Below are positions 1-44,765 of a DNA stretch of 44,765 nt, in pieces. This DNA is from Cytophagaceae bacterium. Its GTDB lineage: Bacteria > Bacteroidota > Bacteroidia > Cytophagales > Cytophagaceae. Where the stretch lies: assembly GCA_025454925.1 (NCBI GenBank), contig JALONM010000028.1, positions 1 through 44,765 on the forward strand, in the 5' to 3' direction. Position 1 is the first letter of the stretch. The number at the start of each line of letters is the position of its first letter. The notes beneath the pieces were generated by a model that searched no databases, was not told where the DNA came from, and saw only the letters and a list, made by a program, of their open reading frames with translations. The position numbers were made by a program, and so were the translations under genes.

Positions 1-66
1 CTTTACATGCAACATTGTGCAGCAAATTCTTTTCAAACTTAAAAATTAACGGCAAAAATTATTTTT

Positions 67-744
67 ATGGAGAAGGCACTAAATTTAAGTATACAACTTT
101 CAAGATGGAGCTTTATTAAATTACTTTTACTTTTATTTTTATTCTACAGCTGCACATCAAAATACTCAGCAAAGGAGGAATACTATCCTAATGGGATAAT
201 TAAAGAAAGATATTTTCTTAAAGAAAGCACGCTTGATAGCCTTTACCAAAGTTTTGATAAGGATGGGAAACTAGTGATGATGGGTTATTATTATATGGGT
301 AAAAGAAAAGGAGTATGGATTGAATGGGACTTAAATACTTCGAACAAAGACTCTGCACTTTTATATTATGATAGTATAGGGATACTTCAAAAAAAACACT
401 TTTTTTCAGAGGAGCCTGAGTTGCCCGGTAGACTTGGCTATGAAAGAATAAGCACATATGGTAAAGATACATTTGAACGTTCAATTACATATTACCATAA
501 TGGGCAAATGGCAATGGAACACAATACTATAAACAAGGTTCCTAATGGGATATTTATGTACTTTACAGAAGCCGGAATAGTTACAGATTCTTGCAATTAT
601 TCGAATGGTTTTGAAAACGGCATATGCAAAGAATGGAATCCTAAAACAGGCAATCTCCTCTCCGAAAAAATGTACGACAACGGCAAGCTACTTTGGGAGA
701 AATCCTACAAGGATGGGAAATTGGTGCGAGAAAAAAAATACTAG
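67..744 (+). CDS. MORN-variant (YwqK-like) repeat lipoprotein
   Basis: Predicted 225-residue lipoprotein. The N-terminus has a hydrophobic stretch (FIKLLLLLFLFYSC, about residues 16-29) ending in a plausible lipobox Cys followed by a polar region, so the mature protein is probably anchored on the cell envelope. The rest consists of short repeats of the type YYPNGxxKE / GKxxGxWxEW / YYHNGQM / NGICKEW, which match the MORN-variant repeats found in Bacteroidota 'YwqK-like' proteins. These repeats are structural and no enzymatic residues are visible. The first ATG is used; the upstream sequence is AT-rich with no clear ribosome site. The next gene starts 58 bases downstream on the same strand and also carries MORN-like repeats at its C-terminus, so the two may be co-transcribed. 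The biological role is unknown. Confidence 0.75.
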   Translation: MEKALNLSIQLSRWSFIKLLLLLFLFYSCTSKYSAKEEYYPNGIIKERYFLKESTLDSLYQSFDKDGKLVMMGYYYMGKRKGVWIEWDLNTSNKDSALLYYDSIGILQKKHFFSEEPELPGRLGYERISTYGKDTFERSITYYHNGQMAMEHNTINKVPNGIFMYFTEAGIVTDSCNYSNGFENGICKEWNPKTGNLLSEKMYDNGKLLWEKSYKDGKLVREKKY

Positions 745-802
745 AGCCTTCCTTCTTCCAACTATTGAAATAAATTGCAATCCCCCCAAAACTCGAATCT
801 CA

Positions 803-1792
803 ATGAGACCAATCGTCGCCTTCATCCTATTTTTGACATTTACTGGCCACAGTCAGTTACTTATTCCGTTTGAAAAAGATTCTCTGTGGGGATATTGTAA
901 ACGCGAATCGAAAGTAACGGTTATTAATCCTCAATATGCAAACGCATGGCCCTTTAAAAATGGGAAAGCCATCGTGCAGAAAAACAAGCAGTATTTTATT
1001 ATCGCCAGCAATAATAAAATACTTTCTTCCCTTCCTTATCCTAATATCGTATTCAAATACGGACTTGCGCCTGTGAAAATTGATGGGAAATACGGTTTTA
1101 TTGATTACTCGGGGCAGCTTGTAATTCCTGCCTTGTACAATCGGGTAAGCGCATTTAACGATTTGGGAATTTGTGAAGTTCGGACAAACAATCAAATAGT
1201 TGAAATTAATCGGAAAGGTGAGATCGTCAAAATACTGAACGCTTCCGACGACGAGGAGCTTAAGCCAACGATGGGAATTCCATATTTTGACAAACCGACT
1301 TTTGTTACCAAAGCTTTCAATGGAATTGCAAAATATTCTTACCGAGGATATGTGGGGTATGCGGATACCTCCAATAAAATAATCACTCGACCTAAATATG
1401 AAATTGTCTCCGAACTATTCATCGACAGCTTGTGCAACGTAACCTATTTCACAAAGTCTGATAAATGGAACTATTATAGAGATTATCTGAATAGGGAATT
1501 TGCTTCTGCCAATAAAGATTCCACCCAGAATAATAAGCCAGAATCAGAAAATACGTTTGAAATTTCAACCGTATACAGCCACGAAGGATATATCGACATG
1601 AAAGGCGTTGAATATTTTGAAAGTAGTTTCAATCCAGACAAATTCGTATACGAGGAATTCAGGGCCGATGGAACGCTCTTCAGAAAATGTTCGTTTGTAT
1701 ACGACCTGCTCGAAGGAACCTATACGGAGTACGATGATAAAAATGTGATAAAACTCCAGTATGAATTTAAAAAGGGGGTTCGAATAAAATAA
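803..1792 (+). CDS. Secreted WG-repeat protein with MORN-like C-terminus
   Basis: The frame is open from 605, but the first 66 codons overlap the previous gene in another frame and look random. ATG 803 gives 329 residues with a good signal peptide (MRPIVAFILFLTFTGHSQ). The body carries WG (KWG) type repeats: DSLWGYCKRE, KYGFIDYSGQLVIPALYNRVSAF, YVGYADTSNKIITRPKYE. These are seven-bladed-propeller-like repeats common in exported Bacteroidota and Leptospira proteins. The last ~80 residues (YIDMKGVEYFESSF, FVYDLLEGTYTEYDD) resemble the MORN-variant repeats of the preceding gene. Function is unknown; repeat proteins of this kind are usually cell-surface or periplasmic binding modules. A short hairpin followed by a T tract lies just after the stop. 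Confidence 0.75.
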   Translation: MRPIVAFILFLTFTGHSQLLIPFEKDSLWGYCKRESKVTVINPQYANAWPFKNGKAIVQKNKQYFIIASNNKILSSLPYPNIVFKYGLAPVKIDGKYGFIDYSGQLVIPALYNRVSAFNDLGICEVRTNNQIVEINRKGEIVKILNASDDEELKPTMGIPYFDKPTFVTKAFNGIAKYSYRGYVGYADTSNKIITRPKYEIVSELFIDSLCNVTYFTKSDKWNYYRDYLNREFASANKDSTQNNKPESENTFEISTVYSHEGYIDMKGVEYFESSFNPDKFVYEEFRADGTLFRKCSFVYDLLEGTYTEYDDKNVIKLQYEFKKGVRIK

Positions 1793-1804
1793 AAAGGTTC
1801 AAAA

Positions 1805-1826
1805 ATATCTGGGTAGATATCTTTTT
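1805..1826 (+). terminator. Possible short rho-independent terminator
   Basis: A 6-bp stem (ATATCT/AGATAT, loop GGGT) is followed by CTTTTTC, 12 bases after the stop of the WG-repeat gene. The stem is short and AT-rich, so this is tentative. It sits between two convergent transcription units and could serve both. Confidence 0.35.
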
Positions 1827-1832
1827 CAAATT

Positions 1833-2144
1833 TTACTCCCATCTGTATATTTCCCCAAGACCGTGCTTTAAAGATCGAAATCGAATCGGATTATATCCCC
1901 AAGTTTCTGATCGAAGGAAATTTCTAGAGAAGTACCACAGGTATCGGATCTCATATTTACTGGTTTCAATAGGCGGGTATTGGAACCTTTTTTTTATGCA
2001 TTCATCTGTCGGTGATTTTTTGTAAGTTGAATCTTGTATTTTGTAGGTTCGGTAATCATACTCAATGTAAGTCAGCGAATATGCGTATGCTTGGTCACTT
2101 TTGGGTTGTTTAATTAAATTGCCTGCTGCGTTTGCATGTGCCAT
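1833..2144 (-). pseudogene. Possible remnant of a tyrosine-rich hypothetical protein
   Basis: An open frame of 103 codons lies at the downstream edge of the EPS operon and overlaps the end of the last glycosyltransferase gene by 31 bases in another frame. From about residue 10 the sequence looks protein-like (SLTYIEYDYRTYKIQDSTYK, then DECIKKRFQYPP), faintly recalling small Bacteroidota proteins with a DUF3592-like beta domain. There is no signal peptide or convincing start. It may be the 3' part of a decayed gene that once followed the operon, or simply chance coding. It fills most of the otherwise gene-free stretch 1793-2113, where I see nothing else apart from the hairpin at 1805. Confidence 0.25.
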
Positions 2145-3160
2145 GCTTTTTCATAGGCAGCTTTACTCATAGCCATATACTTACCTTCGTCATTTAGTAA
2201 TGTCTTGATGCATTCGTACAGTGCTTCAGCATTTCTTGAGTCGATGTGGAAGCCGTTTATTCCTTCGTCGATAAGCTCTGCGATGCCGCCTATCTGCGGC
2301 ACTATGCATGGCAGTCCATAACTTAATCCTTCTAAAATAGTCATGCCAAATGTTTCTATCCACATCTCCGGATGCGACAAATTTATCACGATGCTGCTCT
2401 GCTGATACACTTCGTGGATGTTGGTGCAATTATACCTTACCTCAACGTTGGAAGGAATTTTTTCTTCCAATGTTTTTCTTTCGGAATCATTCAGTACTAA
2501 TAAAAAATAAAATTCTGAACTTTTCTTAGCAAGTGCCATAAACTCTGGTATGCCTTTGTATCGCTTGTTCGAACAAATCATAGTCACACGTTTTTTACTG
2601 AAAGTATCCATGTGATTTTTGCAAGCGTTTGCTGTTTCGAAAAAGTCGTTGGATAGTTTGTTGTAGGTGATTTGAGTCGGTATTCGAGTAAACGCTTCGC
2701 GATGTGCCAGGTCCTTGGAAACAAAAAAGACTTCACGACAACAAACAGCAACGCTGAGCCGGAGGAATTTTTTGAAAAAGGCGGGCTGTATAGATGTTTC
2801 ATGGATATGACAACAACATGGAATATCCAACAGTTTGGCGGCCCACATAGCCCCGGCAGGTAACAGGGTATTTACATATACCTTGTCAATGTTTTTTCTA
2901 TGTTTGAATATTTGGAATGCAATTAGGCATTGTGCTTTCAACCAGAAAATAAAAGTTAGAATTTTATTTTTCGAAGGTCGATAAGGAAAAGTGAATCTTT
3001 TTTCTACGGACACTTCATTCAGAAAGCCATCATCTGAAGAGTGCAGCAACCAGCTCGACTCTGGGTTTTTGCCTGTATTGATCACGTTAGCCAATACTCT
3101 TGGACTTCCGCTAAAGTCGTTCAATAAATGAACATAAAGTGTTATTCTATTGTTAGGCAT
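2114..3160 (-). CDS. GT4-family glycosyltransferase (last gene of EPS operon)
   Basis: 348-residue GT-B fold glycosyltransferase of family GT4. The retaining GT4 signature is clear near the C-terminus: the E-x7-E motif in ETFGMTILEG, followed by SYGLPCIVPQIGGIAELI and the nucleotide-sugar binding region. The N-terminal half is the acceptor-binding Rossmann domain. It would transfer a sugar from a nucleotide donor onto the lipid-linked EPS repeat unit at the cytoplasmic face of the membrane. The start codon overlaps the end of the upstream glycosyltransferase by 8 bases, which indicates translational coupling. Donor and linkage cannot be told from sequence. The C-terminus (HMQTQQAI) is short for the family and may be slightly eroded. 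Confidence 0.85.
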   Translation of the reverse strand: MPNNRITLYVHLLNDFSGSPRVLANVINTGKNPESSWLLHSSDDGFLNEVSVEKRFTFPYRPSKNKILTFIFWLKAQCLIAFQIFKHRKNIDKVYVNTLLPAGAMWAAKLLDIPCCCHIHETSIQPAFFKKFLRLSVAVCCREVFFVSKDLAHREAFTRIPTQITYNKLSNDFFETANACKNHMDTFSKKRVTMICSNKRYKGIPEFMALAKKSSEFYFLLVLNDSERKTLEEKIPSNVEVRYNCTNIHEVYQQSSIVINLSHPEMWIETFGMTILEGLSYGLPCIVPQIGGIAELIDEGINGFHIDSRNAEALYECIKTLLNDEGKYMAMSKAAYEKAWHMQTQQAI

Positions 3161-4367
3161 ACGATTCTATTAGTTGATGTAAGTATCTACCTTTTTGATT
3201 CCATTCGTGTTGTTGTTGTGCTTGCAGGCTTGCCTGTTCAGCCATTTTTTTTCGTTTGTCAGGGTTACTGGCGAGATCTTCCAGGGCTTTGGCGAGTGCT
3301 TGAGTGCAGGTGTTAAAATCGCTCATGGGTACTCGAATGGCTGTATGTTCGGAGGTGAGTTCTCCTGGTCCTTCGTTGTTAAGACAAATAATTGGTAAGC
3401 CGTGTGCGAGCGCTTCGGGTATTACCATTCCGGCCCCCTCTTGAGAGGGGAATAAAAATACATCCGCCTTGGAATATATCGTATCCATTTCAGAGAATGG
3501 AATATCTGAGGTGATGGTTATTTTATTTTCCAATTTCCTTTCACGAATAAAATTCCTTAATGCGTTTTCAAGTGGTCCTTTACCCACCAAGGTGAGATGC
3601 GCCTCTAAATTCGGATTCTTATTAATAAAGAGTGAAAATGCTTCTACTGTTAGCATAAATCCCTTTAAAGGAACCAGTCGACCAACCGATAATATTTCAA
3701 GAGGTGCAGTGTGGTGGATCGGTATTTTTTCTTTGTTGGGAAGATGGCATCCAACTGCCGGAAACAGTACTGTTTTTTGTTGTTGAAAGTGCGCATGTCG
3801 AGCTACCGAAGAATTGACTGCCAAAATGAGGGATGCGGAATTTCGGGCAATACGATGGAAAGGATCCAGGTTCCAGAATAGTTTTTTGGTAAACCATGTA
3901 AGCTCATTCAAAATAAAGGATTTCCAATTCATTTCTGGATGTAAGCTTGACTTCATTTTGGGGTGATGCCCTACCGGACCCCATACCCAAGGTTTTCCAA
4001 CCAGCCAAAGAAATGAAGCAGTCCAATCGCTGTGAAAGTTTAGATTGAACAACAGGGTATAATCGTTTCTATTCTTTCTTATGTGTAGGGCTGTCGCCAT
4101 TTGCCATAAATAAAAGTAGAGCAAGGCTCCTCTTGATTTTCGTTTCCACCACCGCATCCAGAAAGGCAAGTCTACATAGTATACCTGTATAGGATTTGAA
4201 GAGGGATGCATCGAAAAATATCGTTCCAGATCTTCCCTGTTGTTTTTTCGTGTATATAATGTTATCGAATAATAGTTGGCGAGTTGCATGGTTAAATTCC
4301 AGGCGGTACCATCTTCCGATCCTTTGAACGGTGATATGGCGTAAGCAGTGACGGCAATGTGCTTCAT
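3153..4367 (-). CDS. GT4-family glycosyltransferase
   Basis: A glycosyltransferase of about 404 residues when the start is placed at the second Met (MKHIAVTAYAISPFKGSEDG), where the usual glycine-rich N-terminal loop of GT4 enzymes begins; four more codons are available upstream. The C-terminal domain has LSVGRLVPLKGF, the typical donor-domain entry motif, and VFLFPSQEGAGMVIPEALAHG, the family E-x7-E region (here with G replacing the first Glu-containing turn). It acts in assembly of the EPS repeat unit in the cytoplasm. It is separated from the upstream acyltransferase by about 44 bases and overlaps the downstream glycosyltransferase by 8 bases, consistent with one operon. Sugar specificity is unknown. 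Confidence 0.85.
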   Translation of the reverse strand: MKHIAVTAYAISPFKGSEDGTAWNLTMQLANYYSITLYTRKNNREDLERYFSMHPSSNPIQVYYVDLPFWMRWWKRKSRGALLYFYLWQMATALHIRKNRNDYTLLFNLNFHSDWTASFLWLVGKPWVWGPVGHHPKMKSSLHPEMNWKSFILNELTWFTKKLFWNLDPFHRIARNSASLILAVNSSVARHAHFQQQKTVLFPAVGCHLPNKEKIPIHHTAPLEILSVGRLVPLKGFMLTVEAFSLFINKNPNLEAHLTLVGKGPLENALRNFIRERKLENKITITSDIPFSEMDTIYSKADVFLFPSQEGAGMVIPEALAHGLPIICLNNEGPGELTSEHTAIRVPMSDFNTCTQALAKALEDLASNPDKRKKMAEQASLQAQQQHEWNQKGRYLHQLIESYA

Positions 4368-4411
4368 ATATTCCCCCAATTTTTTATGTATTGAATTATT
4401 CTACTTCCTTG

Positions 4412-5152
4412 CTAGATGATGGAATGTTCAGGTATTCTGGCAGGGCTATCATTTTTTTCTTCCTCACGGAGACTTCGCAGGATGCGGGCTGGCACACCCC
4501 CAATGACAGAATAAGATGGAAAACTTTTGGTGACGACAGAGCCCGCAGCAATGACGCAGTGTTGTCCAATTTCCACTCCATCCAGGATGGTTACTTTGGC
4601 GCCTATCCAACAATTTGGACCGATCGTGATTCCTTTTCTTGTGCATCCTTGAAGCCGGATAGGCACTTTCAGATTTTGATACTCATGATTTTCGGGATGA
4701 CAACTTAAGTATTGCCCAATGATGCATTCATCGCCGATACTTACTCCACCGGCGCCTCCTATAAAGGCATATTCTCCTATTCCTACGTGTTTTCCAATGC
4801 GAATGCCTATGCCCAGGCGTTGGAAATTGCTGGAGCAGATGAGCCTGCTGAATGCTCCAATGCTGGAATGATCTCCAATGCGAAGTCCATCTGTTCCTAA
4901 TCCTGAAAGAAAGCTGTAATCTCCGATACTTACCATTTTGCCAAGGCGAATTCCAGAGACGTAATTGAATTTTACCGATTCTCCAAGCATGAGCAGAGTG
5001 AAGTACTTTCCTCGCAGGAGGAGTTTGGTTCCCCTGAGTAATGCCTGGAATCTTATCAGGAATAATTCGATAAGGATGGAGAATGATATTTTTTCATCGA
5101 AATGAAAGCCTGGATTTTTTATCCGTATGATCGTGAGTAAAATCTTTTTCAT
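4412..5152 (-). CDS. Left-handed beta-helix (hexapeptide) acyltransferase
   Basis: 246-residue acyltransferase of the LbetaH / WcaF-like family. Imperfect hexapeptide repeats ([LIV]-G-x4) run through the centre, for example LGKMVSIGDYSFLSG, IGDHSSIGAFSRLI and IGKHVGIGEYAFIG. They are followed by the catalytic His region (LSCHPENHEYQ) and the C-terminal coil IGPNCWIGAKVTILDG ... VIAAGSVVTKSFPSYSVIGGVPARIL, which is the standard ending of sugar O-acetyltransferases. The start is taken at MKKILLTI because its ATG lies one base after the stop of the upstream gene; a longer frame would overlap it. Likely role: acetylation or similar decoration of an EPS sugar using acetyl-CoA, in the cytoplasm. 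Confidence 0.85.
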   Translation of the reverse strand: MKKILLTIIRIKNPGFHFDEKISFSILIELFLIRFQALLRGTKLLLRGKYFTLLMLGESVKFNYVSGIRLGKMVSIGDYSFLSGLGTDGLRIGDHSSIGAFSRLICSSNFQRLGIGIRIGKHVGIGEYAFIGGAGGVSIGDECIIGQYLSCHPENHEYQNLKVPIRLQGCTRKGITIGPNCWIGAKVTILDGVEIGQHCVIAAGSVVTKSFPSYSVIGGVPARILRSLREEEKNDSPARIPEHSII

Positions 5153-5153
5153 G

Positions 5154-7646
5154 TCAGTACGCGCGTTGATGATATTCCATTTGAATTTTATGCAGGGTAG
5201 TTTCAAGTTCAATGTTTTGGATACTGCAATAACTTTTGTTTTTGTATGTATCCGAAAGTGTGTCGAATAACTTCAGGTACCGTTGTGTTAGTAGTTCGAT
5301 CTCACGCTGTGAGAGTTCTTGTTTGCGCTTTAAAATGGTTTCACTCGGTGCATACAACAGGAAGTTCAACGATGAAACATTAAATAGGGGGAGGAATAGT
5401 CTCGTAATAGGAGAAGGTAAGGTTACGTTGCTGCGCTCTGGATCGCTGATAAAGTCGAAGTAAAATCGATCGAAGAGTACAATTTCACCTTTTAGAATAT
5501 GTTTCATCCAAATATATGGCAAGCCAATTATATAGTCGCAGAGGTAATACATAAATCTAAGAAGTGATGAGAGAGTTGATTGGTTATTTCCTGCATGCGG
5601 ACCAGCATGGCTTGCTATGGCTTCTGCTTTTTTCTTTCCGTGTAACAAAGAACTTAAAATGGGGAATAAGCCAGGTCTGTGTCGGTAAATAACCACTCTT
5701 TTTCTATATTTTTGTTGGAGTACTTCACTGAATTTGTAAAGAATGGTTGATTTTCCGGCGCCGTCTACCCCTGAGAACGTAATCATTTTTCCACGGTATG
5801 CTCGCAATCGCCGCCAAACGTATAGAACGTAAGTGAGGTATGAGATTGCGCGAGTCCATCCTATTGATTTATTTTTTTTATCACAAAATTGAACTACCAA
5901 TGCTCTTATCTTTGGATCTGGAGTGAAGATGGAAGAATCAATTGGCAACTGATATTTCTGGTATATATACTCATAGGCATTTTTCTGAACTTCAGCTTGT
6001 AGCTGCTCAAAATAATTTTTGTATTTAAGAGGAATAGACGATCTGTTGAGTTGAAAAAATCCAAGCAGATATTCCATGTTGTAGTGTGGTTGAGCTACTT
6101 TAATTCCTTCCTCGGTACATCCCGCCGAATCTAGTATTTCAGATATCTCAAGGAATTTCAGGTGTTTATATTTGCACGAAGAAATTAAATCTATTTCTAT
6201 AAAGTTTCCATCCTGGAAAAATACTTGAATAACCCACATGTGATTTAAATCGTGAACCGTGGTCCGTAAATATCCAGGATATTGATGTATTGCATTGACG
6301 ATAGTCGAAAATGTAGGACGATGACAAACTATGTCCAAGTCAGAATGTTCCGAGAATTCAGCAATTTTCCATCCGGTGTATTTCAATAATGCGTATTCTT
6401 TGTCCTTCATGGCAGCGAAGAAGTAGGATAGAAACTGCCGTCTGGATGGTTGGTGTTGAAGTGTCGGTACTAACTGAGATAGAATAGAATTCCAACATTG
6501 TAGTTGCCAGTATACTTGAGTATGCCAAACTTCTTGTTGCTGATAGAGTTCAATTAATCTTGATAAATGTATATAGGTATAAAATTGAAAATACTGAAAT
6601 ATATCAATGCCAAACTTTAACACCAATGATTGTATGTGGGTGTGCGACTGTAATTGATCCAGCCAATCATTTATATTGATACTCTTTTCTTGAAGAATTA
6701 AAATTCTGTATTGTATTTCAAAATGGAATAGGTCAAAAAATAATGGAGCTTTTTCCAAAGCATTTTCCCAATCGTATACGTATAAATTAGAATTCTTTAT
6801 TTTGCAATTCCATGGAGTAAAATCGCCATGTGCAAGTGCCGTTACCACAGCGTGAGTGGGTTTCCACTGGTTTCTTAGTAACTCTATCTGTGTATGCAAT
6901 TTTATCAATTCGGGTTTTAAGGTATTTCTGTTTTCCAATAATGAAAGATTTCCTTTGATACACTCCTGCAAAGCACTTGATTTTTCAATGGAGAAAATTC
7001 CCAACGTCTTACTATACAATTCTTCTACAAAGGAAAAATGAGCCTGCTGCAATTGATTGGTACATGTATATTTTCCTAATGCCTGTAACTGGTGGCTTAC
7101 ACCTGTGGATTTAACCTCCTGTAAAGTAGGCAGCTGGAACGAAACCGGACTTAGCTTCGCTACTTTATGCATGAAGGCGATTTCTTTTTGTAGTTTGTGT
7201 TTTGCCACTTGGGAACAAGGGATTTTGTAGAAACGATTGCCTAGTGTTGTTTTTTCTATAAAAATAATTTTTCTACCTGGTCCAGTGGTACCAGCAAATA
7301 TGGAATAAGTATTTTCCTTTATGCTTTCGATAATGGCATTCCCTTTTTTAGGGAGTAAAACATGGCCATGCGTTATAAACCTTTTCAGTCCTACTAGAAA
7401 CGCAATTCGAATCATCCAAGCATAGATGTTAGAACGCAGATTGCCTTGATGATAAAAGTGTAAGAATAGTGGTTCTTTTAATTTCTCTGGAAATATCCAG
7501 CGTATGCTGCCGTCTCTGTTTCCTATGATGAAATGCCTCGTGTAATTTTCAGTTGTTTCAGTGGTGTTGGTATTTCCTGAGGGAGGAGTTATTCCTGGAT
7601 ATAAAAATTTATAAAGGAATTCAATTTCTTCAGTTTTGATTTTCAT
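5154..7646 (-). CDS. APH-like phosphotransferase / nucleotidyltransferase-like / thymidylate-kinase-like fusion
   Basis: An 830-residue three-part protein. Residues ~1-400 form an aminoglycoside/choline-kinase (APH) fold domain with the Brenner motif HGDFTPWN (about 274-281) and the metal-binding YVYDWENA. Residues ~410-520 look like a minimal nucleotidyltransferase, with HSDLDIVCH near 436 and a third acidic position in FIEIDLIS. Residues ~620-830 form a P-loop kinase of the thymidylate-kinase group with SGVDGAGKST near 625, the FDRFYFDF motif and a lid region RKQELSQRE. All three active-site signatures are intact. It sits inside the EPS operon between the polymerase and the acyltransferase, so it probably phosphorylates or activates a sugar or lipid carrier rather than acting in DNA metabolism or resistance. 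The substrate is unknown. A 76-base gap separates it from the upstream gene. Confidence 0.75.
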   Translation of the reverse strand: MKIKTEEIEFLYKFLYPGITPPSGNTNTTETTENYTRHFIIGNRDGSIRWIFPEKLKEPLFLHFYHQGNLRSNIYAWMIRIAFLVGLKRFITHGHVLLPKKGNAIIESIKENTYSIFAGTTGPGRKIIFIEKTTLGNRFYKIPCSQVAKHKLQKEIAFMHKVAKLSPVSFQLPTLQEVKSTGVSHQLQALGKYTCTNQLQQAHFSFVEELYSKTLGIFSIEKSSALQECIKGNLSLLENRNTLKPELIKLHTQIELLRNQWKPTHAVVTALAHGDFTPWNCKIKNSNLYVYDWENALEKAPLFFDLFHFEIQYRILILQEKSININDWLDQLQSHTHIQSLVLKFGIDIFQYFQFYTYIHLSRLIELYQQQEVWHTQVYWQLQCWNSILSQLVPTLQHQPSRRQFLSYFFAAMKDKEYALLKYTGWKIAEFSEHSDLDIVCHRPTFSTIVNAIHQYPGYLRTTVHDLNHMWVIQVFFQDGNFIEIDLISSCKYKHLKFLEISEILDSAGCTEEGIKVAQPHYNMEYLLGFFQLNRSSIPLKYKNYFEQLQAEVQKNAYEYIYQKYQLPIDSSIFTPDPKIRALVVQFCDKKNKSIGWTRAISYLTYVLYVWRRLRAYRGKMITFSGVDGAGKSTILYKFSEVLQQKYRKRVVIYRHRPGLFPILSSLLHGKKKAEAIASHAGPHAGNNQSTLSSLLRFMYYLCDYIIGLPYIWMKHILKGEIVLFDRFYFDFISDPERSNVTLPSPITRLFLPLFNVSSLNFLLYAPSETILKRKQELSQREIELLTQRYLKLFDTLSDTYKNKSYCSIQNIELETTLHKIQMEYHQRAY

Positions 7647-7722
7647 ATCTATTCTTTTAGAATATATATATCAAAGCAGGGGCCTTGATTCTATTTTTCT
7701 GAAAATCAATGAGTAGGATTTT

Positions 7723-9066
7723 TTAGGATTGGTTTTTTTTCCCAGAATGGGATACTTTTTCCTTTATTGGAAGCGACAATGGAAAATTTTTATCCATCTT
7801 GGTCCATTCGGTTTTGCTAAAGCGATTGTCAAAACTACTTGATACGATAACGGTTACTAATTGATATAGAAGGATTGAATAATTGACTTCGCCCCAAATG
7901 CCAAATTCTGTAAAAGAATTAATTAAAATAGGAATCATGAGCAATGCTATCATAATTTGGTTGCCATGCAGTCGATGCCTGATCAAGGCATTCGTAAAGG
8001 CTGCCATTTGCATAAGTGCAATAAAAAAACCGGCAAAACCCAGATTCATGATAACTTGAATAAACGTGTTGTGAGTCATGGAGGCGGGGTAGGTATTGGC
8101 TCCCTGAAAATAAGTGGTGTAATTGATTCTCATAAATCCATATCCAAGCATAGGTTCCCTGGGTAGTCCTTCAGTAAGTAATGCCTTCCAGAATGGTAGC
8201 CTGCCTGTCATACTCATAACCTCTTCCATGTCACCGGCTCCTTCCTTCATAAATACTACTTGAAAAGCTATCGGGGCTGCTAGCACCATGGCTACGGGAG
8301 TAGCGATTTTTAAGAGTCTGTTTTTCTGGTAAAAAATGTACACCAGTAAGGCTAGTGCGAATCCGATCAGTGAGGAACGTGAACCTGTAAGGTATAATAC
8401 ATACAAGCATGCGAGTAGAGATACGCCATACAATAATTTTTGTTTTCCTTTATACAATTCAAGTAAAAGGATGATGGCTGTTACAGCGCTCAGCATCCCA
8501 AGTTCGTTGGGATTCATGATCTGCCCGCCTAATCTTTCTACTTCCCCACCATGTGTTTTTCGCATAAATTTTTCTGGATCTGAAAAAAAACCAATTAGAA
8601 AATAGGAAATATTGGCCACCAAAGGCCACACTAAAAGAGAAGACCAGGAAAAATCTTGATTGGGTATTTGGAATTGAATTCGATGTTGCAAAAGAATTGC
8701 TAAAACACTGAAAACAAATAGTTCTATTATTCGGACCAATTGAAGCATGGAGACTGAAATGTCGGATGTCCAGAGTAAAGAAAAAATTCCCAATAGCAAA
8801 TACAACATGTATCCGTATACCGGGAATGGCTCTGAAAAGCGCATCCTGCCGAGGAATCCTTTACGCGCTGCATACATTACGGTGAGCATCATGGAGCCCG
8901 TTGTAAGTAATCCAAGTACTGTCTTGATCACTTTAGCCATTCCTGCACTTTCGGATAGGGTAGCAAACCCCAGGAATTTGATGCCAAGTAATACAATCAG
9001 AATACATTTGATACGTACAACAGCTCCTTGTTGCTCTTCGTTTAGTGGTCGGGGTATCCAATTCAT
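7723..9066 (-). CDS. wzy: O-antigen ligase/polymerase-type membrane protein (Wzy-like)
   Basis: 447-residue integral membrane protein with about 10-12 hydrophobic segments and the O-antigen ligase/polymerase (Wzy_C) signature: LTGSRSSLIGFALALLV, then after a large periplasmic loop GYGFMRINY ... MTHNTFIQVIMNLGFAGF. In EPS clusters this family joins repeat units at the outer face of the inner membrane. Next to a Wzx-type flippase and a Wzc/Wza pair, polymerase is a better fit than ligase. The start ATG overlaps the stop of the upstream glycosyltransferase (ATGA). Sequence conservation in this family is low, so the name rests on topology, the H-N motif and context. Confidence 0.8.
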   Translation of the reverse strand: MNWIPRPLNEEQQGAVVRIKCILIVLLGIKFLGFATLSESAGMAKVIKTVLGLLTTGSMMLTVMYAARKGFLGRMRFSEPFPVYGYMLYLLLGIFSLLWTSDISVSMLQLVRIIELFVFSVLAILLQHRIQFQIPNQDFSWSSLLVWPLVANISYFLIGFFSDPEKFMRKTHGGEVERLGGQIMNPNELGMLSAVTAIILLLELYKGKQKLLYGVSLLACLYVLYLTGSRSSLIGFALALLVYIFYQKNRLLKIATPVAMVLAAPIAFQVVFMKEGAGDMEEVMSMTGRLPFWKALLTEGLPREPMLGYGFMRINYTTYFQGANTYPASMTHNTFIQVIMNLGFAGFFIALMQMAAFTNALIRHRLHGNQIMIALLMIPILINSFTEFGIWGEVNYSILLYQLVTVIVSSSFDNRFSKTEWTKMDKNFPLSLPIKEKVSHSGKKNQS

Positions 9067-10193
9067 ACGGCTTCTTCACAATAGGCTTCCTGCATTTGTT
9101 CTGCGATGACTGACCAATCAAAATATTCTTTGATCATGCGATTGGCATTTTTTCTAAGAATAATTTCATGGGTTGTGTTTTTACAGGCATCCATTTTTAG
9201 CATTAATTGACAAATTTCTTCTGGTGTATTGTGGTTCGCTACCCAGCCCGCTTCGGCATCCTGAACTTGTTGTGCGATGTTGGTTTCTTTACTAACAATA
9301 AGTGGGATACCAATGTTTGCTGCTTCCAACGGAGCCATTGGAATTCCCTCGTGGCGTGAGGTGTGATAAAATACACTTGCGCTTAATAGTTCTTTCTTTT
9401 TTTCTTCACCAAAAAGTGCTCCTTTCCATTCTATAAATTCTGCAATTTCTAAATCTCTGGATAATTTTTTAAGGGCAGATAAGTCTTCACCATCTCCAAT
9501 CATTTTTAATTTGCCCATACCCTGGTACGTTTTCTTATAGAGGCTGAATGCCTTTAAAAGTAAATCCAGACCTTTGTGATGCTGACTCATGCGCCCGCAA
9601 TAAACATGGTACATAGTTTCCTCTAAAGGCAGCGATAATTCTATCGATTGATACTGTTGTCCGTTCCGGAGTGTTAAACAATGTGGTAATCCCGGTACTA
9701 ATTTTTGCAGGTGTTGTACTTCCTCTTCACTTAGGCAGTGAACGAAGGCTGCTGATCGCAGCATGATTTTTTCCAGGCCAATCAAGTACAGTCGTTTTAA
9801 CCAATGGCTTTTTTTCATAGCCATGGTACTGTAGCATCCGTGTGAAGATAAACAGTATTTTTTTCTACTGATTTTTAAAAGTAGCATAATCCACCAATAG
9901 TAAGGGATAAATCCGCCATGTAGATGAAAAAAAGTTGTTTTGGGAGCATTCCATGCGGCTTTTAGAATGGATACTCCTGGCCATATCGACCAGGGTCCAT
10001 GGTTGAAAAGAAAGGTGGGGAAAGGACGTTGAGGAACTTCCTTGGAACTGGAATTGGTGATTCCCCATATCTCAATGGAATTCCCTTTTTTATGTTCGGC
10101 CAAACTTAGCTCGTGTACTACTTTGTTCACGCCATTCATGCGTTCAGGATTTGCTTTTCCTGGAACTACATGCACAATCAGAGTGGGTTTCAT
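9063..10193 (-). CDS. GT4-family glycosyltransferase
   Basis: 376-residue GT4 glycosyltransferase. The N-terminus shows the GT4 substrate-binding loop region (VVPGKANPERMNGVNKVVHE) and HLHGGFIPYYW. The C-terminal donor domain has YCGRMSQHHKGLDLLLKAF and the E-x7-E type motif in SRHEGIPMAPLEAANIG, followed by IPLIVSKETNIAQQV. It is expected to add a sugar to the growing undecaprenyl-linked repeat unit in the cytoplasm. Both ends overlap neighbours by four bases (ATGA with wzy downstream; the same arrangement with the flippase gene upstream), strong evidence for a single coupled transcript. Sugar donor unknown. Confidence 0.88.
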   Translation of the reverse strand: MKPTLIVHVVPGKANPERMNGVNKVVHELSLAEHKKGNSIEIWGITNSSSKEVPQRPFPTFLFNHGPWSIWPGVSILKAAWNAPKTTFFHLHGGFIPYYWWIMLLLKISRKKYCLSSHGCYSTMAMKKSHWLKRLYLIGLEKIMLRSAAFVHCLSEEEVQHLQKLVPGLPHCLTLRNGQQYQSIELSLPLEETMYHVYCGRMSQHHKGLDLLLKAFSLYKKTYQGMGKLKMIGDGEDLSALKKLSRDLEIAEFIEWKGALFGEEKKKELLSASVFYHTSRHEGIPMAPLEAANIGIPLIVSKETNIAQQVQDAEAGWVANHNTPEEICQLMLKMDACKNTTHEIILRKNANRMIKEYFDWSVIAEQMQEAYCEEAV

Positions 10194-11434
10194 AATGCAA
10201 TTCTTTTAAGGTGAAAACTGTAAATTAACGTGGTTAAACTTTGCATCGAAAGTAAGATCATCCAAATGCTGATTAGGTTCATGTTGGAATTAAAATACAT
10301 GATTAATGAGATGCAAAGCAGCATTCCCAGCAAGGAGGTTTGGAAGATCGCTTTTATTTGTTGAATCGATTTTAAATACATTTTTAAGAATGCATTGATA
10401 TAAATGAATACATATAAAGGAATAAACAGTAGTAACAAGCTGAAGAATTGGTGTGTATCGGGAATGCTTATCCAATGAGGAAGGAGAAAACCCATGATGA
10501 TTAATGCAAACATAAGTGCGGCATAAGGAGCAAGCCAAGCATACGCATTTTTTTTCCATAAAAAATGAAGCGGTTCAGAGTGCAGCTGCTGTTGTTGTTG
10601 GATGATGGAGGAAGGTAAGTATCCTTCTAGCGTTTGAAGTAAAACATGCAGAAATCCATATAGTAATTGAATAAGTCTCAGTATTCCGTTGGCGCTTAAT
10701 CCGGCTAATAATCCTGTACCAATTATGATAAGATGAGAGGTGGACCATTGCAATATAGATGAGTAAATGAGGTACCTGCACTCCTTGATTTCATTCAGCA
10801 GGCGCGGTATCAAAATGGCAATTCGTATGGATTTTCTATCAGAATGTTGGATGAGTTGCGGTATGGAAGTGGCTCCGTAAGCCAGTAAAGTGCTATACGC
10901 AACGGCATGAATATCAAAATTAAGCCAATACAGAAGCAATAGACTGCTAATTTGAAGGAAACTAGCCAACGTGTCGGAAGCAAGCAACATTGATTTGCGG
11001 GCTTCCGTGATGTTCCATTTCCTGAAGAAATCGTGCAGCAATTGCACCTGTAATGACCATCCGAAAATAAGACAGAGAAGAAGTGGGAAATCAAAAACAA
11101 AATAAAATGCGATACTTGCTGCGGCCGAGGAAATAACACTCCATAATAAACATCCAGGAATGATGGTTATTCGGTTTTTTTTTCGTTCCAAGGCTTCCAT
11201 CGCTTGAATTTTATTTTCCAGTGGATAATAAAATAAGGATTGTTGCATGGATAGTAATAACATATATACGGACATGACCAAACTGAATGCCCCCAAGGTT
11301 TCAAGCCCCCATAGGCTGGCGATTAGCAGGGTATATATAAAATTGCCACCACTCATGATAAGTTGATCTGCCAGGTATACCAAACCCTCTTGGTGTTTTG
11401 ACCTAAAAGCTGAAAAGATGTTTTTTAATTCCAT
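10190..11434 (-). CDS. wzx: Polysaccharide flippase-type membrane protein (Wzx-like)
   Basis: About 414 residues when started at MELKNIFSAF; this ATG overlaps the stop of the upstream co-polymerase gene by 10 bases, while the longer reading from 11482 would overlap by 58. The protein has about 12 hydrophobic segments arranged as in MATE/MOP-superfamily polysaccharide flippases, starting with LVYLADQLIMSGGNFIYTLL and an early LWGLETLGAFSL loop typical of Wzx-like proteins. It would move lipid-linked EPS repeat units across the inner membrane for polymerisation by the neighbouring Wzy-like protein. Family assignment is by topology and operon position more than by diagnostic residues. Confidence 0.75.
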   Translation of the reverse strand: MELKNIFSAFRSKHQEGLVYLADQLIMSGGNFIYTLLIASLWGLETLGAFSLVMSVYMLLLSMQQSLFYYPLENKIQAMEALERKKNRITIIPGCLLWSVISSAAASIAFYFVFDFPLLLCLIFGWSLQVQLLHDFFRKWNITEARKSMLLASDTLASFLQISSLLLLYWLNFDIHAVAYSTLLAYGATSIPQLIQHSDRKSIRIAILIPRLLNEIKECRYLIYSSILQWSTSHLIIIGTGLLAGLSANGILRLIQLLYGFLHVLLQTLEGYLPSSIIQQQQQLHSEPLHFLWKKNAYAWLAPYAALMFALIIMGFLLPHWISIPDTHQFFSLLLLFIPLYVFIYINAFLKMYLKSIQQIKAIFQTSLLGMLLCISLIMYFNSNMNLISIWMILLSMQSLTTLIYSFHLKRIAL

Positions 11435-13659
11435 ACAAGTCTTCGTAGTAAAGGATAGCACTTTCTTTCCAATTTTTTCCACCAGGCTTGAGAGGAAGAG
11501 GTGGATGTGGTGGTATTGATAGATTGGTTATAGACAATCCATTTTTTACTGGAGTATTCCGATTCTTCCGTTTGTGCAATGATGTCCAAATCTGATAGTT
11601 TACTTTTGTTTTCACGCAATACGTATAGAATAGTGTTCGCAAGGGTATGCAAGGGGAAATGATTGCAAATGGGATGCAAGGAAGGGGCATCCACAATAAT
11701 GACAGATGCGTATTGATGCCACTGCACGATTTTGTTTTCGAGAAAATTTTTGATCGTATAGAGGTATTCGGGTCCACTGAATTTGCTCGTTAGTTTTACC
11801 AGGCCTTTCGGTTGTCCTGGTTCAAAGTCTTCCAGGTGTCCATCATAGGCGGTGAACGGAGTGGTTTCATTCAGGTTGATGTATACCACCTGATGGCCCA
11901 GTTGGTTAAAGGTATTGCAAAGTTCTAAAGCAAGTGTAGTTTTTCCTTCGCCTCCTAAAGAGGAAGTAACCGCAATTGAAATTTTCTTATTTTCAGGATT
12001 CAGCAAATGACTAAGTTTAAAAAGTGAAGCAGAGAACATCTTGGTATTTTTTTTGTCTGGAATTTGTAAGGCCAGTGGCAGCGCGCTAAGTCTTTCTATT
12101 TGATCCGGAAATCGTAGGTATGGATGTAGGAATTCCCTGGCATATATGAGTACCAAAGCCAATATGGTAGCTAAAAAAGCTCCCACCAAAATCAGGAAAG
12201 GCTTGTTGGGATATACCGGTGCTTTGCTCACTTGTGGGTCTTGTAAAATTCGGTGAAACGTAGTGGTAGCCGCAGAGGCAATGGATGCCTCGGTTCGTTT
12301 TTCAATTAGAAAATTATGCACCTCCTGAAGTAAATAGAAGTTTCTTTCAAGAATGATCATATTCTTTTCTTTTTCAGGAATGCTGGAGTATTCTGAACGT
12401 GTATCGTATAAAGTTCTGTCGATTTCTTGTAGTTGAATTCTTATGCTATTCCTTGAGTTGTGAATGTTTTCTTTGATGTAAACGATGAGGTCATTTATTT
12501 TTTGATCGATTGATTTAATGCGCTCGTGATCGGAAGTATACTTACTTAATAGATCAAGTTTTTCAGACTGAAGTAATTTTAGTCTTTTCATCATTTCTGA
12601 AAATAGTAATCCTCCATGTGCATCAAAGTTGGGAGCTTGTTCCAGAAAATTTGCCTTAGGATGCTGCAAGTATCTGTCTAGTGTATCAAGAGAGGAGGCT
12701 GTCATTTGCAAATTTGCCCGTTGAATGCTTAGTTCGGAAAGTTTTTTCAGTCCAGTCTCCACTTCTATTTTGGTATTAAGAATCTGATGTTGGTTTCTGT
12801 AATTTTCCAGGTTTATTTCCGCATCTTTTAATTCGTTGGATACCCGATGAAGTTGAGCTTCAATGAACGCAACGGTCTGATTGGCAGCGGAAGTCTTTGA
12901 TTCCAGATAGTCCTGCAAATATGCCTGCATCAATGCTTTTACAAAATCGCTGGAAAAGCCCGCCACCGGATGTTTGAAAGAAATCCGTATGATGGGAATA
13001 TCTTTGTCTATTTCATGAATTTCTAAATTTTTCCCTATGATTTCTTTTTGTATCCGTGATTTGGAATTGAATACAATGGTATAAAAGTCTTCGACCTTTA
13101 GCGAAGGACGTTCACTTAATAGGGATTCATTTTTTTTTAGGCTGCATGATAGATGAGGGGTAAGGATTTTTTTATTCCAGGCGGTATGGTATTCGTATTT
13201 TTTATCCTTTATTTCATAATGCAAATGGATTTGTTCCTTCGATACTTCCAATTGAATGGGGATATCTACAATTTCTTCACCCAGTAATTGGTATTCCATA
13301 GTAAATGGACAATCTTTATATAGTTCCGTATTTTTTATTAATCCATTTCTAAAAAACGATACTTGCATGCCCAGATTTTTGGATGCTTTTTCTAGTAAAA
13401 TGGGAGATTTAAGTACTTCGATTTCGGTTAAAATTTTATTCGTAGAAGAGAACACATCAAAATCTTTGTATAGGTTGGAGGACGTAAAATTTTGTGAGAT
13501 GTCATCTAGTTTAAGTTTCGCAGTGCTTTCGTAAGCGGGTGTGGTATATAGTAGGGTTTTAGAAAGCAATAAGATGGCTCCTATGTTGAACAATACAATC
13601 AGGGGCAAGCCTTTGATGGCTGGCATTAATCCTCGTTTCAGAAGTTCAGCTTGTGTCAT
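11425..13659 (-). CDS. wzc: Wzc-type polysaccharide co-polymerase with degenerate BY-kinase domain
   Basis: 744-residue chain-length/co-polymerase protein. The N-terminal Wzz-like part begins with a membrane segment (LIVLFNIGAILLLSKTLLY), then a large periplasmic region with long coiled coils (about residues 240-430), the PxxP-containing region before the second membrane helix (PVYPNKPFLILVGAFLATIL), and a C-terminal cytoplasmic P-loop domain. Walker A is present (SSLGGEGKTT) and Walker B is VIIVDAPS, but the Walker A' position, normally hhhDxDxR in bacterial tyrosine kinases, reads VVYINLNET with no acidic residue. The C-terminal tail has no tyrosine cluster (a single Tyr in ERKCYPLL). It therefore probably binds nucleotide and works with Wza in export but may not autophosphorylate. 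Overlaps wza upstream by four bases (ATGA). Confidence 0.85.
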   Translation of the reverse strand: MTQAELLKRGLMPAIKGLPLIVLFNIGAILLLSKTLLYTTPAYESTAKLKLDDISQNFTSSNLYKDFDVFSSTNKILTEIEVLKSPILLEKASKNLGMQVSFFRNGLIKNTELYKDCPFTMEYQLLGEEIVDIPIQLEVSKEQIHLHYEIKDKKYEYHTAWNKKILTPHLSCSLKKNESLLSERPSLKVEDFYTIVFNSKSRIQKEIIGKNLEIHEIDKDIPIIRISFKHPVAGFSSDFVKALMQAYLQDYLESKTSAANQTVAFIEAQLHRVSNELKDAEINLENYRNQHQILNTKIEVETGLKKLSELSIQRANLQMTASSLDTLDRYLQHPKANFLEQAPNFDAHGGLLFSEMMKRLKLLQSEKLDLLSKYTSDHERIKSIDQKINDLIVYIKENIHNSRNSIRIQLQEIDRTLYDTRSEYSSIPEKEKNMIILERNFYLLQEVHNFLIEKRTEASIASAATTTFHRILQDPQVSKAPVYPNKPFLILVGAFLATILALVLIYAREFLHPYLRFPDQIERLSALPLALQIPDKKNTKMFSASLFKLSHLLNPENKKISIAVTSSLGGEGKTTLALELCNTFNQLGHQVVYINLNETTPFTAYDGHLEDFEPGQPKGLVKLTSKFSGPEYLYTIKNFLENKIVQWHQYASVIIVDAPSLHPICNHFPLHTLANTILYVLRENKSKLSDLDIIAQTEESEYSSKKWIVYNQSINTTTSTSSSQAWWKKLERKCYPLLRRLVWN

Positions 13660-14402
13660 AAGGTTCCGGTTAAAAATTTTAAAAGTAAAATAGTAGCCGT
13701 TACTACACTGGCGAGTGGAATTAAGGTTTGTGTTTTCTTGTCAATTTTTTTGGAGGATGTTGGCGGAATATAAAGAATGTCTCCATTTTGAATAAGGCAA
13801 TTGTTATTATCCAATGAACGTAGTTGGGTTAAATCAATGGTTTTACGGCAGGTGATGCCATTAACGGTTCGGATAATTGTTATTTTCTTTTTATTCGCGT
13901 AATAATCAAAGCCACCCGCTTCGGCAATGATTTCCACCAGGTTGTGATTATCTTTTTCTAATAAATAGTTACCGGGTTTAATTACTTCCCCTACCACGGA
14001 AATTTTTTTATTAAGTACGCGTAAAGTGAGTATAGGATTTTTAATTACACGTTGATAGGTTTTTTTTAAAGAATCTTCAGCTTCCTGAATGCTTAAGCCT
14101 TGTAAGGAAAGGGAGCCGATAAGCGGAAATTCACCGGCTCCTTTTTCGTTCAGCAAAATCCATTTTCCATATACTTCGTTGGAGTTGTAAATTCCATAAA
14201 TAGACCCAACGCTTATATCTTCATGGTTCCAAACACTGATGGAAAGTTTGTCAAATGCTTGCAATCGGTATACATATCCAGAATCAGTAGATACCATTGT
14301 TCTTTCGAAGTGGTCTTCACCGGATTGAAAAAGGATATTTCGTTGGCAGGAAATAATCGCAGGCAAGGCCAAGAAAAGGATTGTGAATATTCTCATGACC
14401 AT
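13656..14402 (-). CDS. wza: Polysaccharide export outer-membrane lipoprotein (Wza-like)
   Basis: 248-residue lipoprotein. Signal sequence MRIFTILFLALPAIISC ends in a lipobox Cys. A polysaccharide-export (Poly_export) domain follows (YRLQAFDKLSISVWNHEDIS ... GAGEFPLIGSLSLQGLSIQE), then a SLBB beta-grasp domain (ISVVGEVIKPGNYLLE ... IIAEAGGF ... NGDILYIPP). There is a C-terminal hydrophobic stretch (IPLASVVTATILLLKFLTG), which is common in Bacteroidota Wza homologues. It forms the outer-membrane exit for EPS together with the Wzc-like protein. Its start codon overlaps the stop of the receiver gene as TAATG, so the receiver protein and the export machinery are translated together; MVM could also start two codons later. 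Confidence 0.88.
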   Translation of the reverse strand: MVMRIFTILFLALPAIISCQRNILFQSGEDHFERTMVSTDSGYVYRLQAFDKLSISVWNHEDISVGSIYGIYNSNEVYGKWILLNEKGAGEFPLIGSLSLQGLSIQEAEDSLKKTYQRVIKNPILTLRVLNKKISVVGEVIKPGNYLLEKDNHNLVEIIAEAGGFDYYANKKKITIIRTVNGITCRKTIDLTQLRSLDNNNCLIQNGDILYIPPTSSKKIDKKTQTLIPLASVVTATILLLKFLTGTL

Positions 14403-14878
14403 TATTTTAGTAATGTGTAAATGCCAGAGAAGAATAGTAGAGTAGAGGTAATGACCAATCCAGCTGTTTTTAAATCATTCACCAAATCTCTTTTTCTGAT
14501 TAATTTTTTAAGCTTGTCAATATTTAAAATTTGCAAGGATACTTTCTCCATGGCAACATCGTTTTTGATGATGTAATCAAATGCCCCATATCGCAAGGAG
14601 TTTACTGCTATTTCAATTGATTCTTGTCCGGATAATAGAATAACTTCAATGTCGCTGTGGAAAGATTTTATTTGTTGCAAAGCTTCCATGCCATTGGTGC
14701 CTTTCATGTTGTAATCCATAAATACGACATCAGGCATTTTATACAAATTATCCATGCATTCTTCGGCGGAAGCATACTCTTGAATGTTTTTGTAACCATT
14801 TTCATAAAGATGAAAATGAAGCATTTCTCTGTAGAATGTATCGTCTTCTACTAAGAAGATCAGTATATTTTTTGACAT
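14402..14878 (-). CDS. Membrane-anchored stand-alone receiver domain (response regulator)
   Basis: 158-residue protein, first gene of the EPS operon. Residues 1-125 form a complete CheY-like receiver: acidic pocket EDD (11-13), phospho-acceptor Asp55 in VVFMDYNMKG, the Ser/Thr position in VILLSGQE and the conserved Lys in YIIKND. Instead of a DNA-binding or enzymatic output, the C-terminus after a basic linker (KLKKLIRKRD) is one hydrophobic helix (LVITSTLLFFSGIYTLL), predicted to anchor it in the inner membrane. The receiver is clearly similar to that of the NtrC-type regulator encoded at 18549-19886 (shared VEDDxFY, YA/T-S at the alpha2 region, GA-YDYIIKND), suggesting duplication. Coupled by TAATG to wza, it may pass a phosphorylation signal directly to the export complex. 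Confidence 0.8.
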   Translation of the reverse strand: MSKNILIFLVEDDTFYREMLHFHLYENGYKNIQEYASAEECMDNLYKMPDVVFMDYNMKGTNGMEALQQIKSFHSDIEVILLSGQESIEIAVNSLRYGAFDYIIKNDVAMEKVSLQILNIDKLKKLIRKRDLVNDLKTAGLVITSTLLFFSGIYTLLK

Positions 14879-14902
14879 AGGCGTGTTGTTTTACTACTCC
14901 TC

Positions 14903-14919
14903 ATGCCATTGCTGTACCA
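14903..14919 (-). promoter_or_regulatory. Sigma-54 (-24/-12) promoter of EPS operon
   Basis: On the minus strand the element reads TGGTACAGCAATGGCAT, with the invariant GG and GC separated by exactly ten bases and TGGYAC at -24; the -12 block TGGC differs by one base from TTGC. The predicted start site is near 14892, about 14 bases before the ATG of the receiver gene. A gene for a sigma-54 activator lies just upstream, and a matching dyad is at 14993-15007. Found by eye; a promoter assay or mapped 5' ends would settle it. Confidence 0.6.
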
Positions 14920-14992
14920 TCTTTTCAGGGGCTTGTGTTTCAATGTGATACCTTGGTGGTACGCTTGATTTTTTCCCACTTATAGAGGTCCT

Positions 14993-15007
14993 TTCCCGTT
15001 CTGGGAA
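14993..15007. promoter_or_regulatory. Putative NtrC-type enhancer site upstream of EPS promoter
   Basis: TTCCCGTTCTGGGAA is a 6-3-6 dyad with one mismatch, centred about 108 bases upstream of the predicted sigma-54 start site, a normal distance for an enhancer-binding protein. A further half-site (TTCCCA) is at 14973-14978. The same dyad type occurs four times in front of the NtrC-type regulator gene. Confidence 0.55.
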
Positions 15008-15030
15008 TGGTAGTGTGCGTTGAACCCTAA

Positions 15031-15060
15031 TTTTTCAATAGAAATTCTTCTATTGAAAAA
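15031..15060. repeat. Perfect 13-bp inverted repeat in EPS upstream region
   Basis: The arms TTTTTCAATAGAA and TTCTATTGAAAAA are exactly complementary around the 4-base spacer ATTC. No gene ends here and no T tract follows the stem in either direction, so it does not look like a terminator. It lies about 140-170 bases upstream of the predicted EPS start and could be an operator for a second regulator. The remainder of 14879-15491 contains a small hairpin at 15149-15165 and the kinase terminator at 15450; I see no gene there. Confidence 0.5.
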
Positions 15061-15449
15061 CGACTACTAAAATCAAGGGCTTCTGAAGGAATCGAATAGA
15101 AGAAATTCTTTTCTAAGCCCATGATTTTCTAAGTCGAAATTACCGGCCATGGATCTACAATCCATGAGCTTTCTCCATATTGCGCTTCGCTTCTATTGAG
15201 AAAAGCCGGTTGAAGGTGCCTGATGCGCGAGGATTAGGAGGCAAGTCAAAGATCCATTGCTTTGTTAAGACCTTGTCTGGAGTCTCACGGGCTTGTATCG
15301 AGGTGATAAAATAATGATTCAGGACGGAATTGGAAATGCTGAAAAATACATATTCAGAAGTAAATGTCAATCCGTGTAATATCAACAAGGGAATGGTGAA
15401 TCAATGGTTGTTGACTTATAAAAAGAAATGAAACGGATGTATTTGTAAA

Positions 15450-15483
15450 ACACCGTTTTTGATGGGAGTAGCAAAAACGGTGT
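15450..15483 (-). terminator. Rho-independent terminator of NtrC/hybrid-kinase operon
   Basis: A perfect 12-bp stem (ACACCGTTTTTG/CAAAAACGGTGT, 10-base loop) begins 9 bases after the stop codon of the hybrid kinase. Read on the minus strand it is followed by TTTTAC. This separates the regulatory operon from the EPS operon, so the latter needs its own promoter. Confidence 0.75.
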
Positions 15484-15491
15484 CGGTATCC

Positions 15492-18400
15492 TCAAGCGGC
15501 GTATGCGGGATCTAATTTAAGGCAGTCGACACAAAGGTCAATGTTTTTTCGAATTTGCTGAATGGTGATGGCCAGTGCTTCGTGCTCTGGGTTGTTGAGT
15601 GCAAGGTGTTCTATTTCTCGGATCCACTTTCCTTCCTGACTTAATCCCATAGTATCGATTCCTGGCTTAATAGAATGAGCGATGTCTTTAACGGATTTGA
15701 AATCGCCTGCGGTATAGGCAGCCTCCATTTTATCGATTTCTTTAGGTGTATTATCAATAAATAGTTGAATCATTTTTTTTACGAAATCTCTATTTCCTTT
15801 TGAGATTTCCTGAAGTTTTCTCAAGTCGTACATATCGGGTCTGCTTTTAGAATGTGGGGCATTGGCAATTACTGTCTGAGAGCGGTTTGCGGTTACATGT
15901 TTACATAAAATGGATCTCAGTTCTTCTTCTTCAAATGGTTTGGAAATATATCCGCTGGCGCCTGCTTTTAAGTACTGTTCTTCATCTCCCATAATGGCGT
16001 TTGCGGTTAATGCTATGATGGGAGTATGTATTTGAAGTTTATTTCTGATAATGTCAATCGCTTCTAATCCACCCATTACGGGCATTTGAATATCCATCAA
16101 TACGATATCGATTATTTTTTTCTGAATCATTTCGATGGCTTCTTTTCCATGATTACAGATGTGAACTATCATTTCAAAACTTTCCAATATCGTTTTTGCC
16201 AGGTATTGGTTGATCTCATTGTCTTCTACCAGCATTACAGAAATTCCACGCAGCAAGGGCTCTGGTGTTTGAGAAGTTGGTGTTTGTGCAGGGAGATCTT
16301 CTGATGTTCCCACGGGGAAAATTATATCAAAATGAAAGTCTGTTCCTTTATGCTTAATGCTTTTTACTTTGATGCAGCTGCCATACAATGAGGCTAATTG
16401 CTGACTGATACTTAAACCAAGTCCTGTTCCCCCGTAGCGCCGAGTAATAGACGAGTCTTCCTGGGTAAAACTATCAAAGATTTGTTCCAACTTGTCTTCA
16501 CTGATACCAATGCCTGTGTCGGAAACAGTAAATCGTATTTGATTGATGAGTGCACTTTTCTGGATCAAATTAATCTGAAGTTGCACCTTTCCAGAATCTG
16601 TAAATTTTATAGCATTATTAATGAGGTTGAGAAGGATTTGATTTAAGCGAACAGGATCTCCGATCAGTATTTCGTCTATGGAAGGATCTAGATGTACTTC
16701 CAAATCGATGCATTTTTCCTTGGCCTTTGGAAGCATGGATTGTCGCTGGAGTTTTACGATCTCAGCAATACTGAAACCAATTTTTTCTAATTCAATTTTG
16801 TTCGATTCTACCTTGCTAAAATCTAATATATCGTTGATGATGGTTAATAAATTTTTGGAAGATGTTTGAATAGCCGAAAGAAATTCTGATTGCTTTTCAT
16901 CAAGGGTAGTTTTTTCCAATAATTTGGATATTCCTACGATAGCATTCATGGGAGTTCTTATTTCATGGCTCATATTGGCCAGGAATTGTTCTTTTATTTT
17001 TACACTTTGTTCTGCTTTGGCTTTAGCTTCCTGCAAGTGAATCTCCAATTCTTTTTGTTTAGTAATGTCCAGGTGAATGCCGAGTGAACCGATAATTCTT
17101 TTGTTGTCATCGTAAAGGGGGGCACCACTTATTCTCATCCAAATGATTCTTCCGCTTTTACTTTTTATTTTTAATTCATAAACACTTTCTTTACCCTCCA
17201 TTCTTAATTGTGTGTGTGTATTAATAATTTCAAGTTGTGATGCATCGGCCAATAAAAATTCTGCATTCTGATTCAATAAATCTTCTGGTTGGTATTCTGT
17301 CATTTCACAAAAGCGATCGTAAACTTTGGTTACGATTCCTTGTGTATCCACTTCGATGAGCCCCAGGCGCATGTTTTCAATGACATTTCTATATTTTTCT
17401 TCACTTTTTCTAACCTGCTCTTCAATGTTTTTTTGAGATGTAACGTCTCTGTATTGCCATAAGTGACCTGCGTATTCTCCATTCAGAAATAAGGGTATAT
17501 AATCTCGTTCCAGAATTCTTCCATCAGACATTTCACACAATTCTCCGATAACATTTTTTTGATCGCGAAGAATTTTATGAATTCTAAGTACAAAGTGATC
17601 CGGGTTTTTAAATAAAAGTTTATTTTGTTCAGCAGAATCCCTGCAGTCAGCACCAATCAATTGCTCTGGTTGCAAAGGGATCATAAAAAGATTGCAAAAC
17701 TCTTGATTTATAAGTCGTATGTGTCGATTGGAATCCTCTACCAGAATACCATAGTTAAGTTGTTCAATGAGTGATTTAAGTCGAAGATGACTGTGCTCTA
17801 ATTCTTGTTCCGTAATTTTTCTTAGGGTAATGTTTCGAGCATATATCTGGAGTCCAGAGACCTGATTGTTTTCAAAACATACTCTTGATTTTTGAGCAAT
17901 CCATAATTTATCGCCCTTTGATGTAATGATGGGGTATTCCAGGTATTCCTCTTCCAGGGATCCACTAAAAAGTTGCTTTCTATAAAATTCTAAAATTGCT
18001 GCTTTTTCGCTTTTATCCATGAATAACAAGGTAGAATACTTTGTTATTTCAGAGGCTTTAATTCCCAATAAATCGCAAACTGCCTGATTGGCGTATATAA
18101 AACGACCTTGTAAATCTGTTTTGTAGATTAAGTCGCTTGTTTCTTCTACCAACTTCCGGTATTGTAATTCACTTTTTTTGATTTCTTCCTGATGGTATTT
18201 GATGGAAGTAATTTCCATTCCATAAATAGCAACATGATTTTCTCTTGCGGAAGGAACGAGTGTTAATTGAAATAATTGATGTTGTGTTTTTTCCTCATAA
18301 TAGATTTTCCTGTTCTCCGTCATGCAAGTTTGAACGGCAAATTTGATCCGGGTTGGAACAAATTCCGTGATACCTGTTTTCCATTTTTCCAGGATAGGTT

Positions 18401-18527
18401 TTGCTGAAGGATTGAATGAGATAAGTTTTCCTACACCATCTATCAGGATAACAGGGTGAGGATTGTTTAACCATAGGTCGTTTGGAAAGCCCTGCATGTT
18501 ATTTGGTATGTGAGTTCCTGGTGTCAT
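15492..18527 (-). CDS. Multi-PAS hybrid histidine kinase with receiver and Hpt domains
   Basis: 1011-residue soluble sensor kinase; no membrane segments are seen. Four or five PAS-type domains fill residues ~20-500 (e.g. ILVEDSNRHIRLINQEF, LGLIEVDTQGIVTKVYDRF, GSLGIHLDITKQKELE). The kinase core follows: H-box FLANMSHEIRTPMNAIVG (His about 520), N-box LLNLINNAIKFT, DTGIGI and GGTGLGLSISQQ. A receiver domain has VEDNEINQ and VLMDIQMPVMGG (Asp about 809). A C-terminal Hpt domain has AHSIKPGIDTMG (His about 950). The full His-Asp-His relay could pass phosphate to the NtrC-type regulator encoded 21 bases upstream in the same operon, and also accept phosphate from the H-NOX-linked kinase encoded divergently, which lacks its own Hpt. 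The PAS ligand is unknown. Confidence 0.9.
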   Translation of the reverse strand: MTPGTHIPNNMQGFPNDLWLNNPHPVILIDGVGKLISFNPSAKPILEKWKTGITEFVPTRIKFAVQTCMTENRKIYYEEKTQHQLFQLTLVPSARENHVAIYGMEITSIKYHQEEIKKSELQYRKLVEETSDLIYKTDLQGRFIYANQAVCDLLGIKASEITKYSTLLFMDKSEKAAILEFYRKQLFSGSLEEEYLEYPIITSKGDKLWIAQKSRVCFENNQVSGLQIYARNITLRKITEQELEHSHLRLKSLIEQLNYGILVEDSNRHIRLINQEFCNLFMIPLQPEQLIGADCRDSAEQNKLLFKNPDHFVLRIHKILRDQKNVIGELCEMSDGRILERDYIPLFLNGEYAGHLWQYRDVTSQKNIEEQVRKSEEKYRNVIENMRLGLIEVDTQGIVTKVYDRFCEMTEYQPEDLLNQNAEFLLADASQLEIINTHTQLRMEGKESVYELKIKSKSGRIIWMRISGAPLYDDNKRIIGSLGIHLDITKQKELEIHLQEAKAKAEQSVKIKEQFLANMSHEIRTPMNAIVGISKLLEKTTLDEKQSEFLSAIQTSSKNLLTIINDILDFSKVESNKIELEKIGFSIAEIVKLQRQSMLPKAKEKCIDLEVHLDPSIDEILIGDPVRLNQILLNLINNAIKFTDSGKVQLQINLIQKSALINQIRFTVSDTGIGISEDKLEQIFDSFTQEDSSITRRYGGTGLGLSISQQLASLYGSCIKVKSIKHKGTDFHFDIIFPVGTSEDLPAQTPTSQTPEPLLRGISVMLVEDNEINQYLAKTILESFEMIVHICNHGKEAIEMIQKKIIDIVLMDIQMPVMGGLEAIDIIRNKLQIHTPIIALTANAIMGDEEQYLKAGASGYISKPFEEEELRSILCKHVTANRSQTVIANAPHSKSRPDMYDLRKLQEISKGNRDFVKKMIQLFIDNTPKEIDKMEAAYTAGDFKSVKDIAHSIKPGIDTMGLSQEGKWIREIEHLALNNPEHEALAITIQQIRKNIDLCVDCLKLDPAYAA

Positions 18528-18548
18528 TCTCCTTTCGACTTAATTTCC

Positions 18549-19886
18549 TTAAATCAATTCCTGGTTTTGAATCATTCTGTATATAGTGGATTTGCCAACG
18601 TCCAGTTTTTCGGCCACCAACAGCACATTGTGCTGATATTTTTCCAGATAGTATTGAAGGATCTTTTGAGTATATTCTTTTAAAGTTAATTCCTGTAATA
18701 GCATGCCTTCCATGGTATTTCCACTCGATAATTGAAGAGCACCGGCCTGAATAATTCCATCTTCGGCCATTACGCAGGCCAGTTCCATTATGGCTTTCAA
18801 CTCCCTGATATTTCCGGGGAACGAATATTTTAGTAAGGCGGCTTTGGCTTCGTCGCTCAGTTTTAATTTTTCCCACCGGTTTTCTTTGCAGAATTGATCC
18901 ATGAAGTATTTGGCTAAAATAATTACGTCTTCTCCACGATTTCGAAGGGGCGGCAATTCAATAGGCAATCCAAGTAATCGATAATATAAATCTTCTCTAA
19001 AGTTTCCTTTTTTTACTTCCTCCAAGAGATTTCTGTGCGTTGCTACTACAATTCTCAGGTCAAGTTTTATTAACTGATTTCCTCCAATGCGACACACTTC
19101 TCTTTCCTGCAATACCCGCAGTAATTTTGCCTGCATGGCCAAGGGTATCTCAGCGATTTCATCAAGGAAAATGGTGCCACCGTTGGCCTCTTCAAATTTT
19201 CCGGATTTTCTATTTAATGCACCGGTAAATGCTCCTTTTTCATATCCAAATAATTCACTCTCTAATAATTCATTTGGTATGGCAGCCATGTTGACAGCTA
19301 CAAAGGGTTTACTTTTTCTAAGACCATTATAATGTATGGCCTTGGCTACTAATTCCTTTCCGGTGCCTGTTTCTCCGCAAATGGAAACGGTGATGGAATT
19401 GGTGCATGCTTTTTCCATAATGGAAAATATATTTTTGATGGAATTTGAATTGCCTTTTAGAATTGAACCAAAGTCATATTTAGTGGCTACTTCTTTTCGC
19501 AATACTTCTACTTCCTTTTCCAGTACTACTTTTTCGTGGATGTTGTGAATGGTATGCCAGATGCGGTCTTTCGTTTCATCGTTTTTAATGATGTAGTCAT
19601 AGGCTCCATTTTTGAGGATGTCTACCGCTGTCGATACATCTTCCTGACCTGAAATTACAATCACTGGAATTCCGGGGTGAAACTGAGTGATTTTTTTCAG
19701 TACCTCTATGCCTGTCATGTCAGGCAGGGAATAGTCCAGCGTAATTACATCGGGTTTACGATGCAAATTATTTAAACACGCCTGACCGCTGGTATAAATT
19801 TCAATTTCATTTTCGGGATTGAGAGACAGCTGGTATTCGAGTAACTTCGAATAAAACGAATCATCTTCAACAATAAATATTCTCAT
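18549..19886 (-). CDS. NtrC-family sigma-54 activator response regulator
   Basis: 445 residues from ATG 19886 (MRIFIVEDDSFYSK), the normal start of a receiver domain; an in-frame extension of 12 codons to 19922 adds nothing recognisable. Three domains: receiver 1-120 with the EDD pocket and Asp51 in ITLDYSLPDMTG; AAA+ domain ~140-380 with Walker A GETGTGKE, the sigma-54 contact loop GAFTGA, Walker B GGTIFLDE and an arginine-finger region; and a Fis-type helix-turn-helix at the end (VLLVAEKLDVGKSTIYRMIQ). It should activate sigma-54 promoters after phosphorylation. The best target candidate in the window is the EPS promoter at 14903. Dyads in its own upstream region suggest autoregulation. Co-transcribed with the hybrid kinase downstream. 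Confidence 0.93.
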   Translation of the reverse strand: MRIFIVEDDSFYSKLLEYQLSLNPENEIEIYTSGQACLNNLHRKPDVITLDYSLPDMTGIEVLKKITQFHPGIPVIVISGQEDVSTAVDILKNGAYDYIIKNDETKDRIWHTIHNIHEKVVLEKEVEVLRKEVATKYDFGSILKGNSNSIKNIFSIMEKACTNSITVSICGETGTGKELVAKAIHYNGLRKSKPFVAVNMAAIPNELLESELFGYEKGAFTGALNRKSGKFEEANGGTIFLDEIAEIPLAMQAKLLRVLQEREVCRIGGNQLIKLDLRIVVATHRNLLEEVKKGNFREDLYYRLLGLPIELPPLRNRGEDVIILAKYFMDQFCKENRWEKLKLSDEAKAALLKYSFPGNIRELKAIMELACVMAEDGIIQAGALQLSSGNTMEGMLLQELTLKEYTQKILQYYLEKYQHNVLLVAEKLDVGKSTIYRMIQNQELI

Positions 19887-19929
19887 AGCACACACGTTTG
19901 ATGGATTCAACGGTCTAGTCAATCTACTT

Positions 19930-19944
19930 GTTTCAAATTTGGAA
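19930..19944. promoter_or_regulatory. Dyad A of NtrC/H-NOX intergenic array
   Basis: GTTTCAAATTTGGAA is the weakest of four related 6-3-6 dyads (consensus TTCYCA-N3-TGGGAA) between the divergent NtrC-type and H-NOX genes. Its centre is 18 bases from dyad B. Probably an operator of the NtrC-type regulator. Confidence 0.35.
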
Positions 19945-19947
19945 TAA

Positions 19948-19962
19948 TTCTCATTTTGGGAA
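19948..19962. promoter_or_regulatory. Dyad B of NtrC/H-NOX intergenic array
   Basis: TTCTCATTTTGGGAA matches the consensus TTCYCA-N3-TGGGAA with both arms. It pairs with dyad A at a spacing near two helical turns, as expected for cooperative binding of dimers. Confidence 0.5.
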
Positions 19963-20009
19963 AATGGATCATTGTGTAAGTGCCTATTGGAGCCTGTTTC
20001 AGGCCTTCA

Positions 20010-20024
20010 TTCCCATGTTGGGAA
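20010..20024. promoter_or_regulatory. Dyad C of NtrC/H-NOX intergenic array (perfect)
   Basis: TTCCCATGTTGGGAA is a perfect 6-3-6 palindrome. It is 20 bases (centre to centre) from dyad D. It is the best defining member of the site family also seen upstream of the EPS promoter. Confidence 0.55.
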
Positions 20025-20029
20025 TAATA

Positions 20030-20044
20030 TTTTCAAATTGGGAA
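20030..20044. promoter_or_regulatory. Dyad D of NtrC/H-NOX intergenic array
   Basis: TTTTCAAATTGGGAA keeps the right arm exactly and has a degenerate left arm. Together with dyad C it lies about 95-130 bases upstream of the H-NOX start codon, so it could serve either divergent gene. Confidence 0.45.
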
Positions 20045-20137
20045 AAATGAGAAGGACTGGATTTTGTTAATGCTTGATAACTAGTGGATTGGAAATGTGG
20101 AAGGATATATGTGCAAGTCTCAGTAAAAAAAAATGTT

Positions 20138-20680
20138 ATGTACGGAATTGTAAATAAAGCAATAGAAGGCTTGGTTACCGAAAATTTCGGTGTCGAAAAA
20201 TGGATAGAGATCAAAGCGCTGTCCAATATTCAAGAAGAACGTTTTCTAAGTCATGAACAATATGATGATTCAGTAACCTTTGGCTTGGCGACAGCAGCGG
20301 CTGAGGTATTGCACCTTCCGATAGCTAAGGTGCTGGTAGCTTTCGGTAAGTATTGGGTGCTGAAAACCGCAAAAAAACATTATGGTTCTTTAATGGATTC
20401 CGGAGGAAATGATTTTGATAATTTTTTACTCAACCTTCCTAATTTTCATAGCCGGGTTATGTTGTTATATCCAAACATACAGCCCCCGGAGTTTAAAGTT
20501 CACAAGGAAGAGGATGACGTATTTCATGTGCATTATTATTCTACCAGGCCTGGCTTAACTCATTTTGTAGAAGGCTTATTGCTTGGGTTAGGAGAAGCTT
20601 TTGGTAAAAATGTAAAAGTACTCCTGGTTCGCTCCAGAGAACAGGGATTTGATCACGATGAGTTTGAAATTGCCTGTTGA
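20138..20680 (+). CDS. H-NOX haem nitric-oxide sensor protein
   Basis: 180-residue stand-alone H-NOX (HNOB) domain, the usual length for the family. Start at ATG 20138 gives MYGIVNKAIEGLVTENFG, the standard H-NOX N-terminus; an 18-codon in-frame extension is not conserved-looking. Haem contacts are all present: proximal His104 in LPNFHSRV and the propionate clamp Tyr133-x-Ser135-x-Arg137 in YYSTR. At the distal position corresponding to Tyr140 of the oxygen-binding Thermoanaerobacter protein, this protein aligns Phe143, so a hydrophobic pocket selective for NO is expected. It is a soluble protein that should act by changing the activity of the kinase encoded 50 bases downstream, as in known H-NOX/kinase pairs. 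The divergent NtrC-type operon and shared dyads tie it to the EPS circuit. Confidence 0.93.
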   Translation: MYGIVNKAIEGLVTENFGVEKWIEIKALSNIQEERFLSHEQYDDSVTFGLATAAAEVLHLPIAKVLVAFGKYWVLKTAKKHYGSLMDSGGNDFDNFLLNLPNFHSRVMLLYPNIQPPEFKVHKEEDDVFHVHYYSTRPGLTHFVEGLLLGLGEAFGKNVKVLLVRSREQGFDHDEFEIAC

Positions 20681-20717
20681 GTAAAGTGTAAACCGAATCA
20701 GGTATTGATTTACTCAA
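20677..20717 (+). repeat. Inverted repeat between H-NOX and kinase genes
   Basis: TTGAGTAAA and TTTACTCAA are perfect 9-bp complementary arms around a 23-base loop. The first arm includes the H-NOX stop codon and the second ends 13 bases before the kinase ATG. No T tract follows, so it may modulate expression of the kinase relative to H-NOX, or stabilise the mRNA, rather than end transcription. Confidence 0.4.
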
Positions 20718-20730
20718 TAATATAAAGGGT

Positions 20731-22734
20731 ATGGAATTTCAACACGATAGGGATGTATTGGATCTGAATCTTCTTGCACCATTTTATTTTCGCATTGATG
20801 ATGCGTTGAAAATAAAAGAGGCTGGAAAAAGTTTGCGGAAGATATTTCCTGCGCTTCCGGGTAGCGATTTTCAGGAAGTGCTGGAGTTGGTTCGTCCCTG
20901 GAATATAGATTTATCATTTCAGTCTTTGAAAGATTTCAGCCAGGTAATTTTTATATTAAAATTTAAGTCGACGGGTATGATGTTCCGTGGGCAGGTAATT
21001 TATCTGAAAACATCAAATTCTATTTTGTTTTTGGGATCGCCTTGGTTAAGTAATACCGATCAATTAAGTACGTATAAAATTTCCATTACTGATTTTTCTC
21101 TGAGTGACCCGACCACAGATTTAATTCAATTGATTAAGCAGAATGAAATCTCTATGATGGAAACCCGGGAGTTAAATGAATTATTAACGGAGCAGAAACG
21201 GAATTTAGAGAAAAAGGAACAGCTTTACCGAAGCTTGGTAGAGAATGCTTCCGATATCATCATTCGTTGCGACCAAGAAGGGTACTTGTCGTTTGTAAAC
21301 CAGGCGACCATGGACATAACAGGTTACGACATGAAGGAGTTATTGGGAAGGAAATTATTCGATCTGGTGGAGTTCTCGAAACGCTCGTCGGTAGAAGAAA
21401 TTTTTCGTAGCAACCAACAATCGAAAGATGGTAAATTACATCTTGAATTTCCTATCGTTTCACGTCAGCATAAAGAAATATGGCTTTCTATGAGTTTGAT
21501 CGCCTGGTATGAGCACGGTCGAATTCTAGGCTATAGTGCCATTGCCGTAGATATCTCTTCGCGCAAGGAGATCGAACTTTCCATGGAATTTGCCAGAAAG
21601 AAAGCAGAAGAATCCTCTCGTTTAAAAGAGCAGTTTTTAGCGAATACCAGCCATGAAATACGTACGCCCATGAATGCGATTGTTGGGCTTTCTAAATTGT
21701 TACAGAAAACATCGTTGCAACCCAAGCAGCAGGAGTATTTAAATGCGATTATGACTTCTGCGGAAAATTTGCTGGTGGTTATAAATGACATTCTTGATTT
21801 TTCGAAGATTGAGTCCGAGAAAATTGAGTTGGAACATATTCCCTTTTCTATTCGTGAACTATGGACCACCTTATATAAATCGATACAAATAAAAGCGGTC
21901 GAAAAGAATTTACATTTGTTGTATTCGATTGCACCTGAAGTAGAAAATGTATTGTGTGGAGACCCCTTTCGATACAATCAGATTTTAATGAATATTACCA
22001 GTAATGCCATTAAGTTTACCGAGCAGGGAAACGTAGAGATTGAGGTATATGTAAAGGAACAAACCGACGAGTATCAATGGATCGCTTGTCGAATCAAAGA
22101 TACCGGTATTGGCATTCCTGCGGATAAACTGGAAAGTATATTTGATGAATTTTCACAAGCCGATTCTTCCACCAGTCGAAAATTCGGTGGCACAGGTTTG
22201 GGGCTTAGCATCAGCCGCAAACTTGCCGAATTGATGAAAGGAGAGATCAGTATTCAAAGTACTCCAGGAAAGGGAACTGAATTCTGCATCTTGTTACCTT
22301 TTCAGCGACCTCTGCATGAGCTTCCTGCTTCGCCTGTTTTACAACCTGACGCTGCGTCATTAAAAGATAAGCAAGTGTTATTGGTTGAGGATAATGAGTT
22401 TAATCAAATGCTCGCAATCAGTATTTTGGAGGGTTGGAACATGAAAGTGAGTACGGCTTCTAATGGCAGGGAAGCCATTTCGAAATTGGCATCAGGGAAT
22501 GCCTATGATTTTATTTTGATGGATATTCAGATGCCTGAGATGGGGGGGATAGAGGCCACCCGTGTTATACGCCAACAATTACAGATACAGTCGCCGGTCA
22601 TAGCGCTTACTGCCAATGCCATGAAATCGGAAGTTGATTCCTATTTCAAAGAAGGCATGGATGCTTGCGTTACCAAGCCGTTCAATACAGAGGATTTGCT
22701 CCGTGTATTAGTAGATTGTTTGGTACGAGCTTAG
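20731..22734 (+). CDS. hnoK: HNOBA-PAS hybrid histidine kinase, H-NOX partner
   Basis: 667-residue soluble hybrid kinase. Residues 1-160 match the H-NOX-associated (HNOBA) domain first described in soluble guanylate cyclases: FYFRIDDALKIKEAGKSLRK, LVRPWNIDLSFQSL, then FRGQVIYL, SILFLGSPWLSN and DFSLSDPTTDLIQL, followed by a signalling coiled coil (ETRELNELLTEQKRNLEKKE). A PAS domain spans ~175-285, then the kinase core with NTSHEIRTPMNAIVG (His308), ILMNITSNAIKFT, DTGIGIP and GGTGLGLSISRK, and a C-terminal receiver with VEDNEFNQ and Asp598 in LMDIQMPEMGG. There is no Hpt domain, so phosphate leaving the receiver needs a partner such as the Hpt of the 15492-18527 kinase. The symbol is given by role. 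Its stop codon overlaps that of the convergent purF gene. Confidence 0.92.
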   Translation: MEFQHDRDVLDLNLLAPFYFRIDDALKIKEAGKSLRKIFPALPGSDFQEVLELVRPWNIDLSFQSLKDFSQVIFILKFKSTGMMFRGQVIYLKTSNSILFLGSPWLSNTDQLSTYKISITDFSLSDPTTDLIQLIKQNEISMMETRELNELLTEQKRNLEKKEQLYRSLVENASDIIIRCDQEGYLSFVNQATMDITGYDMKELLGRKLFDLVEFSKRSSVEEIFRSNQQSKDGKLHLEFPIVSRQHKEIWLSMSLIAWYEHGRILGYSAIAVDISSRKEIELSMEFARKKAEESSRLKEQFLANTSHEIRTPMNAIVGLSKLLQKTSLQPKQQEYLNAIMTSAENLLVVINDILDFSKIESEKIELEHIPFSIRELWTTLYKSIQIKAVEKNLHLLYSIAPEVENVLCGDPFRYNQILMNITSNAIKFTEQGNVEIEVYVKEQTDEYQWIACRIKDTGIGIPADKLESIFDEFSQADSSTSRKFGGTGLGLSISRKLAELMKGEISIQSTPGKGTEFCILLPFQRPLHELPASPVLQPDAASLKDKQVLLVEDNEFNQMLAISILEGWNMKVSTASNGREAISKLASGNAYDFILMDIQMPEMGGIEATRVIRQQLQIQSPVIALTANAMKSEVDSYFKEGMDACVTKPFNTEDLLRVLVDCLVRA

Positions 22735-22746
22735 TAGGCTCGTACC
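22722..22746. terminator. Bidirectional hairpin holding both convergent stop codons
   Basis: Perfect 9-bp stem GGTACGAGC/GCTCGTACC with loop TTAGTAG. The loop contains the TAG of the kinase gene and, on the other strand, the TAA of purF. On the plus strand it is followed by GTTTTTCC; on the minus strand by AAACAATC. It likely ends transcription at least in the plus direction. Confidence 0.6.
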
Positions 22747-24617
22747 GTTTTTCCTTCCATAAAGAAGATGAAGGCTTTGTTCACTACTCTGTTTCCTCCA
22801 GGCGTAGGGTAATCTCCTGAGAAATACCAGTCGCCGCTGTGCTTAGGACATGCGTTATGAAGATTGTCAATGGTTTGGTAAATTACTTGCACTTCAGCCT
22901 GACAGCCTTTAGGCGTAACAATTTCAGAAATTTTAGCGGAAATTTGTTCGTAGCTGAAAGGGGCATATAATTCTTTTACATGGTTTACCATGTTGCCACT
23001 TAAATCGTTGATGGCTGCTTTACATTTTTCCAGCACACTGTCGAGTAAATTTTCTTGTTTCGTATCTTTTAGTAATTCCAATACCGCCCTGAAGGCCACG
23101 AATTCTCTAATTTTCGACATGTCGATACCGTAACAGTCGGGGTAACGAATTTGTGGAGCGGAAGAAACGATTACGATTTTTTTAGGACCGAGTTTATCCA
23201 ACATTCTCAAGATGGATTTCTCCAAGGTAGTACCACGAACGATGGAGTCGTCAAAAATGACCAGGTTATCTACTCCCTTTTTGATGACTTCATACGTTGT
23301 ATCGTACAAGTTGGAAACGAAACTGTCGCGCTGGTCGTCTGAGGTAATAAATGATCTTAGTTTATTATCCTTGATGACCATTTTTTCAATGCGGGGTTTC
23401 AAGGTTAGGGCACGTTCCAGGGCTGCACCGGAAACTCCATCCTGTACTTGTTTCAGGCGGTATTTGCCCAGGTATTCCTGTATTCCTTCCATCATGCCCA
23501 TAAAGGCAGTTTCAGCAGTATTGGGTACGTAGGAGAAAACCGTATTTTCAACATCGTACTGTATTGACTCTAGTATTTGAGGGTAAAGTGCGTATCCTAG
23601 TTTTTTTCTTTCTGAATAAATATCCGGATCAGAGGCACGGGAGAAGTATATCCGTTCAAACGAACATGATTTTTTCTCCATTTGATCGATGAATTGCTTT
23701 TCAGAATAAGAACCGTCTTTTTCAATGATCAGTGCGTGGCCTGCTTGTATTTCTTTAATCTGGCTGTAATCTACCTGGAAGGCTATTTTAATAGCAGGTT
23801 TTTCGCTGGCAGCCACCACCACTTCGTCGTCGGCATAGTAATATGCCGGGCGTATTCCGGCTGGATCACGCGCCACAAAAGAGGCGCCGTACCCCGTCAT
23901 GCCGACCATGGCGTATCCACCATCAAAATCCTTGCAGGCACGCATTAGTACACGTTGCAAGTCAAGTTCTTTTTCGATAAGATCAGATATTTCGCGGTTG
24001 GTATATTGGTCTTTGTATTTATCAAAAATGGCTTGGTTTTCTTCATCAAGGAAGTGTCCCATTTTTTCCAGAACCGTTACGGTGTCGGTTTTTTCTTTTG
24101 GATGTTGGCCAATATCAATGAGTTTTTGGAATAATTCGTCGACGTTGGTCATATTGAAATTTCCGGCCACCACTAGGTTTCGGCTTCTCCAGTTATTCTG
24201 GCGCAAAAAAGGATGGCAGTTTTCGATTTCATTTTTTCCGTGCGTGCCATACCGCAAGTGTCCCAGCAGTACTTCTCCGGTAAAGGCTACGTGGTCGAGC
24301 AACCAGCTGGGGTTGTACATTTTGTCTTTGTTATCGCGCAGTGCCTTACGGAATTTTTTGTTAATTTTTTGAAAGATTTCCGTCACTGGCTGAGGATCTA
24401 CCGAGCGGTACCGGCTGATGTAGCGGCTTCCTTCCGGCACCTCGATTTTAATGGTTGCCACTCCAGCTCCATCCTGGCCTCTGTTATTTTGTTTTTCCAT
24501 CATCATATACAGTTTCTGTATACCGAAGAGTGGGCCATATTTCTCTACATAGTAGGCATATGGTTTCCGAAGACGGATCAAAACAATTCCACATTCGTGT
24601 TTTATAGGCTCGCTCAT
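22731..24617 (-). CDS. purF: Amidophosphoribosyltransferase (long Bacteroidota type)
   Basis: 628 residues, longer than the ~470-510 of the Escherichia coli and Bacillus enzymes but in line with the long Bacteroidota form as I recall it. Catalyses the first committed step of purine synthesis: PRPP and glutamine to phosphoribosylamine. The class II glutaminase domain begins at Cys9 (HECGIVLIR), which must be exposed by removal of the eight-residue leader, then NNRGQDGAG, GHLRYGTHG and GNFNMTN. The phosphoribosyltransferase domain has the PRPP motif LVIFDDSIVRGTT and SSAPQIRYPDCYGIDM. The C-terminus is extended (CPKHSGDWYFSGDYPTPGGN). The start lies 12 bases after the stop of the nuoN-like gene, suggesting co-transcription. 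Whether this long form is the main housekeeping PurF or a divergent paralogue cannot be decided here. Confidence 0.88.
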   Translation of the reverse strand: MSEPIKHECGIVLIRLRKPYAYYVEKYGPLFGIQKLYMMMEKQNNRGQDGAGVATIKIEVPEGSRYISRYRSVDPQPVTEIFQKINKKFRKALRDNKDKMYNPSWLLDHVAFTGEVLLGHLRYGTHGKNEIENCHPFLRQNNWRSRNLVVAGNFNMTNVDELFQKLIDIGQHPKEKTDTVTVLEKMGHFLDEENQAIFDKYKDQYTNREISDLIEKELDLQRVLMRACKDFDGGYAMVGMTGYGASFVARDPAGIRPAYYYADDEVVVAASEKPAIKIAFQVDYSQIKEIQAGHALIIEKDGSYSEKQFIDQMEKKSCSFERIYFSRASDPDIYSERKKLGYALYPQILESIQYDVENTVFSYVPNTAETAFMGMMEGIQEYLGKYRLKQVQDGVSGAALERALTLKPRIEKMVIKDNKLRSFITSDDQRDSFVSNLYDTTYEVIKKGVDNLVIFDDSIVRGTTLEKSILRMLDKLGPKKIVIVSSAPQIRYPDCYGIDMSKIREFVAFRAVLELLKDTKQENLLDSVLEKCKAAINDLSGNMVNHVKELYAPFSYEQISAKISEIVTPKGCQAEVQVIYQTIDNLHNACPKHSGDWYFSGDYPTPGGNRVVNKAFIFFMEGKTVRAY

Positions 24618-24629
24618 ATCTCTCTTTTG

Positions 24630-26060
24630 CTATCGCAACAAATTCATTAACCAATCCGGATTTAAAAAAAATACCAGTACCGGCAAGGCAAAAGCCGCCG
24701 ACCAGCCCAGTGTTTTATGATACGGAAATTTTTCCTGGTCGTATTCCCTGTGTTTGAAATACAGATAATAGGGACCTTTTAAATAAAAGAACAACGAAAA
24801 CAAGGTGCCTGCAGCCCCTGTTAATAGTAATATCAGAAATTCCATTTCCTGATATTTTATGAATGCAGAAGCTAGACCAGCAAATACAAAAACTTTACCA
24901 TAAAATATGGCTGTCGGAGGCAATCCGGTGAGGGCGATCATCAAAAAGACCAGAAGCGCAGAAGCGAGGGGCATTTGGTTCCATTTGCCAGCCATCGATC
25001 GAACATCGCAATTGCCAAGATTTTTTTCCATATAGTCGATCAGCATCAAAGCAGCTATCAAGGCGAATAAGTAGATCCAGAAATAAAATAGTAATTGGTA
25101 AGGATCCAAATACGGAACAGCGATCAAGCCAGCCAGGAACAAGCCTGAATGTGCCACGGAGGAGTAAGCCAGCATGCGTTTCATGTTGTTCTGGCGCAAA
25201 GCCGAAAGACTTCCCCACAGAATGGCCAATATGGCAAGTCCCGACAATACCATACGTAAAATAGGATAGGAGGGGTACGATTCCTGAGCTTGAAATATTT
25301 TCCAGATGACCAGCAGCCCGGTCATTTTGGGAGCGGTGCTCAAGTAAAACACAACGGGTGAAGGACTTACCTGATAAGAATCGGGAATCCAGAAGTGGAA
25401 AGGCGGTGCTGCGATTTTAAATAATAATCCACTCAAGACAAGCGTCCAAAGCAACATGCCTGGCAGAATCGGCAGGTTGCTCTGGCAACCAAGTTGCATG
25501 TGACCTTGCATACCATATAACAGCGATACGCCAAACAGCATTACTGCCGAGGCACTAACGCCCACCAGCAGGTATTTAACAGAAGCTTCGGTATTCTCTT
25601 TTCGCAGAGCTCCAGCTACCAGCAGGTAGGAACATATGGATAACGTTTCTAATCCCGTAATGAGTAATATCCAATGCGTGGAGATTAATAAAAGATCTGC
25701 GCCCACGGCGCATCCAATGAGGCAATAAAACAAGAACGGTTCTACATGATGTTCTGAAAACATCATATGCAGCCAACAACCTAACAGGCTGGTCCACACA
25801 AGGAGCCTAACTAAAGGAATCCAAGCGCTGGATTCAAACAAGAAAGAACTATGCTGAGCCCATGGAAGCACGCAGGTAACTGCCGCGAAAAAGGTGAAGA
25901 GCAGGAGAATGAAAAAAGCAAGCGGAGTTGAAAAGGATTTGGAAAACAGATCCATTAAGAATATACCGGCCATCCCTACCAATATCCAGATTACTGGCAT
26001 TAAGGTTAGAAAATCATGTATACTGAAGATACTCCCAGGCACTTGAAGCACGAATCCCAT
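24630..26060 (-). CDS. nuoN: NADH-quinone oxidoreductase subunit N (orphan)
   Basis: 476-residue antiporter-like membrane subunit of respiratory complex I, with about 14 hydrophobic segments. Key features are present: the Glu-containing helix ITGLETLSICSYLLVAGALR with Lys in ASVKYLLVG, the broken-helix Lys region SGLLFKIAAPPFHFWIPDSY, and the second half LRQNNMKRMLAYSSVAHSGL. NuoN normally closes a 14-gene nuo operon, but no other complex I gene is in this window; here it precedes purF by 12 bases. It may be the detached last gene of the complex or a second copy. A Bacteroidota -7 element (TAAATTTG) lies about 20 bases upstream. Confidence 0.88.
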   Translation of the reverse strand: MGFVLQVPGSIFSIHDFLTLMPVIWILVGMAGIFLMDLFSKSFSTPLAFFILLLFTFFAAVTCVLPWAQHSSFLFESSAWIPLVRLLVWTSLLGCWLHMMFSEHHVEPFLFYCLIGCAVGADLLLISTHWILLITGLETLSICSYLLVAGALRKENTEASVKYLLVGVSASAVMLFGVSLLYGMQGHMQLGCQSNLPILPGMLLWTLVLSGLLFKIAAPPFHFWIPDSYQVSPSPVVFYLSTAPKMTGLLVIWKIFQAQESYPSYPILRMVLSGLAILAILWGSLSALRQNNMKRMLAYSSVAHSGLFLAGLIAVPYLDPYQLLFYFWIYLFALIAALMLIDYMEKNLGNCDVRSMAGKWNQMPLASALLVFLMIALTGLPPTAIFYGKVFVFAGLASAFIKYQEMEFLILLLTGAAGTLFSLFFYLKGPYYLYFKHREYDQEKFPYHKTLGWSAAFALPVLVFFLNPDWLMNLLR

Positions 26061-26079
26061 TTTGAATAGATTCTATGTA

Positions 26080-26087
26080 CAAATTTA
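26080..26087 (-). promoter_or_regulatory. Bacteroidota -7 element for nuoN-purF
   Basis: TAAATTTG on the minus strand matches TAnnTTTG exactly, ending 19 bases before the nuoN ATG. No clear TTTG is found at -33, so only the -7 half is supported. Confidence 0.4.
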
Positions 26088-26223
26088 ACACAATTACCGG
26101 ATTGTTACAGGATATTATGAGTCGGTTATCAACATTCTTATTACATAGAATATGGAGCGCCTGAGGCCATTAAAGATGGCCTTTGTCTAAAACTCAGGTT
26201 TGATAGTCAATAGGTTGTAGCTA

Positions 26224-27012
26224 TTACCGGGCGTCCAGAAAGGTGATATGGACAGGGCTTTCGAATTCCATTCCCAGCAATTGAGAGGCATTGCCCTCCC
26301 GGATGGCGATTTCCAGAAATCCGTTGCTGTTGAACAAAGCCAGGCATTCGCCGGGGTCGACCTCGTGGTAGTGTTGAGAAACTTCATCCAATTGCTCGCG
26401 TGAGAAATGAATGCTGTACGCACGTTCGAGTTTTGACTGCACAAATGCATCTTTGTGAATGTTGGTGATCAGGTTGCCAAAATTGTCAACATGCATAACA
26501 ACACCCGACAACTGATTTTTGGAGGTCCTCAGCAAACGCTGATTCATATTGATTTCCGGAGTGTATTGAGGTCCCAGGTTGTAAATGTTCGCTCCGTTAG
26601 CCAGCATAGAAGCGGCAACCGCCATGGTTGTTTTTTCGGGAAAGCTAGGATCAAAATTCTGATTGTTGATGTCTTTTTTCAATTCCACAATAGCCATTGG
26701 CTTTTGTGCACTAATAAGGGAGAAAAGTCCGTTGTCGGATCCTACAAAATAATGGTCTTCCAATTTCATGGCAAGTAATTTATCCTGCAGATGCGTAGAG
26801 GTATTGACCGATACGAGGTGAACGGTCCCTTTGGGGAAATCTTTGAATACGGAACGGATGACGTAAGCTGCATGAAATAAGTTATGAGGTTCTATTTCAT
26901 GCGTGATGTCTACAATTTTTAAATTGACAGAGACCGACAAAATCTTGGCTTTAACAGCAGCCACATAATGATCGCGGAGACCGAAATCAGAGGTGAATGT
27001 AATTAAAGCCAT
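26224..27012 (-). CDS. SAM hydroxide adenosyltransferase (DUF62)
   Basis: 262-residue enzyme of the DUF62/SAM hydroxide adenosyltransferase family, which hydrolyses S-adenosylmethionine to adenosine and methionine. The N-terminal signature ITFTSDFGLRDHYVAAVKA is present, with VDITHEIEPHNLFHAAYVI and the conserved Asn/Asp region YFVGSDNGLFSLI; the C-terminal beta-barrel holds VVMHVDNFGNLITNI and a final substrate-lining stretch (ECLALFNSNGFLEIAIREGNA). Cytoplasmic. Physiological role unsettled; proposed in SAM homeostasis. It is divergent from phoH with 78 bases between, and separated from nuoN by 163 bases that hold a small hairpin (AGGCCAT/ATGGCCT, 26164-26182) and no gene. Confidence 0.9.
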   Translation of the reverse strand: MALITFTSDFGLRDHYVAAVKAKILSVSVNLKIVDITHEIEPHNLFHAAYVIRSVFKDFPKGTVHLVSVNTSTHLQDKLLAMKLEDHYFVGSDNGLFSLISAQKPMAIVELKKDINNQNFDPSFPEKTTMAVAASMLANGANIYNLGPQYTPEINMNQRLLRTSKNQLSGVVMHVDNFGNLITNIHKDAFVQSKLERAYSIHFSREQLDEVSQHYHEVDPGECLALFNSNGFLEIAIREGNASQLLGMEFESPVHITFLDAR

Positions 27013-27026
27013 TTGGTCTTTTTTTG

Positions 27027-27034
27027 TATATTTG
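27027..27034 (+). promoter_or_regulatory. Bacteroidota -7 element for phoH
   Basis: TATATTTG matches TAnnTTTG. It lies about 57 bases upstream of the phoH GTG start. The TTTG upstream (27012-27015) is too close for an ideal -33, so the call rests on the -7 box. Confidence 0.4.
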
Positions 27035-27090
27035 TGTAGACTCCGAAGTGTCGGTAAAGTTAAAATTTTATTGTATTAAATTCTGATTGG

Positions 27091-28041
27091 GTGGCGGAAA
27101 AAATAATAAACCTGGAAGATATTTCTTTGATAGATTTTTGGGGAGCAGAAAATACCAACCTGAAGGAAGTGGTAACGGCATTTCCGAAGAGCCGGATCAT
27201 CTCCAGGGGTAGCGAAATTAAAATTATTGGCAATGATCCGGAGATCACAAAGATTGCTGACGTGCTGGAGTCGCTGATTGTGCACTACAATCGGTATGGC
27301 AGTGTTTCCAAAGACAAGGTTAAAAGTATATTGGAGCAGGATCCGGAATCAGAACTGAGTCCGGTGGAGCTGGATGATGAAGTCGTTTTGTATGGCGACA
27401 AAGGATTGATCATTAAGCCGAAAACTGAAAATCAAAAAAAGTTAGTCGCTGCGGTCCGCAAGAACGATTTGGTGTTTGCCGTTGGCCCCGCGGGAACCGG
27501 TAAAACCTATATTTCGGTTGCCTTGGCGGTACGTGCACTAAAAAATAAAGAAGTAAAGAAGATTATCATCACACGGCCTGCGGTGGAGGCGGGGGAGAAC
27601 CTGGGATTTTTGCCGGGAGATTTGAAAGAAAAAGTAGATCCGTACCTGCGACCGATTTACGATGCCTTGGATGACATGGTGTCTCCGGATAAACTCAAAT
27701 TTTATTTTGAGAATCGAGTAATAGAAATTGCGCCCTTGGCGTTTATGAGAGGTAGAACGCTTCACAATGCCTATATATTGTTGGATGAGGCGCAAAATAC
27801 GACACCTTTGCAAATGAAAATGTTTTTAACCCGAATGGGACCCAGTTCAAAAATGATTGTAACAGGTGACCGTTCTCAGATCGATTTACCTGGCAAGCAA
27901 CTTTCCGGATTGATTAATGCATTGGATTTACTAAAAAATGTTCCTGGTATAGACATGGTAGAGCTCAGCTCTAAAGATGTTTTGCGGCATAAGCTCGTGG
28001 AACGTATCATTAATGCCTATGATCAAAAGAAGCCCATGTAA
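27091..28041 (+). CDS. phoH: PhoH-family ATPase
   Basis: 316-residue PhoH-like protein. An N-terminal KH-like region (about 30-110) precedes a P-loop NTPase domain with Walker A GPAGTGKT and Walker B AYILLDEAQN, and the helicase-like PSSKMIVTGDRSQIDLPGKQ. PhoH proteins are predicted RNA-related ATPases (often with YbeY-type partners) of uncertain task. The start is GTG 27091 because an in-frame stop occurs at 27061 and no ATG lies between; GTG gives the family N-terminus (MAEKIINLEDIS). The next gene starts 15 bases downstream but encodes an unrelated secreted protease, so co-transcription is likely incidental. Confidence 0.92.
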   Translation: MAEKIINLEDISLIDFWGAENTNLKEVVTAFPKSRIISRGSEIKIIGNDPEITKIADVLESLIVHYNRYGSVSKDKVKSILEQDPESELSPVELDDEVVLYGDKGLIIKPKTENQKKLVAAVRKNDLVFAVGPAGTGKTYISVALAVRALKNKEVKKIIITRPAVEAGENLGFLPGDLKEKVDPYLRPIYDALDDMVSPDKLKFYFENRVIEIAPLAFMRGRTLHNAYILLDEAQNTTPLQMKMFLTRMGPSSKMIVTGDRSQIDLPGKQLSGLINALDLLKNVPGIDMVELSSKDVLRHKLVERIINAYDQKKPM

Positions 28042-28056
28042 ATCGAAACACCAGCT

Positions 28057-29916
28057 ATGCGTAGAAATTTACTTTCAGTTTTTTTTATTATTTTTTTGAG
28101 TTCGTGTTTGTTTGCCCAACAACAGGAACCTAAGCGATGCGGCCATCATGAATACATGGAAAATTATTTCCGCAAACATCCGGAAGCCAGGCAGCAGGCA
28201 AATGATTTTCAGCACCAGGTAAACGACCGTATCGAATTGCTCCGTAAATCTAGGCTAACGGTTTTGGAGGATACAGTGGTTATTCCGGTAGTGGTTCATA
28301 TTATTGGTAATGGTTCCAATGGGGCCATTAATGGCTATGTGGTTTCAGATGCACAGGTGTATTCTCAAATTGATGCATTGAATAAAGATTTTAGCAGACA
28401 AAATTCAGATACGGCGAACACAAGGGCTATTTTTAAATCTTCGGCGGCGGATATTAAAATTAAATTCTGTTTGGCGTCCACGGCTCCTGATGGTAGCAAA
28501 ACTAATGGAATCATCCGAATGAAAGCTTCCAAATCATCGTATTCCCTAAACGATGAGGTCGTTCTGAAGTCAATTTCCAAATGGCCTTCCAATTTGTATT
28601 TGAATATTTGGGTATGTCGCTTGATTGACCCTGTTAATGGTGAGTTGTTAGGATATTCCTCTTTTCCCGGACAAACAGGTTTACCAGGAATGCCAAGTTC
28701 TGCGCCGGAATCCTTGGATGGGGTAGTGGTCAATTACAGGGCGTTTGGAACCGTTGGAACTATTTATTCCAATTACGCATTGGGACGCACGGCTACTCAC
28801 GAAGTTGGTCATTGGCTAGGTTTATTCCACACCTGGGGGGATGAATACCTTAATTGTTCAGGGGAAGATTATTGTGATGATGTACCTGCCTGTGTGGATC
28901 AGTATACACAAGTAGATTGTTCCATACCTTCTAACTTTTGTGATGTAAATCCTCGTATGATCGAAAACTACATGGATTATTCGGGGGATGTCTGCATGAA
29001 TTTATTTACCAAAGATCAGAAAACGCGCATGCGCACTACCCTCGATGTGAGTCCGATAAAGAATTCATTACGCGGAAGTTTTGGATGTTGTGAAATAAAT
29101 GAGGCAGGGCGGGTACCAGCCGTGGAAGATTTTTTTGATGGAGTTATTTCCAATCGCATGTGGAGCGTTCAAAGTCCGGATGGTACTACGGCCCCTGCGC
29201 GTTATTGGAAATGGTCGGATATACAACATACCAACGAGCGGGGTGTAATGATGATTGAGCACGACAGTGTTTACACAACTTCAGGTAATGGCTCAAAGTT
29301 TAAGGATGTATTAGAGAGTGGTTATTTCGCATTGGACGGAAGAAAAAGTATGCAATTGGATGTTGACTTAGCATATTCCAGAGAGTCTGCCGGCGGCCCT
29401 TCCGATGCCCTGGTGATTTACATGAACGGGGGATGTCAGGAAGAAAGTTGGGTGCGCATTGACTCCTTGTATGGCGATCGCTTGCAGACAAGCACCAATT
29501 ATGCTATGCAATTTTCTCCTGGCTCGGATCTGGATTGGAAAACATTTTCTTATGAGCTTACCAATTTGCCTAATGCTCATTATGTAAAGTTCAGATTTGT
29601 GTCGTATTCAAAAGGGGTAAATCCTCTTTATCTTGATAATATTAACTTGTATTATTATGCAGATCAAATCAGTTTGTTGGCATATCCGAATCCATCGGAT
29701 GGAAATTTTAAATTAGAAGTAGTACTGCCAAGTCAAGGAGACGTGACCCTTGAATTGTTTGATGTGCTTGGTCGCAGGGTTTGGATAAAAGAGTATATGC
29801 AAACTACCTCTTTCATGGAAACACTTGATTTGATAAGCCTACCCAAGGGAGTGTATACTTTTCGTGTAATGTCTGGGAAAAAGAAAGCGATAAAGAAAAT
29901 TATCATTCAGCATTAG
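28057..29916 (+). CDS. Secreted M43-type zinc metalloprotease with T9SS sorting domain
   Basis: 619-residue secreted protease. Signal peptide MRRNLLSVFFIIFLSSCLFA; catalytic domain of the cytophagalysin/pappalysin (M43) family with the extended zinc motif HEVGHWLGLFH (first His about residue 248) and the downstream Met-turn NYMDYSGDVCM. Several cysteines around 270-310 suggest disulfides. A beta-sandwich region follows (about 370-530), and the C-terminus is a classical type A type IX secretion sorting domain (YPNPSDGNFKLEV ... LFDVLGRRV ... LPKGVYTFRV ... KKIIIQH). It should be exported through the T9SS and released or attached to the surface, with a role in extracellular protein degradation. 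Tandem hairpins follow the stop. Confidence 0.92.
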   Translation: MRRNLLSVFFIIFLSSCLFAQQQEPKRCGHHEYMENYFRKHPEARQQANDFQHQVNDRIELLRKSRLTVLEDTVVIPVVVHIIGNGSNGAINGYVVSDAQVYSQIDALNKDFSRQNSDTANTRAIFKSSAADIKIKFCLASTAPDGSKTNGIIRMKASKSSYSLNDEVVLKSISKWPSNLYLNIWVCRLIDPVNGELLGYSSFPGQTGLPGMPSSAPESLDGVVVNYRAFGTVGTIYSNYALGRTATHEVGHWLGLFHTWGDEYLNCSGEDYCDDVPACVDQYTQVDCSIPSNFCDVNPRMIENYMDYSGDVCMNLFTKDQKTRMRTTLDVSPIKNSLRGSFGCCEINEAGRVPAVEDFFDGVISNRMWSVQSPDGTTAPARYWKWSDIQHTNERGVMMIEHDSVYTTSGNGSKFKDVLESGYFALDGRKSMQLDVDLAYSRESAGGPSDALVIYMNGGCQEESWVRIDSLYGDRLQTSTNYAMQFSPGSDLDWKTFSYELTNLPNAHYVKFRFVSYSKGVNPLYLDNINLYYYADQISLLAYPNPSDGNFKLEVVLPSQGDVTLELFDVLGRRVWIKEYMQTTSFMETLDLISLPKGVYTFRVMSGKKKAIKKIIIQH

Positions 29917-29960
29917 TAGCATATTCAAAAGAGAATTATTGATTCATGGATGTTATAAGA

Positions 29961-29990
29961 AAGCTCTGCAATTCATGCAGGGCTTTTTTT
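29961..29990 (+). terminator. Rho-independent terminator after metalloprotease gene
   Basis: Stem AAGCTCTGCA / TGCAGGGCTT with one G-U pair and loop ATTCA, followed by a run of Ts, 44 bases after the stop codon. A second hairpin follows directly. Confidence 0.8.
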
Positions 29991-29993
29991 ATC

Positions 29994-30028
29994 ATGAACC
30001 CTGCATTCTGAGGAAATGCAGGGTTCAT
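29994..30028 (+). terminator. Second, stronger terminator hairpin
   Basis: Perfect 14-bp stem ATGAACCCTGCATT / AATGCAGGGTTCAT with loop CTGAGGA, followed by TTTTC. Its core CCTGCA/TGCAGGG resembles the hairpin just before it. It insulates the comEC promoter that begins at 30041. Confidence 0.7.
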
Positions 30029-30040
30029 TTTCTGTAATCG

Positions 30041-30072
30041 TTTGATTGCTTTCCGACTTCTTTTTATATTTG
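30041..30072 (+). promoter_or_regulatory. Bacteroidota promoter of comEC
   Basis: TTTG at 30041-30044, a 20-base spacer, then TATATTTG at 30065-30072. This is a full match to the TTTG / TAnnTTTG promoter of the phylum, 24 bases before the comEC ATG. Confidence 0.7.
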
Positions 30073-30096
30073 AGTTCTCTCAATAATTAAAATGCT

Positions 30097-31587
30097 ATGG
30101 TCTCTTTTTGGAAAGGTACTCCCTTCTTCAGGATTTTTTTATTTTTCGTACTTGGGATATGTTTCACTTCTTTTGTTGAGTTGGAGTTACAATGGCTATT
30201 GATAGGTAGCGTTGCACTTACCTTGGGGCTTGGATGGAATCTTACCTTGCGGTCGTATCTGCCGTGGGTATGGTTGTTTATAGCAGGCATGGTAGTGAAT
30301 AGAAACATTGAAACACCTGTGGTTTCGGAGCATTCAGGACACGTTCGTTTGGTGTGTCAGGAGCGATTTGCTTCTGGGCGTAGCCTGGCTCGTATGGAAC
30401 ATTTGCCGGGTAAGCCCCTGGTGTTTGTTGGCGATACACTGCCGTGGGGACCGGGTATGCAAATGCTTGCGGTGGCTACTGTGAAAAAAAATCCCTCTTC
30501 CGCCTCTAATTCGTTTTATGTTTTCTTACAAAGCAGAAAGGTATATTATAAAGTAACTTCCATACAAGCGAATTCCATTTCAATATCAGAAAATTGGGTA
30601 GATCGATATCGTTGGGTATGTTTTGTATTAAAAAACAAGTTGCATACTTTTTTGATTGAAAGCCTGGGAGATGGACCCGAGGCTGATCTCACACTTTCCT
30701 TGCTGATGGGAGGTACTGCTCATTTAAATAAAGAATTAAAAGAACAATTTAAAGGCGCAGGTGTCATGCACATTATTGCTGTTTCGGGAATGCACTTGGC
30801 CTTGATTTTTACCCTGTTGGCTCAGGTATTATTTTTTATCAAGCAAAATAAAAGAATTGATTTGCCAACACTCGTTCTGTGTTTGGTGGTGATCTGGTTG
30901 TATGCTGGCCTCACAGGATTTTCTGCTTCAGTACTTAGGGCGGCATTGATGTTTAGTACTTTTGTGCTGAGTCATTATGTGCGACGTGGCTACCACCCCT
31001 GGAATGCATTGTTTTCATCTGCCTTTCTGCTGTTGTTGTGGAAACCTTCGTATCTTTTCGATTTAGGTTTTCAGCTTTCTTACCTGGCTGTTGCAGGGAT
31101 TTTTTTGGCGAATCCAATCTTGCAAAAGCTGGAACGGATTCCCTCGAAGGTACTACGCTATTCCGCGAGTGCCCTGGTATTAAATCTTGCAGCACAAGCC
31201 ATGGTGAGTCCCTTGCTCATTTACACGTTTAGCACCTTCCCGGCTTGGTTTTTACTTTCCAATTTTATCATGGTTCCGTTGAGCACCCTGGCGATATATG
31301 GAGGTGTGCTGCATGTAAGCCTTGGCTGGATGGTATCGTTGCGGTCAATTACTGCATGGGGATGTTTATGGCCTGCTTCGGCCTTGATTTATCTTTCAGA
31401 GGTATTTAATTACAGCTTGTATTTCCGAATGGATGTTTTTGAATGCCTGGGAATATATGCCTGGATGTTGTGTTTGATGCTTTTTGCTTTGCGTAAACGC
31501 TTGGGTTATTTGGTCCTTGCGTTTGGCTTATCGACCTTCCTTATGGCTTATCATTCTTGGCCATTTGCTGAGCAAGCGTTGAAATGA
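30097..31587 (+). CDS. comEC: ComEC/Rec2-type DNA-uptake channel protein
   Basis: 496-residue membrane protein of the ComEC/Rec2 family, which carries single-stranded DNA across the inner membrane in natural transformation. It has an N-terminal membrane hairpin, an OB-like extracytoplasmic domain (about 70-180), and the competence membrane domain with the signature VMHIIAVSGMHLALIF, followed by GFSASVLRAALMF and DLGFQLSYLAVAGIFL. The C-terminal metallo-beta-lactamase domain of full-length ComEC (~750 residues) is missing, as is common in Bacteroidota. ATG 30097 is used. No other competence genes are nearby. Confidence 0.9.
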   Translation: MVSFWKGTPFFRIFLFFVLGICFTSFVELELQWLLIGSVALTLGLGWNLTLRSYLPWVWLFIAGMVVNRNIETPVVSEHSGHVRLVCQERFASGRSLARMEHLPGKPLVFVGDTLPWGPGMQMLAVATVKKNPSSASNSFYVFLQSRKVYYKVTSIQANSISISENWVDRYRWVCFVLKNKLHTFLIESLGDGPEADLTLSLLMGGTAHLNKELKEQFKGAGVMHIIAVSGMHLALIFTLLAQVLFFIKQNKRIDLPTLVLCLVVIWLYAGLTGFSASVLRAALMFSTFVLSHYVRRGYHPWNALFSSAFLLLLWKPSYLFDLGFQLSYLAVAGIFLANPILQKLERIPSKVLRYSASALVLNLAAQAMVSPLLIYTFSTFPAWFLLSNFIMVPLSTLAIYGGVLHVSLGWMVSLRSITAWGCLWPASALIYLSEVFNYSLYFRMDVFECLGIYAWMLCLMLFALRKRLGYLVLAFGLSTFLMAYHSWPFAEQALK

Positions 31588-31814
31588 TTTTTTTATAATC
31601 GATTGATAACGTGTTAAAATTGTTAACCTGCTTTTCTCAATAGAATTATATCAGTGAAGAAATCAAATGGAATAGGATACCTTTTCTTTGATTACGAATA
31701 AGCGTCGATGTAATAATTTGGCTTTGTTCCCAGGGTTGGTTGATCAATCCGTGGAGCTTAAACAACCCTCCGTGATGGATAAAAATCTATCGAGGCATCA
31801 GGAAGCAAGATCAA

Positions 31815-32249
31815 CTAGTGCCCGTGGATTCGTTCTTTTTGTTTTCGGCTGTCGAGGTGGGTGTAAAAAATGGCTAGGCTGTAGAGAAGAATAAAAATAC
31901 TGTGGAGGATGATATCGGGATAGGGATTACCAATGAGCCACTCTTCTCCCATGTCTCTGAGTTTTATTATTCCTTCAAGAAAATGCCTGAGAATCATGAG
32001 CAGGCTAAGCCACCGCTGTGTGGGATGTGTGGCTTTGATCCCGATCAGACAAGTAATTCCTATGAGCATATAGGATAGTGATAAACAGGAAAGTATTGAT
32101 AAGAATACGGAGGAATCTGATTCAGGAATTGCAAGGATAGATCCAAAAGAATGGAGTGGGTAAATCCAGGAAAATAGGCCAAATCCAATGGCTAACAATG
32201 CGTCTAAGAGGAGCGCAAGGATAGTAAGTTTTTTTGCTAAACGTTTCAT
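31815..32249 (-). CDS. Small four-helix membrane protein
   Basis: 144 residues if started at MKRLAKKLTILALLLD; twelve more codons are open upstream but are polar and unlike a membrane-protein start. Four hydrophobic helices are visible (about residues 7-30, 45-70, 80-95, 115-135), with short loops and a charged tail ending KQKERIHGH. No family recognised. Base and residue composition look like a real gene. It stands alone, in opposite orientation to its neighbours; the flanking 31588-31814 shows no feature. Confidence 0.6.
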   Translation of the reverse strand: MKRLAKKLTILALLLDALLAIGFGLFSWIYPLHSFGSILAIPESDSSVFLSILSCLSLSYMLIGITCLIGIKATHPTQRWLSLLMILRHFLEGIIKLRDMGEEWLIGNPYPDIILHSIFILLYSLAIFYTHLDSRKQKERIHGH

Positions 32250-32637
32250 TTTTCTCAATTGAAGTTCCTGGGGAGAAGGATGCAAATTACTATAATCAAT
32301 AGCCGATATTTCATAGTGTTCATGCTTACGAAGCGTAAATCACCGATTAGGAATAGGTTTTTCTTGTTAAGTCTTCTGGATCTTAATAAAAATATCGGTT
32401 GCATGTATATCTGAAACCATTGACTTTTCGTAGGAATGGAGAGTGCGTCCAATTGCATGGACAGCTTAGGGGCTATCCTGTTCTAAATCAAGGGATAGAG
32501 GTGATAGCTGTTCATTTTCTATTTTAATATATTGTATTTATATTGTTCCGGCTTTGTCTGGATTACTTTTAGAGAATACTAAAATAATTTTGAAATAAGA
32601 CAAGCAGGGAATAGTCTGGTTTTGATTGCAGAATACT
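32250..32637. other. Gene-free stretch with hairpin and -7 box
   Basis: AT-rich and without a credible gene. It contains an inverted repeat CTATCC/GGATAG (32473-32498, overlapping GCTATC/GATAGC) that may be a decayed intergenic repeat, and TAATTTTG at 32585-32592, an exact TAnnTTTG match about 45 bases before the lipoprotein start, which may be its promoter. Confidence 0.4.
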
Positions 32638-32808
32638 ATGAAGAACAAAAGGATACTACTTACTTCGGGATTGTTGGTGTTGGCTTTGCTTTTAGGAGTG
32701 GCTGCTCCTTCGTGTCGTTGGTTAAGAGAGAAACGTGCGGAGCATCATCAGCCCTTTAAGCCACACAAAGAGGGGCGCATGAAAAAGGGTAAAAATTACA
32801 ATCGATAA
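32638..32808 (+). CDS. Small basic lipoprotein-like peptide
   Basis: 56 residues from ATG 32638 (a TTG four codons upstream is also in frame). The sequence has a basic start (MKNKR), a hydrophobic core (LLTSGLLVLALLLGVA) and a possible lipobox Cys at APSC, followed by a short, very basic tail rich in Lys, Arg and His (about 30 residues). It could be a lipid-anchored peptide that contacts peptidoglycan or lipopolysaccharide. It ends 12 bases before the L,D-transpeptidase gene, which supports expression as one unit. No family recognised. Confidence 0.5.
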   Translation: MKNKRILLTSGLLVLALLLGVAAPSCRWLREKRAEHHQPFKPHKEGRMKKGKNYNR

Positions 32809-32820
32809 GTGTAAGAACGG

Positions 32821-33552
32821 ATGAAGTTGTTGTGCTTGCTTGGATGCCTGCTTTTGCTTGCGTTTCAGACGGATTCATTTAAAGCACAGCAGCGCAATTA
32901 TCCACGGGTGCGTGAGGCCTATACAACATCGGAAGCAACCTGTAAGCAGCAGGTCCTTGCGGCGGGTTTAAGCTGGCCACTTACTTCGCTGTATATGCGA
33001 GTATTTAAAGAAGAGAAACAGTTGGAGTTGTGGGGCAAGTCGGCAGGTCGCGGCACGTATAAAAAAATCAATACGTATGCCATTTGTGCTGCTTCGGGCG
33101 ACCCTGGGCCTAAGCGCAAAGAGGGCGATAACCAGGTGCCGGAAGGATTTTACCTGGTGGATCGTTTTAATCCCAACAGCAGTTTTTATTTATCGCTTGG
33201 ATTGAATTATCCGAATGCATCCGACCGCATATTGTCGGATAAAACCTCTCCGGGAGGTAATATATTTATTCATGGCTCCTGTGTATCCATTGGCTGTATG
33301 GCCATGCAGGACGAAAAGATAAAGGAGTTGTATGTGATGGCGGTGGAAGCCAGGAATGCAGGTAGCAGTATTCCCGTGCATATTTTCCCCAGCCGCTTTT
33401 CTACGGAAGTGTATTCCGCTTTGCAGAAACGATTTCCGGAGCATGTTCCTTTTTGGAAATCCCTGGAACCTGCTTATACACATTTCGAAAAGCAAAAAAC
33501 CTTGCCCATTATGAAGGCAAATTCTAAAGGTCAGTATTACCAAGTATTATGA
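32821..33552 (+). CDS. L,D-transpeptidase (YafK-like), exported
   Basis: 243-residue exported protein with N-terminal hydrophobic signal (LLCLLGCLLLLAF). The L,D-transpeptidase (YkuD) catalytic motif is present as FIHGSCVSIGCMAM, with catalytic Cys159 and His about ten residues earlier; YAICAASGDPGPKRKEGDNQVPEGFY is typical of the YafK subgroup. It would act on peptidoglycan in the periplasm, by cross-linking, attaching proteins or trimming such links. The gene is second in a compact set with a small lipoprotein before and an unknown protein after (ATGA overlap), then an acyltransferase. Confidence 0.88.
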   Translation: MKLLCLLGCLLLLAFQTDSFKAQQRNYPRVREAYTTSEATCKQQVLAAGLSWPLTSLYMRVFKEEKQLELWGKSAGRGTYKKINTYAICAASGDPGPKRKEGDNQVPEGFYLVDRFNPNSSFYLSLGLNYPNASDRILSDKTSPGGNIFIHGSCVSIGCMAMQDEKIKELYVMAVEARNAGSSIPVHIFPSRFSTEVYSALQKRFPEHVPFWKSLEPAYTHFEKQKTLPIMKANSKGQYYQVL

Positions 33553-33944
33553 GTTTACACGAGCATTTTCGCGATATTTTTTGGGATGCCTTTCATAGGC
33601 CGAAGTTTTTATCTGAAAGGTTCCGGATACGTTGGGAAGATTTGGAGTCGGTTAACGAATTGCTATCTGGTCCTTTGTTTGCGATGTATGAATGTGGGCA
33701 CTGCGATTATGTATTTGAAGACAAAACCAGGTTTTCGTTTGTAAAAGAGCCTGAGGATTTTATTGCCTGGTTGCGAAGATTGTGCCTGCAATACCGGGCC
33801 GCGATTGAAGAATTGTCGCCGCAGGATGTGCGCGAGGAGCACGATGCTACGTTGCTTCGATACCAGTGCGATATGAAAGAAGAGTTGTGTTTGCTGCTGG
33901 AGGAACATTATGTTCTTGCGGGCTTGTTGAAGAAAGATTTGTAG
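33549..33944 (+). CDS. Hypothetical cytoplasmic protein
   Basis: 131 residues, start codon overlapping the L,D-transpeptidase stop (ATGA), so translation is probably coupled. No signal peptide. Acidic and rich in Trp, Phe and Leu, predicted mostly helical; a Cys-x-x-Cys pair (YECGHCDYVF, about residues 48-57) could bind metal but has no visible partner pair. I do not recognise the family. It is followed after 6 bases by the acyltransferase gene, so it belongs to the same envelope-related unit. Confidence 0.65.
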   Translation: MSLHEHFRDIFWDAFHRPKFLSERFRIRWEDLESVNELLSGPLFAMYECGHCDYVFEDKTRFSFVKEPEDFIAWLRRLCLQYRAAIEELSPQDVREEHDATLLRYQCDMKEELCLLLEEHYVLAGLLKKDL

Positions 33945-33950
33945 AGGGAT

Positions 33951-34685
33951 ATGAAAGCATTTAGAATATTTTATACCCTGCTGGCGGCGGTCGCTTTTTT
34001 TCTTTTTTTCTTTCTCATTTTCCCCTTCTTTTGGTTATTCATTCAAAAAGAATCCTGGAAGCCCTATGGACATTTTCTTAATAAGCTTTGGGCATACCTG
34101 GTATTCGGCGTTTGTTTTTTGCCTACGCAAGTGGTGCATCAATTTCGTCCATCGAGGCGAAAGTCATACGTGTATTGCGCCAACCATAGTTCGTACCTAG
34201 ACATACCTTCCTTGGCGTATGCCTTGCCCGGGTATTTTATGTTTATAGGAAAGGCATCGTTGGCCAAGTTGCCGATGTTTGGGTACATGTTTCGCAATCT
34301 GTATATTCCGGTAAACCGGGAGAGTTCCAAGAGTAAACACGAAACGCTGAAGCGATCCATGGAAGCCATACGGAAGGGGAGGAGCGTGGCTTATTTTCCA
34401 GAGGGTACCATTCCCAAACATGCTAATCCGACGATGATTCCTTTCAAGGATGGCGCTTTCCGGGTGGCAATAGAAACACAAGTACCTATTGTACCGGTTA
34501 CTATTTGTTATAATTGGATTATTTTTCCTGACAAGTCGCCACGCCTGATAACACGGCATTTGATGAAAGTAGTGATCCATAAGCCAATTTCTACGGAAGG
34601 GCTGAGTTTGGATGATGTGGAATCGTTGAAAGCCCAAACCTACCGGGTAATAGAGGAGGAGCTTACTAAACACCAGGTTCGGTAA
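33951..34685 (+). CDS. plsC: 1-acyl-sn-glycerol-3-phosphate acyltransferase family (PlsC)
   Basis: 244-residue membrane-bound acyltransferase. N-terminal hydrophobic anchor (VAFFLFFFLIFPFFWLF), then motif I NHSSYLD (catalytic His79-x4-Asp), motif II region GYMFRNLYIPVNRES, motif III YFPEGT and motif IV VPIVPVTI. These are the LPLAT/PlsC signatures. It should transfer a fatty acyl group to lysophosphatidic acid or another lysolipid at the inner membrane, for phospholipid or aminolipid synthesis. As the last gene of the lipoprotein / L,D-transpeptidase unit it may supply envelope lipids. Which lipid is acylated cannot be told. Confidence 0.9.
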   Translation: MKAFRIFYTLLAAVAFFLFFFLIFPFFWLFIQKESWKPYGHFLNKLWAYLVFGVCFLPTQVVHQFRPSRRKSYVYCANHSSYLDIPSLAYALPGYFMFIGKASLAKLPMFGYMFRNLYIPVNRESSKSKHETLKRSMEAIRKGRSVAYFPEGTIPKHANPTMIPFKDGAFRVAIETQVPIVPVTICYNWIIFPDKSPRLITRHLMKVVIHKPISTEGLSLDDVESLKAQTYRVIEEELTKHQVR

Positions 34686-34718
34686 GGAGCTTGCCGGCAT
34701 GGCTGGGTAATGCTAGCA

Positions 34719-34786
34719 GCGCCCCGGATAGAGCATAAAGCCCACGCGATTTACGCGTGGCTTGCCGCGATAGCCGGAACAGGCGC
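34719..34786. repeat. GC-rich nested palindrome (Bacteroidota intergenic repeat type)
   Basis: Nested arms: GCGCC / GGCGC outside, CCGGATA / TAGCCGG (one mismatch) next, and AGCCCACGCG / CGCGTGGCT (one bulge) around the loop ATTTA. The whole 68 bases can fold into one long hairpin. Its GC content is much above the surroundings. The blocks CCCCGGATAG and TAGCCGGAACAGGCGCCC resemble an intergenic repeat I recall from other Bacteroidota genomes, but I could not search. Confidence 0.6.
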
Positions 34787-34807
34787 CCAACACCTTCCTA
34801 TTGAATT

Positions 34808-34837
34808 TTTGGAATTGACAATTTTGGTTTACCTTTG
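34808..34837 (+). promoter_or_regulatory. gatC promoter, probably leaderless
   Basis: TTTG at 34808-34811, 18-base spacer, TACCTTTG at 34830-34837, then only four bases before the gatC ATG at 34842. Transcription would be expected to begin at or within a few bases of the start codon. Confidence 0.7.
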
Positions 34838-34841
34838 GGCT

Positions 34842-35129
34842 ATGAAAATAGATGAAGCTACCATTCATAAAATTGCCCATCTGGCTCGTTTGGAGTTTGA
34901 TGAAAAAGGAGCCGCGCTGATGACTCAAAAAGTTTCGCAGATATTGGAATGGATGGATAAATTGAACGAAGTCAATACCGACAATGTTCAACCTCTGATT
35001 CATATGAGCGAAGAAGTGAATGTGTTTCGTGATGATACGGCATTCAATGGTATTACACATCAGGAGGCTTTGCACAATGCTCCAAAAAAAGATTCTGATT
35101 ATTTCCGGGTACCTAAGTTTTTAGGCTAG
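34842..35129 (+). CDS. gatC: Asp/Glu-tRNA(Asn/Gln) amidotransferase subunit C
   Basis: 95 residues from ATG 34842, the usual length for GatC; a longer open frame back to 34710 crosses the promoter and a palindrome and is rejected. The family pattern is clear: MKIDEATIHKIAHLARLEFD, then LEWMDKLNEVNTDNVQPLIH and the C-terminal DYFRVPKFL. GatC stabilises the GatAB amidotransferase that converts Glu-tRNA(Gln) or Asp-tRNA(Asn) to the cognate amide. gatA and gatB are not in this window, which is normal for Bacteroidota. Confidence 0.95.
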   Translation: MKIDEATIHKIAHLARLEFDEKGAALMTQKVSQILEWMDKLNEVNTDNVQPLIHMSEEVNVFRDDTAFNGITHQEALHNAPKKDSDYFRVPKFLG

Positions 35130-35329
35130 TCCTCTCCGGACTTCTTCAACAGGATCTTACCGGGCTAGCAGGCGGTATCTCATCCCCATCGTTTTTATTT
35201 GGTTGAAGTGTGTTTGGGAAAATCTATCCTAAGCCGGATAATGTAGTATGAATGCCGGTGAAGCGGGAATCCATGGCATAATCGGCGGTAGATTTCGCTT
35301 CCTGAACCTCTTTCCTTAATACGTCGTTT

Positions 35330-38287
35330 ATGAATCAGCTCATGTTTTGGAATCAGTGGAATAAACCCTATCGTCAGCTTTACTGGTTTTTATTGATCGT
35401 ATTTCTGACAGCCCTTGCATTGTGGATGTCGGCATGGTTTATTGGTCGCGCTCAAACAATTTCCTGGACTACCAATACCAATCTGGAGCCTACTCCTGTA
35501 GGCATTTATGAATTCAGCAGAAATTTATTTTCGTTCTCCGTTCCGGTGGATGTGTATTCGGCCAGCGATTTTTTTACACCTGATTTAATTTCCTATCATG
35601 CCTGGCATAGTTATGCCTATTTGCTCTTGTTTTCGATTGGAATGATTTACTTTCTTTCGGTGCATTCGTTCATGGAAATGTATGGCTACATGGCAGGTAT
35701 GTTGGGCTTGTTGGGTATTTTCAGCCTTTTTCACTTGGATATTTTGCTGATAGCCGGCAGAACGGACAAGATGCCTCTTATTGTGCTATTTGTGGTAACA
35801 GGAGGTTTGAGTTATTATTTCAACTCGATTGGTAAATCGCATACTCTCTTAACACGATTGTTGGTGTTTGCTTTGTATTGGACGCTGGCAGCCATAGGCA
35901 TAGGATCTTTATCAAAGGTCGAACATCCTTTTTTATACCTCGCTGCTTATAGTTCCGAACTGCCTTTATACATGGCTGCGTGGGTGGTTTTGTGGCATGG
36001 CACCTACTTGCAAAAACTCTTGTTTAAGTTACTGGAAGGAAATGGCGTATCGGGTGCGCCAAATAGTAACTTGTTACATTTTTTTCTAGTGTCTTTGTTG
36101 TATGTAATCTCCTTGGTTTTACTCTTGCTCAAAAAACTTTATGTTCTGGATTTGCCGCTGGTATATGTACATCCGTTTATAGTGTTTTTGTTATGCTCAG
36201 TTTCGGGTATATGGTTGTTTCGTAAGCACTCCGAATTGTTTGGTTCGTCGCTTCCCTTCGTTCCCGCTGGCGCCTTGCTTTATCTGGCCATTAGTCTGAT
36301 GGCGGTATCGGGGATGATGTATGCTTGCTTTACAGATAACTATGGGTTGATAGAAGCGTACGAACGGTTTCTGTTGTATGGGTATCTTGGTACTGGTCTA
36401 GTGTTTACCATTTACGTCATTGTAAATTTTGGAAAGCAATTTGGAAAGCAAGGTTCCATGTATCATTTTTTATATCAGCCTGTACGCATGACGTATTGGG
36501 CGATTCCGGCTATTACCATAACGATCACGACGGTTTTTTTTATTTACCAGAAAAAATATCCGCTGCACTTAGCCAAGGCTGGGTACTATACACACATCGG
36601 GGATTTGCATGCTTACGTTGGCGAAAATACTTTAGCCTTGCAATATTATCAGCGGGCCTTGACATTTGATTATCCTAATCCAAGGGTGAATTATGCGATT
36701 GCTTCCTTGTCGGCAGCGCTGGGTGATAAAGCCAATGCTCTTGGTTACTATGAGAACGGTTTGTACCGGAATCCAAGTCCGGAGGCTTTTGCCGGCATGG
36801 CGAATACCTACCTTGACAATGGCGAATATTTTAAAGCGGTGTTTACGTTGCAGGAAGGAATTCAGAAATTTCCTTCCAATGGATATTTGCTGAATAATTT
36901 GGGCATGGCCTATAGTAAAACCAATTTACTAGATTCGACTATTTTTTATTTGCGCAAGTCGGCGGAAGTTTTGGAAGACGCTTCCATTCCGCATTCCAAT
37001 TTATTATATGTACTGAACAAACGAGGCTACGGAGATTTGGCTGATTCGCTGAGCAGAACCTACCAGCACGCACATGTATCGTTTGAAATTAACCGGCTAT
37101 CCACGGCCTTGATGCATGGAAGAACGGAGGCCTTTGCCTTACAACCGGATTGGTTGCAGGGAGGAAAATTGCAGGAGCGGCCTTTTGCCTACGTTTGGAA
37201 TTACGCCATGCAGCATCCTGGCGATACGTTGATGCCTTTGGAGAAATGGCAGGCGGATAGCAGTAATCAGGAATTCCGGGAAGGATTGCAATATTTGATG
37301 GCCTGGAGGTTGCACAGGAATGGCAATGCCATGAAAGCGATAGAACAATTGGAAAATCTGGTGGCGGGTGGTACATCGTCGTTGTCCTATTCGCGCACAC
37401 TGGGATATTGGATGTTGGAGCAGGATGCTTATGAAAAGGCGTCGCTGCATTTCAAACAAACCTATCAAGCGTTGCAGTTTGATGATTTGTTTAATCTGGC
37501 TTTGGCGCAGTTGCGCGTGGCTCCTGAGGAGGCTACAGAAACCTTAAAGCTGTTGCGGGTACATCCGGATAGTACCAAACGCCCGTTGGCACAAGCTTTT
37601 CTTTCAATGCTGGAGTCGAAGCCTGAGGCAGTACCGGCTATGGCTTCTGGCATGCAAGTATATTATGCGGCCTTGCATCCTAGGGAGCTTTCGGATGATC
37701 AGGTAAAAAACTGGATACTGCAGTTGGATCCTCTGGCAGGTGCAACTATGTGGGCCGACCGCCTGGAGTATTTATCGATGAACGAACCGGCAAGATCCAT
37801 TGAATGGTATAAGTTGCAACCTCAGCAACTGAATGAAGCCTGTTATACGGCGATGGCAGTATTCTCCTTCTTTCAGGCTCAACCTGATGTGATGAGTACC
37901 CTGCTAGAGAAGGATTGGTCCAAGCCCAGGTTAAAGCCTTTGCTGAGAGCCTGGTGGCTGTCTAAGCAAGGAAAGGAAAAAGAGGCTGCGGATGCTTATG
38001 AATTGGCCTGGCAATATGGTCCATTGTATTATCCGTTTTTGCGAGAGGCCTGTAAGGTCTTGAACAATGAAGGGCGCAAGGAACTGGTGTATCAGTATTT
38101 GCTGGATGCTCTCAAGCATTTTCCTGATAAGGTAATGTTGAAAGAGTTGTATGTGCAACAATGCCTGGATTTGGGTTATACCAATTATGCTCAAACCACC
38201 CTGACTGAGCTGAAGGGGGCATTGCCAGAAAGCAGCCTGAAACGCTACCAGATGGCTATTGACAGTATTTTGTATTCCGGCTATTAA
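35330..38287 (+). CDS. Polytopic membrane protein with TPR repeats
   Basis: 985-residue protein. The first ~430 residues contain about ten membrane helices (from LYWFLLIVFLTALALWMSAWF to AIPAITITITTVFFIY), and the remaining ~550 are soluble and built of tetratricopeptide repeats (e.g. IGDLHAYVGENTLALQYYQRALTF, YLLNNLGMAYSKTNLLDSTI, ALGDKANALGYYENGLYRNP). The TPR part would lie on one side of the inner membrane and bind partner proteins. The architecture recalls large Bacteroidota membrane-TPR proteins of unknown function. It stands alone: 200 bases without a recognised gene precede it and 304 follow it. Confidence 0.8.
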   Translation: MNQLMFWNQWNKPYRQLYWFLLIVFLTALALWMSAWFIGRAQTISWTTNTNLEPTPVGIYEFSRNLFSFSVPVDVYSASDFFTPDLISYHAWHSYAYLLLFSIGMIYFLSVHSFMEMYGYMAGMLGLLGIFSLFHLDILLIAGRTDKMPLIVLFVVTGGLSYYFNSIGKSHTLLTRLLVFALYWTLAAIGIGSLSKVEHPFLYLAAYSSELPLYMAAWVVLWHGTYLQKLLFKLLEGNGVSGAPNSNLLHFFLVSLLYVISLVLLLLKKLYVLDLPLVYVHPFIVFLLCSVSGIWLFRKHSELFGSSLPFVPAGALLYLAISLMAVSGMMYACFTDNYGLIEAYERFLLYGYLGTGLVFTIYVIVNFGKQFGKQGSMYHFLYQPVRMTYWAIPAITITITTVFFIYQKKYPLHLAKAGYYTHIGDLHAYVGENTLALQYYQRALTFDYPNPRVNYAIASLSAALGDKANALGYYENGLYRNPSPEAFAGMANTYLDNGEYFKAVFTLQEGIQKFPSNGYLLNNLGMAYSKTNLLDSTIFYLRKSAEVLEDASIPHSNLLYVLNKRGYGDLADSLSRTYQHAHVSFEINRLSTALMHGRTEAFALQPDWLQGGKLQERPFAYVWNYAMQHPGDTLMPLEKWQADSSNQEFREGLQYLMAWRLHRNGNAMKAIEQLENLVAGGTSSLSYSRTLGYWMLEQDAYEKASLHFKQTYQALQFDDLFNLALAQLRVAPEEATETLKLLRVHPDSTKRPLAQAFLSMLESKPEAVPAMASGMQVYYAALHPRELSDDQVKNWILQLDPLAGATMWADRLEYLSMNEPARSIEWYKLQPQQLNEACYTAMAVFSFFQAQPDVMSTLLEKDWSKPRLKPLLRAWWLSKQGKEKEAADAYELAWQYGPLYYPFLREACKVLNNEGRKELVYQYLLDALKHFPDKVMLKELYVQQCLDLGYTNYAQTTLTELKGALPESSLKRYQMAIDSILYSGY

Positions 38288-38591
38288 AGAGCCCCGGAAT
38301 GCATATAGACGAATAATCTGAGGGCAGGAAGGGGATCCTTTTGGAAGAAGATTTTGTAAGGAAGTTGGTTTAGCCGCCGTTTGCGCTGTCCCTGGATCAT
38401 TTCTTTGGAAATGTTGAGTATCTCCTAAATGGCGAGCTTGCCAGCGGTGATTGGGATAGCTGAAGGGGGAAATACGCCAGAACCGTTTGATTTTTAGGTG
38501 TTTTTTTGCGGTTTCCTGGCCACATACGTTGACGGGTCAAACTTTAATTACGTAGTTTCGTAAGTACTCCCATGCGAATAGCTCATTTTTT
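38288..38591. other. Intergenic stretch with likely promoter of the sensor gene
   Basis: No gene is visible. Near the right end TTG (38529-38531) and TAGTTTCG (38553-38560), separated by 21 bases, form a near match to the Bacteroidota promoter, 31 bases before the sensor ATG. Confidence 0.4.
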
Positions 38592-40571
38592 ATGCGTATA
38601 CCATTTTTAGAAGTTCGTTCATTAAGCGCTAAAACCCGGGTTGGGTTTGTTTTGATGCCCGTTTTGCTGGCTTTAATCTTGATCCTGTTTTCTGTATTTC
38701 AGCTGATTTCGTACCAAAATCATACGCTGGAAGGAATCGCGCAGAATACAGCGTATAGTTATTCTGACAAAGTAGATCGAAACTTTTACGAACGCTTTGG
38801 AGACGTGCAAGCATTCTCCAACAATAGTCTGGTGCAGGAAGCCATTGTAAATGCTTCCAAGCTGAAAGGGTTGGAAGATTATATGAACGGTTTAATGCGT
38901 TCGTATGTGATGTACGACCTGATGATTGTATGTGATTCGGCAGGACGTGTGGTGACCGCCAGCAGGGCCGACAAAGGCGGGGTGGCGATGCAAACGGGCC
39001 ACATTCGAAAAGGAAATTATGCTTCGGCCCGTTGGTTTCGGAGAGCCATAGAATCAATGGGGCCAAGCTACTTGGATTTTTCTATTGAAGAAGATATTAT
39101 CAAAATTGATCCTTCTAAATACGATGGCCATTCCATGGCTTTTTCTTGTCCGATCGTAGATTCTACAGGCAGGTTATTGGGTGTTTGGGTGAATTTTGCC
39201 AATTGGAAATTGGTGACATCCAAAATTCGCATGGAATTGGAAGACGATTTGGTGATTCAACATCCGAATTCTTTTTTAATCATGACGGATACGCTGGGAA
39301 GGATTATTGATGCCGGGGATCAGCGCTTGATAGAAAAGCAGGACTCTTTGTTTGCATCGCATTTAAGCGGTGAGACGCGATTGACATTTAAAAAGGCCGA
39401 AACGGATTTGTCGGACTTCGTGCAAGGCAAAGCCACCGGTAAAGGTGCATACACGTACGAAGGCAGACATTGGAACGCATATTCCTTTATTCCCAAGAAA
39501 AGATTCTCTTTCGGAGTATTATTCAGCAAAGATTTAACCGGATTGTATATATCCATATTCGTTTTAATTGTGTTTGTGTCCTGGTTGGCCAATAAATTTA
39601 CAATTTCCATCGCCCGGCGTTTGCAATATATCAAAGATGGAATCGTGAAATTATCCAATGGTGAAATTGTGACCCTCAAGGAAAATGGAAACGATGAACT
39701 GACCGAGATGTCTAAATTGATCAATACCTTATCTTCTCATCTCAAACAAAAAGTGGTTTTTTCCGAAGAGATTGGTCAGGGGAAATTAGAAACCGAATTC
39801 GAATTGCATAATGAAAACGACGAGTTAGGGAAATCCTTGATCACCATGCGCGATAGCTTGTTGTCGTTTAACAGATTGGAGGAAAAGCGCAAATGGGTAA
39901 CAGAGGGGATGGCTCAGTTTGGAGAAATTTTGCGTCAGAATGATTCATTTGAAAAACTTTGCGATAATATTCTTAGTCGTTTGGTAAAGTATGTGAATGC
40001 TAATCAGGCGGGGATATTCGTGGTTCGTCCTAGCGAAGAACAACCGAAGTTATTGGATCTTATTTCATGCTATGCTTACAACCGTAAGAAGTACCTCGAA
40101 CGCACCATTAAAGAGGGGCAAGGCTTGGTTGGGCAATGCTATATAGAGAAAAATTATATTTACCTGGATGATATTCCACAGGATTATTTAGTCATTACCT
40201 CGGGATTGGGTGAGGCCACACCGAATATTTTATTGTTGATGCCCCTGGCCATAAATGGCGAAGTACATGGGGTACTGGAAATAGCTTCCTTTAATCCGAT
40301 TGAGGATTACCAGTTAGATTTTTTACAGAAGTTATCTGAAAGTATTGCCTCTTCCATCAATTTAGCACGATCGAATGAAACCACACGGAGGTTGTATGAA
40401 GAAAGTAAGATGATGACCGAAGAATTGCGTGCCCAGGAGGAGGAAATGCGCCAGAACATGGAAGAATTGATGGCCACGCAAGAAGAGATAGAACGCAAGG
40501 AGCAAGAGTATCTGCAACGTATCGAAGAGCTGGAAAAGGCGCTCTACGAGCGGGATGAGAATAAGAATTAA
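38592..40571 (+). CDS. Cache-HAMP-GAF membrane sensor with coiled-coil end, no output domain
   Basis: 659-residue membrane sensor. One membrane helix (about 18-38), a large extracytoplasmic dCache-like domain (about 40-310, with YDLMIVCDSAGRVVTAS and DYxxRxWF-like SARWFRRAIESMGPSYLDFS), a second helix (GLYISIFVLIVFVSWLA), one or two HAMP-like segments (FTISIARRLQYIKDGIVKLSNG), a GAF domain (about 440-585, GQGLVGQCYIEKNYIYLDD) and a C-terminal coiled coil (EELRAQEEEMRQNMEELMA, to the end). There is no kinase, cyclase or methyl-accepting domain. It must signal through a partner bound to the coiled coil. A strong terminator follows. Confidence 0.85.
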   Translation: MRIPFLEVRSLSAKTRVGFVLMPVLLALILILFSVFQLISYQNHTLEGIAQNTAYSYSDKVDRNFYERFGDVQAFSNNSLVQEAIVNASKLKGLEDYMNGLMRSYVMYDLMIVCDSAGRVVTASRADKGGVAMQTGHIRKGNYASARWFRRAIESMGPSYLDFSIEEDIIKIDPSKYDGHSMAFSCPIVDSTGRLLGVWVNFANWKLVTSKIRMELEDDLVIQHPNSFLIMTDTLGRIIDAGDQRLIEKQDSLFASHLSGETRLTFKKAETDLSDFVQGKATGKGAYTYEGRHWNAYSFIPKKRFSFGVLFSKDLTGLYISIFVLIVFVSWLANKFTISIARRLQYIKDGIVKLSNGEIVTLKENGNDELTEMSKLINTLSSHLKQKVVFSEEIGQGKLETEFELHNENDELGKSLITMRDSLLSFNRLEEKRKWVTEGMAQFGEILRQNDSFEKLCDNILSRLVKYVNANQAGIFVVRPSEEQPKLLDLISCYAYNRKKYLERTIKEGQGLVGQCYIEKNYIYLDDIPQDYLVITSGLGEATPNILLLMPLAINGEVHGVLEIASFNPIEDYQLDFLQKLSESIASSINLARSNETTRRLYEESKMMTEELRAQEEEMRQNMEELMATQEEIERKEQEYLQRIEELEKALYERDENKN

Positions 40572-40592
40572 GAAATTTTTACTACTGTGAAG

Positions 40593-40634
40593 AAGGTTTT
40601 TCTGATGGTTTTTCCGGAAGAAAAACCTTTTTTA
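40593..40634 (+). terminator. Rho-independent terminator of sensor gene
   Basis: 11-bp perfect stem AAGGTTTTTCT / AGAAAAACCTT with a 15-base loop, followed by TTTTATTTT, 21 bases after the sensor stop codon. Confidence 0.8.
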
Positions 40635-40687
40635 TTTTCCTTGCCTGCTTGTGTATTTTATTGGTGAGACTTTCGACAATCTGTTGG

Positions 40688-40793
40688 GTGCGGGCGCTGC
40701 GCGCCCGCATGCGTGAGGGATAGCAGCGTGGCGCCGCAGGCGACAGCGTATAGCCCGACCCTAAGCGGCCGACAGGCCGCGTGGGGCACGCCC
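40688..40793. repeat. GC-rich three-hairpin intergenic element
   Basis: A ~105-base block of very high GC between convergent genes. Three clean hairpins: GCGGGCGC/GCGCCCGC (40690-40708, loop TGC), CGCC/GGCG (40732-40742), GCGGCC/GGCCGC (40765-40780, loop GACA). The framework GCGTGAGGGATAGCAGCG ... TAGCCCGACCC ... GGGGCACGCCC matches, from memory, a repeat scattered in many Bacteroidota genomes in which variable hairpins sit between fixed blocks. No long open frame. Could be a mobile palindromic repeat or an RNA that folds. Confidence 0.65.
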
Positions 40794-40841
40794 AAGTCAG
40801 GAATAAGAAAAAAGTTGTAGGAATGTAAACAATGAGTTTCG

Positions 40842-41726
40842 TTAATTAAACTCCCAGATTAAGTTTATTTCGGCCTGATTCAACTGGATCAGGTTTTTTA
40901 ATCCTAAAGGAACCGAATAGCTTCCCATGATTTTGAAACGGTTGCTTCCCCGTTCTTTGGTGGTAATGCCGAGCTGGTATTGAATTTCGGGTAAATTGGT
41001 TCGAAGGGCGATACCCGTGATCAGTACCTGATTCCAGTGAAAAGAAGTACCCGTATACGCATACGAGTAATCGTAACCACGCCAGCAGTACCAAGCGCTG
41101 ATTTCCTGACTGATCCAGGGAGTCCAGGGGATGCGTTGTATAAAGATGGCATTGAATAGCCGACTAAGTCTGGCGTTTGCAAAATCTGAAACGCTAGAGT
41201 TGAAAACGTGATTGGAGGATAAGGAAACACGGGTTAAGGGTGACCAGAGGCTTACACCAGCCGATCCATCGGCGGCAAAGGCAGATTTGCTTCCCGTGGA
41301 AGGAGTAGAGGCTACGTAGTAATTAAAGAATCCCATGGACATGCCCAAGGCGAGCTTCCATTGAGAGGAAAGGGGCAAACCCAAGGAGTAATTGCCATAC
41401 ATGCGTGTGCGGCCGAGGTATTTCCCTTCCTGCTCGCTGTGTACTAGCAGACCTGCCTGATGCCTGTAGAACGAATATTGCGTGTCTTTTTTTATTCCTA
41501 TGATTGCTTGCGCGTAATAATTGGCCAGGTTGGCGCCATTGCTGGCATTGGTGATTTGGCTGTGATTTCCGACTTTCATCTGATAACGGTGTTGATGATG
41601 GCCGGCGGGGTTAAGGAACGATTCCAAGGTGGTGTATTGATCAATTTCAGGAAAATAAAAGCGCTGCGCCGATTGAGCGAAAACACCAATTCCTGTCATT
41701 AAACAAATTAATTTATACCACATCAT
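40842..41726 (-). CDS. PorP/SprF-like outer-membrane beta-barrel protein
   Basis: 294 residues with a signal peptide (MMWYKLICLMTGIGVFAQSA). The following sequence alternates hydrophobic and polar residues as in beta strands (RMYGNYSLGLPLSSQWKLAL, GSMGFF-like turns, ending with aromatic-terminated strand INLIWEFN). The N-terminal FLNPAG and the general layout resemble the PorP/SprF family of T9SS-associated outer-membrane proteins, though the match is by eye. It is divergent from an ECF sigma/anti-sigma pair whose anti-sigma protein carries a surface-adhesin-like domain, the kind of partner PorP-like proteins usually have. Role: probably outer-membrane anchoring of a T9SS substrate. Confidence 0.55.
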   Translation of the reverse strand: MMWYKLICLMTGIGVFAQSAQRFYFPEIDQYTTLESFLNPAGHHQHRYQMKVGNHSQITNASNGANLANYYAQAIIGIKKDTQYSFYRHQAGLLVHSEQEGKYLGRTRMYGNYSLGLPLSSQWKLALGMSMGFFNYYVASTPSTGSKSAFAADGSAGVSLWSPLTRVSLSSNHVFNSSVSDFANARLSRLFNAIFIQRIPWTPWISQEISAWYCWRGYDYSYAYTGTSFHWNQVLITGIALRTNLPEIQYQLGITTKERGSNRFKIMGSYSVPLGLKNLIQLNQAEINLIWEFN

Positions 41727-41809
41727 GAACCTCCAAGATTCAAATAAAAAAAGTCATCCGTTTATAATCAAATTAGTTGTTACTTTTTTTATTTTCACTG
41801 GTCATATTA

Positions 41810-42385
41810 TTGAATTTGAATACTACAGGGAAACAAATACAAGACTTAATCTTGGCCGGAAAAGATGATGAGGTTCTTAAACGGCTGTATAGTAGTATTT
41901 TCCCCAAAACTAAATCGTACATCCTCAAACACGGCGGATCCCGGGAAGAAGCGGAAGACTTATTCCAGGATTGTGTGCTGATGGTATATACGAAATGTAA
42001 GTCTGGACAACTATCCCTGGTGGACAATATTGGTGGTTTTATGATGCAGATTGTAAAAAACCGCTGGATTAACCGGACGAAGCAGTTGCACCGGCAGCAG
42101 TCCATGCCAGATCTGCCGGAGATGCCGGAAGAATATGGCATTATTGAATGGATGCAGGATGCAGAAAAAGCCTCCACCTTGCAATGGATGATGGACCAGA
42201 TCGGCGAAAAATGCCGGGAGTTGTTGTGGCTTTCCGTCTTTCAGAAATTATCGATGGAAGAAATTGCCCAGAAATTGGGATTTACCAATGCCAATGCAGC
42301 CAAAACGAATAATTATCGCTGCAAGGAGAAATTGATACAATTACTGGATAAAAAACCTGGATTGAGAAGTATATTAAAAAGTTAG
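41810..42385 (+). CDS. ECF-type RNA polymerase sigma factor
   Basis: About 191 residues. Region 2 shows the core-binding and -10 recognition pattern (LKRLYSSIFPKTKSYILKHG, then EEAEDLFQDCVLMVYTKCKSG), and region 4 the helix-turn-helix LSMEEIAQKLGFTNANAAKTNNYRCKEKL. No ATG exists in frame before the conserved core. TTG codons occur at 41777, 41810 and 41816; 41810 gives a normal-length N-terminus. It should direct RNA polymerase to a small envelope-related regulon and be held by the membrane protein encoded next. The gap to that gene is 3 bases. Confidence 0.8.
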   Translation: MNLNTTGKQIQDLILAGKDDEVLKRLYSSIFPKTKSYILKHGGSREEAEDLFQDCVLMVYTKCKSGQLSLVDNIGGFMMQIVKNRWINRTKQLHRQQSMPDLPEMPEEYGIIEWMQDAEKASTLQWMMDQIGEKCRELLWLSVFQKLSMEEIAQKLGFTNANAAKTNNYRCKEKLIQLLDKKPGLRSILKS

Positions 42386-42388
42386 TGC

Positions 42389-43477
42389 TTGGAAGATACA
42401 TTCAAACGATATGAACAAATAGACGCTTACCTCGAAGGGTCTCTTTCCGAGCAGGAGCGGCGCGCATTCGAGCAAACGATGGCTACGGATGATTCGCTGA
42501 GAGCCTTGGTTGACAAACAGCGGGAAGCTCACGAATGGCTGTTTGCCATGAAACTGAGTGCTGTAAAATCTAAAATGAAGGAAGATTTTCAGCAGGGAGT
42601 TCCTGATCGCGTGGCGCGTTGGCAACAAGTTAAAAAACTGGGCATGCTCACGCTGGCCTTGCTCGTGCTGTCGGGAACGGTGTATTACTTCTTTCCTAAG
42701 AAAAACAAAACGGTTTCCATTTCATCTTCTGAAATAAGCACTCAGGTATCTTCGCCTGCACCTGTTTCGGAGGGAGAAGAATCGCCTTTACCAGATCAAC
42801 ACAAACGAAGTGTAGTTAAGAGTTCTGCGATGCCTTTGGCCTCGGAGCTTAATACCGCAACCACGGAGAAGGATTCTGGTAATTCTGCTACGACCATCAC
42901 ACGTCCGCCGGATTCTGCCGCAAAAACGGATGTAGCTAATGAGTCTCCTGATTCCGATAAGCTTCCAGTAACACCAGCATGTTTACGCAAAAATATTTTG
43001 CAACAGGTAGATGTATTTCAGGGATGTGCGGGCAAAACGGAAAGTTATATTCGTTTGTCGGAAGCCTGGGAACCTACTTCAGAGTTTCGTCTGAACCAAG
43101 GCAGGTATACTGCCCAGCGTTCATTCTATCGGGTGCCTGAAGGTCAGCATATCCTTGTAGTGCGCGATAGCAAAGGATGCCTTGATTCGGCAACGGTTTG
43201 GGTGCGTGAGAAAAAATGTGAAGCTCCTGTTCAGACGTATGCATTCCGACCTGCAACAGAAATGCTGGAACTGCCTATTCAAGACGGACAACACTACAGG
43301 GTACTCACCAAGAATGGAAAGGAAGTCGCTAAGGGAACGTTGATACAAGGTCAACTGCAATGGAATGGACAAGATTTCTCCGGGCAAATACTGGAAGCAG
43401 GCTTATACATCGTTCAGGTATTTGGTGAAAATTCCAACCAAGTAATTTCGACCTATCACGTTACCATAGTACCTTAA
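42389..43477 (+). CDS. Membrane anti-sigma-like protein with SprB-type and CHU_C-like external domain
   Basis: 362 residues from a TTG start 3 bases after the sigma-factor stop. Residues 1-75 are cytoplasmic and resemble an anti-sigma domain (IDAYLEGSLSEQERRAFEQ). One membrane helix (LGMLTLALLVLSGTVYYFF, about 87-105) leads to a Ser/Thr/Pro-rich linker (~110-200) and then two small beta domains: one with a SprB-repeat-like ending (VPEGQHILVVRDSKGCLDS) and a last one with LQWNGQDFSGQILEAGLYIV, like the gliding-motility CHU_C domain. It should sense an external or periplasmic signal and release the sigma factor. The beta domains suggest a link to T9SS or adhesion, matching the PorP/SprF-like neighbour. 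Confidence 0.7.
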   Translation: MEDTFKRYEQIDAYLEGSLSEQERRAFEQTMATDDSLRALVDKQREAHEWLFAMKLSAVKSKMKEDFQQGVPDRVARWQQVKKLGMLTLALLVLSGTVYYFFPKKNKTVSISSSEISTQVSSPAPVSEGEESPLPDQHKRSVVKSSAMPLASELNTATTEKDSGNSATTITRPPDSAAKTDVANESPDSDKLPVTPACLRKNILQQVDVFQGCAGKTESYIRLSEAWEPTSEFRLNQGRYTAQRSFYRVPEGQHILVVRDSKGCLDSATVWVREKKCEAPVQTYAFRPATEMLELPIQDGQHYRVLTKNGKEVAKGTLIQGQLQWNGQDFSGQILEAGLYIVQVFGENSNQVISTYHVTIVP

Positions 43478-43967
43478 GATTGTACATATCATACGGAAGA
43501 TTTCATTACTCTATTCCCTTGGTGCATTTACATGGCTTGGGCTGATTGAATCGAGTTTCTTCGAAAAGCAAGGTGTCAGGACTTTTAAATGGATCAATAC
43601 TTCCAGGATGTATTTGTGCAGAAGTTGGGAGTGGGGTAAGGATGGAAGATTGCTTTAGAATGCGTATGAAGCACAAAGAATTTAAGCTCGCTGAGCGTTT
43701 GCAGACAAAAGATCAAACTCCCTCAGAGGAGCGATTAACAGCCATTTCCATTCATGCTTCGGTTCCTGCCAAATCTTTTGAAAGGGATCGGCTAAAAGAG
43801 CGGAATTTTATAACAATTCCATCGGTCAGTTGGTGGCTCGTACAAGTTTTCGTGGTTTTTCAAGTACTGGAAAGTTTTCGATTGTACGGGGTTTAAGTGT
43901 AAAAGAAGTACAAGTGTTAAATAGTCCAACATATTCTCCCTATTTATTATCTTTGAGAAGGTGAAGT
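43478..43967. other. Intergenic stretch, no supported gene
   Basis: An open frame at 43546-43896 exists but its residues look random (mixed Cys, Met and basic residues, no hydrophobic pattern of a domain). The only feature I support is TATCTTTG at 43948-43955, an exact -7 element 12 bases before the next ATG; no TTTG is seen at -33. Confidence 0.5.
43948..43955 (+). promoter_or_regulatory. Bacteroidota -7 element of the LRR gene
   Basis: TATCTTTG matches TAnnTTTG, 12 bases upstream of ATG 43968. The -33 half is not convincing. Confidence 0.45.
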
Positions 43968-44765
43968 ATGTATAAACGAATACCCATATTGTTTTTGTGG
44001 TTGCTGATGAATCACTTATCGGCATGGACCCAGTCTGTGGTAATTCCTGATCCTAATTTCAGGGCGTACCTGGTCAGCACCCATCCAACCTTGATGAATG
44101 GTTCGCAGCAATTAATTTTGAGTGCCGCCAATGCGTTTACTGGCACCGTCAATTGTTCCAACCGTTCGATTTCCAACCTGAGTGGCATCGAACATTTTCA
44201 CAGCATGCTTACGTTGGATTGCAGCAATAATCAGATCAGCGCATTTCCAAGTCTTGCTTCGTTGAGTGCTTTGCAAACGCTTACCTGCAATAATAATCAG
44301 CTCAGCACCATCAATGGTTTGGGATCGCTCACTGCCTTGCGGTTTTTAACTTGCAGTCACAATCAAATAACCAGTTTGCCTGGGCTTGGAAACTTAACTC
44401 AATTGGAAATTTTGAATTTGCCCGGCACCACAACTCCTGGGCGTCCGCGCACTTCAACGGTCAATGGCTTGCCCAAGAGCGCTATCAACATCACGATTGA
44501 TGGCATCAATGCGCAAGACAACTTACTGAAATCAACCGACGGCTTTTTTACTTACGTTCGTCCGCGTACTGACGCGATTGAAGAAGTAACGCTTTCCACT
44601 GCCAATCCGGGCGCTGAAAGCTCCGCCGAAGGTGCCGTGCAAATCAAATTTGTGACGCGTGGCGGCACCAACGAATACCACGGCGGCCTTTATGAATATC
44701 ACCGCAATCCTTCGTTACAAGCCAATTACTGGTTTAACAACCGCGACTTGCGTGCTCCGGCAGGA
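43968..44765 (+). CDS. Partial: secreted LRR protein joined in frame to a TonB-receptor plug (probable chimera)
   Basis: Open from ATG 43968 to the window end (266 codons, no stop). Residues 1-22 are a signal peptide (MYKRIPILFLWLLMNHLSAW). Residues ~25-145 are a Bacteroidota leucine-rich-repeat protein (VIPDPNFRAYL, then repeats such as LQTLTCNNNQLSTINGLGSL and LRFLTCSHNQITSLPGLGNL). From about residue 150 the sequence is of another kind: TSTVNGLPKSAINITIDGIN, then DAIEEVTLSTANPGAES, GAVQIKFVTRGGTNEYHGG and ANYWFNNRDLRAP, the plug domain of Oar/CarboxypepD_reg TonB-dependent receptors typical of Acidobacteriota. GC content rises at the same point. The receptor lacks its own signal and N-terminal regulatory domain. 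Most likely two genomes joined during assembly near 44400-44430; a true fusion is less likely. Confidence 0.7.
   Translation, partial: MYKRIPILFLWLLMNHLSAWTQSVVIPDPNFRAYLVSTHPTLMNGSQQLILSAANAFTGTVNCSNRSISNLSGIEHFHSMLTLDCSNNQISAFPSLASLSALQTLTCNNNQLSTINGLGSLTALRFLTCSHNQITSLPGLGNLTQLEILNLPGTTTPGRPRTSTVNGLPKSAINITIDGINAQDNLLKSTDGFFTYVRPRTDAIEEVTLSTANPGAESSAEGAVQIKFVTRGGTNEYHGGLYEYHRNPSLQANYWFNNRDLRAPAG

Follow-up and report, generated by a model that had tools for sequence, protein, structure and literature searches.

Chimeric contigs are a counted assembler error, with benchmark figures per genome of 22.15 (megahit) and 2.63 (SPAdes) on Illumina paired-end data (PMC11261854), and the graph causes reviewed for them include links created by sequencing errors (PMC7299287). 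The contig analysed here, C112, forms our window in its entirety (44,765 bases), and its right end is almost certainly an interspecies chimera, in which a host gene for a leucine-rich repeat (LRR) protein is broken off and a fragment of a TonB-receptor gene from Acidobacteriota is falsely attached. As in other interspecies chimeric contigs of metagenome assembly, sequences of two taxa are separated by an abrupt switch close to the contig end, and both genes are incomplete. The join in C112, which lies in what is presumably a metagenome bin, would differ from these in no notable way, except that its two sources share less sequence than the usual k-mer.

Oar-like TonB receptors of Acidobacteriota are built from a CarboxypepD_reg domain, a plug and an OMP_b-brl_4 barrel. 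Positions 44418-44765 of the window share 81-85% protein identity with three of them, but comprise only the plug region and 32 of the 838 positions of the barrel model, without a start or the N-terminal domain. LRR proteins follow the repeat pattern L..L.L..N, with a conserved asparagine, and those closest to the protein of C112 are encoded in a gene cassette of the host family. The C112 copy resembles them in its N-terminal region, its repeats and its gene order, but ends at about residue 151 and is preceded by a gap of 490 bases.

Both pieces are read in a single open frame on the forward strand (43968-44765), which is free of stops up to the contig end; the sequence stops at 44765, with nothing to its right. 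The genome assembly that contains C112 comprises 4,523,365 bases in 135 contigs, with a completeness of 99.84 and a contamination of 0.22. The first part of the frame (43968-44417, forward strand) comes from the 5′ end of a host LRR gene, of which it retains about 150 codons before breaking off in mid-repeat. The Pfam model LRR_4 matches it with 60.4 bits (cut-off 27, E 1.6e-16); repeats are recognizable up to about residue 151, and weaker LRR models extend to residue 156. Relatives of this part occur in at least 17 of the 18 same-family genomes, and 15 more matches are spread over nine other contigs of the same genome. A C-terminal sorting domain (CHU_C or like) is absent from the window ORF in Pfam scans. 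All 14 same-family LRR loci read stay in the LRR frame up to a C-terminus unlike the plug. Since these loci continue, and since another contig of the assembly, C36, begins within an LRR gene, the host LRR gene of C112 is cut short as well.

The remainder of the frame (44418-44765, forward strand) is a foreign tail: it covers the plug region of an Oar-like receptor from Acidobacteriota, enters the start of its barrel and is then cut by the end of the contig. Its likeness to the receptor begins at Leu151 (44418). In Pfam, Plug covers ORF residues 151-219 with 16.7 to 17.1 bits, under its cut-off of 23.9, and the barrel model matches residues 229-260 with 34.7 bits (cut-off 30), an incomplete match that breaks off after the first model positions because the contig ends. 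Further, CarboxypepD_reg has no match in the window ORF, whereas it is found within residues 30-116 in all four long Acidobacteriota homologues scanned; in these, the barrel match starts at residues 239-244 and extends to residue 1313-1345. Each of 13 Acidobacteriota loci has 164-234 open codons upstream of the plug, counted from the upstream stop; in each, what comes before the plug is the N-terminal part of the receptor itself, and the stretch read contains no LRR. This count of 13 leaves out L046-L048, which repeat L036, L035 and L037, as well as the partial 47% match L039.

Close relatives of the tail across 84,980 species genomes amounted to five loci, all labelled as Acidobacteriota or as one of its classes or families; their protein identities in the best segment are 85, 82, 81, 65 and 47%. 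DNA matches were found in 35 of 119 genomes of the Acidobacteriota order and in 59 of the 162 class genomes. Neither set yielded a donor species; the best DNA identity over more than 300 bases was 77%, seen in one of the order genomes and three of the class genomes, the latter set apparently including the former genome. Within the assembly itself there is no second copy of the tail (next match at E 0.94), nor did we find a continuation of the receptor over the cut-off: the sole other match to the barrel model, on C65, covers positions 349-393 with 24.9 bits, under the cut-off of 30.

The two sources meet in a junction zone at 44409-44426 (forward strand), marked by the residues before the plug, by a switch in composition at 44419 and by the failure of the LRR pattern at residue 154. 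All 13 Acidobacteriota loci have L-D-L six to four residues ahead of the plug's L/M-P-G (positions -6 to -4), whereas the window has Q-L-E, so the likeness to the donor starts at most three codons before 44418. On the host side, the LRR pattern holds to Leu151 and breaks at residue 154, where a threonine stands in place of the conserved asparagine after L-E-I-L-N-L; likeness to the host is therefore over by about 44426. Of the ten best DNA alignments of the tail, nine start within 44418-44421, and no listed alignment starts before 44412, with a query that began at 44410, so that the alignments could hardly show earlier starts. By fourth-order Markov likelihood, the best single switch from host to Acidobacteriota in the ORF falls at 44419, compared to 44418 for homology; the log-likelihood is -26.7 on the left side of this switch and +18.5 on the right. 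The original prediction had described a change within a few codons, at 44400-44430, from an LRR protein ending in mid-repeat to the plug of an Oar-like, Acidobacteriota-like receptor devoid of its own start and N-terminal domain, with a rise in GC content at the switch; our results agree with it on all of these points. Compared separately, the LRR part of the ORF leads to the host family and the plug part to Acidobacteriota.

The GC content of 44418-44765 is 0.532, a value reached by none of the 4407 overlapping 348-nt windows in positions 1-44417 (mean 0.408, sd 0.042, maximum 0.511). Within the host part of the contig, GC is 0.382 in positions 1-22000 and 0.432 in 22001-43967. For comparison with other contig ends, we sampled 67 of the 270 ends, in a non-random manner (five were chosen for their LRR genes), and dropped four masked ones, leaving 63. 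Among these, the last 340 bases of C112 obtained the highest Markov score (16.7), followed by 9.7, 5.0, 4.0, 3.4 and 0.9, so five further ends score above zero, some of which are repeat-rich host ORFs. The 174 interior control windows had a mean score of -25.2 (sd 11.5, maximum 9.5), with four above zero, and the 35 held-out Acidobacteriota windows a mean of 20.6 (sd 23.9, minimum -53.1). Due to the wide scatter of the latter, composition by itself is no proof of origin. Nor is plain GC distinctive, as the C112 end ranks only about eighth of the 63 in the difference between the last 300 bases and the next kilobase. In nine of the 63 ends, terminal GC exceeds that of interior windows by more than about three standard deviations; those inspected include a likely group II intron as well as repeat-rich host ORFs, and the sample does not establish a general tendency of contigs in this assembly to end in foreign sequence.

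The right end of C112 thus has two sources that change at one point, the contig ends 348 bases further on, and the assembly holds no receptor continuation over the threshold. Because these observations come together with a lack of fused homologues among the sequences searched, we infer that the cell's DNA does not contain this join, and the fused LRR-plug protein of ORF 43968-44765 is most likely an artefact of assembly with no biological significance. In the origin we propose, the host assembly would have broken off among the repeats of the LRR gene, and 348 bases of a TonB-receptor gene from a co-sampled member of the Acidobacteriota would have been added to the free end, either via a chimeric read or fragment or via a false overlap that was very short. 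The open frame across the join would be due to chance, which gives this outcome in about a third of cases. As far as the sequence allows its limits to be drawn, the stretch common to both sources at the join would measure about 3-18 bases, and with so short a zone, a misjoin through k-mer overlap is no more likely than a chimeric read or fragment. Of the short-overlap misjoin originally suggested, the chimeric contig end is therefore retained, while the overlap loses any precedence as its cause.

Two other readings of the ORF have to be weighed against a chimera. In one, a recent and true transfer would have placed the Acidobacteriota receptor piece within the chromosomal LRR gene of this strain, resulting in a hybrid frame or a pseudogene. 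This would account for the open frame across the join and for the GC content of the tail, which lies slightly under that of most Acidobacteriota loci (12 of 13 are higher; range 0.503-0.632), but it would require the strain to have received a receptor piece without start and N-terminal part, in such a way that composition shifts at essentially the same base as homology and that the join comes to lie 348 bases from a contig end, even though just 2.1% of the assembly is as close to an end as this. An LRR-plug fusion was also sought in other genomes, and none was found among the Acidobacteriota loci read, the host relatives and the LRR matches listed. We therefore regard such a transfer as very unlikely, and a genuine strain-specific capture of the receptor fragment by a Bacteroidota LRR gene, forming an LRR-plug hybrid, as extremely unlikely.

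In the other reading, the LRR-plug protein would be native to the host family, which we regard as still less likely. A search of 59 genomes, including the host's own and thus 58 relatives (18 of the same family and 40 others of the same order), did yield plug homologues of the tail in 14 of the 40 same-order genomes outside the family; these, however, are only 25-35% identical and belong to ORFs of 961-1204 codons, and none of the 18 same-family genomes has a match. The LRR loci read from the family, as noted above, continue in their own frame to a different C-terminus in 14 of 14 cases. A chimeric contig end remains the reading we prefer.

The cassette to which the host LRR gene belongs is present in four copies in the genome (on C112, C105, C25 and C72; the window copy at 40842-44417) and consists of a PorP/SprF-like, an ECF sigma, an anti-sigma-like and an LRR gene. 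The observation is based on loci L043, L044 and L045 as well as L007, L008, L010-L012, L016-L022, L024 and L025. In the window, a gene of the PorP/SprF family (40842-41726, reverse strand; PorP_SprF 44.6 bits, cut-off 22.3) is divergent from the ECF sigma factor gene (41777-42385, forward strand; Sigma70_r2 26.6 bits, cut-off 24; TIGR02937 54.6 bits, cut-off 42.9). The following gene (42389-43477, forward strand) is called anti-sigma-like due to its position after the sigma gene and to weak matches (NCBIfam antisigma 22.5 bits, cut-off 100; zf-HC2 14.1 bits, cut-off 22.2), and the anti-sigma-like protein of the cassette ends in a secretion-signal-like stretch. The one anti-sigma-like protein scanned from a relative had no match to anti-sigma families. 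Domain scans covered genes of the cassettes on C112, C105 and C25, and PorP_SprF was under its cut-off on C25. On C105, C25 and C72, the LRR gene comes immediately after the sigma and anti-sigma-like genes; the 490 bases that separate the last two genes in C112 (43478-43967), where other cassettes have almost none, found no match in the examined stretches of the same genome.

From the relatives of the host, 19 loci were fetched and five from other families excluded. In all of the remaining 14, an anti-sigma-type ORF lies directly upstream of the LRR ORF (348-580 codons), both assigned by eye; in L017 the upstream ORF is divided between two frames. Scans of five further LRR proteins gave CHU_C over the cut-off in those of C36 and L012 and below it in those of L007 and L020, whereas it is absent from that of C105. 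With two of five passing, the C-terminus common to the LRR proteins can be graded as secretion-signal-like only, and is not proven to be such in each. The families PorP_SprF and CHU_C belong to type IX secretion, a system not known outside Bacteroidota, and on this basis the host is judged to be a member of that group. The copies of the cassette resemble a set of related LRR proteins at the cell surface, with a separate regulator for each; in a literature search judged by title, we did not find the cassette described.

The true 3′ part of the C112 LRR gene may be held by C36 (27,239 bases). After about 340 bases, this contig enters LRR repeats that lack their own start and are followed by a C-terminal CHU_C domain (33.8 bits, cut-off 27). 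In comparisons with four longer relatives, the best alignment of the 151 residues of C112 runs from residue 6-45 to 147-169, and that of the 381 residues of C36 from residue 82-169 onward, reaching the C-terminal end in all but one of them. In three of these four references the ranges of the two pieces overlap, which repeats permit. Together the pieces would amount to about 530 residues, compared to 535-571 in the four relatives (for three of which the length is that between stops), a sum that fits one LRR gene split over the ends of C112 and C36 but is not proof of it.

C36 and C112 have no shared overlap or synteny. A search for synteny through nuoN, the neighbouring gene on C36, found it in 14 of 15 same-family genomes, with none of the LRR matches listed beside it. 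The sensor gene of the window (38592-40571) has matches in 7 of 15 same-family genomes, and in four genomes of one genus partial matches to it lie about 27-32 kb from a listed LRR gene, not adjacent to it. At the start of C36 (L040, 1-340), the first 180 bases have a GC content of 0.55-0.63 and LRR likeness appears only from near base 340. These first 340 or so bases have no Pfam or NCBIfam match and no convincing match in Acidobacteriota (4 of 119 genomes, best E 0.003), and their Markov composition score, at +0.9, favours neither side; perhaps they are a second foreign contig tail. Near-identical LRR-containing ORFs are also found at the right end of C47 (L032) and the left end of C94 (L041); they may be paralogues, or variants between strains, at which the assembly came apart.

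For the annotation of this genome, we suggest that C112 be trimmed from about 44409 and that 43968-44408 be annotated as a 3′-truncated LRR gene, the remainder of which should be sought in C36. Taken at face value, the ORF would enter annotation as a cross-phylum fusion or gene transfer, which its recognition as a probable chimera prevents.
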